NCBI RefSeq assembly: GCF_001463885.1
Contig: NZ_BBWQ01000001.1
Span: forward strand, 1 to 64,000
Source: Aureimonas altamirensis
GTDB taxonomy: Bacteria; Pseudomonadota; Alphaproteobacteria; Rhizobiales; Rhizobiaceae
DNA: 64,000 bases
Reading direction: 5' to 3'
The notes under the pieces were generated by a model. That model did no database searches. It saw only the letters and a program-made list of their open reading frames with translations, and was not told the DNA's origin. How positions within the stretch are numbered: the stretch's first letter is position 1; the number at the start of each line of letters is the position of its first letter. The translations under genes and the position numbers were made by a program. Positions 1 through 64,000 of the stretch are shown here, one piece after another.

Positions 1-101
1 CCCCGGACGATGATGGGCGATCATCCCTCGGCCAGAAGTCGGCTACCTCTTCGGGGGATGAGGCGAGATGTCACATTCTGCAGTTGTCATCATATGAAGT
101 A

Positions 102-120
102 TGTCAATTGAAAATTGACA
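102..120. promoter_or_regulatory. Perfect 8-bp inverted repeat, candidate operator
   Basis: The sequence TGTCAATTGAAAATTGACA has perfect 8-bp arms (102-109 and 113-120) around a 3-bp centre. It lies 25 bases upstream of the small gene at 145, and its right arm ends in a -35-like TTGACA. This is the form of a dimeric repressor operator. No regulator is assigned; the nearest in the window is the GntR-family gene at 406-1092. The site could also serve a gene to the left of the window. Confidence 0.45.
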
Positions 121-144
121 ATTCATCTAACGTGCAGGTGTTAT

Positions 145-387
145 ATGGTTCACTCTCTTTCGGGTCGGCCTTTCGACGGCCGCGCAATTTTGAACTGGGT
201 TCCGGATTACGCCGATCTCGCCTGTCTGCCGGGGGCCAGTGTGGCCGCGGATGCGATCGAGCGGGGCGTCGGCGAACTCCTGTCCAGTTCGGTTTCCACC
301 ATGGCGCTGACCGATGCCGTGGAGCGGCTGTTTCGGGCCGAGCGCGAAGCCCTGCTGGCTGCGCTTGCCAGCATTCCGCTGGCCTGA
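145..387 (+). CDS. Small hypothetical protein (80 aa)
   Basis: This is a short protein with no domain I recognise. It has an aromatic, charged N-terminal third (GRPFDGRAILNWVPDYADL) followed by an Ala/Leu/Glu-rich helical C-terminal half. I chose the ATG at 145 because an AGG-type ribosome site (about 134-138) precedes it; an in-frame ATG at 115 would put the start on the inverted repeat. It stands alone and is convergent with the GntR-family regulator, with only 18 bases between the two stops. Coding status is likely but not certain. Confidence 0.5.
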   Translation: MVHSLSGRPFDGRAILNWVPDYADLACLPGASVAADAIERGVGELLSSSVSTMALTDAVERLFRAEREALLAALASIPLA

Positions 388-405
388 GCCGGTAGGCCCC
401 GCCGA

Positions 406-1092
406 TCAGGTTTCCCGTTCCCAGCGGCGCAGCGACGCCAGAAGGTGGGCGGCCATGTGCCCGGACGCGCGCAGGCTGTCGCGCGCTTCCATGGCGTCCA
501 CGATCACGACATGCTCTTCATAGGCGGACAGCCAGCTCTGCCGATTGTCGAAATGCTCTCGGTACTGCGTGAAGATCGGGCTGAAGCGCGCGTCGAACAT
601 GTCGCCCACTAGCCGGCTCAGCACACTGTTTCCCGACAAGCTTGCAATTTCGATATGGAAGATGCGGTCGTTATCCAGCGGATGACGATTGGCGTCGATA
701 TCGACTTTCATTGCATGAAGCAGATTGCGGAGCCGTTCGAAGTCCTGCGGTTGCGCGCGTGCGCACGCCATGGACACGGCGGCCGTCTCGACGGCGATGC
801 GGGCTTCCATCAAGTCGTTCGGGCTGTCGCCATGCTGCTTCGTGGGCGTTTCGGGCGCGCCGAGATAATAGATGCCCGATCCCATCCGGATATCGACCGT
901 ACCTTCGATCTCCAGCGCGATCAGCGCCTCACGCAAGGACGGGCGCGATACGCCGAGCTGCTGGGCCAGGTCCCGCTCGGGTGGCAAGCGGCCGCCTTCC
1001 CGAATTCCCTTTTCAGCGATCAGGCTGCGGATCTGGTCGGCGACCTGCTGATACAGGCGTCGTTGTTCGACAGGAGCAGTGGATGTCGACAT
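406..1092 (-). CDS. GntR/FadR-family transcriptional regulator
   Basis: The 228-aa protein has an N-terminal winged helix (about residues 10-75) with the GntR signature LPPERDLAQQLGVSRPSLREAL split across the DNA-reading helices, followed by an all-helical FCD effector domain (about 95-225) of the FadR subfamily. The FCD domain carries the expected metal-ligand type residues, including an HxxEHVxxVDAM stretch near the end. Members usually sense a small acid and repress a nearby catabolic gene. The start at 1092 follows a GAGG site 4 bases upstream; an ATG at 1125 is the alternative. No obvious target gene is adjacent, so its regulon is unknown. Confidence 0.88.
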   Translation of the reverse strand: MSTSTAPVEQRRLYQQVADQIRSLIAEKGIREGGRLPPERDLAQQLGVSRPSLREALIALEIEGTVDIRMGSGIYYLGAPETPTKQHGDSPNDLMEARIAVETAAVSMACARAQPQDFERLRNLLHAMKVDIDANRHPLDNDRIFHIEIASLSGNSVLSRLVGDMFDARFSPIFTQYREHFDNRQSWLSAYEEHVVIVDAMEARDSLRASGHMAAHLLASLRRWERET

Positions 1093-1243
1093 GTAGCCTC
1101 GCATTGGAATCGCCAGATCAGACATGACGGATCGGTGGTGCGCTTGTCCAATGAAACCACGATAGGCCACGGGCTTACAGGCGCGTTGACAATGCAGGAT
1201 CGCGGGTCGAAAATCCCCCTGTGGTTGTAACGCGGGGGCGGAC

Positions 1244-1420
1244 ATGGCGCACAAGTTCGAAGTGTACAAGGACAGCAAGGGCGAGTTTCGCGTCCGGTTC
1301 AAGTACAATTCCGAGGTCATTTTCTCGACGGAGGGGTACTCGTCGAAATCCGGCGCGCACCGCGCGGTCGAATCCATAAAGAAGCATGTCGCGGACGCTC
1401 CCGTCGAGGACAAGGAGTGA
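1244..1420 (+). CDS. YegP-like DUF1508 protein (58 aa)
   Basis: This small protein starts MAHKFEVYKDSKGEFRVRFK and reads like a single DUF1508/YegP repeat: a beta-strand pair (FEVYKDSKGEFRVRF), a second strand with I-F-S-T-E-G-Y, and a helix with SxxGAxRAVESIKK. That pattern is the family hallmark. Bacterial members are small, often stress-linked, and of unknown biochemical role. A purine-rich GGGGGCG site lies just before the ATG. It is divergent from the GntR regulator and is followed after about 90 bases by another small gene. The call rests on the repeat pattern alone. Confidence 0.8.
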   Translation: MAHKFEVYKDSKGEFRVRFKYNSEVIFSTEGYSSKSGAHRAVESIKKHVADAPVEDKE

Positions 1421-1511
1421 ATGCCTGCTGACGTCTGCAGCTTGAAGTCGAGAACGCGCGGAAGCAGCTTTTTCAGGCGGTTTGCGTGAGCGCGTTTCCG
1501 GAGCGGCATCC

Positions 1512-1829
1512 ATGAGAGCCGAGAAGGTCGCAGGGCTTCTCAATGCGTTCGTCGAAAGCCGGGATCTGAAAAATCTCACCTCTGCGGAGACCGACGAACT
1601 CGGCGGCATCTTCGATGCGCTGCTGGCCGCGCGCGTGGAAACAAACGGCGATGCCGAAACGCTTCTGGCATGGCAGTCGGACCTGCTTCAGGCGTTGATC
1701 CTGGCCGTGGAGCGAGGTCGCCTCAGCGTCGAGCCGCTCGACGTGCTTCGCTATTGCGTGGAACTGGCGGAGAGCGTCATCGGATATCTGTCGAAAGGCG
1801 ATCCGGCAGCGCTGGAGCGTCCGGGCTAG
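1512..1829 (+). CDS. Hypothetical helical protein (105 aa)
   Basis: I recognise no family. The protein is acidic and leucine-rich with predicted helices throughout (MRAEKVAGLLNAFVESRDL, then an LLAWQSDLLQALILAVERG helix) and no transmembrane segment or signal peptide. The ATG at 1512 has a GGAG site about 8 bases upstream; an in-frame TTG at 1482 would add ten residues. An antisense open frame covers the same bases, but its composition is Arg/Gln-rich and unlike a folded protein, so the plus strand is preferred. Confidence 0.6.
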   Translation: MRAEKVAGLLNAFVESRDLKNLTSAETDELGGIFDALLAARVETNGDAETLLAWQSDLLQALILAVERGRLSVEPLDVLRYCVELAESVIGYLSKGDPAALERPG

Positions 1830-1850
1830 TTGCAACCGGATCGCCGTTCC

Positions 1851-1922
1851 CTAGATCATGCCGAAGCCCAACAATGCAGCGGCAAGAACCAGGCTGGTGA
1901 ACAAAGTCTGCTGTATGGCCAT
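1851..1922 (-). CDS. Tiny single-pass membrane peptide (23 aa)
   Basis: The frame encodes a 23-residue peptide, [12 protein letters not shown] followed by a stretch of Leu/Ala/Gly to the C-terminus, which would make one short transmembrane helix. What makes it credible is an almost ideal ribosome site, AAGGGGG, placed 5 bases before the ATG. It lies between two plus-strand genes and divides from the YnfA gene at 2043. No homologue is named; many bacterial membrane micropeptides of this size exist and are usually missed by gene callers. An in-frame ATG seven codons upstream is possible, but the ribosome site would then fall inside the gene. Confidence 0.5.
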
Positions 1923-2042
1923 GACATCCCCCTTGTGCATGCGCCTGTCGCGATTTGGCCGCCTTTCCGCCATGGATGTCAACGCCATTCGGTTTGTGCG
2001 TCGTTGCGCCACGCGGCGCGGGTTGGCAGCAAAGGAGTTCTC

Positions 2043-2366
2043 GTGACCGTCCTGCCCATCTACATAGGGGCGGCCTTGGCCGAGATCGGCGGATGCTTCG
2101 CCTTCTGGGCCTGGCTGCGGCTGGGCAAAAGCATCCTCTGGGTTCCGGTCGGGCTTGTCTGTCTGGCAGCCTTCGCCTGGTTGCTGACACTTGCGGAAAC
2201 CGAGGCCGCCGGCCGTGCCTATGCTGCCTATGGCGGCGTCTATATCGCCGCATCGCTGGCGTGGCTCTGGTTTGCGGAAGGGTTTCGCCCCGACCGTTTC
2301 GATCTCATGGGCGGGACGATGGCGCTTGCCGGGGCGGCTGTCATCTATTTCGCACCGCGCGGATAG
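2043..2366 (+). CDS. YnfA family (UPF0060) small membrane protein
   Basis: The 107-aa protein has four hydrophobic segments and the family pattern: an [18 protein letters not shown] motif near residues 12-29, a [17 protein letters not shown] segment in the middle, and the [11 protein letters not shown] turn before the last helix. UPF0060/YnfA proteins resemble small multidrug resistance proteins in size and topology and sit in the inner membrane, but their substrates are poorly defined. The GTG start at 2043 is fixed by an AAGGAG site 6 bases upstream. It is monocistronic as far as can be seen. Confidence 0.92.
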
Positions 2367-2509
2367 GGAGTCCGGCCTCTTTTGGATGATGCATTGCAAC
2401 ATGCCTATCCGGATGGGCGATGAGCAAACCTTAACGGTGCATTGCCGCTGAGGCCCCCGCAGCGTAACGTTGCTGCAATCGAGACACCAAGCCCCTGCTG
2501 GAGGTGGCT

Positions 2510-3613
2510 GTGTACTATCAGCGCCCAATTGCCAATTATGTACGCAGACGGCTGGCCAAAGGCCGCACGCTGGAGGCCGCGGCCGCGCGGGCCGACATCG
2601 TCCAACCCGTGGAAACGGAGTGGAGCGCCTGTCCGGCCGTGTACCTGCCGGGTCAACTCGAGCACGCAACGGCGGGCGTGGAGGGGCATGGCAGCCTTGC
2701 CGGAGAGCTTGCCGCCTGCCTGCCGGGCCTTGTCACCCATGCGGCGGTTGTGCGCTACACGTTGCGCGATGCGATCGTCCACGCGGGCGGATACGATGCG
2801 CAGGGGCATGCCTTCCGCGCCGAGTCCGGAAAGCTGCCTCTGATCCGCACGAAGGGCGCCGCGCGCTACGATACGGCGCTGTATTGCATGAGTGCCGTTT
2901 CCCGACGCTATTTCGGCCACTGGCTTCAGGACGCCTGTGCAACGGCCCTGCTGCGCCACGGAGAGGATGCGCTGGCGCTGGACGATCGTCCCGACTGGCC
3001 CCATGCCGGCGAGTACCTTTCGGCATTCGGGTTCCGACCAGCCGTGGCGCCCAGCCTTCGGGTGGGAGAACTGACAGTCTATCAGGACCATGGGCAGGGC
3101 TCATCCAAGCGAGAGCGCTACCAGCGCATGCGGGCTATGCTGCGCGATGCCTTGCCTGCATCCGGCCAGGGCCCATCGGCCGTCTATCTGCGGCGCGGCG
3201 CCACCGGGACGGCGCGCGTGATCGAAAACGATCAGGCTATCGGCGAGCTGCTGGCCCGACGCGGATTCGAAATCGTCGACCTGGATGGCACAAGCGCTGC
3301 GTCCTTGCATGGCAAGCTGCGCGATGCGTCCATCGTCGTCAGCATGGACGGCAGCCATCTCAACCATATCTACACTGCCGCCAACCCCGGCACCGCTATC
3401 CTGTCGTTCATTCCGGCAGACCGGTTCACCGCCACCAATGTCGGCTATGCGCGTGCCGCCGGCATGCGCTTCGGCCTGTTGATCGCACCGCGCGGGCCCG
3501 GCGGCTACCGCGTCGACGAGACCGACCTTCTGAAGACACTGGACCTTCTGATCGCGGCATCGCCCCCGCTTATGGAGCCCGAGCCCGTCATGCGTGCCGC
3601 CGTCACCGGCTGA
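2510..3613 (+). CDS. Glycosyltransferase family 61 protein (DUF563)
   Basis: The 367-aa protein matches the GT61/DUF563 pattern: an HWLQDACA motif near residue 140, a conserved YLRRG strand near 225, and a C-terminal SMDGSHLNHIYTA block followed by a hydrophobic strand, which is where related enzymes bind the sugar nucleotide. Bacterial members add sugars to capsule, exopolysaccharide or LPS. No other polysaccharide genes are adjacent, so the acceptor is unknown. The GTG at 2510 is preferred because GGAGG lies 6-10 bases upstream; a GTG at 2504 is too close to it. No signal peptide is visible, so it should be cytoplasmic. Confidence 0.78.
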   Translation: MYYQRPIANYVRRRLAKGRTLEAAAARADIVQPVETEWSACPAVYLPGQLEHATAGVEGHGSLAGELAACLPGLVTHAAVVRYTLRDAIVHAGGYDAQGHAFRAESGKLPLIRTKGAARYDTALYCMSAVSRRYFGHWLQDACATALLRHGEDALALDDRPDWPHAGEYLSAFGFRPAVAPSLRVGELTVYQDHGQGSSKRERYQRMRAMLRDALPASGQGPSAVYLRRGATGTARVIENDQAIGELLARRGFEIVDLDGTSAASLHGKLRDASIVVSMDGSHLNHIYTAANPGTAILSFIPADRFTATNVGYARAAGMRFGLLIAPRGPGGYRVDETDLLKTLDLLIAASPPLMEPEPVMRAAVTG

Positions 3614-3679
3614 TGCCGCTGCGGCCTGCCTCTACCGCACCTCGGCAATGTCACGCGGCCTCTTTGCGGCACGATCACC

Positions 3680-4309
3680 TCAGGCGCGATGGCGCTCGAT
3701 TTCCGCAACCGCCAGATCCGTCATGGCCGAAAGCGCGGCTTCGGATGCGCCGTCCCGCGCCTGAACCGACATGCCCTGGATCATCGCGCCGACGAAGCGG
3801 GCGAGGGCCGGCGCATCGCAGGCTTGCTGTAACTGCCGCTCGGCGATGCCAAGCTCGATGCGCGCCCTGACGGCATCCAGCGTCTCGTTGCGCAGCCCCG
3901 AAACGTGGCGCGCCACCGGATCGTTCTCTACCGCGCAGCCCAGCACGGCCGTCGAAACCATGCAGCCATGGGGGCGGCCGGGGCGGGTGAATTCATGTGC
4001 GGATTCACGCAGCACACGCGCCAGAGCCGTCACCACGTCCGCTTCCTGAAGGGCCTGCGCCGTAGAGGCTCCGATATGGGCCTGGTACCACGCCAGCGCC
4101 TCGCGATAGAGATCGGCCTTCGACGTGAAAGCGGCATAAAGGCTCTGCGGCGTGATCCCCATCGCCGCCGTGAGATCGGTGATGGATGCGCCCTCGTAGC
4201 CGAGCTGCCAGAAGGCTTCCGCAGCCTTCTGCAGCACGTCGTTGCGGTCGAAGGCGGGTGGACGTCCACGGCGACGCGGCGGGCTGTCTGTATTTTTCAC
4301 ATCGATCAC
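3680..4309 (-). CDS. TetR-family transcriptional regulator
   Basis: The 209-aa protein has a Lys/Arg/Pro-rich N-terminus (PPRRRGRPPAFDRND) and a TetR helix-turn-helix at about residues 22-65, with GYEGASITDLTAAMGITPQSLYAAF containing the recognition helix. The C-terminal part (about 80-205) is the variable ligand-binding domain and has a TetR_C-like GCMVSTAVLG segment. It starts at a GTG and is transcribed away from the serine hydrolase at 4376 with 66 bases between them, so the hydrolase is its likely target. The ligand cannot be read from the sequence. Confidence 0.92.
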   Translation of the reverse strand: MIDVKNTDSPPRRRGRPPAFDRNDVLQKAAEAFWQLGYEGASITDLTAAMGITPQSLYAAFTSKADLYREALAWYQAHIGASTAQALQEADVVTALARVLRESAHEFTRPGRPHGCMVSTAVLGCAVENDPVARHVSGLRNETLDAVRARIELGIAERQLQQACDAPALARFVGAMIQGMSVQARDGASEAALSAMTDLAVAEIERHRA

Positions 4310-4375
4310 TATGGATATTATCTCGCGGATGGATTATTCAGGAACGGTCATTGTGATTATATAGGCCGAAGCCAG

Positions 4376-5518
4376 ATGAGTCTTCCGGAATTTTCCAAGG
4401 CATCCGCCCGCCTGGACGCCGCGATCGAAAAGGCGCTGGCCGAAAAGCGCATTGTCGGAGCTGTCGTTCTTGCCGCGCATGACGGCATCGTCATCCACCG
4501 TCGCGCTGCCGGCTACGCCAATCGCGAAACCCTGACCCCGATGCGCGAGAATGCGATCTTCCGGCTTGCCTCGGTGACCAAGCCCATCGTGACGGCCGCC
4601 GCCATGCGCCTGGTGGAAGACGGGCGGCTGGACCTCCACGCTCCCGTTACGACATGGCTGCCGGAGTTTCGCCCGGCCCTGCCGGACGGCACGCGGCCGC
4701 CAATCACGATCCACCAGTTGCTCACCCACACATCCGGCCTCGGCTATGGATTTCTCCAGCCGTCCGATGGACCGTATCAGAGGCTTAACGTTTCGGATGG
4801 CCTCGACCAGCCGGGCTTGTCGCTGCGGGAAAACCTGTCGCGTATCGGCGCGGCGCCGCTGGCCTTCGCCCCCGGCGCCGGCTGGCAATATTCCGTGGGG
4901 CTCGACGTTCTGGGCGGCATTCTGGAGCGGTTGGGCGGTCGAAGCCTTGCGGACATCGTTCGCGATACGGTGACGACCCCTCTTGGCCTAGCGGATACCG
5001 GTTTTTTCGTGAGCGATACGAGCCGGCTGACCGAAGCCTACGCCGACGGCAACCCCGAGCCGGTGCCGATGGCCGACGGAATGCAGGTGTCGCTTTTCGA
5101 CATGGCCGCGTTCTTTGCCCCATCCCGGATACTCGATCCTCGGTCGTACCCCTCGGGTGGCGCCGGCATGGCGGGGACGGCCGGAGATGTCCTGCGCTTT
5201 CTGGAAGCGATCCGCGCCGGCGGCGCACCGATCCTCGGCGCCGGAACGGTGGAGACGATGGCCACCGATCATGTCGGCATGGCCGCCGGGACACAGGGGC
5301 CGGGGTGGGGCTTCGGCTACGGATGGGCGGTGCTGGTGGACCCCGCGCCAACCGGCACGCCGCAAGCGCCCGGCACCCTGCAATGGGGTGGCGCCTATGG
5401 CCATAGCTGGTTTGTCGACCGGGCCAACCGCCTGACCGTCGTGGCCCTGACCAACACCGCCTTCGAGGGCATGTCGGGCGCGTTTCCTGCCGAGATCAGG
5501 AACGCGGTCTATGGCTAG
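4376..5518 (+). CDS. Serine hydrolase, class C beta-lactamase/EstB fold
   Basis: The 380-aa protein has the nucleophile motif S-x-x-K (SVTK, Ser66-Lys69) and the family HTSGL block near residue 118. The second motif is YSV (Tyr172) where beta-lactamases have YxN, and the third is YGHSW near residue 343 in place of a KTG triad. That combination fits the esterase/D-aminopeptidase branch, not a true beta-lactamase. No signal peptide is visible, which also argues for a cytoplasmic esterase. It is divergent from a TetR gene that probably controls it. The frame is open far upstream, but the ATG at 4376 gives the usual family length. Confidence 0.85.
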   Translation: MSLPEFSKASARLDAAIEKALAEKRIVGAVVLAAHDGIVIHRRAAGYANRETLTPMRENAIFRLASVTKPIVTAAAMRLVEDGRLDLHAPVTTWLPEFRPALPDGTRPPITIHQLLTHTSGLGYGFLQPSDGPYQRLNVSDGLDQPGLSLRENLSRIGAAPLAFAPGAGWQYSVGLDVLGGILERLGGRSLADIVRDTVTTPLGLADTGFFVSDTSRLTEAYADGNPEPVPMADGMQVSLFDMAAFFAPSRILDPRSYPSGGAGMAGTAGDVLRFLEAIRAGGAPILGAGTVETMATDHVGMAAGTQGPGWGFGYGWAVLVDPAPTGTPQAPGTLQWGGAYGHSWFVDRANRLTVVALTNTAFEGMSGAFPAEIRNAVYG

Positions 5519-5541
5519 GCAGCGCCGGGAGCCCTCCGCCC

Positions 5542-7801
<2,260 letters not shown>

Positions 7802-7814
7802 GCCGGGCTCGCGC

Positions 7815-7843
7815 TTGACGAAGTAAGGAAAATTTCTTACCTA
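7815..7843 (+). promoter_or_regulatory. prlF-yhaV promoter with palindromic operator
   Basis: A TTGACG -35 element (7815-7820) and a weak -10 (7838-7843) are separated by 17 bases. The spacer holds an imperfect palindrome, GTAAGGAAAATTTCTTAC (7823-7840, 7 of 9 pairs). Toxin-antitoxin operons are normally autorepressed through such a site, so this is a likely PrlF or PrlF-YhaV operator. Confidence 0.5.
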
Positions 7844-7867
7844 AAGCAGGAGTTGTCATGGGGGCCG

Positions 7868-8203
7868 ATGATGGGCGCGCTGCTGAGAGAAGAAAGCACG
7901 ATCACTGCCAAGGGCCAGACGACTGTTCCCAAAAGCGTCCGGCAGGCGTTGAATGTGGACTACGGTGGGCGCATCGCCTTCCTCGTGGACGAGCAGCGCC
8001 GGATCTATGTCGAGAAGGTAACGGAGGAGGCGAGCGATCCGGTCGTGGATCGTTTCCTTGAATTTCTGGCTCAAGACATGATCACGCACCCCGGCACATC
8101 CGTCGCTGCGCTGCCCGCCAGCCTGCGCGACCGCGTGGCCGCGCTTGTCGGCGACATGGAGGTTGACCTCGATGCCGAGATCGACGGGGATGTCGCGCTC
8201 TAG
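7868..8203 (+). CDS. prlF: PrlF (SohA) family antitoxin, AbrB-type
   Basis: This 111-aa protein has an N-terminal AbrB/MazE-type DNA-binding swapped-hairpin motif, ESTITAKGQTTVPKSVRQAL, which closely parallels E. coli PrlF, and an acidic C-terminus (VGDMEVDLDAEIDGDVAL) expected to bind the toxin. It neutralises YhaV and represses the operon. The start is ambiguous: the best-placed ribosome site (AGGAG, 7849-7853) serves an ATG at 7858 that is out of frame, so I chose the in-frame ATG at 7868, which gives the E. coli length. An in-frame TTG at 7853 is the other option. Confidence 0.88.
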   Translation: MMGALLREESTITAKGQTTVPKSVRQALNVDYGGRIAFLVDEQRRIYVEKVTEEASDPVVDRFLEFLAQDMITHPGTSVAALPASLRDRVAALVGDMEVDLDAEIDGDVAL

Positions 8204-8694
8204 TGCTGACGATCGATGGCTGGACCATTCTGGCACATCCGCTCTTTCTCGATCAGCTCGAAAAGCTGACCGACGCCGTCGAGGCGTTGAAGGAGAGGAA
8301 GCCCGAAGAATACCGAAAGAACGCCAGCACGAAGCTTCTGGCCGCGCTGAACAAGCTGATATTCCAGACAATTCCTGCCGATCCCACCGCGACCGTCTAT
8401 CGGCAGGGGTCCACGCTTGGCGCGGCGCATAAGCACTGGTTCCGCGCGAAGTTCGCCAATGGTCGATTCCGCCTGTTCTTCCGCTATGACACGACGGCGA
8501 AGATCGTCATCTTCGCCTGGGTGAATGATGAAACCACGTTGCGGACCTATGACGCGAAGACCGATGCCTACAGGGTCTTCAAAGGAATGCTGGAGCGCGG
8601 CAACCCGCCTGACGATTGGGAAGCGCTTCGCAAGGCCGCGTCCGACCAGGCGGCACGTAAGCGCCTGGAGAACGTCTCGCCTGCGAAGCGGTGA
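8203..8694 (+). CDS. yhaV: YhaV family ribonuclease toxin
   Basis: The 163-aa protein aligns by eye with E. coli YhaV: an N-terminal NGW/DGWTILAHP-like block, ASTKLLAALNKLI, FRAKFANGRFRLFFRYD, and the highly conserved WVNDETTLRTYDAKTDAY followed by VFKGMLERGNPPDDW. YhaV is a ribosome-dependent RelE-fold RNase that halts growth when PrlF is lost. Its GTG start shares one base with the prlF stop (TAGTG), so the two are translationally coupled. This chromosomal pair sits between dgdR and a catabolic cluster and may stabilise the accessory region. Confidence 0.93.
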   Translation: MLTIDGWTILAHPLFLDQLEKLTDAVEALKERKPEEYRKNASTKLLAALNKLIFQTIPADPTATVYRQGSTLGAAHKHWFRAKFANGRFRLFFRYDTTAKIVIFAWVNDETTLRTYDAKTDAYRVFKGMLERGNPPDDWEALRKAASDQAARKRLENVSPAKR

Positions 8695-8718
8695 CAAAGG
8701 CCAACAAGCGTTGCATCC

Positions 8719-10047
8719 CTAAAGCCAATGCTGGGCGCGAACCTCGCCGGGCTTCGCGAACCGGTCAATGCGGAAGGGCCGAGGATCGACCGCCGGGCTG
8801 GAGCCGGTCGCAAGATCGGCCAGGAGCCGCCCGGCGCCCGGCCCGATGCCGAAGCCATGGCCGGAGAAGCCTGTGCCGATGAAGAGGCCCGGTATCGCGT
8901 CGACCGGCGAGATGACCGGGATCGCATCCGGCATCGTGTCGATCATGCCGGCCCAGCTTTGCGCGACCTCGATCCCTTCCAGTCCGGGGATCGAGGCCCT
9001 GACATCGGCGACGATGCGGCGGATGGTTGCAGCGTCCGGCTCCGGGTCCAGGATGCGCACCGCTTCGAAAACGGATGGCCGGTCGGCCTCGCCCGGACGC
9101 CACTGGACCGCTTCTTCCAGAAAGCGCCGGTTCAGTTTCAGCTGAAGGTTTTTATGCTCCACCCGGAACGCCGGCAGGAACAGCCGCGCAAAGCGCAAGG
9201 AATCCGGTGTCAGGTCCACCTGACTGGACGCCGAGGTGGCGATGGTCAGCCCACCATCGAGGCGTTTGCGCAGGGCGAAGCGCGCGACGCTGATCGCTGA
9301 TGTCAGCGGGTAGCTCGTCGGACGGGTCCGCAGAACGTTGGAGCGGACCTTGAGCTGCGGAAGCTCGACGCCGAGCCCCTTGAGGAGAAGGCGGGACCAT
9401 GCCCCGCCCGCGACGACCACGGTGGAGCAGCGAACGCGCCCCTTTTCCGTGACGACAGCAACGACCCGGCCCGCAGCACGCTCGATGGTGCGCACCGCCA
9501 CGCCCTGATGGATCGTCGCGCCGGCGTCGAGCGCGGCCAGCGCCATGGCGGGAGCAGCCATTTGCGGTTCGGCCCGCCCGTCTTCCTGCGTCGACAGCGC
9601 GCCGGCGACCGGCACGCCATAGCCTGGCAGATGCGAGGTGAATTCCGCAGGCGACAGGATGCGGCTATCGATGCCGTGTTCGCGGGCATGAGCGGCCCAG
9701 CTCCGATGGCGTTCGACGTCGCGCTCCGTGCGCGATGCGTAGATGATGCCGGCCTTTCGGAAGCCCGTCTCCCGCCCGGTCCGGCGGTTCATGTCTTCCC
9801 ACTGCGCCATGCTGTCGACGATCAGCGGCAGCTCGCGCAGGTCGCGCCCCGTCCTGCGGCACCAGCCCCAGTTGCGGCTGGATTGCTCGGCGGCAATCGT
9901 GCCTTTCTCGAAAAGCGCGACACGGTGCCCGCGCTCGGCAAGCGTCAGCGCGGTCATGACCCCGATGATGCCGCCCCCGATCACGGCAATGTCGACCTCT
10001 TTCGGGATATCGGGAGAAGAGGGTACGGGCTCGACGGTCGGTCCCAT
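8719..10047 (-). CDS. FAD-dependent D-amino-acid oxidase family protein
   Basis: The 442-aa protein begins with a Rossmann FAD site (IAVIGGGIIGVMTALTLAERG, about residues 19-39) and ends with the DAO-family block GLFIGTGFSGHGFGIGPGAG. An SSRNWGWCRRTG segment near residue 60 and a C-terminal DTMPDAIPVISP stretch are typical of the large DadA/glycine-oxidase-like group. Such enzymes oxidise the C-N bond of amino acids or N-alkyl amino acids. It is transcribed with the IclR gene upstream of it on the same strand and faces away from the demethylase-transporter operon, so it probably belongs to the same pathway. Substrate is unknown. Confidence 0.85.
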   Translation of the reverse strand: MGPTVEPVPSSPDIPKEVDIAVIGGGIIGVMTALTLAERGHRVALFEKGTIAAEQSSRNWGWCRRTGRDLRELPLIVDSMAQWEDMNRRTGRETGFRKAGIIYASRTERDVERHRSWAAHAREHGIDSRILSPAEFTSHLPGYGVPVAGALSTQEDGRAEPQMAAPAMALAALDAGATIHQGVAVRTIERAAGRVVAVVTEKGRVRCSTVVVAGGAWSRLLLKGLGVELPQLKVRSNVLRTRPTSYPLTSAISVARFALRKRLDGGLTIATSASSQVDLTPDSLRFARLFLPAFRVEHKNLQLKLNRRFLEEAVQWRPGEADRPSVFEAVRILDPEPDAATIRRIVADVRASIPGLEGIEVAQSWAGMIDTMPDAIPVISPVDAIPGLFIGTGFSGHGFGIGPGAGRLLADLATGSSPAVDPRPFRIDRFAKPGEVRAQHWL

Positions 10048-10100
10048 CGTAAATCCTCAGTCGTGGTTGGGGAGGGCAGTTTGCGGGACGGCGCGGTGCA

Positions 10101-10916
10101 TCAGCGCGATCCGTCCGCCATGATGCGGTCGGGCGAGCGAAGCCGTGTATCGAGCGGGTTCAGCAGGGGTTCGATCAGCTCGACCTCTTCCCGCAGCAGC
10201 GCGGCGTAGGCCGCGACAAGCTCCGGCGTCAGCTTGGCTGTCAGGAACGTCAGCCCGAGGGAGGCGACCGGGCCTGTCTCCATCGCGACGATGGGGACGG
10301 CGATGCCGGCGATACCGACCAGGAATTCGCCCGGATCGAGCGCATAGCCCTTTTCGCGGACCTCGGCGATCGTTTCGCGGACCCGCTCCACCGTCAGGCC
10401 CGAATATGCCCCATATCGCTGGCCATTGGCCTTCAGAATGAACTCGCGCTCGTCCTCCGGCATGAAGGCGAGCATCGCCATGCTGCCCGACGCAACGCCG
10501 AGCGGAACCGAGCCGCCGATGGCGCCGGTCAGCGTCTGCACGACCGTGTCGCCGTCGCGGCGGTCGATGCAGACGGAATCATGATTGTGCCGCGCCATGA
10601 CGGCCACCATCTCGCCGGTCCGGCGACGCAGGCGCTGAAGTGCCGGCTGGCACTGGCTTCGCAGGCCGGGCCCCACCGCTGCCTTGGCGCCGAAGACCAT
10701 CAGCTTCGTGCCCAGCCGATAGCGTCGTCCGCCTGCGGGACGCGACAGAAGCCGGTGACCCACCAGGCTGGTCAGGATGCGATGCGCGGTCGCCGTGTTG
10801 AGGCCTGAGCGCTCGGCGATCTCCTTGAGCGACAGTCCATCGCTGCCACCGTCGGCAACGACATCCAGAAGCGCCACCGCCCGGTCGAGCAACTGTGTTC
10901 CCAGTCTATCGCTCAT
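10101..10916 (-). CDS. IclR-family transcriptional regulator
   Basis: The 271-aa protein has an IclR winged helix (about residues 8-75; LSLKEIAERSGLNTATAHRIL is the HTH) and a GAF-like effector domain ending in PIVAMETGPVASLGLTF and a long helix. IclR regulators commonly control aromatic or amine catabolism. It lies between the FAD oxidoreductase (53 bases downstream) and the divergent demethylase-transporter operon, which makes both the likely targets. The region between its start and 11044 is AT-rich and holds the divergent promoters. Confidence 0.93.
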   Translation of the reverse strand: MSDRLGTQLLDRAVALLDVVADGGSDGLSLKEIAERSGLNTATAHRILTSLVGHRLLSRPAGGRRYRLGTKLMVFGAKAAVGPGLRSQCQPALQRLRRRTGEMVAVMARHNHDSVCIDRRDGDTVVQTLTGAIGGSVPLGVASGSMAMLAFMPEDEREFILKANGQRYGAYSGLTVERVRETIAEVREKGYALDPGEFLVGIAGIAVPIVAMETGPVASLGLTFLTAKLTPELVAAYAALLREEVELIEPLLNPLDTRLRSPDRIMADGSR

Positions 10917-11043
10917 GGATTTTCCATAATGTGATAATTACTGCGTTTCATTCTCTTATCGTGAAAACAGAATTGACACTTCGGGAGCTGGCTGTCCAGT
11001 CTATGGGCATGCCTAATTTGTGCTCTTCATCGGGATGTCTTTG
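10917..11043. promoter_or_regulatory. Divergent promoter region of the N-methyl amine cluster
   Basis: This 127-base stretch is visibly AT-rich against its neighbours. It contains a consensus -35 TTGACA at 10973-10978 on the plus strand; no convincing -10 follows at the ideal distance. The half-site TTTTCCATAAT (10919-10929) is reminiscent of one half of an IclR operator, but the second half is poor. Confidence 0.4.
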
Positions 11044-13164
11044 ATGGGTCTTGCAAATTCCGCCGTGGAGGCAGCAGCAGGCCCCCGCTGGCCGGCGTTG
11101 TTCACCCCATTTCAGGTCAAGAGCCTGCGGCTGAAGAACCGTGTCATGAGCACCAGCCATGCGCCGGGCTACGCCGTGGCAGGCAAGCCGCTGGAGCAGT
11201 ACATCGCCTATCACGAGGAGAAGGCGAAAGGCGGCCTGGCGCTGACGAGCTTCGGCGGGTCCTCGTCCGTCTCGATCGACTCGCCCGCCGCGCAGTGGCG
11301 GCAGATTTCGCTGGCCGACGATAGTATCATTCCGGTCTTCCAGGCGTTCGCCGAACGCATCCATCGCCATGACACGGCGCTGATGTGCCAGGTCAGCCAT
11401 CTCGGTCATCGCTCGCGCTACGACGCGGAAAACTGGCTGGCGCCGATTGCGCCGTCGCCTGTTCGAGAGCCGGCGCACCGGTCGTTTCCCCGCCAGATGG
11501 ACAGGGACGATATCGCCCGCGTGCAGGCGGACTTCGCCGAGGCTGTGCGGCGCTGCCGCGACGGCGGCCTCGACGGTGTGGAGCTTATCGCGTCGGGCGC
11601 GCATCTCATCGGCCAGTTCTTCTCGCCGCACACCAACCGGCGCACCGACGGCTATGGCGGATCGGTCCGGAACCGCGTGCGCTTCGGCATCGAAGTACTC
11701 GAGGCGGTTCGCCGCGCGGTCGGCGACGATTTTGCCGTCGGTTTGCGCCTTTCCTCCGACGAGATGTCGCCCGAGGCGCTGAACCATCAAGAGTGTCTCG
11801 AGATCGCAGCCGCTTTCGCGAACAGCGGGGTGGTGGACTTTCTGACCGTCTCCACCGCGACGAACGCCTCTTCGCTCGGTCTGGCACGATCCATTCCTGG
11901 CATGTGGCAGACGCCGCATCCCTATGTCGCTCTGGCCGGCGATGTGAAACGCGAGACCGGGCTTCCGGTCTTTCATGCCGGACGCGTTCTCGATCTTGAT
12001 CAGGCCGATGCGGCGATTGCCGCGGGGCATCTCGACATGGTCGGGATGACGCGAGCGCATATCGCCGACCCGCATCTGGTGCGCAAGGCGCTGGACGGGC
12101 GCCAAGCGGAGATCCGCCCCTGCATCGGCGCCAATTACTGCGTCGAGCGCCTGCATCTCGGTGGCATGTCGCTTTGCATCCATAATGTTGCGACAGGCCG
12201 CGAGCGGACGATCCCGCAGGCCATAAGCGCCCCCGCCGAAACACCCCTGCGCGTGGTCATCGCCGGCGGCGGGCCCGCCGGGCTGGAGGCGGCGCGCGTC
12301 AGCGCCGAACGCGGACACGACGTGGTTCTGCTGGAGGCTAGTGACCGGTTGGGTGGCCAGTTGCGGATCGCCGAACGGGCGCCGTGGCGTGCCCAGATGG
12401 GCGTGATCGCAGACTGGCTCGCGGCGCGCGTGAAGGCCCTGGGTGTCGATGTGCGGTTGGGCATGAAGGCCGATGCGAATGCCATACTGGCACTGGCGCC
12501 GGACGTCGTCATCGTGGCGACAGGCGGGCATGCCAACCCGGGCGACTTCGAAGGCACTGAACTTGCCGTGACGGCCTCGGCTATCCTTGCCGGCCACGTC
12601 GAACCGGCACAGGACGTGCTGTTGTTCGACGACAACGGGTACAATCAGGGGCTGTCCGCCGCCGAAGCGATCCTCGGCTCTGGAGCAAAGCTTCTCATCG
12701 CTACGCCGGAACGTGCGCTCGGCGCCGAAATGACGGCCTCGAACTACGCCATCCACCTGCGCAACATCTATGGCAAGGGCGGGACCATCCGCCCGGATAC
12801 GCGTCTTGTCCGCCTTGAACGGCATGCGGCTTCCAACAGGCTCGCAGCGACGCTTCGCAACGAGATGACCCATGATCAGGAGACGCTGATCTTCGATCAG
12901 GTCGTCGTCGAAACGGGCACGTTGCCGAATGACGATTTGTTCGAGGCGCTGCGCGCCGTGTCGGGCAATGGCGGCGCGCTCGACTGGGACGCCTATGTTG
13001 CCCTGCGCCCCCAGCCCACACCCGCCAACGGGTTCAGCCTGTTCCGCATCGGCGATGCGGTCGCCAGCCGCGACGTCCACGCATCGATGTACGACGCGAT
13101 GCGGCTCACCCTTCCCATCGGATCGAAATCTTCCCCGCAAGCAACGAAGGAGCATACGCAATGA
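11044..13164 (+). CDS. TMADH-like FMN/Fe-S/FAD oxidoreductase, probable N-demethylase
   Basis: The 706-aa protein has an old-yellow-enzyme-like FMN barrel (about 10-345; HTNRRTDGYGGSVRNR near 200 and HAGRVLDL near 315) and a C-terminal FAD/NAD domain opening with VVIAGGGPAGLEAARVSAERG near residue 405. This is the architecture of trimethylamine dehydrogenase, dienoyl-CoA reductase and bacterial N-methylproline (StcD-like) demethylases. The Fe-S cysteine block is CIGANYC at 360-366 with the last Cys at 378; Ala363 stands where trimethylamine dehydrogenase has its second cysteine. The ATG at 11044 has a GGGA site 8 bases upstream. It leads an operon with an amino-acid transporter and overlaps it by 4 bases. 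Confidence 0.87.
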   Translation: MGLANSAVEAAAGPRWPALFTPFQVKSLRLKNRVMSTSHAPGYAVAGKPLEQYIAYHEEKAKGGLALTSFGGSSSVSIDSPAAQWRQISLADDSIIPVFQAFAERIHRHDTALMCQVSHLGHRSRYDAENWLAPIAPSPVREPAHRSFPRQMDRDDIARVQADFAEAVRRCRDGGLDGVELIASGAHLIGQFFSPHTNRRTDGYGGSVRNRVRFGIEVLEAVRRAVGDDFAVGLRLSSDEMSPEALNHQECLEIAAAFANSGVVDFLTVSTATNASSLGLARSIPGMWQTPHPYVALAGDVKRETGLPVFHAGRVLDLDQADAAIAAGHLDMVGMTRAHIADPHLVRKALDGRQAEIRPCIGANYCVERLHLGGMSLCIHNVATGRERTIPQAISAPAETPLRVVIAGGGPAGLEAARVSAERGHDVVLLEASDRLGGQLRIAERAPWRAQMGVIADWLAARVKALGVDVRLGMKADANAILALAPDVVIVATGGHANPGDFEGTELAVTASAILAGHVEPAQDVLLFDDNGYNQGLSAAEAILGSGAKLLIATPERALGAEMTASNYAIHLRNIYGKGGTIRPDTRLVRLERHAASNRLAATLRNEMTHDQETLIFDQVVVETGTLPNDDLFEALRAVSGNGGALDWDAYVALRPQPTPANGFSLFRIGDAVASRDVHASMYDAMRLTLPIGSKSSPQATKEHTQ

Positions 13165-13985
13165 GGACGTGCATCGGACTTCTGTCGGCGACCGCCATCT
13201 CCATGGCTGTGCTGACGACACCGTCGCTCGCGGACACGCTGGCCGACATCAAATCGCGCGGCACCCTGTCGGTGGGTATCAAGAACGACTATCCGCCCTA
13301 CGGCTTTCTCAACGAGAATGGAGAGATCGTCGGCTTCGAGGTCGAACTGGCCAAGTATGTCGCCAATGAGCTGCTCGGATCTCCGGACAAGATCGAACTG
13401 GTGCCGGTTGTCGCCTCGAACCGCATCGAGTTTCTGAATTCCGGCCGTATCGACGTGATCTTCGCCACGCTCGGCGTTACCGACGAGCGCAAGAAGGTCA
13501 TCGACTATACGGTCGAATATGTGAACTCGCCCGGACCTTCGGTGTTTGCCCGCAAGGAAGCGAAGTTTACCGAGTGGGAGCAACTGCGCGGCCAAAGCCT
13601 GTGCGGAATCCAGGGCTCTTACTTCAACCGTCATCTGACGGATGCGTTCGGTATCCAGCTCGTCAACTTCACCTCGCAGCCCGAAGCGTACCGCGCCCTT
13701 ATGGACAATCGCTGCGTCGGCTTCGTCTTCGACGACATGACGCTGCGCCAGGCGCTCAAGCAAAGCGAATGGGCCGACTACAAGATCGCCGTCGAAACCT
13801 ATGAGTACCTGCCGATTGCCGGCGGGCTGCGCAAGAACGACGCGGCATTCTCCGAAGCGGTCAACGCGGCGATCGTCAAGGCCGAGGGCGAGGGCAAGCT
13901 GATCGAGTGGGAGACCGAATTCGACATGCCGCAATCCGACTATTTGGTCGAGCGCGCCGAGGCCGCTCGCGCTGCAGCCAACTGA
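13161..13985 (+). CDS. Amino-acid ABC transporter, substrate-binding protein
   Basis: The 274-aa protein has a signal peptide (about residues 1-24, cleavage near SLA-DT) and a family-3 solute-binding domain: GTLSVGIKNDYPPYGFLNENG near the N-terminus, VGFEVELAKYVANELLG, and a hinge region around VIFATLGVTDERKK. It binds a polar amino acid or a methylated derivative in the periplasm and delivers it to the permeases encoded next. Its ATG overlaps the stop of the demethylase gene by 4 bases (ATGA), which ties import directly to demethylation. Confidence 0.94.
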   Translation: MRTCIGLLSATAISMAVLTTPSLADTLADIKSRGTLSVGIKNDYPPYGFLNENGEIVGFEVELAKYVANELLGSPDKIELVPVVASNRIEFLNSGRIDVIFATLGVTDERKKVIDYTVEYVNSPGPSVFARKEAKFTEWEQLRGQSLCGIQGSYFNRHLTDAFGIQLVNFTSQPEAYRALMDNRCVGFVFDDMTLRQALKQSEWADYKIAVETYEYLPIAGGLRKNDAAFSEAVNAAIVKAEGEGKLIEWETEFDMPQSDYLVERAEAARAAAN

Positions 13986-14006
13986 TAGAAAGCGGAGCGG
14001 CTACCG

Positions 14007-14723
14007 TTGTTTGGACTCGATTATTCCTGGCTTCTGGATCCTGTCTACCAGCGGTGGCTGCTTCGCGGCATCGTGACGACCCTTGAGCTTGCCGCCCTGT
14101 CATCGGCCGTCGCGGTCATCGCAGGCTTCCTAGGGGCCCTCGTTCTTTCGCTGCGCATCTGGTGGATCGATGCCGTGCTGGAGCCCTTCGTCGAGCTCTT
14201 TCGCAACACGCCGCCGCTGCTGCAGATGCTGTTCTTCTACTTCACGCTGACGCAACTGGGCTTCCGGGTCGAAGACCCCGTGACCGGGTTGACGGTGCCC
14301 TTGTTCAGCGCCTTTGCCTGCGCGGCAATATCGCTGAGCCTGTTCGGCGCGGCGCTTTGCATCGAGGTTTTCCGCTCCGGTCTGGAAGCTGTCCCCAAGG
14401 CGACGCGCGAGGCGGCCCGCTCGCTCGGCTATGGACGCTGGAAACTGTTTGCGAACGTCGAGTTGCCGATCGCCACACGCATCGCGCTTCCCTCGCTGGC
14501 CAACGTCCTGACCAACCTGTTCAAGACCACGTCGCAGGCCTCGGTGATCGCGGTGCCCGAACTCATGTATTACGCCGGCCAGATCTACAACGACACCTTC
14601 CGCACACTGGAGGTGATGACCTTTGTGCTGGTGATCTACGTCGTCCTCGTCAGCATCCTGGCGGGCGCGATGAACCTTCTGGAGCGGGCGTTGGCCTTTC
14701 CCGGTTACGGAAAGGGTTCGTAG
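14007..14723 (+). CDS. Amino-acid ABC transporter permease (HisM/GlnP type)
   Basis: The 238-aa inner-membrane protein carries the polar-amino-acid permease pattern: GIVTTLELAALSSAVAVIAG in the first helices, VELFRNTPPLLQMLFFYF, and the EAA loop EAARSLGYGRWKLFANVELP that docks on the ATPase. About five hydrophobic segments are visible. The start is a TTG at 14007 with a GCGGAG site upstream; no ATG fits. It follows the binding protein by 21 bases and touches the second permease. Confidence 0.93.
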   Translation: MFGLDYSWLLDPVYQRWLLRGIVTTLELAALSSAVAVIAGFLGALVLSLRIWWIDAVLEPFVELFRNTPPLLQMLFFYFTLTQLGFRVEDPVTGLTVPLFSAFACAAISLSLFGAALCIEVFRSGLEAVPKATREAARSLGYGRWKLFANVELPIATRIALPSLANVLTNLFKTTSQASVIAVPELMYYAGQIYNDTFRTLEVMTFVLVIYVVLVSILAGAMNLLERALAFPGYGKGS

Positions 14724-15533
14724 ATGATGAGCCTGACCTACAACGAAAAGAAGCGCCTGACGCAGGCGATCCTCTTTGTCCTCCTGATCGGCTTCGTCAT
14801 CCAGGACGCGATGACGGGCGGATCGCAAAGCTGGCAGCGCGTCTTCGCACGGCTCCCGCTTCTTCTGACGGGGCAAAGTGGCGGATGGCCCGTGACGGGC
14901 GGCTTCCTGCTGAACGTGTTCATCAGCATCGTCGCCATGCTCGTCGCCTCGATCCTCGGCACGATCCTGGCCCTCGGGATGCTCGCCCAGACGGCGAAAC
15001 TGCGCTTGCCCGCATTCTTCGTCATGAACTTCCTGCGCAACTCGCCCTGGATCGTCCTTCTGTTCGCGATGCTTTATCTGCTGCCGTTCCGCATGAACCT
15101 TTTCGGCATACAGATAGAGTTTCCGGCCGCCGCCAAGGCCATCATCGGCCTTAGCCTGCCTGTTGCCGCCAACTTCGCCGAGATCGTGCGCGGAGCGGTG
15201 CAGTCGATCCATGCCGGCCAATGGGAATCGGCACGCTCGCTCGGTTACTCCACCGGGCAGATCTACCGGCGCGTGATCTTTCCGCAGGCCCTGCGCCGGA
15301 TGATCCCCGGCTGGATGAACCTGTACGCCATGCTGATGATCGCAACCGCGCTCGCCACGGTTACCGGCACGCAGGAGGTGGTCACGCTGCTCCGCACCAC
15401 ACTCTCGATGGAAAGCCCGACCACCCTTGTCTACTTCTACGTCACGGTGCTCCTGATGTTCCTTGCCTATTGCTATCCGATCGCCTGGCTCGCACGGCGG
15501 TTCGAGACGTCCATGAAGGGAGACGCGCTATGA
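14724..15533 (+). CDS. Amino-acid ABC transporter permease, second subunit
   Basis: The 269-aa protein has the same permease fold: LLNVFISIVAMLVASILGT, FVMNFLRNSPWIVLLFAMLYLL and the EAA loop ESARSLGYSTGQIYRRVIFP. Its longer N-terminus gives an additional hydrophobic segment (AILFVLLIGFVIQDAM). Together with the gene at 14007 it forms the heterodimeric channel. The start codon directly follows the preceding stop (TAGATG). Its stop overlaps the ATPase start by 4 bases. Confidence 0.93.
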   Translation: MMSLTYNEKKRLTQAILFVLLIGFVIQDAMTGGSQSWQRVFARLPLLLTGQSGGWPVTGGFLLNVFISIVAMLVASILGTILALGMLAQTAKLRLPAFFVMNFLRNSPWIVLLFAMLYLLPFRMNLFGIQIEFPAAAKAIIGLSLPVAANFAEIVRGAVQSIHAGQWESARSLGYSTGQIYRRVIFPQALRRMIPGWMNLYAMLMIATALATVTGTQEVVTLLRTTLSMESPTTLVYFYVTVLLMFLAYCYPIAWLARRFETSMKGDAL

Positions 15534-16279
15534 GCCCGCAGCCGGCGCCTCTCATCCAGATCCGCGATATCCACAAGTCGTTCGGGAGGATCGAGGTTCT
15601 GAAAGGTATCTCGCTCGACGTGACGAAGGGGGAGGCGGTCTGCATCATCGGGCCATCCGGCTCGGGAAAGTCGACCATCCTGCGTTGCATAAACGGGTTG
15701 ACGACGATCGACAGCGGCCAGATCCGCGTCGGCGACCATCATGTCGAGCGATTGCACAGCGAACGCGCGATGCGGCCTCTGCGCCGGCAGGTTGCCATGG
15801 TGTTCCAGCAGTACAACCTCTTCCCGCATAAGACCGCGCTCGAGAACGTCATGATGGCGCCGATCCAGGTGCTGGGCCACGACCGCGAGGAGGTCCGTGC
15901 CCGGGCGCTTGCCAACCTTGCCAAGGTGCGCCTCTCGGGTAAGGAGGACCACTATCCGGGCGAGTTGTCGGGCGGGCAGCAGCAGCGCGTGGCAATCGCG
16001 CGGGCGCTGGCCATGCAGCCCGAAATCATCCTCTTCGACGAGGTGACGGCAGCGCTCGACCCCGAAACGGTCAAGGACGTTTTGACCGCGATCCGCGATC
16101 TGGTCGAAGACGGCCTGACCTGCATTCTCGTGACCCACGAGATGCGTTTTGCCCGCGAGGTCGCCGACAGGGTCTGTTTCACCGACAGGGGGCTGATCGT
16201 CGAGAGCGCACCGCCGGCGGAGCTGTTCGACAGCCCGAAAGAAGAACGGACCCGCGAGTTCCTCGCGCAGATCCTATGA
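15530..16279 (+). CDS. Amino-acid ABC transporter ATP-binding protein
   Basis: The 249-aa ATPase has Walker A GPSGSGKS (about 41-48), a Q-loop in FQQYNLFPHKTALENV, signature LSGGQQQR (about 145), Walker B IILFDEVTAALDPE and the H-loop VTHEM. In most relatives the Walker B reads LFDEPTSALDPE; here Val and Ala replace Pro and Ser, which does not touch the catalytic Glu. It completes the transporter with the genes at 13161, 14007 and 14724 and starts with an ATGA overlap. Confidence 0.95.
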   Translation: MSPQPAPLIQIRDIHKSFGRIEVLKGISLDVTKGEAVCIIGPSGSGKSTILRCINGLTTIDSGQIRVGDHHVERLHSERAMRPLRRQVAMVFQQYNLFPHKTALENVMMAPIQVLGHDREEVRARALANLAKVRLSGKEDHYPGELSGGQQQRVAIARALAMQPEIILFDEVTAALDPETVKDVLTAIRDLVEDGLTCILVTHEMRFAREVADRVCFTDRGLIVESAPPAELFDSPKEERTREFLAQIL

Positions 16280-16307
16280 CCGCCAGATTCTCAGGAACGC
16301 CGCAGCT

Positions 16308-17639
16308 ATGAGCGCCTCCACACCCTCTGACATCTTCGCGACCGACTTTGCCGAACGTCCCTACTGGTGGGACGCCGCGCCGCCCGAAGAAGACCTCAAC
16401 GCCCTTCCGGCCGCCGTGGATGTCGCCATCGTCGGCTCGGGCTATGCCGGGCTGTCCGCTGCCGCCGAACTTGCCCGCGCGGGGCGCTCGGTGGTGGTGC
16501 TGGATGCCGACGCGCTCGGGGCCGGCGCCAGCACGCGCTCGGGCGGGATGGTTTCGAGCGGCCAGAAGCTCGTCGTCGGCGGCGCGATGAAGGGCGTCGA
16601 TCAGGCGTTGTTCGCGCGGTTGATCGAAGACTCGATCGGCTCGTTCGAGCATCTGAAGGCCCTGGTCGACGGGGAGGGGCTGGACGCCGACCTCAAGATC
16701 ACCGGCCGCTTCTTCGGCGCGCATGGCACTAGGGCGAAGAAGCGCCTTGACGATATGGGCCATGCGCTGCGCACCATGACCGGAGCGACCGTGCACTCCG
16801 TCGCCCGCCAGGATCAGCACAGCGCCATCGGCTCGGACTATTACCATGGCGGCATCGTTATCGACGATTATGGCGGCCTGCATCCGGGTAAGTACAACCG
16901 GGCGCTCCGCGATCTGGCACGCCGGCGCGGTGCGATCCTGCGGTCTCATGCGCGCGTTCTTGGTATCGACGATAGCGGAACGGGCAAGACGGTGAGGACC
17001 GCCCGGGGAGACATCAAGGCGGGCGAAGTCGTCATCACCACCAATGGCTACACCGACCGCAAGGCGACACCGGAGCTTGCAAGGCGGCTCGTGCCGGTCA
17101 AATCCTATCAGATCGCGACCGAACCCCTGCCGCCGGAACTGCTTGCCGAGCTGATCCCCGGCGCACGCATGGTGTCGGACACGCGGCGCGACATCATCTA
17201 TACGCGCCCATCGCCCGATGGCACGCGCCTGCTTTTCGGCTCGCGTCCCGGCATTCTGGACAGGCCCGACCGCGAGGCGGCATTGGGCCTCTACAAGCGG
17301 ATGGTCGAGATCTGGCCGCAGCTTGAGGGCCGCAGGATCACGCATGCGTGGAGTGGCTTCGTGGCGATGACGCGCGACAAGGTCGCCCGCATGGGCACTC
17401 TCGACAACGGCGTGTTCGCGGCCGGTTGCAACGGCAACGGCGTCGCGCTGATGACGTATCTCGGCCATCAGACCGCCCTCAAGCTGCTGCGCCGTCAAAA
17501 CCGGCCGGCGGCCTTCGACGGACTGCCGCTCGACGCGATCCCGGCCTATGACGGCCGGCCCTATTTTCTCCCGGTTGTCGCCGGCTGGTATCGGGCGCTG
17601 GATGCGGTCGATCGCCGCTTCGACAACCCAAGCCGCTAA
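16308..17639 (+). CDS. FAD-dependent amine oxidoreductase (PuuB/OrdL-like)
   Basis: The 443-aa protein opens with the ERPYWWDAAPP block typical of gamma-glutamylputrescine-oxidase-like enzymes, then a Rossmann FAD site (VAIVGSGYAGLSAAAELARAG, about 40-60), an STRSGGMVSSG segment, and a C-terminal DKVARMG...GVFAAGCNGNGVALMTYLG flavin-contact block. It probably oxidises a secondary or N-methylated amine formed inside the cell. It follows the transporter by 28 bases in the same direction, so it is likely to be in the operon. Substrate is not determinable from sequence. Confidence 0.85.
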   Translation: MSASTPSDIFATDFAERPYWWDAAPPEEDLNALPAAVDVAIVGSGYAGLSAAAELARAGRSVVVLDADALGAGASTRSGGMVSSGQKLVVGGAMKGVDQALFARLIEDSIGSFEHLKALVDGEGLDADLKITGRFFGAHGTRAKKRLDDMGHALRTMTGATVHSVARQDQHSAIGSDYYHGGIVIDDYGGLHPGKYNRALRDLARRRGAILRSHARVLGIDDSGTGKTVRTARGDIKAGEVVITTNGYTDRKATPELARRLVPVKSYQIATEPLPPELLAELIPGARMVSDTRRDIIYTRPSPDGTRLLFGSRPGILDRPDREAALGLYKRMVEIWPQLEGRRITHAWSGFVAMTRDKVARMGTLDNGVFAAGCNGNGVALMTYLGHQTALKLLRRQNRPAAFDGLPLDAIPAYDGRPYFLPVVAGWYRALDAVDRRFDNPSR

Positions 17640-17664
17640 GCAGACTGGCCGGAGATCCACTCGA

Positions 17665-18825
17665 ATGTTCGATCATGAAGTCGCCGTCATCGGGCTCGGC
17701 GCAATGGGAAGCGCCGTCCTGTATCAACTTGCGAAGGCCGGGGTGGATGCTCTCGGCATCGATCGCTTCGCGCCGCCGCATGTGCAGGGATCGAGCCATG
17801 GCGACACGCGCATCACGCGGATGGCGGTCGGCGAGGGCGAGGATTACGTTCCCTTCGTTGTGCGCTCTCATGCGATCTGGAAAGAGCTGGAGGCGGCTAC
17901 CGGCAATTCGCTCCTGAACGAATGCGGAGCGCTCATCGTCGCGCCGGGCGATCTGAAAAGTTCGCACCACGGCAAACCCGACTTTTTGGCGCGGACCTTT
18001 GCGGCGGCCGAGCGCTTCGCAATTCCGCATGAGCGGCTGGAGGCCGGCCAGATCCGAGCACGCTTCCCCCATCTTTCGGGGATTACCAACGACGCCATCG
18101 CCTACTTCGAGCCGGGCGGCGGCTTCGTGCGTCCGGAACTGTGCATCGAAACGCAGCTCGGGGAGGCACGCAGGCATGGCGCCCATCTGAAGACCGACAC
18201 GACGGTGCTGGCGATCGAGGCGATCGACGGCGGCGTGCGGATAGAGACGGATGGGGCTGCGATCCGCGCGCGGCGCGTGGTCGTCTGCGCCGGCGCCTGG
18301 AATGCGGCGCTGCTCGGTGCGCCCTTCGACGACCTTCTTTCAGTCAACCGGCAGGTGCTCCACTGGTTCGAGCTCGAACGTCCCGAAAGCGCCAGCGAAC
18401 CTGTCATCATCTGGATGCACGGCGCCGGCGACAGCGATTACTTCTACGGCTTCCCACCGCTGCCGGGAGAGGGCGCGCAGAAATTCGCGACCGAGACCTA
18501 TCGCGAGACGACCACCGCCGACGCGATCGATCGTCAGGTACTGCCCGCAGAATCGGCGGAATTCTTCCGAACGCATATCGCGCGGCGGGTTGCGGGTGTC
18601 GGCCCACGGGTGGTGAAGGCGGCGGCGTGCCTTTACACAATGACGCCCGATCGCGGCTTCATTCTGGATTGGCATCCGCGGATGAAGGACGTCTTCGTGG
18701 TCTCGGCCTGCTCCGGACATGGGTTCAAGCACTCTGCCGGTATCGGCGAAACCGTCGCACGGGAAGTCACCCGTGGAGGCGAAACCGAGCTTCGGCCGTT
18801 TACCGTGTCACGCTTCGGCCGCTGA
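17665..18825 (+). CDS. Monomeric sarcosine oxidase / N-methyl amino acid oxidase family
   Basis: The 386-aa protein follows the MSOX/N-methyltryptophan oxidase family: FAD site VAVIGLGAMGSAVLYQLAKAG (about 6-26), SSHGDTRITRMAVGEGEDYV, and the C-terminal SACSGHGFKHSAGIGE block. The cysteine in KAAACLYTMTPDRGF matches the one that carries covalently bound FAD in these enzymes. The reaction releases formaldehyde from an N-methyl amino acid. It is the last gene of the cluster and, together with the TMADH-like demethylase, gives two successive demethylation steps. Confidence 0.9.
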   Translation: MFDHEVAVIGLGAMGSAVLYQLAKAGVDALGIDRFAPPHVQGSSHGDTRITRMAVGEGEDYVPFVVRSHAIWKELEAATGNSLLNECGALIVAPGDLKSSHHGKPDFLARTFAAAERFAIPHERLEAGQIRARFPHLSGITNDAIAYFEPGGGFVRPELCIETQLGEARRHGAHLKTDTTVLAIEAIDGGVRIETDGAAIRARRVVVCAGAWNAALLGAPFDDLLSVNRQVLHWFELERPESASEPVIIWMHGAGDSDYFYGFPPLPGEGAQKFATETYRETTTADAIDRQVLPAESAEFFRTHIARRVAGVGPRVVKAAACLYTMTPDRGFILDWHPRMKDVFVVSACSGHGFKHSAGIGETVAREVTRGGETELRPFTVSRFGR

Positions 18826-19009
18826 GTGAACGGACGGAAGCGCCAGTCGGCACAGCCTTACCCTATCCGGAACCTCGTTGCATCGCTGCCGCCACCGTTG
18901 GCCTCCGCCTCCTCTGACAGCGCCTCGGCGGATGCAGAACAAGGCCGCGGTTGGAGTTTGACCTCTGCATCATGTTAAGGCGGGCTGACGAACCACGAAT
19001 TGAGGCCTG

Positions 19010-19594
19010 ATGCTACGATCCATCTACGATTGGACGATGACGCTGTCCGCCAAACCAAAGGCTGCCTACGCGCTGGGAGCAGTCTCGTTCGCGGAAAGCT
19101 CGGTTTTCCCCATTCCTCCGGATGCGCTGCTGGTCCCCATGGTGATCGCGGACCGTCGCCGGGCCTGGTCGTTGGCGCTCCTGTGCACCGTTACGTCCGT
19201 TCTGGGCGCGCTTCTCGGCTATTTGATCGGCGCGTTCCTTTTCGAGGAGGTCGCTGAACCGCTGCTGGCCTTCTACGGCTACGCCGGCAAATTCGCGGAC
19301 TTCGCAGAAACGTACAACGCTTGGGGCGCCTGGATCGTTCTCATCGCCGGGGGGCTTACGCCCATCCCGTTCAAGGTCGTCACTATCGCAAGCGGCGCGA
19401 CGGGGCTCGACATCGGTCTCTTCGTTCTGTCGAGCATCGTGGCGAGGGGCACACGCTTCTACATCGTTGCTGCCCTGATCTATCGCTTCGGTCCGCCCGT
19501 CCGGGCCTTCATCGAGAAGCGTCTCGTGATGGTCTTCACGCTTGGCGTGCTGGCCGTTCTGGCGGGTTTCGCCTTGATCCGGCTCGCTACCTGA
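19010..19594 (+). CDS. YqaA/DedA family (VTT domain) membrane protein
   Basis: The 194-aa protein has four to five hydrophobic segments and the DedA/VTT features: a re-entrant-like SFAESSVFPIPPDALLVPMV near residue 26 and GGLTPIPFKVVTIASGATGL near residue 113, with Pro and Gly positions typical of the family. Members act in lipid or metabolite handling in the inner membrane and affect envelope homeostasis. The gene stands alone; the 184 bases before it hold no gene, and only about 155 bases separate it from the next gene on the other strand. It may be the last core gene before the accessory island. Confidence 0.87.
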   Translation: MLRSIYDWTMTLSAKPKAAYALGAVSFAESSVFPIPPDALLVPMVIADRRRAWSLALLCTVTSVLGALLGYLIGAFLFEEVAEPLLAFYGYAGKFADFAETYNAWGAWIVLIAGGLTPIPFKVVTIASGATGLDIGLFVLSSIVARGTRFYIVAALIYRFGPPVRAFIEKRLVMVFTLGVLAVLAGFALIRLAT

Positions 19595-19749
19595 CGCGTG
19601 CCCGTGGGCGTATGCACCGGGACACGACATGAAACGCCGCGCTCAGCGCTTCCATCATCAACCGCTCGATGACCTCTATCCCGATCGCGCTCAAGCCCGT
19701 TTCGTTGCCGGGGGTCGCTTGGCTTCACCCATCGCGACTTTCTCCCACT

Positions 19750-20280
19750 CTAGCCGAAGGCCGCGATCACGGTTTCAATCGGCATAAACAGCGTTCTGCT
19801 GTCCGCCGGACATTCGGTGAACTCCGCGCAAGCCATGTAGAAGCGCTTCGCGTTGTCGTCCTTGGCTTGAACCAGTACTGCGCCGATGCCGATGCTTTGG
19901 GACGCAACCGCAATGCGGCGCAGGGCATCTGACAGGATGTCCGCACCGAGGCCATGACCCGCATAAGCGCGGCTGACCGCGAGGCGTCCGATCACCGAGA
20001 CAGGAATGACATCAGGCGCATTGCGCCGAACCTTGCCCGGCGCGGCCGCCCGTTCCACCGATCCGGCGGCTATGCAGAAATAGGCGGCCACCGCATTGCC
20101 GTCGCAGACGACATAGGTACGTGAAAATCGGCTTTCGTTCTTCAGCGCCCGATGCTTCAGCCACTCGTTCAGAACCGGCTCACCGCAATCGAAAGCCGTC
20201 AGGTCATGGTTCGCTGTCAGGGGAGCCGGGGCCGAGAGCTTCGTTTGCGAACGCGCGGGATCGGGGGTTACGTTTCCCAA
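19750..20280 (-). CDS. GNAT acetyltransferase toxin (TacT/AtaT type)
   Basis: The 176-aa protein has the hallmark opening of this toxin family, LSAPAPLTANHDLTAFDCGE, then LNEWLKHRALKNESRFSRTYVV, the acetyl-CoA loop YAGHGLGADIL, and the catalytic tyrosine in KRFYMACAEF. TacT/AtaT enzymes acetylate the amino group of charged tRNAs and stop translation. Its start overlaps the antitoxin stop by 13 bases, the standard arrangement. A later start inside the first 15 codons is possible. Confidence 0.92.
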   Translation of the reverse strand: MGNVTPDPARSQTKLSAPAPLTANHDLTAFDCGEPVLNEWLKHRALKNESRFSRTYVVCDGNAVAAYFCIAAGSVERAAAPGKVRRNAPDVIPVSVIGRLAVSRAYAGHGLGADILSDALRRIAVASQSIGIGAVLVQAKDDNAKRFYMACAEFTECPADSRTLFMPIETVIAAFG

Positions 20281-20609
20281 GCCGGAACTCGGCGCAACAG
20301 CGCGCGCAGCTTGGGTCCGGGCGCCGGGGGATTGTCGAGCGCATGGATGAAAGCGTCATACCTATCCGAATCCAGCACGAACAGGCGCTGATCCAGCAAC
20401 ACGTCGATCGCCAGAGATCGGGCGCTGTCGATCATGAACTCGGTGCGAGTCTTGCCAAGGATCGCCGCAGCATCGTCGATGAGCTGGCGCGTATGAGACT
20501 CGATGCGCAGATTGATGCTGCCCTTGGCTTCGGGCGACAAAGGACGCTCCGCAACCGCCACGGTCGCAGGACGCATATGGTCCGGAGAGGATGCGCGAGC
20601 CTTTATCAT
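20268..20609 (-). CDS. DUF1778 ribbon-helix-helix antitoxin (TacA/AtaR type)
   Basis: The 113-aa protein has a ribbon-helix-helix block, KGSINLRIESHTRQLIDDAA followed by ILGKTRTEFMIDSA, which is the DUF1778 signature, and a C-terminal tail (FVLDSDRYDAFIHALDNPP) that wraps the acetyltransferase. It neutralises the toxin at 19750 and should repress the operon through the repeat at 20623-20637. The ATG at 20609 has no ribosome site but lies about 8 bases after a predicted -10, which suggests a leaderless message; an ATG at 20576 is the alternative. Confidence 0.88.
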   Translation of the reverse strand: MIKARASSPDHMRPATVAVAERPLSPEAKGSINLRIESHTRQLIDDAAAILGKTRTEFMIDSARSLAIDVLLDQRLFVLDSDRYDAFIHALDNPPAPGPKLRALLRRVPAWET

Positions 20610-20616
20610 GGCCAAG

Positions 20617-20645
20617 AAAATGGTGGAGTGTATCCACAATGTCAA
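20617..20645 (-). promoter_or_regulatory. Toxin-antitoxin promoter with inverted-repeat operator
   Basis: On the minus strand a consensus -35 TTGACA (20645-20640) and a weak -10 CATTTT (20622-20617) are 17 bases apart. The spacer contains GTGGA-N5-TCCAC (20623-20637), a perfect 5-bp inverted repeat that fits a ribbon-helix-helix dimer. Repressor binding there would block RNA polymerase. Confidence 0.5.
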
Positions 20646-21052
20646 TACGGCGGTGTGGGTCTATTGGCGGTCATGGCGTTGCGCAACGGGCCGCGCTTTC
20701 GGCTGCGCCGGAACCACGCCCAGGGCGCGTTTCCGCCATTCGGCTTCAAGTGCGGAAACCGGCTGTAATTGGCGTGCCTAGAGCCTTACTGAAGTGGTGT
20801 GAGCTGGCGGGAGGGAAACGAAGAAGGCGAGAACTACACCTACGCTATAGCCCTCCTTAATACCGATTCCGATGGGTAGTGGGGCTTGAGACGTTGCTGC
20901 ATGCGTGGCTCTGGTTTTTACGTGGATGCTTCGCAGCGCACTGGCCAACGATGCTGTAGCGCTGTTCAGAAACTTGGGAATAATCCGCCCGATCAATGTA
21001 TTAGCGGCCTCGGTGTGTTTCCATTCTCTGCCATTCCAGCGATACGCTGTGA
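20646..21052. other. Non-coding spacer at the left of the recombinase
   Basis: About 400 bases carry no gene I can support. A minus-strand frame of 93 codons (20778-21059) and shorter frames exist, but they lack a ribosome site or a recognisable domain. The right half is less GC-rich than the flanking genes. The stretch may hold a promoter for the 78-codon gene at 21053 or scars of an earlier insertion. Confidence 0.4.
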
Positions 21053-21289
21053 ATGTCAAAACCTCCGCATAAATCCCGATCCGCCTCGTTCACCAACCCC
21101 AGCCAAGCGGTTTCAAGCCCAAAGCGCCGCCGCCCGAAGCACGATGTGTCCACCTGGACGGTTACTGACGACTGGCCCGAAAAGGTGCCGATTACCGAAG
21201 CGGAAATCGAGATATTCGAGCGCTACTTCGGTGATGTCTTCGATGAGCTTTTCGGTTCGATCGATTCTATCGACAGGTCGAAGCCATGA
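21053..21289 (+). CDS. Small protein coupled to the serine recombinase (78 aa)
   Basis: I recognise no named family. The N-terminal 30 residues are basic and Ser/Pro-rich (KPPHKSRSASF, PKRRRPKHD), the C-terminal half is acidic and helical (ITEAEIEIFERYFGDVFDEL). That split suggests a DNA- or protein-binding adaptor. Its stop overlaps the recombinase start by 4 bases (ATGA), so the two are translated together. It could be a recombination directionality or accessory factor, but this is inference from position only. Confidence 0.7.
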   Translation: MSKPPHKSRSASFTNPSQAVSSPKRRRPKHDVSTWTVTDDWPEKVPITEAEIEIFERYFGDVFDELFGSIDSIDRSKP

Positions 21290-22833
21290 CCGTTGCAAGC
21301 AGCGGTGAGCCTCTGCGAGCCGCGCTTTATCTGCGCGTTTCCACGGCTCGGCAAGCTGAGCACCATGTCTCCATTCCCGATCAGCACAGACAGGGCGAAG
21401 CCTGGTGCGCCACGCATGGCTATGAGCTTGTCGAGACTTTCGCGGATGCTGGCGTCTCGGCAACCAGCGACCGCCGGCCCGAGTTCCAGCGTCTGATCGA
21501 AGCGGCGAGCGAACGGCCAGCCCCATTCGACATTATCCTCGTCCATTCCTTCAGCCGCTTCTTCCGCGACCATTTCGAGCTGGAGTTCCATATCCGGAAG
21601 CTGGCGCGCAATGGTGTGAAGCTGATCTCGATCACCCAGGAGGTCGGTGACGACCCCATGCAGGTCATGATGCGAAGGGTCATGACCCTGTTCGATGAGT
21701 ACCAGTCGAGGGAGAACGGCAAGCATACGCTCCGCGCCATGAAAGAGAACGCCCGCCAGGGCTTCTGGAACGGCTCGTTGCCGCCGATCGGATACCGCAT
21801 TGTCGAGGCCGAACGACGTGGGGCCAAGGTCAAGAAGACATTGGCCATCGATCCCATGCATGCCGATACGGTACGCCTGATCTATCGCCTGGCGCTATCA
21901 GGAGATGGAACCACCGGGCCGATGGGCGTGAAGGCGATTGTCGAATATCTCAACGACCGGAGGATATGCACCCGCGATGGTGGTCGCTGGGGCATCGGCC
22001 AAACCCACAAGATATTGACACGCACGACCTATGTTGGCCGACACCGGTTCAACATGCATGGCAAGGGCAAGACGCGCAAATCGGACGATGAGGTGATCAC
22101 AGTGGCCGTGCCGCCGTTGATCGAACAAGCCACTTTCGATGCGGTTCAGGCGCATCTGCGCGCCCGCAACCCAAAAGCCCTTGCACCACGTCTCGTCAAC
22201 AGCCCGAACATGCTGACCGGCCTGATGCACTGCGCGCAATGCGGAGGTCCCATGGTCATGCGCACCGGCAAGGCGGGGCGCTATCGCTATTATGTCTGTC
22301 AGAAGAAGGCGCGGACAGATACGTCCAGATGCAGCGGTATCGCAATTCCGATGGATGCGCTCGATACGCTGATCGCCGAGCATATGACAGCACGGCTGCT
22401 GGACCGAAAGCGCCTCAAGATCATCCTGATGCAAATCCTCCAACGCCGTTGGGAACAGCTAGAGCGTGACGGAAATGACCGGCTGGACGAATTGACCCGG
22501 CGTGGTGAGGAAGTGCGTCTGCGCCTGAAACGCCTTCTTAAGGCGATTGAGATGGGGGCGCTCAACCTCGGCGAACCAGCGTTGCAGGAGCGCTTGGCAT
22601 ATCTTCGAGCCTTGCAAACCCGAACGGCGAAAGAAATCAGAAGCCTTCAGGCTGAGCTGAATCACACTAGCACTCTGGCCATTTCACCCTCATTGCTACG
22701 CAGGATCATCAAGGCAGCAGAGCAACGCCTGCTGGAGCGGGGGCATGGTTTTCGTCGCAGCTACGTGTCCGTCTTAGCAAAGCAGATCGTTACTGAGGCG
22801 GGAAAAGTGCAGATTGTGCGTGCGAGACAATAG
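21286..22833 (+). CDS. Large serine recombinase
   Basis: The 515-aa protein has an N-terminal resolvase catalytic domain (about 10-160) with nucleophile Ser19 in LYLRVSTARQAE and the ISITQEVGDDPMQVMMRRVM region, then a Recombinase domain (about 185-290; GPMGVKAIVEYLNDRRI), a zinc ribbon with Cys316, Cys319, Cys338 and Cys349, and a long C-terminal coiled coil (about 385-460). This is the layout of phage- and island-type integrases. It is probably the enzyme that mobilised the accessory region. A short palindrome lies 58 bases past its stop. Confidence 0.95.
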   Translation: MTVASSGEPLRAALYLRVSTARQAEHHVSIPDQHRQGEAWCATHGYELVETFADAGVSATSDRRPEFQRLIEAASERPAPFDIILVHSFSRFFRDHFELEFHIRKLARNGVKLISITQEVGDDPMQVMMRRVMTLFDEYQSRENGKHTLRAMKENARQGFWNGSLPPIGYRIVEAERRGAKVKKTLAIDPMHADTVRLIYRLALSGDGTTGPMGVKAIVEYLNDRRICTRDGGRWGIGQTHKILTRTTYVGRHRFNMHGKGKTRKSDDEVITVAVPPLIEQATFDAVQAHLRARNPKALAPRLVNSPNMLTGLMHCAQCGGPMVMRTGKAGRYRYYVCQKKARTDTSRCSGIAIPMDALDTLIAEHMTARLLDRKRLKIILMQILQRRWEQLERDGNDRLDELTRRGEEVRLRLKRLLKAIEMGALNLGEPALQERLAYLRALQTRTAKEIRSLQAELNHTSTLAISPSLLRRIIKAAEQRLLERGHGFRRSYVSVLAKQIVTEAGKVQIVRARQ

Positions 22834-22890
22834 GTATCTCACATGTCAGATGCACACGGCTGCTCAGCGCCCGCTAATCGGACATTGGAG

Positions 22891-22907
22891 GGTTACCGAT
22901 GGTAACC
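22891..22907. repeat. Perfect 7-bp inverted repeat downstream of the recombinase
   Basis: GGTTACCGATGGTAACC has perfect 7-bp arms around GAT. Large serine recombinases act on short, roughly palindromic att sites that often lie next to their own gene, so this may be part of an attachment site. It could equally be an operator or a short terminator-like stem, although no T-run follows. No second copy was found in the window. Confidence 0.4.
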
Positions 22908-23039
22908 TGAAAGCGGACCATATCGAATGGCATCAACAGCATGAGCCGTCCCGGAGGAAAGCCGTAGGGCCGGCGCATAAGGAGGCGACTTAGCTGATTT
23001 CTTGCTGGGCTCCCGGATGCGGTCTGCTAACATTCGCCT

Positions 23040-24041
23040 ATGCTGAAGCGACTGGCCGATAATCTGGAACAACTCGATCTCGCCCTCGAACATCTCTCGA
23101 ATGGGGATGCGAACAACGCGCGATTTGCGCTGATGCTGACAGATAACGCGGTCGAACTGACACTACACCAGATCGCCCTTCAGTATTCCGGCCGGCGGCA
23201 GAGCTGGATGCGCGATAGCAAGCTTGAGTTCGAGCGCGAATTGAACGCCGCTCTCGGGCGCCACTTTGATGCCAAGGTGAAACTGGCCAGGCTGCTCGGT
23301 CATCTGCCCGGCGCCGTTAGCGAAACCGTCACGACCGTCCACGGTTATCGGAACGAAGTTTATCATGTCGGTCTCGAACATGAGGAAATCCTGCCGGCGC
23401 TCAGCCGGTTTTACTTCTCGGTCGCATGCGATGTGCTGGCCAGTTTCAAGCCGATGGGCATCGGCTGGAGCTCCAATCAAAAACTCCCCGAGCGGGCAAA
23501 GAAGTATTTCTCCGGGAAAGACCGTTTCATGCCCGGTACGCGGGAAGAGTATTACGAAGCCTGCCGCAGGCTGAAGGATCAGGTTGCCAACGGGCACGGC
23601 TTGCTGGTTACGGCCCTTGCCGGCCATATGGAGCGCGTGATCGACGAAACCGACGGATACATCGAATACCTAAAGGGCGGCTACCCGCGGGACAAGCAAC
23701 CGACCCGCAATGAGATACTGGTCGAGTGTCAGGCGTGGCCGATCACGTTCAGCGACGACGGCAAGGCTTTTGTCCGGTCAAATCCGCCGCCTGAAAAGAA
23801 CATTCATGGAATCGTGCAATGGGTCGGTGCGCAATATCCGAACCTCATTCGGACAGATCCGGTGCCATCCTGGCGGAAACGGCTAGAGGCAGTCCGCCGC
23901 GAACGGGATGCCCATAGCGCCCTGAAAAAATACCAAAGTTTCATGGATCAGACCGCACAGCTTCGCGACTGGATCGGGGAATCCACGGCCGCGCTGGATG
24001 CGCATGTGGAAGAACAGATCGACCGGATGCGCGGCAAATAG
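23040..24041 (+). CDS. HEPN-like protein, putative RNase of the defence cluster
   Basis: The 333-aa protein is mostly helical. Residues 20-110 show features of a HEPN domain: a helix with LMLTDNAVELTLHQIAL and then the catalytic-type motif R-N-x-x-x-H, here Arg104-Asn105 to His109 (RNEVYH), preceded by VTTVHGY. HEPN domains are metal-independent RNases common in toxins and antiviral systems. The C-terminal 200 residues match nothing I know and include a Trp-rich segment and a terminal helix. It precedes the helicase gene by 76 bases in the same direction. HEPN assignment rests on one motif and helical pattern; a non-catalytic HEPN is possible. Confidence 0.7.
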   Translation: MLKRLADNLEQLDLALEHLSNGDANNARFALMLTDNAVELTLHQIALQYSGRRQSWMRDSKLEFERELNAALGRHFDAKVKLARLLGHLPGAVSETVTTVHGYRNEVYHVGLEHEEILPALSRFYFSVACDVLASFKPMGIGWSSNQKLPERAKKYFSGKDRFMPGTREEYYEACRRLKDQVANGHGLLVTALAGHMERVIDETDGYIEYLKGGYPRDKQPTRNEILVECQAWPITFSDDGKAFVRSNPPPEKNIHGIVQWVGAQYPNLIRTDPVPSWRKRLEAVRRERDAHSALKKYQSFMDQTAQLRDWIGESTAALDAHVEEQIDRMRGK

Positions 24042-24117
24042 CCAACTACTTAATTGTTTGATTTGCTGACGAATTTTGTGCCAGACTTTCACGAAACGAA
24101 ACGAAACAAGCGTGCGT

Positions 24118-27100
24118 ATGTCCTCCCGGCCATTGTTACAAAAAGGGATAGCCGAGCTCGAAAAGCTCTTCGATCAGAACCGCGATGATCCGCAGTTTCT
24201 GAAAACGCTGATCGCCGAATTGTCCGAACGGACGGTGCCGAGGGCGAAAGATTTGGAACGAAGGGCGCTTCAGGCCGCGTCCGTCCGTCGCGAACCACCC
24301 AAAGCAGAAGCAGAAAGCCATGCCGTGCGCGAGCCGCGCATGCGGGTCGCGGCATTTTCGCCGGCGACCGCCACATCTCTGCCCGAACCGCCTGTTCGCC
24401 CGGCCGAGCCCATCAAGGAACCGCCGATCCGGGAGCCGGTTCGCCCAGCCCCGGAGCCACCGCCTGTCACAAATAAGGCGACGGATATTCTTGGCGCGTG
24501 GACGGCGATGGAGGTGTTGTCACCCCCATCATTTCGCAAGCCCGAAGACCTGGCCGGCGGAGACCGCTCCCGTATCGCGCCGCTGGACAAGGGTAAGCTG
24601 CCCTGGGAGGGCGACGGCGAGCGGAGCCGCCCCAACCAGAAGCTCTATTACCAGATCGTTCTTGGCACCATCGACATGGAGACGGCGGTCTCATCGCTGC
24701 TCCAGGTTTATGCCGACAGCCGGATCGAAAAACCTTCGGCACGGGGAGAAGCCGTGCTGGCTACGATAATGGTCGACCGTGAGGGTAGGCCGGTGGAGAC
24801 CGATGCTGTCGCGATCTCCAGCTTCGGCTGGGGTGTTCCCGTGTCGTTGACCGGGAAGCTGCGCGATCTTGGAACCTGGTCGCAGGCGGAACAGCGGCTG
24901 GTCGAGCAGCTCGAAAAAAAGATCGTTTCCGAAGACAAGGACGGCAAGCCGTTACCGCTGACGGCAAAGGCGATCGATGCCGCCTATCGGTGGCTGGTGG
25001 AAACACTCGGGCTCGATGCGCATTTTGCAAAACAGCCCATCTTCGCGGTCCGCTCCTACCAGTATTTCAAACTCCAAGACCCGCCTGAATCGATCCTGCT
25101 GAACTCGTTCTTCCTTGAGGACCTTGCCAGTGCCGCCGCCCTGACCGGCAACGGCAAGAGCACGGTGAACCTCAACCGCTATCTCGGCACGACAAAACCC
25201 AAGACGCGGCGGAATCTGATGAAGGACAATCAGGCCCTCGCGGAAGCACTGGAGCCTGGAAAATTCCCGCTTGGCGCGTGGCCCGGCAGCGGACGCCACC
25301 CGCTGGTCATGCTCCAGCAATGCGCCATCAATCTTGCCATGAAGGACCTGACATCGGACGGCATACTGGCCGTCAACGGACCTCCCGGAACCGGCAAGAC
25401 GACGCTCTTGCGTGACATCGTGGCGGCGATCGTCACGAAGCGCGCGGAGCTTCTTTGCAAGTTCGACGACCCGGAAGACGCTTTCGTGCCGTCGGGCCAG
25501 AAGCTGAAACGGGGCAACGCCTTCATCCATCTCTACAAGCTGGATGAAAGACTGCGCGGCCACGAAATCATCGTCGCCTCGTCGAACAACAAGGCCGTCG
25601 AGAATGTCAGCGCGGAACTGCCCGGCATGGGTGCCATCGCGGACGATGCGACGGGCCTGCGTTACTTCAAAACGGTTTCGGACGCGCTTCTGGAGCGCGA
25701 TAGCTGGGGCGTGATCGCGGCGGTGCTCGGCAATGCCAGAAACCGGAGCGATTTCCGCCAGACATTCTGGTGGGACGATGATGTCGGCTTCCAGCGCTAT
25801 TTGCAGCAGGCGAGCGGCAATCCGCAATTGATCACCGAGAAAACCGAAAACGGAACACGGCAACGCCCTCCTGTCATCGTCGAACAGGAGAACGCGCCGG
25901 AAGACCATGACGAAGCGCTGAAACGTTGGCGCAAGGCGCGGCAGAGATTTACGAAGACATTGGCCGAAGCGAAAACCGCGCTCGCCAATCTGCAAGCCAT
26001 CCGTGACCTGTTGATCGCGATCGCGAAAACCCAGGCAGGCATCGTCAGGATCGACGCTGAGATTGCCTCGCGCCAGCCTGCGCTGACGCAGGCAGAGCAG
26101 ACGGCCCATGATGCCGCCTCGCTCCAGGAGGACCAGGAAAAACTGGTTCTGGCGCTGAATCAGAATGCCTCCAGCGCAATGCATTCCAGGCCCGGATTCT
26201 GGAGCCGCCTTTTCGAGACGTCGGCCTTTCGCGCCTGGCAGGCCGAGCACGGCGTATTGCTCGCAAGGCTCAAGGAGGCGAAGACCCGCTTAACCTCGTT
26301 GAAGGCTGACGCCGATGCCACCGCGGCCGCATATTCCCGGCTAAAGGCAGTGGCCGACGATATGCAGAAAATAAGATCGGGTTTGCTCGCAACGCTTGAG
26401 CGCGATCAGGCGCGCTATGCCTCGCTCTCGAAGCAATATTCCGGCATTTACATTTGGGAAGAGTTTTTCGAAAAACGGCACGCCGACAAGCAAAAGGCGG
26501 CGCCGTGGCTTGATGAGAAGACGGCAAGGCTGCGTCACGACGTGTTCGAGGCCGCGATGGAATTGCATCGCGCCTTTATCGATGCCGCGGCGAGACCTGT
26601 ACGGCACAATCTGAATGCCCTGATGGACGGGTTCGGCGTCCGCTCGCTCGGGAACGCCGAACGGGATGCGCTGATCCCGCATCTATGGTCGACCCTGTTC
26701 CTTCTGGTGCCCGTAGTATCCACGACCTTCGCGTCCGTCTCCCGCATGTTCGGCAGGATCGACCCTGAGGAGTTCGGCTGGCTCCTCGTCGATGAGGCCG
26801 GGCAGGCTTTGCCGCAGGCGGCCGTCGGGGCTCTCATGAGAACGAGGCGCGCCGTCGTGGTGGGCGATCCGATCCAGATCGAGCCCGTGGTTGTCCTGCC
26901 CGATCAGTTGACGGAAGCGATGTGTCATCAATTCGGGATCGATCCATTGATCTACAATCCGCCCGGCGCATCGGCGCAGACCCTGGCGGACAGCGCGACC
27001 GAATATTTCGGCACTTTCGAAACGAAGTTCGGCACCCGGGAAGTCGGTGTTCCGCTCCTGGTTCACCGGCGTTGCGATGATCCGATGTTCTCGATTTCGA

Positions 27101-27627
27101 ACATGATCGCCTATGAAAACCTCATGGTGCAGGCGAAGATGGCCAAAGCCTCAGCTATCCGGGATATTCTCGGTCCGTCGCGCTGGATCGACGTCGAAGG
27201 GCGCGGGCAGGAAAAGTGGTGCCAGCAGGAAGGCGAAGCGCTGCTGGGGCTGCTGTGGCAGCTTCGGGACAAAGAAATCGCTCCGGACTTCTACATCGTG
27301 ACACCATTTGTGGTCGTGCAGGACCGGATGCGGGAAATGTTGCGTACCAGCGGCCTGCTGGATGGCTGGGTCGAAAACCCCTTCGCCTGGGTCTATGAGC
27401 GCGTGGGCACCGTCCATACGGTACAGGGCCGCGAGGCCGAAGCGGTGTTCTTCCTTCTCGGGGCGCCAAGCGCCGAGCAGCGCGGAGCACGCTGCTGGGC
27501 CGGAGGGCGGCCGAACCTTCTGAACGTCGCCGTGACGCGCGCGAAAGAATCCGTCTATGTCATCGGCAACCGGTCGCTATGGAAGAGCGCGGGCGTATTC
27601 CAGTCACTGGATGATTTTCTAAGATAA
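24118..27627 (+). CDS. SF1 (Upf1/Dna2-like) helicase of the defence cluster
   Basis: The 1,169-aa protein has a Pro-rich linker (about 60-125), a region of unknown fold, then an SF1 helicase core: Walker A GPPGTGKT (421-428), DEAG box 892-895 in WLLVDEAGQALPQAAVGAL, the motif GDPIQIEPVV, VHTVQGREAEAVF (1099-1111) and NVAVTRAKESVYVIG (1136-1150). Between motifs I and II lies an insert of more than 400 residues that is largely coiled coil (about 590-780). The start at 24118 is chosen as the first ATG; ribosome site is weak. It is followed by the NACHT gene after 3 bases. It probably unwinds nucleic acid for the associated effectors. Confidence 0.88.
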   Translation: MSSRPLLQKGIAELEKLFDQNRDDPQFLKTLIAELSERTVPRAKDLERRALQAASVRREPPKAEAESHAVREPRMRVAAFSPATATSLPEPPVRPAEPIKEPPIREPVRPAPEPPPVTNKATDILGAWTAMEVLSPPSFRKPEDLAGGDRSRIAPLDKGKLPWEGDGERSRPNQKLYYQIVLGTIDMETAVSSLLQVYADSRIEKPSARGEAVLATIMVDREGRPVETDAVAISSFGWGVPVSLTGKLRDLGTWSQAEQRLVEQLEKKIVSEDKDGKPLPLTAKAIDAAYRWLVETLGLDAHFAKQPIFAVRSYQYFKLQDPPESILLNSFFLEDLASAAALTGNGKSTVNLNRYLGTTKPKTRRNLMKDNQALAEALEPGKFPLGAWPGSGRHPLVMLQQCAINLAMKDLTSDGILAVNGPPGTGKTTLLRDIVAAIVTKRAELLCKFDDPEDAFVPSGQKLKRGNAFIHLYKLDERLRGHEIIVASSNNKAVENVSAELPGMGAIADDATGLRYFKTVSDALLERDSWGVIAAVLGNARNRSDFRQTFWWDDDVGFQRYLQQASGNPQLITEKTENGTRQRPPVIVEQENAPEDHDEALKRWRKARQRFTKTLAEAKTALANLQAIRDLLIAIAKTQAGIVRIDAEIASRQPALTQAEQTAHDAASLQEDQEKLVLALNQNASSAMHSRPGFWSRLFETSAFRAWQAEHGVLLARLKEAKTRLTSLKADADATAAAYSRLKAVADDMQKIRSGLLATLERDQARYASLSKQYSGIYIWEEFFEKRHADKQKAAPWLDEKTARLRHDVFEAAMELHRAFIDAAARPVRHNLNALMDGFGVRSLGNAERDALIPHLWSTLFLLVPVVSTTFASVSRMFGRIDPEEFGWLLVDEAGQALPQAAVGALMRTRRAVVVGDPIQIEPVVVLPDQLTEAMCHQFGIDPLIYNPPGASAQTLADSATEYFGTFETKFGTREVGVPLLVHRRCDDPMFSISNMIAYENLMVQAKMAKASAIRDILGPSRWIDVEGRGQEKWCQQEGEALLGLLWQLRDKEIAPDFYIVTPFVVVQDRMREMLRTSGLLDGWVENPFAWVYERVGTVHTVQGREAEAVFFLLGAPSAEQRGARCWAGGRPNLLNVAVTRAKESVYVIGNRSLWKSAGVFQSLDDFLR

Positions 27628-27630
27628 TCC

Positions 27631-30600
27631 ATGAAAAACGCGAAGAAGGAAAATAAAGAAACGGCCCCGCTGGATTCAGCAAAAGCTGAAACGCGAGCCG
27701 GCGGAGCAGCGACGGCTTCAGGCATGAATTTTCAGGCCGCCGTCACTGCCGTTGCGGTCATCCACCTGGCCCGTGGCACGCCGGTTGGCTGGCTGGATGG
27801 ATTGGCGAACGATGTTCCTGTTGCGGTTCTGGCTGAGACGGCTGGCGCAGGTGACGATATCCAGATCGAATGCATCGGCGGCGAGATCGTAGAGGCACAG
27901 ATTAAGCGGGGATTGTCAGTTGGCAGCCGATTGTGGGAGCCGCTCATTGCGCTCTCACGGGCAATATCCGCCAATGAAATCAGCTTCGGCGTGCTGGTCG
28001 TCTGCCCGGTAAGCAGTCAGACCGTAGGGACCCAACTCGCGCAGGATATTGTCAGGCTGGGCTCCGGCGCCAGCGACCGTCTTTCACAGACGGGAGCCAA
28101 ATTTGTTGCCAAGCTTAGAGAGAACAGCCTCGACGCTCAGACGGTATGCAAGCGGCTTCGTATCGTCCGAATGCATTGCCTGAGAAACGACGACGCTTCC
28201 GTCAAAGCCGCGCAGGCGGAACTCGCTCATATCTGCGCCCGCAAAGACCAGGTTCAACAATCATGGGATCGATTGTACCGGGACGCTCATTCCCTGATTG
28301 AAATGAGAGGCCGGAGAACCGCAGTATCAGTGTTGCAGGTTCTGCGATCAGCGGCAATCGAGGTTGCAAGCCCGTCAAAAGCAGGTCCGGTCACAGAAAT
28401 CGAGGCATTAACGAAGTGGCTTCTTTCGACGACGGGTGAATTCTTCGTGGTCGGCTCCGATACCTCGCTTTCGCTCGACACAGACTGGATAAAAGTCAGC
28501 GTACAGGTTTCTGACAAAGAGGTTGCGAGTGATCGGGATTTGGCCAAGGCTCTCGAAGAGTACCATGCTTGGTATGAAAAGGACCCACCCGGAAACAGAC
28601 GGTCACTGATCGAGCCAGATACGCTGGGATTATTCTATCCTCATTGCGTGATCGTTGGCGGGCCCGGCATGGGCAAGAGTCTCTTGCTGAAGCGCCTCGC
28701 ACGCGAATACGCAAAGAGATCTCACCCCGTTTTGAGGATCAGTCTTCCGGCTTTGTATGCTCGTATGAAGCACCATGGCAGTGGATTCGAGGAGGGCCTG
28801 TTCTCTCTGGGGCTCGACAATTCCGGACTGTCGGTGGCGGGCTTGGAACGCAGAGGACAGAACTGGGTCCTGATATGCGATAGCCTCGATGAATGCGGCC
28901 ATGACCAGGAGATCGTGACCGACGGGCTGCTCAAATTTGCGGCCAGCAATCCTGGATGCAAGATAGTCGTAGCGACCCGTCCAGTCGGCTATCGCCGGTC
29001 ATTGCTGGGCAAATGGCGACACTACGAGCTGCTCCCGCTTGAAACGAATTTTGTGCCTGAGCACCTAGCTACTTTGATTTCTGGCCTGTTTAGCGGCGAT
29101 AAGCAAAAGGCCGATCCTGCCATCAAGTTCGCGCGCAGCCAGATTGAAAACAATGATACGGCCAAACTAGTCGCCAGGAGTCCTCTGCTCCTGAGCATGA
29201 TTGCGACTCTCGCTGCAAACGGCACATCGATCGGCACAACAAAATCGCGCCTCTATCAAAGTTTCTTTGAACTGATCGACACGGCCTCGGCTCGAAAGCC
29301 GGCCAACGCCACCGTCACACGTCCCGTGCTCGATAGATTTCTCCAAGCCGCCGCCTGGACGATCCTGACGGAGACGCTGCCGTCCAGTTCCGCGGTGATT
29401 GATGCGGCGGCGGCCGTGCTGATGTCGGAATTGCAATGCTCGTCATTGAAAGCGAAGTCGACCGCAGCGGATTGCCTAACCTATTGGCAACAGGTCGGCC
29501 TGCTTGAACTGGTATCGCACGCCAGCGCCGAGACCATCACGTTCATTCACAGGTCATTTGCCGAGTTTGCGGCGGCCGGTTTTTTAGGCACCCTCCCCAA
29601 AGCGGAATGTACGAGGGAAATCGGGTGCAAGATCGATCAGCCGCCATGGCAAGAGGTTTTGAACTTCGCCGCCTCCGGCGGGCTAGTAAACGAGATCATT
29701 GATGCATGCGATCTCGCGAACATAGAGTCGCTAAAACGGGCGCTCTCGCTTGCAGCGGATTCGGATGCAGAAGTTTCGCATAGCCGACTAAAGCTTCTGG
29801 TCGATCGTGGATTTGATCACGTCAAGGGAGAACGGCGAGACCAGGCGCACGCGGTCGGGTCGCTGTTGGAACGAACAAGCAGACGGTATCCGGAGGCAGT
29901 ACGGGACACGGCAAGCTCCTTTATCAACGCAAGCCGGCCCTGGACGCGTTTGGTGGCATGGGCGTGTCTTGTCAATTGCGGAAGCGATGCCATCGACTTT
30001 AACGCCCTGACCGATGCCTTGCTTCAGTTGCCGAAATCGGTGGAACTGCAATCGTGGAATTCGCTCGGCGGATTCAGGCTGGTAAAGGACGACGGTCATG
30101 AATTGCTTGCGTCGTTGATCCTGGCAGGTTGCCGTATCGTTCTGGAGCGCTGCTCCCCGGAGGAAAGCGATCGGATCGTACCTGAAATTCTATCGGCCAA
30201 GGATCTCCACACGCTTGGCTTTTACCAGCGGATCGAGCCTCTCTTACGGGAGTTCGGGAAAGATTACGATATCGGAGGAAGCCGCTCAGCGTTCTCGCAA
30301 GGGCTGGGTTGGAACACCGAGGGATACAATGAGGCGTGGGACGCCTTTTTCCACCATCTGTTCATGATTATCGGTGAAGCCGGCAAGGCGACGGACGTGA
30401 CGCCTGTGAGGGATTTAGAGGATCTTCCTTATGTCAGCGCATTCTTGCAGATGACATCGTTTTGGGAGTTGCCCGCGAGCAATGTTTGGGCTTGGGCTCG
30501 GGAATTCGACCGAGATGCTGTCAGGGAGGTCGTTGCCGGAGCTTTGAAATGCAGCGGCGTGCCTGAAGACTTGATCGCACGCGATGCCAGCCGGTTTACG

Positions 30601-31686
30601 GCGGCGCAGCCATTGGCTGAGAGAGGTACTGGTAGAATAACCGCCTTCGGTCATCTACCGACTGTCGATGTTTGGGAGATCGACTACACGAAGGTGGATG
30701 CGGCTATCCTTGACCTTAGAAAACTGGAAGCCGCGCTGTACCATCGTTGCGAGTGGACCATTCAGGTCGCGGTGAACCTGTTGATCCGGAAAGCTGACAG
30801 TGCGGCGCGCCGGGGTATTGTCGAGAGAGTTCTAAAGAACGGCAGGGGGATTACGCTGTGGGCGGCAGCAGCCATTGCAGAAAGTTTGGAAGTCGGGAGC
30901 CGCGTTGAAATTCTAGGCGAGCGCTTGCGCCAACCGTTGTGTAGCGGATGCGAATACGTGATGTCGGCGCTAGAAGACGACCTCGCTGCCGGCAACGAGG
31001 CATACGACCTCCTCCGTCATTGTTTGATGGCTGATGATGTGTCCGTGGCTGTTGAGGCTGCGAAAGCCGCATTGCGATTGTCGGATACGGCAGGTGACGA
31101 CCTCATGGCTGTTCTGTCGTCTGCTTATGAATTCTGGCTTGAACACGAGGAGCCTTATCCAAAGGGTGGCGGCACTGTTCCTCGCAGCCCAAGGCCAACC
31201 TTGCTCCAGGCTATACAAAAGACAGAGCCGGTTTCAGACAGTAAGCTATTCGAACTTATCGCAGATGATCGCTCCGACGTTCGCGACCTTGCTGAAAAAT
31301 GGCTCATCGGCCGCATGGCCATAGCGGATGAAGTTCGCACTGACTTTCTGGGTGGTCTTGAGCGCGCTGGTGTAAAGCCAAGATTTCTTACCGCTGCGCT
31401 TCGCGAGAATGTCCCTTTCTCCGGCGCGCAATTGACCCGTATTCGCAGCTTGCTGAACGATCCCAATGCTGAAATGCGGTATGCCGCAATGGGCGTTCTT
31501 CTCGAAACCTATCTCGCGACAGAAGACATAATAGCCCACGCGTCAGCGCTGGTGAGTGATAGCGAACAGGATATCCGGGATCGGGCTCATCGCATCAGGC
31601 ATAAACATTCCAAGGCTGCAGCCGAGGGAACAACGGCAAGACCACGACCACCTATTGCCGCGCGGACTACGTTCGACGAAGCATAG
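27631..31686 (+). CDS. Nuclease-NACHT-HEAT protein (STAND NTPase)
   Basis: The 1,351-aa protein has three parts. Residues 30-130 look like a Cap4/DUF4297 or Mrr-type nuclease: SGMNFQAAVTAVAVIHLA, then Asp75-Asp76 and the Q-x-K motif in VEAQIKRG (Gln90, Lys92). Residues about 335-640 are a NACHT NTPase: Walker A GGPGMGKS (343-350), Walker B ICDSLDEC (Asp417 to Glu421), VVATRPVGYRR sensor, and SPLLLSMIATLA. The remaining half is helical with HEAT-like units, clearest at the C-terminus (DVRDLAEKWLIGRM; MRYAAMGVLLETYL). This matches Avs/bNACHT-type immune receptors in plan. Codon and base composition look less GC-rich than neighbouring core genes. Confidence 0.87.
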   Translation: MKNAKKENKETAPLDSAKAETRAGGAATASGMNFQAAVTAVAVIHLARGTPVGWLDGLANDVPVAVLAETAGAGDDIQIECIGGEIVEAQIKRGLSVGSRLWEPLIALSRAISANEISFGVLVVCPVSSQTVGTQLAQDIVRLGSGASDRLSQTGAKFVAKLRENSLDAQTVCKRLRIVRMHCLRNDDASVKAAQAELAHICARKDQVQQSWDRLYRDAHSLIEMRGRRTAVSVLQVLRSAAIEVASPSKAGPVTEIEALTKWLLSTTGEFFVVGSDTSLSLDTDWIKVSVQVSDKEVASDRDLAKALEEYHAWYEKDPPGNRRSLIEPDTLGLFYPHCVIVGGPGMGKSLLLKRLAREYAKRSHPVLRISLPALYARMKHHGSGFEEGLFSLGLDNSGLSVAGLERRGQNWVLICDSLDECGHDQEIVTDGLLKFAASNPGCKIVVATRPVGYRRSLLGKWRHYELLPLETNFVPEHLATLISGLFSGDKQKADPAIKFARSQIENNDTAKLVARSPLLLSMIATLAANGTSIGTTKSRLYQSFFELIDTASARKPANATVTRPVLDRFLQAAAWTILTETLPSSSAVIDAAAAVLMSELQCSSLKAKSTAADCLTYWQQVGLLELVSHASAETITFIHRSFAEFAAAGFLGTLPKAECTREIGCKIDQPPWQEVLNFAASGGLVNEIIDACDLANIESLKRALSLAADSDAEVSHSRLKLLVDRGFDHVKGERRDQAHAVGSLLERTSRRYPEAVRDTASSFINASRPWTRLVAWACLVNCGSDAIDFNALTDALLQLPKSVELQSWNSLGGFRLVKDDGHELLASLILAGCRIVLERCSPEESDRIVPEILSAKDLHTLGFYQRIEPLLREFGKDYDIGGSRSAFSQGLGWNTEGYNEAWDAFFHHLFMIIGEAGKATDVTPVRDLEDLPYVSAFLQMTSFWELPASNVWAWAREFDRDAVREVVAGALKCSGVPEDLIARDASRFTAAQPLAERGTGRITAFGHLPTVDVWEIDYTKVDAAILDLRKLEAALYHRCEWTIQVAVNLLIRKADSAARRGIVERVLKNGRGITLWAAAAIAESLEVGSRVEILGERLRQPLCSGCEYVMSALEDDLAAGNEAYDLLRHCLMADDVSVAVEAAKAALRLSDTAGDDLMAVLSSAYEFWLEHEEPYPKGGGTVPRSPRPTLLQAIQKTEPVSDSKLFELIADDRSDVRDLAEKWLIGRMAIADEVRTDFLGGLERAGVKPRFLTAALRENVPFSGAQLTRIRSLLNDPNAEMRYAAMGVLLETYLATEDIIAHASALVSDSEQDIRDRAHRIRHKHSKAAAEGTTARPRPPIAARTTFDEA

Positions 31687-31687
31687 T

Positions 31688-33493
31688 ATGCCGACATGCC
31701 CTCCAATTCAGCCGACTGTCGTCATTGCCGACGATCCATTTCTGGCCGCTCGGCTGTCATGCGCCCTGTCGCGAAGTAAGACCTACCTTACTGTCCTCGA
31801 TGGACCGCGCATGACCCGACCAGATCATGCATCTGAAGTGACGCGACGAAACAATGCTATTGCCCGTGTTCAACCCGATCGTACGCTCCTTGCTGGCCTG
31901 CCCAACGAGGGCCGTAAGTCAATGATGGCCGCGCTACCCCGCGATCATACAGAAGTCGTGGTCGATGAAGATGTTGCAGCTTTGATCGTCGACCGCAAAA
32001 TCCGCGACAACGCCCCCCTGCAGTGGGGCAAGGAGGCGATCGGTCTAGGACTGCTTCGGGCTCTTTACGAGCGCCGCATAATCGAATTTGGCGACCATCC
32101 CTCACCGACTAATTCCGTCAAACCCCACTCAGATCATCTCGTTATCTGCGAAGTGAGCGAACCGCTCTCCGAAGTGATTGCCGCGAACTATGCCTACTCG
32201 ATGGGGGCTGGCCTGCACCTCATCAGTGAAACAGACGAAGCAGAATGCAAAGATCTTCTGGAGTCCTACTATGGTATCTACGAGCCGGGCGTCGATCAGG
32301 AGGCCGTGCGCAGCCGCCTGCAAGAACGGCTGCGCGGGCTTTGCGGCAAGTTCGATCTGCCAGTCCGTGGTTCGCTAACCTTTATCACTAGGTGGCTTCC
32401 TTTTGGGGTCGCGTTCCCCGAACTGCCTTCGACCCATCTCTTTGTATATCCCGATCTCGGTATCTCCATTGTTAACGGTTTTGCAGCGGAGCAACGAGGC
32501 ACGCGCGGCACAAACGTGGCTGTCCTAGTCGACCCAGGAAAGGTACGAGCCCCCGAGATGGAAGCCGCAGCCAAAGTCTTACCTCCGCGCGGGATATTCG
32601 TACGCGGCTACAGCGGCAACGGTGCCACCGTCCGCAACGTCACCGAGATGGTCGATCACTTTCCTTATGATCTCCTGATCTTTGCAACCCATTGTGGCGA
32701 CGCCGACGGTTGGCGCTGGACCTACCAGTACAAAGACAGCGAAGGCATCGACCGGACTCTCGTTGTCGAGATCGCCATCGGCGTCGCAAGTACCAACGAT
32801 CCCGAGATGCTGCAGGTAATGCAGTACGTGCGGTTTGTTTCGCTTGATGGTGTCGACTGGAACGACCCGATCGCCAAGAAGGACCTCTATGTCGGCACTG
32901 CAATTATAGATTATACGAACCGAGAACGCGATGATCCTAATTGGGAACCTGTCCACAGAGAGGAGATTCCGCGCGTCATCGGGTCGGCTGCTATGGCGAT
33001 GGCGGATAACAATTACATCGCTATGCCGCGTTCACTCGCTTGCGAGGGTAGCCCCATAATTGTCAATAATGCATGCGTTTCTTGGCACGAACTCGCCGGA
33101 CGCTTCATGTTCACCAATGCGCGCGCGTATATCGGTACGCTTATGCCTGTCGCTGATCTTGAGGCCGAGGCGATTGTCGTGCGGTTACTCGACAAGCATT
33201 TCGGCAAACCCTTATGTCATGCTGTTTGGTCGGCACAGAACGCGACCTACGGTACAAAAAGTAACCGCCGTCCCTATGTCGTCACGGGCGTCTATCCGCA
33301 GGGATTAAGGACAACTCTCGAGGATGCTCCTCGCCGCATCCTTGATAGGCTCATCGACGCAGCAAGGCATTGGCAGCGTAGCTTGGATCGGGTGCGGGGC
33401 GACGAGCGCCTGGAAAGGGACATTCGCGCGATCCTTGCCTATCATGAACGTGAGATACAGGCGTTCCGCAAGCGTTGGGTCCGGGCAGACTAA
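31688..33493 (+). CDS. CHAT/caspase-like protease of the defence cluster
   Basis: The 601-aa protein has a C-terminal caspase-like region (about 290-545). The putative dyad is His335 in DLLIFATHCGDADG and Cys463 in PIIVNNACVSWHELAG, each after a hydrophobic strand as in CHAT peptidases; the following ARAYIGTLMPVADLEA is the typical CHAT strand-loop. The N-terminal half (1-280) is of unknown fold and may be the sensor or substrate-binding part. It starts 1 base after the NACHT stop, so translation is coupled. The likely role is proteolytic activation of a partner, possibly another product of this cluster; that is inference. Confidence 0.8.
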   Translation: MPTCPPIQPTVVIADDPFLAARLSCALSRSKTYLTVLDGPRMTRPDHASEVTRRNNAIARVQPDRTLLAGLPNEGRKSMMAALPRDHTEVVVDEDVAALIVDRKIRDNAPLQWGKEAIGLGLLRALYERRIIEFGDHPSPTNSVKPHSDHLVICEVSEPLSEVIAANYAYSMGAGLHLISETDEAECKDLLESYYGIYEPGVDQEAVRSRLQERLRGLCGKFDLPVRGSLTFITRWLPFGVAFPELPSTHLFVYPDLGISIVNGFAAEQRGTRGTNVAVLVDPGKVRAPEMEAAAKVLPPRGIFVRGYSGNGATVRNVTEMVDHFPYDLLIFATHCGDADGWRWTYQYKDSEGIDRTLVVEIAIGVASTNDPEMLQVMQYVRFVSLDGVDWNDPIAKKDLYVGTAIIDYTNRERDDPNWEPVHREEIPRVIGSAAMAMADNNYIAMPRSLACEGSPIIVNNACVSWHELAGRFMFTNARAYIGTLMPVADLEAEAIVVRLLDKHFGKPLCHAVWSAQNATYGTKSNRRPYVVTGVYPQGLRTTLEDAPRRILDRLIDAARHWQRSLDRVRGDERLERDIRAILAYHEREIQAFRKRWVRAD

Positions 33494-33786
33494 GACGCGC
33501 CCAAGCTGTATGAACAAGCAGCGGCTTTTAGGCAATTGTGATGAACATTGTAGCCACCATTTTTTGAGTCGGCACCAGAACGACAGCTATCTGCACGACT
33601 GCCGTCAAGACCTGACAGTCCGGTTACGGCCCCAACACGGTCGGCGGCGAGTAAAGTAGTCCGCAGCCTTGGGGACAGTGGGCGACTTTGGCGTGAAAAC
33701 GGCGGTGATCGGCGGCTTGATATCTCACCCGGTGGTATGCGGTGATCGGCGGCAATATCGCACTATAGAGGGCAATCGGCGGTGTT
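33494..33786. repeat. Spacer with 15-bp direct repeats next to tRNA-Ser
   Basis: This 293-base stretch has no credible gene. It contains two exact copies of GCGGTGATCGGCGGC at 33702-33716 and 33739-33753 (37-bp period) and a degenerate third, AATCGGCGGTG, near 33773. Such spaced repeats resemble the multiple terminal repeats of some insertion sequences, but no transposase is here. The stretch separates the CHAT gene from the tRNA and probably marks one side of the island. Confidence 0.5.
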
Positions 33787-33876
33787 TGGCGGAGGGAGGG
33801 GGATTCGAACCCCCGATACGGTCTCCCGTATACACACTTTCCAGGCGTGCGCCTTCAACCACTCGGCCACCCCTCC
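33787..33876 (-). tRNA. tRNA-Ser (anticodon GGA)
   Basis: Read on the minus strand, the 90-base gene begins GGAGGGGTGGCCGAGTGG and ends with an encoded CCA at 33789-33787. The 7-bp acceptor stem closes with one G-T pair, the T-loop is GGTTCGAATCC, the anticodon loop is CTGGAAA with anticodon GGA, and a long variable arm (TACGGGAGACCGTA) marks a serine tRNA. It decodes UCC/UCU. It borders the accessory island, a common integration position, but I found no second copy of its 3' end in the window. Confidence 0.96.
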
Positions 33877-34136
33877 GTCGGTTCGCGTCGGCACCGCCTC
33901 CGAAGAGGCGGGCGTGCCATCCAGCCTGTAAAGGGAAGATGCATCCGAACCGGTCGGCGCGGACTATAGCCAGAACCGCTTCGCGTTCAAGTCTCCGCGA
34001 AGCGCTGCGCGAACTTTCTTTTGGCGCACGCCGCCGCAACCGGGTAATCTCGCCGTAACCATCGCTACGATAGGTTGTGCCGGCCGCGGGCGTCGCCCGG
34101 CGGGCTCGAAAAACAGGCGGGAACAGGCCTCTACTC

Positions 34137-34457
34137 ATGATCCGCTTCGCGCTTCGATTCGTCGCCTTCTTCGTTCTGGCCGCAGCCTGTGTGCTGGGCG
34201 TCGGCGATGTCGCGCGATCCCTTGCCGCATCGGACTTGCGGTTGATGGAGCTTGCCGAAGCGGCCAGGCTGGCCGCGCCGCACATGCCTGTCGGCCTGCC
34301 GGCCCCCAGCGGAACCGGCGCCGACATCCTCGCATGGTTGTGGGCGCAGACCGCGCATCTGCCGGCTGCGCCGACGCTGGCCGTGCTGGCGCTGTTCCTG
34401 TTCGGAGCCACCGCCCGCCCGTCCGCCATCCGCCGGCGAGCGGCCCTGCGGCACTGA
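34137..34457 (+). CDS. Small hypothetical membrane protein (106 aa)
   Basis: The protein has two hydrophobic segments, FALRFVAFFVLAAACVLGV near the N-terminus and APTLAVLALFLFGATA near the C-terminus, joined by an Ala/Pro-rich loop of about 50 residues, and an Arg-rich tail (RRRAALRH). That suggests a two-pass inner-membrane protein with the loop in the periplasm. I do not recognise the family with certainty. It precedes msrA by about 70 bases in the same direction and may share its promoter. Confidence 0.65.
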   Translation: MIRFALRFVAFFVLAAACVLGVGDVARSLAASDLRLMELAEAARLAAPHMPVGLPAPSGTGADILAWLWAQTAHLPAAPTLAVLALFLFGATARPSAIRRRAALRH

Positions 34458-34526
34458 CGGCCTTGCCGGCCGGCCCGGCGCATCCCACATTGGGGCCCTC
34501 ACCAAACGAAAAGAAGCGAGGGTCGC

Positions 34527-35198
34527 ATGTCCATTCTCGACCGTCTCCTGCGCAAGTCCGAAATGCCCGAAAAGGGCGCGGCGCTGCCAGGCCGCGACAC
34601 GCCGGCCGCCACCGCGGAGAAGCACTACGTCACCGGCGAAAGCCTCAAGGGCTCCTGGCCGCAGGGGGCGCGGACCGCCTTGTTCGGGCTTGGGTGCTTC
34701 TGGGGCGCGGAGCGCCGCTTCTGGCAGGCGGATGGCGTCCTCGGCACGGCCGTCGGCTATGCCGGCGGATACACGCCCAACCCGACCTATGAGGAAGTGT
34801 GCAGCGGGCGTACCGGCCACAACGAAGTCGTTCTCGTGACCTACGATCCAGCCAGGATCAGCTTCGAGCAACTGCTGAAGCTGTTCTTCGAGAGCCACAA
34901 CCCCACGCAGGGGATGCGGCAGGGCAATGATGTGGGCACGCAATACCGCTCCGGCATCTATGTGGACGGGCCGGAACAGCGGCAGGCCGCCGAACGTGCC
35001 CTTGCCGCCTACCAGACGGCGCTGACCCATGCCGGCGTCACGGCGAAGATCACGACCGAGATCGTCGATGCGCCTGAGTTCTTCTACGCCGAGGCGTACC
35101 ACCAGCAATATCTGGCGAAGAACCCGAACGGATATTGCGGCCTGGGCGGCACGGGCGTCTCGTGCCCGATCGGCCTTGGAGCGGTTGCCGCAGAGTAA
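34527..35198 (+). CDS. msrA: Peptide methionine (S)-S-oxide reductase
   Basis: The 223-aa protein carries the MsrA active site GCFWG with nucleophile Cys57, followed by the family blocks [35 protein letters not shown] and [14 protein letters not shown]-terminal cysteines in [15 protein letters not shown] are candidates for the resolving residues. It repairs oxidised methionine using thioredoxin in the cytoplasm. The roughly 45-residue N-terminal extension is somewhat longer than in the shortest MsrA forms but usual for the longer class. An AACGAAAAGAAGCGAGGG stretch provides the ribosome site. Confidence 0.97.
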
Positions 35199-35208
35199 CG
35201 ACTTGCGA

Positions 35209-35409
35209 TCAATAATGCGGCGGCCGGGTGATCTCCGGCCGCGGCGTCGCAACGTCTTCCAGCGCCAGAAACCGCTCGGCCAGCTCCTTCAACGCCTTTT
35301 CATGCCGTTCGATCTGCGTGAAGGCGCGTGCCAGCTCTCCCGACAGTTCCTCCACCATGCGGGCCTGATGGGCGAGAGCCATTTCCAGTTCGGCAATCCT
35401 GTCCGTCAT
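35209..35409 (-). CDS. slyX: SlyX family protein
   Basis: The 66-aa protein is a single amphipathic coiled coil (MTDRIAELEMALAHQARMVE, then LSGELARAFTQIERHE) with a short Pro-rich tail ending RPPHY. Coiled coil plus the terminal PPHY is the SlyX pattern. The family is small, widespread in proteobacteria and of unknown function. Its ATG overlaps the thioesterase stop by 4 bases, so it is the second gene of a two-gene unit. Confidence 0.9.
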   Translation of the reverse strand: MTDRIAELEMALAHQARMVEELSGELARAFTQIERHEKALKELAERFLALEDVATPRPEITRPPHY

Positions 35410-35846
35410 CGAACATATGTCTCCAGAAGTGTGCGAAGCTCCGGGCTCAGCGGAGCCGGTCGGCGCGCCTGCGGGTCTATGTGCACGTGCACGAAGAGCC
35501 CCTCCGCCACGGCTTCCTCGCCATTCTGCCTGAATACGCCAAGCTCGTAGCGCACCGACGAGGTTCCAAGCTTGCCGATGCGGATGCCGAGCGTGAGGAT
35601 GTCCGGATAGGCCGCCTCGGCGAGATAGCGGCATCCCGTTTCCACCACGAAGAACATGGGGAAGGGGCCATCCACGCGCGGCGCGATTTCCATGAGGAAG
35701 CGCGTAACCGCGGTGTCGAAATAGGAATAGTAGACGGCGTTGTTGAGATGGCCGTAGCTGTCATTGTCCGACCAGCGGGTGGGCACCTCTATGAAATGGG
35801 CATAGTCGTTCCGGCGCGAGCGGCCGGGCACCTGTGACTGCGACAT
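35406..35846 (-). CDS. Acyl-CoA thioesterase, 4HBT hotdog fold
   Basis: The 146-aa protein has the YbgC/4-hydroxybenzoyl-CoA thioesterase motif TRWSDNDSYGHLNNAVYYSYF at about residues 24-44; Asp in SDND and His in YGHLNN are the usual catalytic and binding positions. A hotdog sheet follows, with RYELGVFRQNGEEAVAEG. It hydrolyses a short or aromatic acyl-CoA in the cytoplasm. An AGGGAG site 6 bases before the start at 35846 fixes the N-terminus; the frame is open for 48 more codons upstream. It is divergent from cdd. Confidence 0.88.
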   Translation of the reverse strand: MSQSQVPGRSRRNDYAHFIEVPTRWSDNDSYGHLNNAVYYSYFDTAVTRFLMEIAPRVDGPFPMFFVVETGCRYLAEAAYPDILTLGIRIGKLGTSSVRYELGVFRQNGEEAVAEGLFVHVHIDPQARRPAPLSPELRTLLETYVR

Positions 35847-35946
35847 CGTGAACTCCCTGTTCGCATGCCTGTATAGAGCAAGCCGCAACGATGCTGTAAG
35901 TCTTCGTGGCGACGGCGCCCCGGCGCCCCAACAGCGAAAGGATGGC

Positions 35947-36339
35947 ATGAGCGCGGATCTCTTCGGCCTGGCCCGGTCTGCAATGCGCAAGGCGCATGCA
36001 CCCTATTCGCGCTTTCCCGTGGGTGCTGCGCTGCGCACGACGGACGGCCGTATCTTTGCCGGCTGCAATGTCGAGGTGGTCAGCTTTCCCGAAGGCTGGT
36101 GCGCCGAAACCAGCGCCATCGCGCATATGGTGATGGATGGCGGCGGCCGGATCGACGAGATCGCCATCGTGGCCGAGCGGCTGCGGGCCTGCACGCCTTG
36201 CGGCGGTTGCCGGCAGCGGATCGCCGAATTCGGCGCGCCGGATACGCGCGTCTATCTTTGCGATCCGGTGGAGGGTGTCGTCGAGACACTCCTTATGGAA
36301 GACCTGTTTCCGCGCGGCTTTTCGGCGGACGCCCTATGA
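35947..36339 (+). CDS. cdd: Cytidine deaminase
   Basis: The 130-aa protein is a homotetrameric-type cytidine deaminase: PYSRFPVGAALRTTDG near residue 19, catalytic and zinc residues Cys52-Ala-Glu54 in WCAETSAI, and Cys85 and Cys88 in TPCGGCRQ. It converts (deoxy)cytidine to (deoxy)uridine. It is the first gene of a salvage operon; its stop overlaps the start of the next gene by 4 bases. A GAAAGGA site precedes the ATG. Confidence 0.96.
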   Translation: MSADLFGLARSAMRKAHAPYSRFPVGAALRTTDGRIFAGCNVEVVSFPEGWCAETSAIAHMVMDGGGRIDEIAIVAERLRACTPCGGCRQRIAEFGAPDTRVYLCDPVEGVVETLLMEDLFPRGFSADAL

Positions 36340-37112
36340 CGCTCCGCGCCCGCCTTGCCAACCGTCCGCGCATCGCGCTGATTCTCGGCTCCGGATTGGC
36401 TCCGCTGGAAAGCCTGGTCACGGTGGAAAGCAGGATCGCCTATGCCGATCTGGACGGATTTCCCGCTGCCGGCGTTTCGGGCCATGCGGGCGAAGTCATT
36501 TCGGGCACGCTGGCCGGCGTACCGGTGTGCCTTTTGTCCGGCCGGGCGCATTTCTATGAAACCGGCAATGCAGCCGCCATGCGCCCCGCGCTGGAAGCCC
36601 TGCGCGACGCCGGGATCGACACGGTGATCCAGACCAACGCCGCCGGCGCAGTGAACCCGGCGATGGAGCCGGGCGACGTCATGCTGATCGAGGATCATAT
36701 CAACCTTGCAGGCGCCAACCCCCTGACGGGGACCTTAAGCGACCGCCGCTTCGTGGACATGACGAACGCCTACGACCCGGCCCTCGGCGCGCGGCTGCTG
36801 GATGCGGCCGAGGCCCTTGGCATCGCCCTCCATGCCGGTGTCTATGCGTGGTTTGCGGGCCCCTCCTTCGAAACCCCGGCCGAAATCCGCATGGCGCGGC
36901 GCCTGGGGGCCGATGCCGTCGGCATGTCGACCGTGCCGGAAACCATCCTGTGCCGCTATCTGGGCCTGAAGGTCGTTGCTGCCTCGGTGATCACCAATCT
37001 TGGCGCCGGGCTGGGCGATACGCCGCTATCCCACGCCCAAACGCAGCAGGCCGCCCCGATCGGTGGGGCGAAACTGGCCGCGATCCTGCAAAAAGCCGTG
37101 CCGGAGATGTGA
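36336..37112 (+). CDS. Purine nucleoside phosphorylase (trimeric type)
   Basis: The 258-aa protein matches the mammalian-type, trimeric PNP family: LILGSGLAPLESLV with the phosphate-binding loop, LSGRAHFYETGNA with the conserved His-Tyr-Glu, QTNAAGAVNP, and GPSFETPAEIRM near residue 178, followed by VGMSTVPETILCRYLGL. It splits purine nucleosides with phosphate to give base and (deoxy)ribose-1-phosphate. Start by ATGA overlap with cdd; deoC follows after 4 bases. Confidence 0.94.
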   Translation: MTLRARLANRPRIALILGSGLAPLESLVTVESRIAYADLDGFPAAGVSGHAGEVISGTLAGVPVCLLSGRAHFYETGNAAAMRPALEALRDAGIDTVIQTNAAGAVNPAMEPGDVMLIEDHINLAGANPLTGTLSDRRFVDMTNAYDPALGARLLDAAEALGIALHAGVYAWFAGPSFETPAEIRMARRLGADAVGMSTVPETILCRYLGLKVVAASVITNLGAGLGDTPLSHAQTQQAAPIGGAKLAAILQKAVPEM

Positions 37113-37116
37113 CCCC

Positions 37117-37848
37117 ATGCAAGATCAGGATCTCGCCCGCCGGCTCGTGGGGTGCCTCGACCTGACGGATCTGAACGACAACTGCACGCAGGACGATATC
37201 GCCGCCCTCATTGCCCGCGCGCAGATGCAGGTGGGGCCGGTTGCGGCGATCTGCATATGGCCGCGCTTCGTGGCTTATGCACGCAGGCTTGCCGGGGACG
37301 GTATCCGCATCGCCACCGTGGTGAACTTTCCGTCCGGGACGGCGGATGTCGATGCTTCGGTGGAAGAGGCGGCGCAGGCCATTGCCGACGGCGCCGACGA
37401 AATCGACTATGTGCTGAGCCGGGCAGGGACCGTGGCGGAGGTGTCCGCCATGCGCGATGCCTGCCAGGGCCGGACCCTGAAGATCATACTGGAAACCGGC
37501 GAGCGCGAGGGCGCAGCCGCCATTGCCCGTGTGGCAGAGGTGGCGCTTGAAGGCGGCGCGGATTTCATCAAGACATCCACCGGCAAGACGCCGACGGGCG
37601 CGACACCCGAGGCGGTGGCCGTGATGCTGGATGTACTGCGCCGGTCCGGCCGTGCGGCCGGCATCAAGCCATCCGGCGGCATCCGCGGCTTTGCGAATGC
37701 GCGGCGCTATTTCGATATGGCGGAGGCCGCGATGGGCACGGGCTGGGTCGAGCCCGGAACGTTCCGCCTGGGTGCGTCGAGCCTGCTGACTGATCTTCTG
37801 GCGGTGGCCGAGGGAAAGCCCGCTGCCGAAGGCCGGGAGGGGTATTGA
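37117..37848 (+). CDS. deoC: Deoxyribose-phosphate aldolase
   Basis: The 243-aa TIM-barrel enzyme has the class I aldolase Schiff-base lysine Lys152 in DFIKTSTGK, the proton-relay lysine in GIKPSGGIR near residue 187, and [13 protein letters not shown] near residue 68. It cleaves deoxyribose-5-phosphate to glyceraldehyde-3-phosphate and acetaldehyde, feeding nucleoside sugar into central metabolism. It lies between the PNP gene and deoA, with which it shares one base (TGATG). Confidence 0.96.
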
Positions 37849-39161
37849 TGGCGGAACTGCCGCAGGAAACCATCCGCCGCAAGCGCGATGGCGGCGTGCT
37901 GTGCGCCGACGATATCCGGAATTTCATCGCAGGTTTTGCCGATGAAAGGGTGACGGAAGGGCAGGCCGCCGCATTCGCCATGGCGGTCTTCTTCAACGGG
38001 CTCGACCGCGACGAGACCGTGGCCCTGACGACGAGCATGCGCGATTCCGGCGACGTACTCGACTGGAGCGGCATCGACAGGCCCATCGTCGACAAGCATT
38101 CGACGGGCGGCGTCGGCGACAATGTCTCGCTGATGCTTGCGCCCATCGTGGCGGCCTGCGGGGCGGCCGTGCCGATGATCTCCGGGCGGGGACTCGGGCA
38201 TACCGGCGGCACGCTGGACAAGATGGAGGCGATACCCGGCTACGATGTCGCGCCGGACAATTCGACGTTCCGCCGCGTCGTGGCCGAACATGGCTGCGCC
38301 ATCATCGGCCAGACCGGGCGCCTGGCCCCGGCCGACAAACGGCTCTACGCCATCCGCGATGTGACGGCGACGGTGGAATCGGTGCCGCTGATCACCGCCT
38401 CGATCCTGTCGAAAAAGCTTGCGGCCGGCCTGCAGGGACTTGTTCTCGACGTCAAATGCGGCTCGGGCGCATTCATGACGGCAAGCGACGATGCCGAATT
38501 GCTGGCGCGAAGCCTGGTGGACGTCGCCAACGGCGCTGGCATGCCGACGCGCGCCTTACTGACGGGCATGGACGAGCCCCTGGCGCGCGATGCCGGCAAT
38601 GCGGTCGAGGTGCGCAATGCGGTGCATTTCCTGACGGGCACGCGGCGCGATGCCCGGCTGGAAGCGGTCACGCTGGCGCTGGCCGGCGAGATGCTGGACC
38701 TGGCCGGATTGGCCGAAGGCCCGGTGGATGGCGCGGCCATGGCCCGCAAGGCGCTGGATGGCGGCATGGCGGCCGAGCGTTTTGCCCGGATGGTCGCCGC
38801 ATTGGGCGGGCCCGTCGATTTCATCGAGCGCATGGACAGCCATCTTCCGTCCGCGCCGGTGCGGCTGGCGGTGACGGCGGATCGGCCCGGAGCGGTGGCC
38901 GCCATCGACACGCGGGCGGTGGGCCTTGCCGTGGTGGCGCTGGGTGGCGGGCGCACGCGCCCGCAGGATGCCGTCGACCATGCCGTGGGCCTGACGGAGC
39001 TGGCCGGCCTTGGCGACAGGCTGGAGCGCGGACAGCCGCTTGCCGTGGTGCATGCGCGCAGCGAGGCCGATGCGGCCGAGGCCGCAACGCGGCTGAGGGC
39101 CGCTTATCGTCTGGGCGAAGAAGGCGCGGCAAGCGCGCCGGTGCTGGCGCGCATGATCTGA
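37848..39161 (+). CDS. deoA: Thymidine phosphorylase
   Basis: The 437-aa protein has the family signature [20 protein letters not shown] near residue 83 and [20 protein letters not shown] near 112, with [14 protein letters not shown] in the catalytic domain. It converts thymidine and phosphate to thymine and deoxyribose-1-phosphate. It closes the cdd-pnp-deoC-deoA operon. Its stop lies only 6 bases from that of the convergent upp gene, with no visible terminator between them. Confidence 0.96.
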
Positions 39162-39167
39162 CGGCGG

Positions 39168-39797
39168 CTATTTGGTGCCGTACATCCGGTCGCCGGCATC
39201 GCCGAGGCCGGGCATGATGTAGCCCTTTTCGTTCAGGCCGTCGTCGATGGAGGCGGTAAACACGCTGACATCGGGATGCGCGGCGCGGAAGCGCTCGATA
39301 CCTTCGGGGGCCGCCAGAAGGCACAGGAAGCGGATGTTGCGGGCCCCGCGCTCTTTCAGCTTGTCGATGGCCATGATGGCGGAGTTGGCCGTGGCCAGCA
39401 TCGGGTCCACCACGATCACGAGCCGGCTGCCGAGGTCTTCCGGCGCCTTGAAGTAGTATTCCACCGCTTCCAGCGTATCGTGGTCCCGATAGAGGCCCAC
39501 ATGCGCCACGCGCGCCGCCGGCACCAGATCGAGCATGCCTTCCAGAAGGCCGTTTCCGGCACGCAGGATGGAGGCGAAGACAAGCTTCTTGCCTTCCAGG
39601 ATGGGCGATTCCATCTCCATCATGGGCGTCTGGATGCGCGTCGTCGTCAGATCGAGATTGCGCGTCACCTCGTAGCAGAGCAGCGTGGAAATCTCCCGCA
39701 GCAGGCGGCGGAAGCTGGCCGTCGAGGTTTCCTTCTTTCGCATCAACGTCAGCTTGTGCTGGACGAGCGGATGGTCGACTACGGTGACGCCTGTCAT
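39168..39797 (-). CDS. upp: Uracil phosphoribosyltransferase
   Basis: The 209-aa protein starts [20 protein letters not shown], has the PRPP-binding loop in [12 protein letters not shown] near residue 130 and the uracil-binding C-terminal block [15 protein letters not shown]. It makes UMP from uracil and PRPP. It is downstream of deoB on the minus strand (about 95 bases) and convergent with deoA. Deamination by Cdd and nucleoside cleavage in this locus yield uracil for it. Confidence 0.97.
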
Positions 39798-39891
39798 GAA
39801 ACCTCGCGCGGGTGGTTCGGTCTGTCTGTCCTGATCATTACCACGCTCTAAAGCCTGGCGGCCTCCACGCCAAGCCGACGCTTGCGCGGTT

Positions 39892-41085
39892 TCACAGGAA
39901 GCTGTGTCCGTGGCGTCCCGGCGCAAGGCCAAGATGCGCGGCGACGCTTTCGCCGATATCGGCGAAACTGTCGCGATGGCCGATGGCGCCGGGCTGGATG
40001 CCGGGGCCGAACATCAGGATCGGCACGTTCTCGCGCGTATGGTCGGTGCCGGCAAATGTCGGGTCGCAGCCGTGATCCGCCGTGATGACGGCAAGATCGC
40101 CGGGGCGCAGCCGTGCGAAGAGCTCGGGCAGGCGGGCATCGAACGCCTCCAGCGCGGCGGCATAGCCCACCACATCGCGCCGATGCCCGAAAAGGGAGTC
40201 GAATTCCACGAAATTGGCAAAGATCAGGTCGCCGTCCCGGGCATCGTCCATCGCCCCCAGCATCGCATCGAACAGCGCCATGTTGCCCGCCCCTTTTCGC
40301 GTTTCGCTTATGCCGCGATGGGCGAAGATATCGCCGATCTTGCCGATGCCGATGACCTTTCCGCCTGCCGCCACGACCCTGTCGGCCAAGGTGGGTTCCG
40401 GCGGTGGAACGGAGTAATCGCGGCGGTTTGCCGTGCGGGTGAAGCCGCCGGACGGCGTATCTGTGAACGGCCGTGCGATGACGCGCCCGATGCGGAGCGC
40501 GTCGACCTGCCGGCGCGCGATGGTGCACAGGCCATAGAGCCGCTCCAGCCCGAAATGCGCCTCATGCGCCGCGATCTGCAGAACGCTGTCGGCGGATGTG
40601 TAGACGATCGGCTTGCCGCTGGCGACGCTGTCGGCCCCGAGCTCGGCGACGATTTCTGTTCCGGAGGCGTGCCTGTTACCGAGAAAGCCGGGAAGGCCGG
40701 CCTCCTGCACGAGGGCGGCCGTCAGCGCGGCCGGCAGCGCCGGAACGCTGCGCGGAAAGTAGCCCCAGTCGAACGATACGGGCACGCCGGCGATTTCCCA
40801 GTGGCCGGAGGGCGTATCCTTGCCGCGTGAAACCTCTGATGCCGACCCGTAGCGACCCCGCAGCGATGCCGGCGCGCCGCGGCCTGCGGCGGCATCCAGC
40901 CCGAGCGCGCAGAGGTTGGGCAGCCGCAGGGGGCCTTGTCGAAGGCCTGGCCTGTCGGCCTCGCCATGGGCGGCGGCCTGCGCGATATGTCCGTAGGTGT
41001 CCGCGCCGAGATCGCCATAGGCGCCGGCATCCGGCGCCTGGCCGATGCCGAACGAATCCATGACGAGAAGAAGCGCGCGCCCCAT
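39892..41085 (-). CDS. deoB: Phosphopentomutase
   Basis: The 397-aa protein has the alkaline-phosphatase-superfamily metal motifs: [13 protein letters not shown] at the N-terminus (Asp10), [13 protein letters not shown] with the phosphorylated Thr, [23 protein letters not shown] and [11 protein letters not shown] near the end. It converts (deoxy)ribose-1-phosphate to the 5-phosphate, linking PNP and DeoA to DeoC. It is on the opposite strand from the other deo genes. The start [13 protein letters not shown] at 41085 matches the family N-terminus. Confidence 0.96.
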
Positions 41086-41235
41086 GCGGGTAAACTCCGT
41101 AAGCTCTTTTCGGCCCTTCATAGCGAGATGGGGCCGCCGCGTTAATGCACCCTTTATCGGTTGGGCGGCAGGATGGCGCCCGGCGGCTTTTACCGCCCGT
41201 ATCGTATCGCGTAGCACGGGGACGCTCTGCCGCAC

Positions 41236-42384
41236 ATGCACTCCACCGGCACATCGGGAGAGGCGCACACCGCCGCGAGAGGCGGGGTCGTGCCCAGGCT
41301 TCCGCCATTGCTGCTCCACGCCTTCTGCGCGGATGAGCGGGTGGCCGCGTGCCTGCGCCGTGCGGCGGAGGCGCCGGTGCTGTCGCAGTTGACGGTGCGC
41401 GTGCGCATGGGCGGCATCGAGGCCGCCGAACACTTCTATGCCGGGCGTCCCACGCCGCATCTTATGGTCCTGCAGTCGGACGACGCGCCGGAGGACCTGC
41501 TCCACAGGCTGGACCATCTGGCCGAAGTCTGCGACCCCGAGACGCGGGTGCTGGTGATCGGCAACGCCTCCAACGTCGACCTCTACCGCGAGCTGATGCG
41601 CCGGGGCATATCGGGTTACCTGTCGCAGCCGGTGGATGTTGCCGACATCGTCGGTGCGCTGGCCCGCATAGAACCGGCAGAGCCGGCGGCCGGCCATCCG
41701 CGCAGCATCGCCTTCATCGGTGCGCGGGGCGGGGCGGGCTCCTCGATGCTGGCACAGAATCTTGCCTTCCTGTCGGCACGCCTGTTCAAGGACAAGGTCG
41801 TGCTGGCCGATCTGGACCCGGCTTTCGGCACCGCGGCGCTGAACTTCGACCTGTCGCCGCAGGACGCCGGGTTGATCGCCTGCAGCGAGCGCCTGTCGCT
41901 GCTTGCGCTGCCGCATGACTGGCGCGCCGATCCATCCGGGCGGGCGCTTTCGCAGTCTCTGGATGCGGCGCGCCGTGCTGCCGGCATCGTGATGATGGAC
42001 GTGCCGCATGGCTGGAACGCCACCATACGCAGCCACCTGAAGTCCGCCGATGCCGTGGTGGTGACGACGACGCCGGATCTTGCCGGCCTGCGCAACGTGG
42101 CGGGGCTTGTCGACGCGCTGGAAACGCTGGAGCCGGCATTGCCGCGCCCCTGGCTGGTGATCAACCAGGTCGGGGCGGCCAAGGCGCACGAAATCCCCAT
42201 AGCCGATTTCGCCGAGCCGGGGCGGCTGAACCTTCTGGCGGCGCTTCCCTACGCGCCGTCGCTGTTTGCGGGCGCATCCGCCCGTGGAAGGATGCTGGCG
42301 GAGGCCGCGCCGGACCACCCCTTGACGCGAAGCCTTGCGCGGATGACCCATGTGATCACGGGCCGGGTGCCCGCACCGAACTGA
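41236..42384 (+). CDS. Orphan CpaE-like MinD/ParA family ATPase
   Basis: The 382-aa protein has a receiver-like N-terminal domain (about 25-145; [20 protein letters not shown] then [13 protein letters not shown]) followed by a MinD/ParA-like domain, the plan of CpaE, which localises Tad pili. The P-loop reads GARGGAGSS (162-170) and lacks both lysines of the KGGxGKS motif. The region after the first Asp motif ([11 protein letters not shown]) is shorter than in typical CpaE. DVPHGWNA and [14 protein letters not shown] fit the ParA fold. No tad or cpa genes are near. It may be a scaffolding, non-hydrolysing relative. It precedes the aminopeptidase gene by 17 bases. Confidence 0.75.
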
Positions 42385-42401
42385 CACGTCTGGAAGCCAT
42401 C

Positions 42402-43760
42402 ATGTCCGATCAGAATGCGATTCGCTCTGTCCACGCCGTTCATGCCGAAGACAAGGACGGGCTGCCCGAGCCCGCTCGCGGCTGGGCGCGCGCTACGCAA
42501 TTTGCGGCCAAGCCCGGCGAAGTGCTGCTGGTACCGGGGGCGGATGGCGGCCTGGCGGCCGCCGTGCTGGGCCTCGGGGCACGCAAGGACGCATCCGCCT
42601 CGACATCGCTGCTCACCGGCGCGCTGGCGACGGCCCTGCCGGCGGGGCGCTGGCGGCTGGACTGCGAGCTGGACCCCGATCTTGCTGCGCTGGGCTTCCG
42701 GCTGGGTGGATATCGCTTCGATCGCTACCGCCGGAATGGTCAGGCGGCGGCTGACGGCCCGCAACTCGACGTGGTGGGATCGGGAGGCCATGAAATCCGG
42801 CTCTACGAGGGTATCGCGCTGGTGCGCGACCTTATCAACACGCCGGCCAACGACATGGGCCCCGACGCCATCGAACGCGCCACCCGCGATCTTGCCGCCG
42901 AGTTCGGCGCTGCCGTGGAGGTGACGACCGGCGATGCGTTGCTGGCGGCGAACCTGCCCATGATCCACGCCGTGGGGCGGGCCAGCCAGCGGGCGCCGAG
43001 GCTGATCGACATGCGCTTCGGCCGGCACGATGCGCCGCGCATCACGCTGGTGGGCAAGGGCGTGGCTTTCGATACGGGCGGGCTCGACATCAAGCCGGCA
43101 TCCGGCATGCTGCTGATGAAGAAGGATATGGGCGGGGCGGCCAATGTGCTGGGCCTGGCGCGCATGCTGATGGCCGGGCGCGCCGACATCGCCCTGCGCG
43201 TCCTGATCCCGGCCGTGGAAAATTCCATCTCCGGAGATGCCTTCCGGCCGGGCGACGTGCTTGCCAGCCGCAAGGGCCGCACCGTGGAAATCGGCAATAC
43301 CGATGCGGAAGGGCGTCTGGTGCTGGCCGATGCGCTGACCCTGGCCGACGAGGAGACCCCGGAACTGCTGGTCGACATGGCCACGCTGACGGGCGCGGCG
43401 CGGGTAGCGCTCGGGCCGGATCTGCCTCCCTTCTATACCGACGACGAGGAGCTGGCCGCCGAGCTGGCCCGCGCCGCGGCCGTGCTTGCCGATCCGATGT
43501 GGCGCATGCCGCTGTGGACACCCTATGCCGCCAATTTGTCGTCGCGGGTGGCCGACATCAACAACGTCACCAGCGATGGGTTTGCCGGTTCCGTGACGGC
43601 GGCGCTGTTTCTGCAGGGCTTCGTCGAGCGGGCACGGTCCTGGGTGCATTTCGACGTGTTCGGCTGGCGGCCGAAGGCCGTTGCATGGGGCGGCGTCGGC
43701 GGCGAGGCGCAGTGCATCCGCGCCTTGTCGTCCATCATCCTGGACCGGTACGGGCAATGA
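42402..43760 (+). CDS. M17 leucyl aminopeptidase family protein
   Basis: The 452-aa protein has an N-terminal macro-like domain and a C-terminal M17 peptidase domain with catalytic and metal residues in LVGKGVAFDTGGLDIKP near residue 210, MKKDMGGAANVLG, the hallmark NTDAEGRLVLADAL near 300, and DMATLTGAARVALG. It removes N-terminal residues from peptides in the cytoplasm. It overlaps the NlpC/P60 gene by 4 bases; this aminopeptidase-NlpC pair suggests joint turnover of peptides, possibly murein peptides. Confidence 0.95.
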   Translation: MSDQNAIRSVHAVHAEDKDGLPEPARGWARATQFAAKPGEVLLVPGADGGLAAAVLGLGARKDASASTSLLTGALATALPAGRWRLDCELDPDLAALGFRLGGYRFDRYRRNGQAAADGPQLDVVGSGGHEIRLYEGIALVRDLINTPANDMGPDAIERATRDLAAEFGAAVEVTTGDALLAANLPMIHAVGRASQRAPRLIDMRFGRHDAPRITLVGKGVAFDTGGLDIKPASGMLLMKKDMGGAANVLGLARMLMAGRADIALRVLIPAVENSISGDAFRPGDVLASRKGRTVEIGNTDAEGRLVLADALTLADEETPELLVDMATLTGAARVALGPDLPPFYTDDEELAAELARAAAVLADPMWRMPLWTPYAANLSSRVADINNVTSDGFAGSVTAALFLQGFVERARSWVHFDVFGWRPKAVAWGGVGGEAQCIRALSSIILDRYGQ

Positions 43761-44620
43761 CCATCGACCGGCGCCGCAACGCCGTGCGCCCCGATTTGGC
43801 CGATGCGCGCCTGAAAGGGCAGGTCGAGGCGGAGCGGTTCGTCGACGGCCGCCCGGCCCGCGTCGCCGCGCCGCTGGCGTCGCTGCGGCGGCGTCCGGCA
43901 TCGGATGCGCCCCTGGAAACGGAGGCCCTTTGCGGCGAGGCGCTGACGGTCTTCGAGGACGCGGGCGAAGGCTGGATGTGGGTGCAACTGGCGTCGGACG
44001 GCTATGTCGGATGGATGCCGTCGGAAGCCGTCGCCTTCGACGCCGCCGCGCCGACGCATATCGTCCGCGTGCCGCGCACACTGGTGTTTCCGGGGCCCGA
44101 CATCAAGCGGCCGCCGCTCGGCGGCCTGACGATGGGCGCAGGCATCGTCGCCACGGGCACGGCAGAGGACGTCAACGCGACCTATGTGCTCGTGCAGCCC
44201 TTCGGCGCCATCGTCTCCCGTCATTGCCGGCCGGTGGCCGCCGCCGCTGACGAGGACTTCACCGGCATCGCCGAGGGCTTGATGAACGTGCCCTATCTGT
44301 GGGGCGGCAAGTCTGCCCTCGGCATCGACTGCTCGGGCCTCGTGCAACTGGCGGCGGGCATGGCCGGTCTTGCGCTTCCGCGCGACACCGACATGCAGGA
44401 GGTGGAAGCCGGAGCGCCGCTTGCCTCAGGAGAGGCGTTGCGGCGCGGCGACCTGATCTTCTGGAAAGGGCATGTCGGCATCATGCGGGACGCAAAAACG
44501 CTGCTGCACGCCAACGCCCATCACATGATGGTGGCATCGGAGCCTTTGGCGGAGGCCGAGGCGCGGGCCGCGGCGAAGGGATCGCCCGTCACCTCACGCC
44601 GCCGCCTCGCCATTGGTTGA
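43757..44620 (+). CDS. NlpC/P60 family cell-wall endopeptidase
   Basis: The 287-aa protein has two SH3-like segments (about 45-160, for example GEGWMWVQLASDGYVGWMP) and a C-terminal NlpC/P60 domain with catalytic Cys in ALGIDCSGLVQ near residue 195, His in GHVGIM near 236 and a third polar residue near LLHANAHHM. Such enzymes cleave D-Glu-diaminopimelate bonds of murein peptides. No signal peptide is visible, which fits a cytoplasmic recycling role with the M17 peptidase. Its last 27 bases overlap the 3' end of the convergent choV gene. Confidence 0.92.
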   Translation: MTIDRRRNAVRPDLADARLKGQVEAERFVDGRPARVAAPLASLRRRPASDAPLETEALCGEALTVFEDAGEGWMWVQLASDGYVGWMPSEAVAFDAAAPTHIVRVPRTLVFPGPDIKRPPLGGLTMGAGIVATGTAEDVNATYVLVQPFGAIVSRHCRPVAAAADEDFTGIAEGLMNVPYLWGGKSALGIDCSGLVQLAAGMAGLALPRDTDMQEVEAGAPLASGEALRRGDLIFWKGHVGIMRDAKTLLHANAHHMMVASEPLAEAEARAAAKGSPVTSRRRLAIG

Positions 44621-45658
44621 AGCGCGCTCGCGCACCAGGGCGGCAACCACCTCGGCGGGGCCGACGCGGCCGACGACATGGCCCTTGTCGGACACCAGAA
44701 CCTCGCCGCCGCGCCTGTGCAGCGTTTCCATGACGCGGCGCAGAGGCGTTTCGCGGCTGACTGCCGAGGCAAGGGGCGTCTCCAGCGAGGCCCCCATCAT
44801 CGACACCATGGCGTCTTCCGCCGTCAGAACGTTCATCGGGTTCACATGGGCGACGAAGTCGGCCACGTAGGCGCCGGCCGGATTGCGGACGATCTCGCTT
44901 GCGGTGCCGACCTGCACGATGTGTCCGCCTTCCATGATGGCGATGCGGTTGCCCAGCTTGAACGCCTCGTCCAGATCGTGGCTGACGAAGATGATCGTCT
45001 TCTTGAAGCGTGCCTGGCTTTCGAGGAGCTCGTCCTGCAGCTTGGCGCGGATGAGCGGGTCGAGCGCCGAAAAAGGCTCGTCCATCAACAGGACCGGCGC
45101 GTCGGTGGCAAAGGCCCGGGCCAGTCCGACGCGCTGCTGCATGCCGCCCGACAATTCGCCGACGCGGCTGTGCGCCCAATCCTGCAGGCCGACGATCTCC
45201 AGCTTCTCCATTGCGTGGCGGCGGCGCTCGGCCTTGGAGACGCCGGCGAACTGCAACCCCAGCGCGACGTTGTCCACCACGCTGCGCCATGGCAGCAGCG
45301 CGAACTGCTGGAACACCATCGCCACTTCGTGGCGACGCAATTCGCGTAGCCTGCGCGAGCCTGCCGACTGGATGTCGACGGCGCCCTTGCCGGTATCCAC
45401 CACAACCCGCCCGCGCGAGACGGGCGCAAGGCCGTTGACGGCGCGGATCAGCGTCGACTTGCCCGATCCGGACAGGCCCATCAGCACGGCGATCTCGCCC
45501 TCATGGATATCCAGCGTGGCGTTGGCGACGCCGAGCGTCGCACCGGTCGCCTCGCGGATCTCGGCGCGGGACTTGTTCTGGTCCATCATTTCGAGGGCGC
45601 GTTTTTCGCCGTCGCCGAAGACGATGCACACGTTCTGGAACGAGACGATGGGCTTCAT
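44594..45658 (-). CDS. choV: Choline/betaine ABC transporter ATP-binding protein
   Basis: The 354-aa protein has Walker A GLSGSGKS, signature LSGGMQQRVGLARA, Walker B LLMDEPFSALDPL, H-loop FVSHDLDE, and a C-terminal CBS-like regulatory region (about 280-350) with EVLVSDKGHVVGRVGPAEV. The insert DQNKSRAEIREATGAT near the N-terminus is typical of ChoV/ProV. It energises uptake of choline or betaine with the permease encoded just upstream. It overlaps that gene by 4 bases. Confidence 0.92.
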   Translation of the reverse strand: MKPIVSFQNVCIVFGDGEKRALEMMDQNKSRAEIREATGATLGVANATLDIHEGEIAVLMGLSGSGKSTLIRAVNGLAPVSRGRVVVDTGKGAVDIQSAGSRRLRELRRHEVAMVFQQFALLPWRSVVDNVALGLQFAGVSKAERRRHAMEKLEIVGLQDWAHSRVGELSGGMQQRVGLARAFATDAPVLLMDEPFSALDPLIRAKLQDELLESQARFKKTIIFVSHDLDEAFKLGNRIAIMEGGHIVQVGTASEIVRNPAGAYVADFVAHVNPMNVLTAEDAMVSMMGASLETPLASAVSRETPLRRVMETLHRRGGEVLVSDKGHVVGRVGPAEVVAALVRERASTNGEAAA

Positions 45659-46497
45659 CGGCTGCCTCCTTCGTCGATGCGGAAGAACCGGTCGAGGATG
45701 ATGGCCAGGATGACGATGGCCAATCCTGCCTCCAGCCCGCGTGCGATATCCACCGTGTTGAGCGCGCGCAGCACCGGCACGCCGAGGCCCGGTGCGCCAA
45801 CCAGCGCGGCGATGACCACCATGGACAGGGACAGCATGATCGTCTGCGTCAGCCCGGCCATGATCTGCGGAAGCGCGTTGGGAATCTCGATGCTGAACAG
45901 GCGCTGCAGGCCCGTGGCGCCGAAGGCGTCGCCGGCTTCGCGCAGTTGCGCCGGGGTCGATACGATGCCCAGCCGCGTCAGGCGGATGGAGGCGGGCAGG
46001 GCGAAGATGACGGTGGCGACCAGGCCCGGCACCGTGCCGAGGCCGAACAGGATCAGCGCCGGAATGAGGTAGACGAAGGTCGGAATGGTCTGCATCAGAT
46101 CCAGCACCGGCCGCATGACATTGTAGATCCACTGCCGCCGCGCCGCCAGGATGCCCAGCGGCACGCCGATGGCCATGCAGACGGCCGTGGCGGACAGAAC
46201 CAGCGCCAATGTCTGTGTCGTCTCGCGCCAATAGCCGAGATTGATGATGAGCAGCAGGCCAAGCGCGGTCAGGACAGGCGCGACGATGGTGCGCCGCATG
46301 ACGAAGGCGAACAGCGCGAAGGCGGCGACGACGGCGATGGGCGGCGGCGTCTCGAGTGCGTAGGTGATCCAGCCGATGATCGCCGAAAGGCCGGCGCTGA
46401 GCGCGTCGAAGAAGGGCAGGAAGTTTCCGATGAGCCAATCGAACCCGTCTTCGCCGTAGCGGCCGATGGGGATCTTGTGACTGGTGATCCATTCCAC
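45655..46497 (-). CDS. choW: Choline/betaine ABC transporter permease
   Basis: The 280-aa protein has five to six hydrophobic segments and the ProW/ChoW signature DLMQTIPTFVYLIPALILFG and the ATPase-docking loop REAGDAFGATGLQRLFSIEIP. It forms the membrane channel for choline or betaine. The start is a GTG at 46497. The usual third gene, choX for the periplasmic binding protein, is not adjacent: only 142 bases separate this start from the divergent ligase gene. The binding protein must come from elsewhere or be missing. Confidence 0.92.
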   Translation of the reverse strand: MEWITSHKIPIGRYGEDGFDWLIGNFLPFFDALSAGLSAIIGWITYALETPPPIAVVAAFALFAFVMRRTIVAPVLTALGLLLIINLGYWRETTQTLALVLSATAVCMAIGVPLGILAARRQWIYNVMRPVLDLMQTIPTFVYLIPALILFGLGTVPGLVATVIFALPASIRLTRLGIVSTPAQLREAGDAFGATGLQRLFSIEIPNALPQIMAGLTQTIMLSLSMVVIAALVGAPGLGVPVLRALNTVDIARGLEAGLAIVILAIILDRFFRIDEGGSR

Positions 46498-46639
46498 GGG
46501 GTCTTTGACCTCTCTGTTGCATTCTGGAATGTGACGAACCTACGGCAGACAGGTTTTTTGTCCAGCGGTTGGCGCGGCGGCGCCCGGCCATTATGGTGCG
46601 CCGCAAAGCGACAGGGCCCGACCTTCAAGGGGATTCGAC

Positions 46640-48319
46640 GTGACCGCATTTCCATCCGATATCGACATATCGCGGGCGGCTTCCAAGCTGCCGATCGCCG
46701 AGGTGGCGGCGCGCCTGGACATACCTGACGAGGCGCTGGTGCCCTACGGACGCGACAAGGCCAAGGTCGAGCGCGCGTTTCTGGACGGCCTGTCGGGCCG
46801 CCCCGACGGCAAGCTGATACTGGTGACGGCGATCAACCCCACCCCGGCCGGAGAGGGCAAGACCACGACGACGGTCGGCCTTGGCGACGGGCTCAATGCC
46901 ATCGGCCGCAGAGCCGCCATCTGCCTGCGCGAACCATCGCTCGGGCCCTGCTTCGGCCAGAAGGGCGGCGCGGCGGGCGGTGGACGTGCGCAGGTGGTGC
47001 CGATGGAAGACATCAACCTGCATTTCACCGGCGATTTCCACGCCATCACCTCGGCGCACAATCTTCTGGCGGCCATGGTGGACAATCACATCCACTGGGG
47101 CAATGCGCTGGGGCTCGATCCGCGCCGGGTCGTCTGGCGGCGCGTGGTGGACATGAACGACCGTGCGCTGCGCGACATCGTCGTATCGCTCGGGGGGCCG
47201 TCCAACGGCATGCCGCGCGAAACCGGCTTCGACATCACCGTCGCATCGGAAGTCATGGCCATCGTGTGCCTGGCGTCCGACATCGCGGACCTGGAGGCGC
47301 GGCTGGGCCGCATCGTGGTGGGCTACCGCCAGGACCGGAGCGCCGTCACGGCCGCCGACCTGAAGGCGACGGGGGCGATGGCCGCGCTGCTGCGCGATGC
47401 GATGCTGCCCAACCTCGTGCAGACGCTGGAAAACAACCCGGCCTTCGTGCATGGCGGCCCCTTTGCCAATATCGCCCATGGCTGCAACTCGGTGGTGGCC
47501 ACGAAGGCGGCGCTGAAGCTGGCCGACTATGTCGTCACCGAGGCCGGCTTCGGCGCCGATCTCGGCGCCGAGAAGTTCTTCGATATCAAGTGCCGCATGG
47601 CGGGCCTGCGCCCCGACGCGACGGTGATCGTGGCGACGGTGCGCGCCCTCAAGATGAATGGCGGCGTCGCCCGGTCGGCACTGGCGAGCGAGAATGTCGA
47701 GGCGCTACGCAAGGGCGCCGCCAATCTGGGCCGGCACATCGAGAATGTGCGCGGCTTCGGCGTGCCCGTCATCGTGGCGATCAACCATTTCGCAACGGAC
47801 ACCGCGGCCGAGCTCGATGCCCTCAAGGCCTATGTGGCGCGGATGGGGGTGGAGGCCGTCGTCTGCCGGCATTGGGCCGAAGGGTCTTCCGGCATACTGG
47901 AACTGGCGCAAAAGGTGGCGGCGCTGGCCGATGGCGGCACGGCCGATTTCGCGCCCATCTATGCCGACGACCTCAGCCTCATCGGCAAGGTCGAGACCGT
48001 CGTGCGCCGTATCTATCGCGGCAAGGCGGTGACGGCCGAGCCGCAGGTGATGAAGGAGCTGGAGCGGTTCGAAGCGGCGGGCTTCGGCCATCTGCCGGTC
48101 TGCCTTGCCAAGACGCCTTACTCCTTCTCGACCGACCCCGCGCTGATCGGCGCACCGGAGGGGCATATCGTGCATATCCGCGATGTGCGGCTGTCGGCCG
48201 GCGCAGGCTTCGTCGTCGTCATCTGCGGCGATATCCTGACCATGCCGGGGCTGCCGCGCACCCCGGCGGCCGAACATATCTCGCTGGGTCTGGACGGCCT
48301 TATCGAAGGCCTCTCCTGA
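46640..48319 (+). CDS. fhs: Formate-tetrahydrofolate ligase
   Basis: The 559-aa protein has the family P-loop [18 protein letters not shown] near residue 70, [18 protein letters not shown] near 96 and [15 protein letters not shown] near 134, with [13 protein letters not shown] in the C-terminal half; all are standard for FTHFS. It makes 10-formyl-THF from formate, THF and ATP. The GTG start follows AAGGGGA. It is divergent from choWV. Because choline and betaine breakdown and the oxidases at 16-19 kb release C1 units, it may recover them into folate metabolism. Confidence 0.96.
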
Positions 48320-48406
48320 AGACCTGGAGTTGCAAAGCAAAGGCAAGTTCGGGCCGGCATCGTTTTTCGTTTGCGCACCGGCCCGGCAGGCGCTAACGCT
48401 TTGCCC

Positions 48407-48454
48407 ATGAATATGATGTGCACGAACGACAGGCTTTGGTGGCAGGCTCGCTAA
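48407..48454 (+). CDS. trpL: trp operon leader peptide (15 aa)
   Basis: The leader encodes MNMMCTNDRLWWQAR, with two adjacent Trp codons (48437-48442) near its end. It is 108 bases upstream of trpEG and directly before an antiterminator and terminator pair. This is the layout of the rhizobial trpE(G) attenuator: low charged tRNA-Trp stalls the ribosome on the Trp codons and permits readthrough. The ribosome site is weak. Confidence 0.88.
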   Translation: MNMMCTNDRLWWQAR

Positions 48455-48455
48455 C

Positions 48456-48519
48456 GGCGGCCGACGACCATTCGTGTGTTCGATCAGATGGGCCGCCACG
48501 GGAAACCGGCGGCCTTTTT
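48456..48519 (+). terminator. trp attenuator: antiterminator and terminator
   Basis: The terminator is GGCCGCC (48491-48497) paired with GGCGGCC (48508-48514), followed by five T (48515-48519). An upstream copy of GGCGGCC at 48456-48462, two bases after the leader stop, can pair with the same GGCCGCC arm and so form the competing antiterminator. The switch therefore depends on the ribosome's position on trpL. Confidence 0.85.
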
Positions 48520-48562
48520 CGTTTGTGCCGCCGCCGAGGCTTATTGCGAAGGGAAGGCGAGA

Positions 48563-50752
48563 ATGAGCCTGGATAGTCAGTCCGACGGTACGGAAAGCTA
48601 CGTGACGGAAGGCGGCGTCACCATTACCCGCCGGCGCCGGCCGATCGAGTATGCCGGCGCGATCGACCCGGTGATCGACCGGCTGGATACGCGGCGCGGG
48701 GCGGTCTTCTCGTCCAACTACGAGTATCCCGGCCGCTATACGCGCTGGGATACGGCGATCGTGGACCCGCCGGTCGTCATCACGGCCAGCGGCCGCCAGA
48801 TGCGGATCGAGGCGCTGAACCCGCGCGGCGAGGTGCTGGTAAGCCTGATCCACCAGGCAATCGACGGCAATGCCGATATCGCCGCCATGACGCGCGAGGG
48901 CGGCCGTATAGATCTGACGGTCAAGGAGCCCGACCGCGCCTTCACCGAGGAAGAGCGCTCGCGCATGCCGACCGTCTTTTCGGTGCTGCGGCTGATCGTG
49001 CAGCTTTTCAAGTCGCACGAAAACGGCGACCTCGGCCTCTACGGCGCCTTCGGCTACGATCTTGCTTTCCAGTTCGACCCCGTGACGCAGCATCTGGCCC
49101 GGCCGGACGACCAGCGCGACCTTGTCCTGTTCCTGCCGGACGAGGTCCACACGGCCGACCACTATTCCGCGACGGCCTATATCGACAGTTTCGAGTTCTC
49201 CAGGGACGGCCTGACCACGGAAGGCTTGCCCGGCGGCGGCCCCGAGGCGCCCTACCGCGCGGCGGATGCAGCGCCCGCGCGCGGCGACCACGAGCCCGGC
49301 GAGTATGCGCGGCTGGTGCGCCGCGCCAAGGAAAAGTTCATGCGCGGCGACCTCTTCGAGGTCGTGCCGGGGCAGACCTTCTACGAAGAGTGCAAGACGG
49401 CGCCGTCCGCCGTGTCGCGCCGGCTGAAGTCGATCAACCCGTCGCCCTATTCGTTCTTCATCAATCTCGGCGACAACGAGTTTCTGATCGGCGCAAGCCC
49501 GGAAATGTTCGTGCGCGTCAGCGGCCGCCGGGTGGAAACCTGCCCGATCTCCGGCACGATCCGCCGCGGCGAGGATGCGATCTCCGATTCCGAGCAGATC
49601 CTCAAGCTCTTGAACTCGCGCAAGGACGAGTCGGAACTCACCATGTGTTCCGATGTCGACCGCAACGACAAGAGCCGCGTCTGCGAGCCGGGCTCGGTGC
49701 GCGTTATCGGGCGCCGTCAGATCGAGATGTATTCGCGGCTGATCCATACGGTGGACCACATCGAAGGGCGCCTGCGCGACGGCATGGACGCGATGGACGC
49801 GTTCCTGTCGCATGCCTGGGCCGTGACCGTGACGGGCGCGCCCAAGCTGTGGGCCATGCGCTTCATCGAAAGCCACGAGAAGAGCCCGCGCGCCTGGTAT
49901 GGCGGCGCGGTGGGCATGATGCACTTCAACGGCGACATGAACACCGGGCTGACGCTGCGCACCATCCGCCTGCGCAACGGCATCGCCGAGGTGCGCGCCG
50001 GAGCCACGCTTCTCTACGATTCCAACCCGGAAGAAGAAGAGGCCGAGACCGAGTTGAAGGCATCCGCCTTCCTGGCAGCGATCCGCGAGGCGGGGACCGA
50101 CGCGGTCCACCCCGAAAAGGCTGCACGCGTACCGGTGGGGAAGGGCGTGCGCGTCCTTCTGGTGGACCACGAGGACAGCTTCGTGCACACGCTGGCAAAC
50201 TACATCAGGCAGACCGGCGCGGAGGTGACGACGGTGCGCACGCCCGTGCCCGCCGAGATCTTCGACCGGGTGCAACCCGACCTCGTGGTGCTTTCGCCCG
50301 GGCCGGGCAACCCGGACGATTTCGATTGCCGCGCCACGATCGACGCATCGCGCCGGCGCAGCCTGCCGATCTTCGGCGTATGCCTTGGCCTGCAGGCCCT
50401 GGCGGAGGCCTATGGCGGTACGCTGCGCACCCTGCATGTCCCCGTCCATGGCAAGCCCTCGCGTATCCGCGTCAACCGGCCGGGCGTGATCTTCGAAGGG
50501 TTGCCGTCGGAAGTGACGGTGGGGCGCTATCACTCGATCTTCGCGGACCCGGTGCGTCTGTCGCGCGATTTCGACGTGACGGCCGAAACGGACGACGGCG
50601 TCGTCATGGCGTTCGAGCATCGCAGCGAGCCGGTGGCGGCGGTGCAGTTCCACCCCGAAAGCATCATGAGTCTCGGCGGCGAGGCCGGGATGCGCATGAT
50701 CGAAAACATCGTCGCCAACCTGCCACGCAAGGCCAGGGTCAAGGCTGCGTAG
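48563..50752 (+). CDS. trpE(G): Anthranilate synthase, fused TrpE-TrpG
   Basis: The 729-aa protein joins the chorismate-binding synthase component (about 1-510; [48 protein letters not shown] and [10 protein letters not shown]) to a class I glutamine amidotransferase (about 530-729; [15 protein letters not shown], nucleophile Cys in [16 protein letters not shown], and the His-Glu pair in [10 protein letters not shown]). It makes anthranilate from chorismate and glutamine. The fusion is characteristic of rhizobia and relatives. The ATG at 48563 has a GGGAAGG site. Expression is controlled by the trpL attenuator upstream. Confidence 0.97.
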
Positions 50753-50768
50753 GCGGGAGGGCGTCGGC

Positions 50769-51665
50769 GTGGTGCAATTGAGGACCGCCAACCACATCGC
50801 CATGGCGACGATCGTCGTCGCCGTGGTGGTGCTGGGGCTGAAATACATCGCCTTCCTGGCGACCGGCTCCGTCGCGCTGTATTCGGATGCGCTGGAATCC
50901 GTCGTCAACGTGGTCGCCAGCCTGGCGGCGCTGTGGGCCATCAACGTCTCCGCCCGCCCGGCCGATGCCGACCACCCCTTCGGACACCACAAGGCAGAGT
51001 ATTTCTCGGCCGTCCTCGAGGGCGTTCTGATTACCGTCGCCGCGCTTCTTATCCTGCGCGAGGCATGGGGCGCCTATCTGGAGCCGCGTACGCTGGACAC
51101 GCCCTTCAAGGGCATGGCCATCAACGCGGTCGCGACGGCGATCAACGCTTTCTGGGCCCTGTTCCTGCTGCGGCAGGGAAAGGCGCGCCGCTCGCCGGCG
51201 CTTCTGGCCGACGGGCGGCACATCATGGCCGACGTGTTCACCTCGGTCGGCGTACTCGCGGGCCTTCTGCTGGCGGTGACGACGGGCTGGCACATCCTCG
51301 ATCCGCTGATGGCCGCGCTGGTGGCGTTGAACATCCTGCGCGAAGGGGTGAAGGTCGTTACCTCGTCGCTGTCGGGCCTGATGGACCAGGCCATGGACCC
51401 GCAGGAACTGGACCTGGTGCGCGATATCATCTCGCAGCAGGCCGACGGCGCCCTGGAGGTGCACGACCTCAAGACGCGCCATGCCGGCCCTGCCTTCTTC
51501 ATCGAATTCCACATGGTGGTGCCCAGCACGATGACGGTGGGCGCATCCCACGCGATCTGCGACCGGATCGAGGACGCCCTGCAGGAAGGCTTTCCGGCGG
51601 CGCGCGTGCTGATCCATGTGGAGCCCGAGGAAGAGGCCAAGCAGACCGGGGTGCCGGTCCTGTGA
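50769..51665 (+). CDS. Cation diffusion facilitator (CDF) metal transporter
   Basis: The 298-aa protein has six hydrophobic segments and the CDF metal-site motifs: SDALESVVNVVASLAAL in helix 2, the histidine loop DADHPFGHHKAEYFSA, and LADGRHIMADVFTSVGVL in helix 5. The C-terminal domain (about 205-290; LEVHDLKTRHAGPAFFIEFH) is the cytoplasmic ferredoxin-like domain. It exports divalent metal such as Zn, Fe, Co or Mn; specificity cannot be told. The GTG start is preceded by a GGGAGGG site, 16 bases after the trpEG stop, so it may read through from that gene. Confidence 0.93.
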   Translation: MVQLRTANHIAMATIVVAVVVLGLKYIAFLATGSVALYSDALESVVNVVASLAALWAINVSARPADADHPFGHHKAEYFSAVLEGVLITVAALLILREAWGAYLEPRTLDTPFKGMAINAVATAINAFWALFLLRQGKARRSPALLADGRHIMADVFTSVGVLAGLLLAVTTGWHILDPLMAALVALNILREGVKVVTSSLSGLMDQAMDPQELDLVRDIISQQADGALEVHDLKTRHAGPAFFIEFHMVVPSTMTVGASHAICDRIEDALQEGFPAARVLIHVEPEEEAKQTGVPVL

Positions 51666-51718
51666 ACCATAACCACAAGGGGCTTGCTTTTGCGCCTGAG
51701 GCGAAGCAATTTGCAGCC

Positions 51719-51832
51719 ATGACGATTCACACGGCACACGGAATGGAAAGGTCTGGCGGCAACGCAGGCATTTTCGCGTCTGCCGGTCGTGGCCTTCTTC
51801 TTCTCCTTAGCGGCGGTCGTCGGGCCCGTTGA
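51719..51832 (+). CDS. Leu-rich leader peptide upstream of leuA
   Basis: A 37-codon frame contains five consecutive Leu codons at 51794-51808 (RGLLLLLSGG) and ends 136 bases before leuA. A shorter form may begin at the ATG at 51743. A run of codons for the end product, just before the biosynthetic gene, is the mark of attenuation control. Two mutually exclusive stems share GCCCGGC at 51840-51846: one with 51819-51825, the other with 51854-51860. No T-run was found, so the mechanism may act on translation of leuA. Confidence 0.6.
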   Translation: MTIHTAHGMERSGGNAGIFASAGRGLLLLLSGGRRAR

Positions 51833-51968
51833 GAGGGACGCCCGGCGGTCGGAGCCGGCGTTCGATGGACGTAAACGTCCCCCTCGGAAAAATCTGGAAC
51901 ATCAATCCGACAGGCTCCCGCCGGCACGGAGGATCGCCGGCCCGGCAGCCATTGAAGAGGCAAGAAAC

Positions 51969-53690
51969 ATGTCACATACCGCCCGCACGAGCCGGCCAGT
52001 CATGACCCGTGCCGCCGAGAAATATCAGCCCTATCCGCATGTCGACCTGAGCGACCGGCAATGGCCGTCGCGGCGCATCGAGACCGCGCCCATCTGGTGC
52101 TCGGTGGACCTGCGCGATGGCAACCAGGCGCTCGTCGACCCGATGGGCCACGACCGCAAGGCGCGCATGTTCGCGCTGCTCAAGGACATGAACTTCAAGG
52201 AAATCGAGATCGGTTTCCCGTCCGCGTCGCAAACCGACTTCGACTTCACCCGCTGGGCGGTGGAAGAGGGCGGCGTGGCCGACGACGTATCCTTGCAGGT
52301 GCTGGTGCAATGCCGGCCCGAACTGATCGCCCGTACCTTCGAGTCGCTCGAGGGCGCGCGTCGTCCGATCGTTCATTTCTACAACTCCACCAGCGAGTTG
52401 CAGCGCCGCGTCGTGTTCCAGAAGGACCGGGTCGGCATCAAGCAGATCGCCGTGGACGCCGCCAAGATGATCGCCGAGATGGCGGACAAGGCCGGCGGCG
52501 GCTTCCGCTTCCAGTACTCGCCGGAAAGCTTCACCGGGACGGAGCTGGAGTTCGCGCTGGAGATCTGCAACGCCGTCACCGAGGTTCTGCAGCCGACGCC
52601 CGAGAACCGGTTGATCCTCAATCTGCCGGCAACGGTGGAAATGTCGACGCCCAACATCCATGCCGACCAGATCGAATGGATGAGCCGGAACCTCGACAAT
52701 CGCGAGGCGATCATCCTGTCGCTGCATCCGCACAATGATCGGGGCACCGCCATCGCCGCCACCGAGCTGGGCCTGATGGCCGGTGCGGACCGCGTCGAGG
52801 GAACCCTGTTCGGCAATGGCGAGCGCACCGGCAACGTGGACATCGTCACGCTGGCGCTCAACATGTTCACGCAGGGCGTGGACCCGGAGCTGGACGTATC
52901 GGACATCAACCGCATCAAGGATGTCTACGAATACTGCAACCAGCTGCGCATTCCCGAGCGGCACCCCTATGTGGGCGAACTGGTCTACACGGCGTTCTCC
53001 GGCTCGCACCAGGACGCCATCAACAAGGGCATGAAGGCGGCGAAGGCAGCCAACACGCCGCTGTGGGAAGTGCCCTATCTGCCGATCGATCCCAAGGATG
53101 TCGGCCGCAGCTACGAGGCCATCATCCGGATCAACAGCCAGTCGGGCAAGGGCGGCATCGCCTATGTCCTGCAGGCGGACTACGGCCTCAACCTGCCGCG
53201 CAACCTGCAGATCGAGTTCCGTGAGGAAATCCAGCGCATCACGGATATCGAGGGCAAGGAACTGCCCGTGCGCCGCATCTACGAGCAGTTCCTGGAGACC
53301 TATGTCGACCAGCCCGACGCACCCCTGTCCTTCATCGAGCACATGACCCGGTCGGATGGCGGCTCGCGCACCGACCGGCTGGTGGAGGCGGTGATCCGCG
53401 ACGGCACTGAGGAAGTGCGCATCGAGGGGCGGGGCACGGGGCCTATCGACGGCTTCATCGACGCCCTGTCGCGCCATACGGGCATCGACATGTCGGTTGC
53501 CGACTATTCGGAGCACTCGCTGCAGCGCGGCTCCAACGCGACGGCGATCTCCTACATGGAAATCGAGTATCCCGGCGGACGCGTCTTCGGCGCCGGCATC
53601 GACCACAACATCGTGGCCGCGTCGTTGAAGGCCATTGTGGCCGCCGCCAACCGCGCCATCGTCGCGCTCAAGGCTGCGAAGGCGGCCTGA
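51969..53690 (+). CDS. leuA: 2-isopropylmalate synthase
   Basis: The 573-aa protein has the HMGL-like barrel with CSVDLRDGNQALVDPM near residue 43 (metal Asp in LRDGNQ), the HPHNDRGTAIAATELGLMAG block with two metal His, and GNGERTGNVDIV. The C-terminal LeuA regulatory domain (about 440-565), which binds leucine for feedback inhibition, is present. It condenses acetyl-CoA with 2-ketoisovalerate in the first committed step to leucine. The ATG at 51969 follows a GAAGAGG site. A strong terminator follows at 53699. Confidence 0.97.
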   Translation: MSHTARTSRPVMTRAAEKYQPYPHVDLSDRQWPSRRIETAPIWCSVDLRDGNQALVDPMGHDRKARMFALLKDMNFKEIEIGFPSASQTDFDFTRWAVEEGGVADDVSLQVLVQCRPELIARTFESLEGARRPIVHFYNSTSELQRRVVFQKDRVGIKQIAVDAAKMIAEMADKAGGGFRFQYSPESFTGTELEFALEICNAVTEVLQPTPENRLILNLPATVEMSTPNIHADQIEWMSRNLDNREAIILSLHPHNDRGTAIAATELGLMAGADRVEGTLFGNGERTGNVDIVTLALNMFTQGVDPELDVSDINRIKDVYEYCNQLRIPERHPYVGELVYTAFSGSHQDAINKGMKAAKAANTPLWEVPYLPIDPKDVGRSYEAIIRINSQSGKGGIAYVLQADYGLNLPRNLQIEFREEIQRITDIEGKELPVRRIYEQFLETYVDQPDAPLSFIEHMTRSDGGSRTDRLVEAVIRDGTEEVRIEGRGTGPIDGFIDALSRHTGIDMSVADYSEHSLQRGSNATAISYMEIEYPGGRVFGAGIDHNIVAASLKAIVAAANRAIVALKAAKAA

Positions 53691-53698
53691 TCGGCATC

Positions 53699-53737
53699 GC
53701 GACGGCGGGCTTGCCTGGCCCGCCGTCGCACTTTTTT
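53699..53737 (+). terminator. Rho-independent terminator of leuA
   Basis: A perfect 12-bp stem (53699-53710 with 53718-53729) with a 7-base loop is followed by ACTTTTTT, the T-run at 53732-53737. It begins 8 bases after the leuA stop. It is the clearest simple intrinsic terminator in the window. Confidence 0.95.
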
Positions 53738-53792
53738 AACGAGCGTCGGTGTCTAATGCCCTCCGAAATGCGGAATGCATCGGAGTTGCGAC

Positions 53793-54407
53793 ATGGCCGA
53801 GTTGAAACACGATATCGCGGTTGCCAAGGGCTCGCGCAGACTGGCGGACGCCGTACGCGCGGCGAAGATCGCCGCCGCGCAGCGGTCGGACATCGTCGTC
53901 GATATCCGCGAGGCCGAGAAGGCGCGGCTCGGCAGCCTGGCCGACGAAATGCGCGAAGTGGCCGACGCGGTGCCGCCGACGGACGACCTCTTCGACTTCA
54001 CCCTTTCGGAAGGGCCGCAGCCCCGCTACTGGGTGGACGGTACCGCGCATATTTCCATGGCGCGCGACCGCGTCACCTATCGCTTCATGCGGGAAACGCG
54101 GCTGGGCCGGGTGACGCTGGCCGAATCCACCGATGTGCAGCGCATGGTGGATGCGGTCACCGAATATGTAGCCGAGCGCATGGTCGAGCGGGATCGCGCC
54201 ATGGCGCTTTCCGACAGGGTCGCCACGCGCGGCGAGGGCGGAAAGCTGGTCATCGCCGCATCGGATCTGCAGGATGACATGGCGACGCCGGCCGCCAAGG
54301 ACCGCACCGGGCTGATGATGGCCGCTGCCTGGCTGCTGATCGGTTCCGTGCTGGGTGCAGGCGCGCTTGTGGGACTGTCGACCTATCTGTCCGCGCCGGT
54401 GCTGTAA
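53793..54407 (+). CDS. Hypothetical protein with C-terminal membrane anchor (204 aa)
   Basis: I recognise no named domain. The first 70 residues are charged and helical, the middle (about 70-130) looks like a small alpha/beta domain (PRYWVDGTAHISMARDRVTY), and the C-terminus is a single transmembrane segment (GLMMAAAWLLIGSVLGAGAL) with a short tail. That is a tail-anchored or bitopic inner-membrane protein with its bulk in the cytoplasm. A GGAG site precedes the ATG. Its last 25 bases overlap the 3' end of the convergent transporter gene. Confidence 0.75.
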   Translation: MAELKHDIAVAKGSRRLADAVRAAKIAAAQRSDIVVDIREAEKARLGSLADEMREVADAVPPTDDLFDFTLSEGPQPRYWVDGTAHISMARDRVTYRFMRETRLGRVTLAESTDVQRMVDAVTEYVAERMVERDRAMALSDRVATRGEGGKLVIAASDLQDDMATPAAKDRTGLMMAAAWLLIGSVLGAGALVGLSTYLSAPVL

Positions 54408-55579
54408 CCGGCCGCGCCGGAGACGGCGCGCTTCATCAGCAGGATCGCTGCCCCGGCGACGAGGCCCCAGAAGGCGGCACTGACGCCGAAGAAGGCGCTG
54501 CCCGACGCCGCGACCACAAAGCAGATGGCGGCGGCTTCCCGCTCGCCCGCATCTTCCATCGCCCCCTGGACGGAGGCCGCGAAGGCGCCCAGGAGCGCCA
54601 GCCCGGCAATCGCGCCGATCAGCAAAGGGGCATGCTCGGCAAAGGCGACGATCCACCCTGCCGCGAGGCCGAAGACGATATAGGCAAGGCCCGAGGAAAT
54701 GCCGGACAGATACCGCAACGCCTTGTCGGGCCCTGCCTCCGGCCCGGCGCACAAGGCGGCGGTGATCGCCGCCAGATTGATGGCGCAGCCGCCGAATGGC
54801 GCTGTCACCATGGTTGCCACACCGGTGGTGACGAAGATGGGCCCGGGTGCGGGATCGTAGCCGTTGAGCTTGATGATCGCGAGGCCGGGCACGTTCTGGG
54901 ATGCCATGGTGATGACGTAAAGCGGCAGGGCGATGCCGATGACCGCCGAAAGATGAAACTGCGGGATGGTGAAGACCGCCCCGGCGATGTCCGCGCCGCC
55001 GGGCAGGCTTGCCGCTCCCGGCCCGAGAACGACCAGAAGGATCGTCACCAGCGCCGCGATGGGCACCGCCGCGATCCGGCGCCAAAGGCCGACCAGGATG
55101 AATGTTGCGATGATGAGGCCGGTCTGGACGGGCATTCCGGCCAGGGCGCGAACCGGAGCGACGCACAGATCGAACAGGATGCCCGCCAGCATGGCGCTGG
55201 CCAGCGAGCGGGGAATCGCGGTGATCCAGCGGCCGAGGGGGCGCACGAGCCCGGTGAGGACGATGAGCGCGCCGGTAACGAGGAAAGCGCCGACGGCCGT
55301 TGCAAACCCGCCTTCCGGCACTCCGGCGATGGCCAGGAAGGCAGCGCCCGGCGTCGACCAGGCGATGGAAATCGGCATGCGCGTGCGCCAGGAATAGACG
55401 ATGCTGCACAGCCCCATGACGACCGACAGGGCAAGCAGTCCGGAGGCTGCCTGCGCCGGTGAGGCGCCGACGCCGCGCAGCCCCTGGACGATGACCGAAA
55501 AGCTGGACGAAAAGGCGATGACGGCCGTCAGAAGCCCGGCGGCCAGCGGCAGGATCTTGTTTGCGGATTGGGTATGCAT
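54383..55579 (-). CDS. BenE/benzoate-type membrane transporter
   Basis: The 398-aa protein has 11-12 hydrophobic segments and BenE-family landmarks: FSSSFSVIVQGLRGVGASPAQAASGL at the N-terminus, MPISIAWSTPGAAFLA near residue 68, ASQNVPGLAIIKLNGYDPAPG near 227 and APFGGCAINLAAITAAL near 265. Relatives are proton symporters for benzoate, but the family is also related to xanthine/uracil carriers and no benzoate genes are nearby, so the substrate is open. Confidence 0.88.
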   Translation of the reverse strand: MHTQSANKILPLAAGLLTAVIAFSSSFSVIVQGLRGVGASPAQAASGLLALSVVMGLCSIVYSWRTRMPISIAWSTPGAAFLAIAGVPEGGFATAVGAFLVTGALIVLTGLVRPLGRWITAIPRSLASAMLAGILFDLCVAPVRALAGMPVQTGLIIATFILVGLWRRIAAVPIAALVTILLVVLGPGAASLPGGADIAGAVFTIPQFHLSAVIGIALPLYVITMASQNVPGLAIIKLNGYDPAPGPIFVTTGVATMVTAPFGGCAINLAAITAALCAGPEAGPDKALRYLSGISSGLAYIVFGLAAGWIVAFAEHAPLLIGAIAGLALLGAFAASVQGAMEDAGEREAAAICFVVAASGSAFFGVSAAFWGLVAGAAILLMKRAVSGAAGYSTGADR

Positions 55580-55663
55580 GCCCGGCGCCAGCCTCGGATA
55601 TTGATGCTGTAACCTTCATAGAACGGCATTACCGGACGCCGCAACGAAAAACCGTCCCCGCGG

Positions 55664-56614
55664 TTACGGCGCGGTGCCGACCGCTTCTGCCTGTGCCTCT
55701 GCCGTCGTGCCATCGCCCAGCAGGCGGCGCTGCCGCACCCATCCGATGGCCTCGCCGTGCTGCCCGTAGCCGCGCTCGCGCTGCGTGAGCGACCATTCGC
55801 CCGGGCCACCATCGATCTCGAACAGGCTGTAGCGGGCGGCGGGCTTGTCGTGGCCGGCGCTTTGGCTTGCCGACGGAACACCGCAGACCGGAACCTTCAC
55901 CCCGCCCGGACCGGTGAGCCAGTAGAGCGTATCCAGATGCGTGTGCCCGTGCAGGACGAGCTCGGCCCCGGCATCGTGGATCACGCGCGAGAAGAATTGC
56001 TTGCCGATCAGCCGCTTCGACCACGCGGCCGCGCCCGGAACCGGCGGATGATGGATCAGCACGACCCGGAACAATCCCAGGCCATGGGCTTGCGTCAGCA
56101 GGCGGGCGGTCTGCAATGCCTGCCGGCGCTTGAAACTGCCGGTGGCGAAGAAGGGGGCGGTCGCCTCGGCGCTGGATGTGCCGATGATGGCGACGGGGCC
56201 GCGCACCCGCATGTAGGGAAAACGCCGGTCGTCGAATGACAGGCCGTCATCGCCGGTCATGTAGCCGTCCCACTCGCGGCAGGCACGGTTGAGTGCGCCC
56301 GGCACGTAGGCATCGTGATTGCCCGGCACCAGCGAAACCCAGTCGGGCTTGCCCAGATCCTCCAGCCAGAGGCGGGCGCCGTCGACTTCGGTCTTGGTCG
56401 CAAGATTGACGAGATCGCCGGTCACGGCCACATGATCGGGCTTCTGCTGGCGCAAGTCGGCAACGAGGTTCAGCAGCGTATCGCCGAACATGGCGCGCTT
56501 TCGGTTGCGCTGCCAGTTGATGTAACCGGTAATGCGCTTGGACGCGAGCTCGCGATACGAGACTTCGGGCAGGGGGCCGAGATGGATGTCGGAAAGATGG
56601 GCGAGTCGAAACAT
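55664..56614 (-). CDS. Calcineurin-like metallophosphoesterase
   Basis: The 316-aa protein has the five metal motifs in order: LSDIHLG (about 7-13), VTGDLVN near 64, VPGNHD near 96, IHHPP near 194 and HGHTH near 228. These define a binuclear metallophosphoesterase, resembling CpdA-like cyclic nucleotide phosphodiesterases. No signal peptide is seen. The start at 56614 places the first motif near the N-terminus, as in the family. It is divergent from the NUDIX gene. The physiological substrate is unknown. Confidence 0.92.
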   Translation of the reverse strand: MFRLAHLSDIHLGPLPEVSYRELASKRITGYINWQRNRKRAMFGDTLLNLVADLRQQKPDHVAVTGDLVNLATKTEVDGARLWLEDLGKPDWVSLVPGNHDAYVPGALNRACREWDGYMTGDDGLSFDDRRFPYMRVRGPVAIIGTSSAEATAPFFATGSFKRRQALQTARLLTQAHGLGLFRVVLIHHPPVPGAAAWSKRLIGKQFFSRVIHDAGAELVLHGHTHLDTLYWLTGPGGVKVPVCGVPSASQSAGHDKPAARYSLFEIDGGPGEWSLTQRERGYGQHGEAIGWVRQRRLLGDGTTAEAQAEAVGTAP

Positions 56615-56670
56615 CAGCGGCAATGTAAACCGGCAGCCGGTTTTGGAAAGAGCCGCGAGGTAACGGGCGC

Positions 56671-57123
56671 TTGAGACTTCGCGAACGGCTGTTCCATCTG
56701 TTTTTCCTGCTGCGGCGGCCGATGACGCTGGGCACACGGGTTGCGGCTTTCGATGAAGAGGGGCGCGTCTTCCTTGTGCGGCATACCTATGTTGCCGGCT
56801 GGCATCTTCCCGGCGGGGGCGTCGACCCGGGCGAAACCTGCGAGGCCGCGGCGCGCCGCGAACTTGCCGAGGAAGGCAACATCGATTGCCCGCACGGGGT
56901 GCGCCTCGTGTCGCTGCACTTCAATCGCCGCGCCTCGCGCAGGGATCATGTCGCCTTCTACCGTGCGGATGGCGTGCGGCAGACGGCGCCGCGCGCCGCC
57001 GACCGCGAGATCGCCGAAAGCGGCTTCTTTGCCCTGTCGGCCTTACCCGACGGCGTCACGCCCGCGACGCGGGCGCGCCTGGCGGAGCTTGCCGGGGCCG
57101 CGCCTTCAGCCCCGTACTGGTGA
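56671..57123 (+). CDS. NUDIX hydrolase
   Basis: The 150-aa protein has a Nudix box from Gly49 to about residue 71 with the catalytic glutamates in REL-A-EE (Glu64, Glu67, Glu68). The box ends EEGNI instead of the usual EE-x-G-U, a one-residue shift. It hydrolyses a nucleoside diphosphate linked to an unknown moiety. The start is a TTG at 56671. Its last 18 bases overlap the convergent glutathione-transferase-like gene. Confidence 0.88.
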   Translation: MRLRERLFHLFFLLRRPMTLGTRVAAFDEEGRVFLVRHTYVAGWHLPGGGVDPGETCEAAARRELAEEGNIDCPHGVRLVSLHFNRRASRRDHVAFYRADGVRQTAPRAADREIAESGFFALSALPDGVTPATRARLAELAGAAPSAPYW

Positions 57124-58107
57124 AACGCCCGCAAGCCGGCCCCGATCATGCGGGGTGTCGAGATGCTGCTCGGGCCCAAGCGGCACGATGCCGGTCGGGT
57201 TGATGGTCTTGTGGCTCTCGTAATAGTGGCCCTTGATGTGCCGGAAATCGACCGTCTCGGCGACGCCGGGCCATTGATAGAGCTCGAGCATGTAGTTGTA
57301 GAGATTGGGATAGTCGGCGATGCGCCGGCGATTGCACTTGAAGTGCCCGACATAGACGGGATCGAAGCGGATCAGCGTCGTGAAAAGCCGCCAGTCCGCC
57401 TCTGTCGGCCGGTCGCCGACAAGATAGCGCTGCTGTCCGAGGCGGTCTTCCAACGCGTCCAGCACCTCGAACAATTTCCGGAAGGGAAGCTCATAGGCCT
57501 CCTGCGTCGTCGCGAAGCCGCATTTGTAGACGCCGTTATTGACGGATTCGTAGACAAGATCGTTGGTGGCATCGATTTCGGCCCGCAGGGCCGGCGGATA
57601 GAAATCCAGCCCGGCATCGCCGAAGGCGTCGAAGCTGTCGTTGAACATCCGGATGATCTCGGACGATTCGTTGCTGACGATCGTTTCCGTCTGCTTGTCC
57701 CACAGGACGGGCACTGTGACGCGGCCGGTAAACTGCGGATCGGCTTTCAGATAGACCTGATAGAGCTTGTCGGCCCCGTTGACGGCGTCCGGTATGGCGC
57801 TCGGCCTTTGCGAAAACTCCCAACCGTTCTCGGCCATCAGCCAGTCGAGGACGGACAGAGATATGACGTCGTCGAGCTTCTTCAGCTTGCGGAAGATCAG
57901 TGTGCGATGCGCCCACGGGCAGGCAAGCGATACATACAGATGGTATCGCCCGGATTCCGCGGGGAAGCCGCGCTGGCCCTGTGGACCCGGCCCGCCATCG
58001 GGCGTGATCCAGTCGCGGAAGACGCTGGCCTCCCGCTTGAAGCTTCCACCCGTTTTCTTGGTGTCGTACCAGACGTCCTGCCAGACGCCGTCAACCAGCA
58101 TGCCCAT
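57106..58107 (-). CDS. Glutathionyl-hydroquinone reductase-like GST (YqjG/ECM4)
   Basis: The 333-aa protein has the Xi-class glutathione transferase layout: the active-site motif ACPWAHRTL with catalytic Cys63, the thioredoxin-like half VPVLWDKQTETIVSNESSEI near residue 135, and a helical C-terminal domain with GDRPTEADWRLFTTLIRFDPVY near 245. These enzymes reduce glutathionyl-(hydro)quinones in the cytoplasm. Length and motifs fit the full-length YqjG/PcpF family. Confidence 0.92.
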   Translation of the reverse strand: MGMLVDGVWQDVWYDTKKTGGSFKREASVFRDWITPDGGPGPQGQRGFPAESGRYHLYVSLACPWAHRTLIFRKLKKLDDVISLSVLDWLMAENGWEFSQRPSAIPDAVNGADKLYQVYLKADPQFTGRVTVPVLWDKQTETIVSNESSEIIRMFNDSFDAFGDAGLDFYPPALRAEIDATNDLVYESVNNGVYKCGFATTQEAYELPFRKLFEVLDALEDRLGQQRYLVGDRPTEADWRLFTTLIRFDPVYVGHFKCNRRRIADYPNLYNYMLELYQWPGVAETVDFRHIKGHYYESHKTINPTGIVPLGPEQHLDTPHDRGRLAGVSPVRG

Positions 58108-58307
58108 GCGTGCGCGCTCCCCTGTTCAGGACAGGGATATGAGCAGGAATGCGGTAGACGCCAGTCCCGGCACCATGATAAGCACCGTCAACCGAACGAC
58201 AGACAATTGGTGTTCCGTTTGCTGCGACGACGAAGCCTGGAAGCGGCCAAGACCGCACACTGACCGCGCCGGCAGGCTTTGGCCTCTGGCGTGCACGGCC
58301 ACGCCAG

Positions 58308-58838
58308 ATGTTTTGGATCACCATGCTTTCCCGTCTTTCTTCCACCGGGCTGACGTTCGGCAACGAGCTTCCCCTGCATGCCGCCTGCATAGAGGACATT
58401 TCCGCTGAAGCCTTCGGCCCCGGGCGCTTTGCCCGCGCCGCCGCGCGCGTGCGGGAGATGGCGTCCCACGCCCCTGAGCTTTCCTTCGTCGCTTGCCTGC
58501 ACGGGCAGGTCATCGGATCGGTCCGTCAGACGCCGGTGCTGGTCGGCACGACGCCGGCCCTCATGCTCGGCCCGCTTGCCGTCCGCCCGGCATACAAGGG
58601 CATGGGCGTCGGCAAGTCCTTGATGCATATGGCGGCGGATGCCGCCCGCAATGCCGGCGAGGCGTTCATATTCCTGGTGGGCGACAGGGGCTATTACATG
58701 CCGCTCGGCTACGAGCCGACCAGGCCCGGCAGCATTGTCATGCCGGGGCCTGTCGACCCCATGCGGGTGCTGGTCCTGCCGCTCGATGGCGGGGCGGTGG
58801 GCACGCTCGAAGGCAAGGTGACGGCCCGCTTCAGATGA
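58308..58838 (+). CDS. GNAT family N-acetyltransferase
   Basis: The 176-aa protein has the acetyl-CoA loop LAVRPAYKGMGVGKSLM (about residues 95-111; R/Q-x-x-G-x-G/A type) and a following FLVGDRGYYMPLGYEP segment, the pattern of the YhbS-like subgroup. The substrate is unknown. Two starts are possible, ATG 58308 or ATG 58323; neither has a strong ribosome site. Its 3' end overlaps that of the convergent patatin gene by 8 bases. Confidence 0.88.
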   Translation: MFWITMLSRLSSTGLTFGNELPLHAACIEDISAEAFGPGRFARAAARVREMASHAPELSFVACLHGQVIGSVRQTPVLVGTTPALMLGPLAVRPAYKGMGVGKSLMHMAADAARNAGEAFIFLVGDRGYYMPLGYEPTRPGSIVMPGPVDPMRVLVLPLDGGAVGTLEGKVTARFR

Positions 58839-59859
58839 AGGGCTCCAGCATCGGCCCCACGGTGGACCGATGTCCGATGTCGTCGCCATGCGCGGCCAGC
58901 CACTCGCCGGCGGCCCGCCTGCCGGCCTCGGCCAATGCCGACAGTTCGGACCAGCGCGTATCCAGCTTGGCGGCGGTCGACCGTTCGGCAACGTCCTGAC
59001 TGGCGGCGATCATGTGCAGCCGCAAACGCGCGATGCGACGCAGGGCCGGGTTGGTCTCCTCTGCGCCGCGCAGCAGCTTCTGGATTTCGGTCAGCGTCCG
59101 CAGGTCCCGCAGCAGGCTGGAGTTGAAGGTGATCTCCGTCACGCGCGACAGGATGTCGGCCACCCCCTGCGGCACCTCCTGCCGCTGGAACGGGGTGACC
59201 TGCACGATCAGGATGTCGGCCGCGAACGCTTCCGAAAACAGCGGCGTCAGCGTCGGGTTTCCCATATAGCCGCCATCCCAATAGGAGATGCCGTCGATTT
59301 CGACAGCGCGGAACAGGTTGGGCAGGCAGGCCGAGGCGAGCAGCGCGTCGACCGTCAGTTCAGCCCCGGTGAAGACACGCGCCGAGCCGGTGTCCACGCG
59401 CGTTGCCGAAACGAAGGTGGGGATGATTTCGGGGCCCTGCAGCAGCGGAAAGTCGATGGTGCGCTCCAGCACCGGGCGCAGCGGATTGCCGCTCGGCATG
59501 GTCGGATCGTAGGGCGAAACCATCTGCCCCAGCACCTTTACCCGTTCCAGCATGCCGTGCACCATGGTGGTCGGCAGCGGCAGGAAGGGCATGGACCGCT
59601 CCACCGCGCCGAGCGGCGACGAGCCCGATACGCTTTTCCAGAGCGCTTCGAGATTGCCGCGCGCCGCTTGCGCGCCGCCAACGGCAAGGCCGGTAACGAG
59701 GCTGGCCGCATTCAACGCGCCGGCGCTGGTGCCGCTGACGGCGCTGAAGCGAAAACGCCCGTCTTCCAGCAGATGGTCCAGTACGCCCCAGGTGAAGGCC
59801 CCATGCGCGCCGCCGCCCTGGAGCGCCAGCGAAATAGGGAGGGAAGAAGCGTCGACCAT
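58831..59859 (-). CDS. Patatin-like phospholipase
   Basis: The 342-aa protein has the patatin oxyanion loop LQGGGAHGAFTWG (about 13-25), the nucleophile elbow GTSAG with Ser45, and the dyad aspartate in WDGGYMG (Asp195). A helical C-terminal region (about 235-335) follows. It is expected to hydrolyse phospholipid or other acyl esters; no signal peptide is seen. Related rhizobial proteins are linked to membrane lipid or polyhydroxybutyrate handling, but no such context is present. Confidence 0.92.
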   Translation of the reverse strand: MVDASSLPISLALQGGGAHGAFTWGVLDHLLEDGRFRFSAVSGTSAGALNAASLVTGLAVGGAQAARGNLEALWKSVSGSSPLGAVERSMPFLPLPTTMVHGMLERVKVLGQMVSPYDPTMPSGNPLRPVLERTIDFPLLQGPEIIPTFVSATRVDTGSARVFTGAELTVDALLASACLPNLFRAVEIDGISYWDGGYMGNPTLTPLFSEAFAADILIVQVTPFQRQEVPQGVADILSRVTEITFNSSLLRDLRTLTEIQKLLRGAEETNPALRRIARLRLHMIAASQDVAERSTAAKLDTRWSELSALAEAGRRAAGEWLAAHGDDIGHRSTVGPMLEPFI

Positions 59860-59892
59860 GGCTTGCGTTCTCCCGTTACGGGGGCGGACCGG

Positions 59893-61974
59893 CTAGCGTC
59901 CTTCACGATACCATGTTGCGGACAGCGCCATAAGCAGGACGGCGAGCCCCAGGAACCCGGCGAAGAGCGGTGTGCGCTCCACGCCGCGCAGCACCGTTTC
60001 ATCGGTGGTTTTCAGGCCGATCCAGTCCCGCCCGTCGCCATCGGCCCGCCCGGTGATCGGAACGATGCGCGGCACCGTCACATTGCCATCCGCGTCGGCT
60101 ATCCGCCGGACGCCCCCGCGCGAGGCTTCGGCCAGAGGCTGCAGCTTGGCGGTGGTGGAGATGGCCTCGCGGAACTCGCGCGGATTGGCGGGGCCGACAT
60201 TGACGAGCGCGCGCAGATCGCCGTTCGCCACCTGGTACAGGCCGAGATCCTCTACCGGTACATCGGCCGTCCAGATGCCATCGCCCGTCTGCGCAAGCGT
60301 CAGCGCCCGTGCTTCGCCCGACGGCGTGATCAGGGTTGCCGGGCCCGGATCGTCGCCGATCGTGTTGCGCGTGATGGTCAGCGTGCTGCCTTGCGCGACG
60401 GCGTCGAGCGACTCTTCTTCCAGCTCCGGCTCCTTCATCAGCCAATGCGCCAGCCTGCGGAAGAGCGGCACATGCGGGCCACCGCCCTCGAACCCGCGCG
60501 ACCATAGCCAGCCCTGGTCGGACAGGAGCAGCGCGACGCGCCCTTCGCCCACACGGTCGAGCACCAGCAGCGGCTTGCCCTCCGGACCGTTCATGACCGT
60601 TTCGCCCGATACCTCGCCCACATCGACGATGCGGAACCAGGGGCTCCAGGCCGGGGGCGTCTGGGCGGCTCCCGGCAGGTCCCGCGTGACGGGGTGCTTG
60701 CGGCCGAGCTCGGACAGGACAGGGCGGAACGCCTCGGTTTCGACCGAGCCCTCCGGCAGCGCCGGCAGGACGCTGGCCAGCGGCGAGTTGGCGATGGAAT
60801 CGAGGCCGGCATATTCCGGGCCGGAGGCGATCAGCATGGCGCCGCCGTTGCGCACATATTGCGCGATGTAATCGTAGTAGAGCGTCGGCAGGACGCCGCG
60901 CCGCTGGTAGCGGTCGAAGATGATGAGATCGAAATCGTCGATCCGCTCCACGAAAAGCTCGCGCGTCGGGAAGGCGATCAGCGACAGCTCGTCGATGGGC
61001 GTTCCATCCTGCTTTTCCGGAGGACGCAGGATGGTGAAATGGACGAGGTCCACCGCCGCATCGGACTTCAGGAGGTTGCGCCATGTGCGCTCGCCGGCAT
61101 GCGGCTCGCCGGAGACGAGAAGCACACGCAGGTTTTCGCGGATACCATCCACAACGGCGATGGCCTTGTTGTTGATGGGGGTTATCTCGCCCGGCCGCTC
61201 TGCGGCGACCAGCTCCACGATATTATGGCCGGCGCGCGGTAGCTGGAACGGCAGTTGCGTTTCCTGGCCGGGCACCGCGTTCTGGCGGGCGACCAGATCG
61301 CCGTTGAGATAGGCGCGCACGTCGACGGGCGCGCTCGGCGCGTTCTCGCCCTCTTCGACGACGCGATAGGTCAGCGTCTGCTGCTGCTCGACGATGCCGA
61401 AGCGCGGCGCCGAGACGATCTCGATACGGCGGTCGAACTCGTCCGGCCGGCCCGTGACAAGGCCGTGCACCGGGGCGTCGAAACCAAGCTGCCCGGCATT
61501 GGCCGGAATGTCGTGAACCTGCCCGTCGGTCACCATGATGGCGCCGGCGACCCGCCCGGGCGAAACGTCGGCAAGGCTGGAGGACAGCGCCGAAAACAGC
61601 GCCGTCGTGGCATCCTGGTTGCTTTCCGCCGTGCGGCTGGCCTCTACGACACGCACATCGAACTCGGGATACTCGGCCAGCCGAGCGCGCAGTTGCGCAA
61701 CGGCTTCGTCGGTTTCGCGCGTGCGCGTGCCGATCGATTGGCTCTGGCTGCGATCCACCACCAGCGATACGACGCTTTGCAGGGGCTCGCGCTCCTCGCG
61801 CAGCAGCACCGGGTTGGCGAGCGCCAGCAACAGCGCCGCGATGGCGGCGACACGAAGAAGCGCCCCGCGCAGCCGCCCGGCGATGAGCAGCAGGGCAATC
61901 AGCACGGCCGGCGCCGCGATCAGCGCCAGCACGGTCCAGGAAAAGAAGGGCGAGAAGCTCAGGGCCCAGGTCAT
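59893..61974 (-). CDS. Large membrane protein with VWA-/glutamine-amidotransferase-like regions
   Basis: The 693-aa protein has two N-terminal transmembrane segments (FSWTVLALIAAPAVLIALLL and LRVAAIAALLLALANPVL), a long periplasmic region with a VWA-like start (VVSLVVDRSQSQSIG), a class-I-amidotransferase-like stretch (about 260-430; VLLVSGEPHAGERTWRNLL and LIIFDRYQRRGVL), and a final C-terminal helix (FLGLAVLLMALSATWY). It overlaps the DUF4159 gene by 4 bases. In rhizobia such proteins occur with MoxR, DUF58 and DUF4159 genes. Function is unknown; an envelope role is inferred. Confidence 0.85.
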   Translation of the reverse strand: MTWALSFSPFFSWTVLALIAAPAVLIALLLIAGRLRGALLRVAAIAALLLALANPVLLREEREPLQSVVSLVVDRSQSQSIGTRTRETDEAVAQLRARLAEYPEFDVRVVEASRTAESNQDATTALFSALSSSLADVSPGRVAGAIMVTDGQVHDIPANAGQLGFDAPVHGLVTGRPDEFDRRIEIVSAPRFGIVEQQQTLTYRVVEEGENAPSAPVDVRAYLNGDLVARQNAVPGQETQLPFQLPRAGHNIVELVAAERPGEITPINNKAIAVVDGIRENLRVLLVSGEPHAGERTWRNLLKSDAAVDLVHFTILRPPEKQDGTPIDELSLIAFPTRELFVERIDDFDLIIFDRYQRRGVLPTLYYDYIAQYVRNGGAMLIASGPEYAGLDSIANSPLASVLPALPEGSVETEAFRPVLSELGRKHPVTRDLPGAAQTPPAWSPWFRIVDVGEVSGETVMNGPEGKPLLVLDRVGEGRVALLLSDQGWLWSRGFEGGGPHVPLFRRLAHWLMKEPELEEESLDAVAQGSTLTITRNTIGDDPGPATLITPSGEARALTLAQTGDGIWTADVPVEDLGLYQVANGDLRALVNVGPANPREFREAISTTAKLQPLAEASRGGVRRIADADGNVTVPRIVPITGRADGDGRDWIGLKTTDETVLRGVERTPLFAGFLGLAVLLMALSATWYREGR

Positions 61975-64000
61975 TGTCCGAGCCTTTCCAGAAGCGCCGG
62001 CACATGAACCTGGTCGGCCTTGTAGTTGCCGGTCAGCACATACATGACGATGTTGACGCCGGCCCTGTAGGCATAGTCGCGCTGCGCCGGGTCGGGCGTG
62101 TCGGTCGGATAGACGAACAGGCCGGTATCATCCACCGCCCAGGCGCTGGCGAAATCGTTGGACGTGATCATGATGGACGAGACGCCATCGCCGGCCGTGG
62201 CGGGGCGCGTCTCGGCGTCGGCAGAGCGCGCCAGCGCTTCCACCCACAAGTCGGACGCGGTGTAACGGCCGGGGAACTGGTCCATGATGTAGAAGGACTT
62301 GGTCAGCACATGGTCGGCCGGGACAGGCTCCAGCGGCGGTATGTCCAGGTCTGCCAGAATGGCGCGCAGGCGGCGCTGCCCGTCGGAGACGGCCGTGCCG
62401 GACAGGCCGCTCATGCCGCTGTCCTCGACATCGAAAAGCACTGTGCCGCCCTGCTTCATATAGGCGTCGACCCGGCTGATCGCTTCCTCTGCCGGCATGG
62501 GCGCCGAAGCGGAAATCGGCCAGTACAGGATGGGATAGAAAGAGAGCTCGTCGGTCGCGATATCCACCTCGACCGGCTCGCCCGGCTCCAGCGCCGTCTT
62601 GGCGGCGATGAACTGCGAAAGGCCGAACAGGCCTTGCCGCGATATCTCGTCCTGCGCCGCATCGCCGGTGCGCACATAGGCAAGGTGGGTCGTGGCCGTG
62701 GCGGCGATGGCGGCCTCGGCGTCGTAGCTATCGAGCCCGGCGCGTGCCGGATCATCGGCCTGCTGTGCGTGGCCGACCGCGGGCAGCAGCAGGACTGCCG
62801 CAGCAAGGATAAGCGGCAACGTCGCCTGGCGGCGCCAGCGCCCGGGCGCGAACAGGCGGCGCAAGCCGCCCTGCAGCCATATCAGCGCCAGCGCATCCAG
62901 CGCGAACAGAAGCAGCGCCGCGGCGAACAGCCATGGCGTGAGGCTGGTGCTGTCGGCGCCGCCATAGGCGCGCGCCTCGACAGGGCCGGCGGCGGCAAGG
63001 TCGCCGATCGGCGATAGCGTCGCCTCACGCGGGAGGAGGTTCAACGCGACATAGCCTTCTTCGGAGCCGTAGAGCCCGGGCGGATGCTCCCGCGTGACGG
63101 CAGGCAGCCCCTCGGCGGACACGGTCAGCGGGCGGGCGGTGTTGTCCGGCGGCACCAGAAGGCCGTCTGCATCCAGCATGAGATAAGGGGGATAGGAGGC
63201 TGCGCGGGCATCGGAGGCGGCCGCCGCCGTGCCGGCGCGCGACAGCATCACGATGCGGCGGAGCATATCGACGAAAGCGCCCGATATGGGCAGGTTGGAC
63301 CAGGTGGCCTCGGCCGTCGTGTGGAACAGGATGATGCGTCCCGCGCCACGCGTGGCGGCGGTGACGATGGGCGTGCCGTCGGCAAGGCTGGCCCAGGTGC
63401 GGTCGGCCAGTTCCACCGAGGGCTCCGCCAGGATCTGCCGCGTCACCGTGACATCGTCGGGAATGGCGATGTCGGAGAAGGGGCTGTCGTCCGCCATGGG
63501 GGCCAATGCCTGCGGCTCCGACCAGGACAGCGCCCCGCCCAACTGGCGCTCGCCGCCGCGCAGGCGCACCGGAACGAGCTGGTCGTCCGCGGTGGAGGCG
63601 GCAAGCCGCGGGCCCGCGAAGCGCAGCAGCGTTCCCCCGGCCTCGACATAGGATGTCAACGCCGTTTCGGCGGCGGCGGGCAGCACCCCGATATCGGCCA
63701 GCACGATGACGGAAGGGTTGCCGCGCACCATGGCCGGCACCGAGGTGGCCAGATCGGCGCTCTCGGCCTGCACCAGATCGGCAAAGGGCTCGAGTGCCCG
63801 TGTTATGTAGTAGAGCGGCGACAGAAGCGGTTGGGCGAGGTCGAGCGGCTCGCCGGATATCAGGCCCACGCGCCGCCGCTGGAAACTGTCGTCCACCAGC
63901 CGGACCGAGCCGGCATCGATGGTTCCGGCCAGTTCGATGCGGGCCACGTCGTTGCGAAGCTCAACCGGTATATTGAAGCGGGCGACGGTGCCGGTTGCGC
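61971..64000 (-). CDS. DUF4159/BatA-type membrane protein, 5' end outside the window
   Basis: The frame stays open to the window edge (the last codons read FNIPVELRNDVARIEL), so the N-terminus is missing. The visible part has an aerotolerance/BatA-like region, an amidotransferase-like fold (VIVLADIGVLPAAAETALTSYV), a transmembrane segment (LTPWLFAAALLLFALDALAL), a second hydrophobic stretch that resembles an internal signal anchor, and a C-terminal DUF4159 domain (LAYVRTGDAAQDEIS, LSFYPILYWPISA and GGTVLFDVED). It is the upstream partner of the gene at 59893, probably part of a MoxR-DUF58 operon that extends beyond the window. Confidence 0.87.
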   Translation of the reverse strand, partial: ATGTVARFNIPVELRNDVARIELAGTIDAGSVRLVDDSFQRRRVGLISGEPLDLAQPLLSPLYYITRALEPFADLVQAESADLATSVPAMVRGNPSVIVLADIGVLPAAAETALTSYVEAGGTLLRFAGPRLAASTADDQLVPVRLRGGERQLGGALSWSEPQALAPMADDSPFSDIAIPDDVTVTRQILAEPSVELADRTWASLADGTPIVTAATRGAGRIILFHTTAEATWSNLPISGAFVDMLRRIVMLSRAGTAAAASDARAASYPPYLMLDADGLLVPPDNTARPLTVSAEGLPAVTREHPPGLYGSEEGYVALNLLPREATLSPIGDLAAAGPVEARAYGGADSTSLTPWLFAAALLLFALDALALIWLQGGLRRLFAPGRWRRQATLPLILAAAVLLLPAVGHAQQADDPARAGLDSYDAEAAIAATATTHLAYVRTGDAAQDEISRQGLFGLSQFIAAKTALEPGEPVEVDIATDELSFYPILYWPISASAPMPAEEAISRVDAYMKQGGTVLFDVEDSGMSGLSGTAVSDGQRRLRAILADLDIPPLEPVPADHVLTKSFYIMDQFPGRYTASDLWVEALARSADAETRPATAGDGVSSIMITSNDFASAWAVDDTGLFVYPTDTPDPAQRDYAYRAGVNIVMYVLTGNYKADQVHVPALLERLGQ

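Follow-up and report, generated by a model that had tools for sequence, protein, structure and literature searches.

The four genes located between a large serine recombinase and a tRNA-Ser in the 64,000-nucleotide stretch of Aureimonas altamirensis analysed here (contig NZ_BBWQ01000001.1, positions 1 to 64,000, hereafter the window) probably represent a defence island occupying an integration hotspot at the tRNA-Ser(GGA) gene, a reading to which we assign a probability of roughly 0.6. The island would consist of at least three separable units, namely a HEPN gene, a module comprising a helicase and a nuclease-NACHT protein, and a solo CHAT gene, and it is adjoined by the serine recombinase. 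Sequence analysis supports the view that the island is made of known kinds of defence genes, and a role in defence is plausible for all four of them. Since the relatives of the four genes mostly occur separately, a mixed defence island is favoured over one four-part system. The features of the locus are as follows:

21286..22833, plus strand: large serine recombinase P0005 (Pfam Resolvase, Recombinase and Zn_ribbon_recom above cut-off)
23040..24041, plus strand: HEPN-type protein P0001, a predicted RNase (333 aa; invariant motif residues in the aligned sequences)
24118..27627, plus strand: SF1 helicase P0002 (1169 aa, ATG start; Pfam AAA_11 and AAA_12)
27631..31686, plus strand: protein P0003 with an N-terminal PD-(D/E)XK nuclease and NACHT (1351 aa; Pfam NACHT, conserved motif)
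31688..33493, plus strand: CHAT-type predicted protease P0004 (601 aa; Pfam CHAT in relatives, invariant H335/C463)
33787..33876, minus strand: tRNA-Ser(GGA), the right edge of the variable region (ARAGORN)

In agreement with the original prediction, all four ORFs lie on the plus strand between the recombinase and the tRNA, both of which were confirmed, and genes two to four are 3 and 1 bases apart, the gap between P0001 and P0002 being 76 bases. The residues named in that prediction (R104/H109, K349, H335 and C463) were likewise found at the positions given. In the frame of P0002 the longest ORF opens at TTG 24076 and the ATG start is at 24118, while the listed ORF in the P0004 frame begins within the NACHT gene, at GTG 31556. 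The gaps of 3 and 1 bases resemble those of one operon and in this respect speak against the island. The G+C content, calculated in 2-kb windows, amounts to 0.56-0.61 across 22-34 kb, compared with 0.60-0.70 in most of the remaining sequence. To the left of the recombinase (19750-20645), two adjacent minus-strand ORFs resemble, as read by eye, an acetyltransferase toxin and its antitoxin.

The content of the tRNA-Ser(GGA) site varies between genomes in the manner of a hotspot. Similarity to genomes of the same genus resumes at the tRNA-Ser, at position 33787 in the case of G1075 and 33771 in the case of G1469. The former genome carries a recombinase that is 56% identical to P0005 and whose similarity ends 117 bases from the same tRNA-Ser, and none of the four genes was found in the 19.9 kb searched around the site. 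In G1469, DNA matching the first 7.8 kb of the window lies approximately 8 kb away from the tRNA, with different DNA in between; hence, the variable region may start as far left as about 7.8 kb (window positions 7800-33771) and the island may exceed the four genes.

The domain assignments made originally, that is a HEPN-like R-x4-H motif, an SF1 helicase core in gene two, a nuclease fused to NACHT, and a CHAT-like His-Cys dyad, mostly hold. Conservation of the key motifs among homologues had been named beforehand as a test, and R104/H109, K349 and H335/C463 are indeed kept in the aligned relatives. In the case of P0001, residues H101, R104, N105, Y108 and H109 are invariant in the eight aligned sequences of the family, which places R104 and H109 in the conserved Rx4-6H motif by which the HEPN superfamily is described in the excerpted text of PMC3710099. 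Pfam HEPN matched none of these eight members, and a PDB profile search with the family found no solved relative. On rhizobial plasmids (L003, L004 and L064), the HEPN gene is preceded by a gene of approximately 240 aa with a zeta-toxin gene upstream, and a DUF982 gene follows the HEPN gene in L003, L004 and L061; these neighbours possibly represent a different partner set for the P0001 family.

The helicase core of P0002 is apparent from the matches to Pfam AAA_11 and AAA_12, both above cut-off. In P0003, the NACHT module was detected by Pfam (37.3 bits against a cut-off of 26.7, 3.1e-9), and the Walker residues K349 and D417 are kept in 13 of the 14 aligned sequences, the exception, L032, being a sequence without the NACHT part. 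Meanwhile, D75, D76, Q90 and K92 are invariant in P0003 and all 13 of its relatives, and position 88 is occupied by E, or once by D. It is this pattern across the 14 sequences that identifies the N-terminus as a PD-(D/E)XK nuclease; no Pfam nuclease family matched P0003, and its N-terminus matches that of PADLOC PDC-M54A (5.5e-11). Thus, P0003 has both a NACHT module carrying the Walker A and B motifs and, as judged by motif conservation, the N-terminal PD-(D/E)XK effector seen in clade 6 of the bNACHT proteins. In the NACHT tree, L030 and L032 were left out, both being present in the 14-row alignment, and the window row was entered with alignment gap signs and is shown as 1382.

Several neighbours and variants of the NACHT gene were observed as well. 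In Brevundimonas (L032, 9007-10854), a protein of 615 aa has only the P0003-type nuclease part, which is followed by a Pirin match, so the nuclease part seems to be modular, unless the fusion arose by chance. The NACHT relative in L025 is immediately preceded by the gene of another large protein (1474 aa; 4445-8869), which contains Pfam NCAB2, a NACHT C-terminal domain. To the left of NACHT in Rhizobium leguminosarum (L002, 4074-8163), ORFs of 749 and 387 aa resemble, by eye, a ubiquitin-like conjugation defence set, and a 177-aa ORF without a Pfam match is located directly upstream of the NACHT gene.

In the case of P0004, H335 and C463 are invariant in all six members of the family (P0004 and the relatives L036, L038, L039, L054 and L060). 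Two of the six score above the Pfam CHAT cut-off (L036 with 27.9 and L039 with 25.8), L054 falls below it with 16.7, and L038 and L060 gave no match to this family at E 0.05; with P0004 itself, only an unrelated Pfam family matched at E 1. No PADLOC family matched P0004 or the three relatives scanned at the limits used, and in the structure model of P0004 the pLDDT is below 50 over most of the CHAT part. The family is scarce in the genome samples searched, which overlap one another: in the samples of 385 genomes of the class and 398 of the phylum it was confined to its own genome, and a single further genome carried it in each of the samples of 394 genomes of the family and 201 relatives. Three of the five relatives are located on IMG/VR contigs classed by that database as viral. 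L060 begins 364 bases from a tRNA-Ser(GGA), and its contig also carries a serine recombinase distantly related to P0005 (25% identity).

To see how often the four families meet, 44 loci of relatives (12 HEPN, 14 helicase, 13 NACHT and 5 CHAT) were opened, and each of the four proteins was run against them by tblastn at E 1e-3, the flanks of most loci reaching approximately 8-10 kb at most. The HEPN loci were 12 out of 22 plasmid records and the helicase loci 14 out of 641; one NACHT relative is on a plasmid and 12 are in genome contigs, this set leaving out three partial plasmid matches (H24-H26, 17-26% covered). Several loci are truncated by contig ends, which affects the upstream flank of NACHT in L028 and L034, its downstream flank in L030, and one flank of CHAT in L036, L039 and L060. 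Within these flanks, three or four families together were found in none of the 44 loci. None of the 12 HEPN loci contains a helicase or CHAT relative, and in one of them (L063) a weak match of 65 residues to the P0003 nuclease region lies approximately 4 kb from the HEPN gene. Similarly, none of the 14 helicase loci, all on plasmids, holds HEPN, NACHT or CHAT; none of the 13 NACHT loci holds HEPN or CHAT and one holds an intact helicase; and no HEPN, helicase or NACHT was found near the five CHAT relatives.

The original prediction proposed that all four genes may form one immune system, and the common strand, the short gaps and the presence of defence-type domains or motifs in all four products do point in that direction. 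However, the families seldom co-occur, no examined locus holding more than two of them, the HEPN gene stands 76 bases away from the helicase, and none of the 12 opened HEPN loci holds any of the other three, save for the short match in L063. A single four-gene system is therefore very improbable, and this part of the prediction is not supported by the loci examined.

The only full pairing of two families in the 44 loci is that of helicase and NACHT, of which there is one intact and one decayed example. The intact one belongs to Eilatimonas milleporae (L026), where 15 bases separate the end of a P0002-type helicase gene (41% identical) from the NACHT gene. The decayed one belongs to Rhodopseudomonas pentothenatexigens (L031), whose NACHT protein is 80% identical to P0003; a stretch of approximately 110 bases upstream of the NACHT gene there aligns to the last codons of the window helicase with breaks of the frame, as expected of a relic. 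A P0002-family helicase thus lies directly upstream of NACHT in one intact and one relic case among the 13 NACHT relatives. When the 600 bases preceding each of the other NACHT genes were searched sensitively, helicase matches stayed at chance level (best E 0.11, in L029); a UvrD-type helicase of another family, located 254 bases upstream of NACHT in L029, was excluded from the pair count. Because the 80% identity of the NACHT proteins indicates that L031 and the window share recent ancestry, these amount to two cases of the pair and not three. In the helicase tree, from which L015 and L056 were left out and which carries long-branch warnings, P0002 groups with a solo gene of Rhizobium gallicum (100/99) and the Eilatimonas helicase with solo genes of Agrobacterium and Klebsiella (100/100). 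Such placement in separate subclades with solo genes implies that the pair was either formed twice or often broken.

The one intact and one relic case among 13 NACHT relatives, together with none in the 14 opened helicase loci, count against a pair within the island. If the pair is dissolved, the locus becomes four independent defence genes, with the helicase and NACHT genes adjacent by chance in a crowded island. This is consistent with the helicase relatives lacking NACHT in 14 of 14 opened plasmid loci, with the NACHT relatives lacking an intact P0002-family helicase in 12 of 13, and with the grouping of each paired helicase with solo genes. Chance, however, has to account for a same-strand adjacency with 3 bases between the genes in one lineage and 15 in another, distant one, as well as for the relic in a third genome, so that four independent genes appear an unlikely explanation. 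It is plausible that the helicase and the nuclease-NACHT protein are partners, the pair being thinly sampled.

The similarity between the window and L031 spans the NACHT gene and ends at 31646, approximately 40 bases before the CHAT start codon at 31688. P0003 is 28 residues longer than its counterpart in L031 owing to a one-base length difference near the gene end, and this difference brings the P0003 stop next to the CHAT start. The junction is explained by the joining of two segments; a loss of CHAT in L031 would look alike. The one-base gap may also be taken as a sign of a lineage-specific system of helicase, nuclease-NACHT and CHAT, in which CHAT was captured behind NACHT and coupled to it. 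In such a composite, a DNase-NACHT switch would receive its nucleic-acid cue from the helicase, and a CHAT protease captured from mobile elements, translationally coupled to the NACHT gene, would add a proteolytic arm, the modules being swapped at the tRNA-Ser hotspot. A parallel is available in the excerpt of PMC12799240, according to which immune systems repeatedly acquired nuclease-protease pairs, published for a trypsin-like protease. Nevertheless, NACHT was not found with CHAT among the 13 NACHT and 5 CHAT relatives, some of whose loci are cut by contig ends, and the similarity to L031 stops just before CHAT; hence, the three-gene system, including the composite mechanism, is distinctly improbable.

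Under the favoured reading, a mixed island of at least three units, P0003 would most likely work like bNACHT25, judging from the order of its domains and from a protein of comparable kind in the literature. Its C-terminal part would sense a phage cue, the NACHT module would assemble with ATP, and the N-terminal nuclease would cut DNA, halting the infected cell. The helicase would most likely support the nuclease-NACHT protein by sensing or handling nucleic acid. Meanwhile, the CHAT protein, as its His-Cys pair suggests, would act alone as a protease, and the HEPN protein, to judge by its motif, alone as an RNase.

On this reading, an operon-like string of defence-type genes can assemble at a tRNA hotspot from units whose relatives occur separately, and such an assembly is a trap for discovery by neighbourhood. 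Worth following are the pair of helicase and nuclease-NACHT, and the CHAT family, which has members on viral contigs and next to a tRNA-Ser and is seen weakly or not at all by Pfam and PADLOC.

As for known systems, the SF1 helicase core is common to P0002 and the Mokosh helicases MkoA and MkoC, and the PADLOC MkoC profile matches across the helicase part (3.6e-66, 222 bits). Mokosh type II is described in the relevant portion of PMC10952713 as a helicase fused to a PLD-like nuclease; in contrast, the MkoC match runs no further than profile position 949 of 1136 (residue 1157 of 1169 in P0002), and no PLD family is present among the Pfam matches listed (25 of 26). On these matches, P0002 was not assigned to Mokosh type II. 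Like HEPN RNases, P0001 has the Rx4H motif, in which R is followed by N, together with an acidic residue upstream, features set out in the same excerpt of PMC3710099, whereas its family differs in the lack of a match to Pfam HEPN and of a solved relative by profile. Pfam CHAT is listed for Borvo and type III-E in the cited section of PMC10952713, and the P0004 family resembles these CHAT proteases (Borvo, type III-E TPR-CHAT) in the His-Cys pair and in the Pfam CHAT matches of relatives; it differs in the lack of a PADLOC match for P0004 and the three relatives scanned and in standing alone in the loci opened.

In the case of P0003, the likeness to the PADLOC candidate PDC-M54A is a partial match confined to the N-terminus, and the likeness to NCBIfam EruA is also partial (1.3e-9, 36.8 bits against a cut-off of 1000). 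In bNACHT25, an N-terminal PD-(D/E)XK DNase degrades DNA upon phage sensing, according to PMC12169576. The word helicase does not occur in that paper, whereas P0002 lies beside P0003 here. In its domain order, P0003 is like bNACHT25 and bNACHT32 of clade 6, an N-terminal PD-(D/E)XK DNase being followed in each by the NACHT module.
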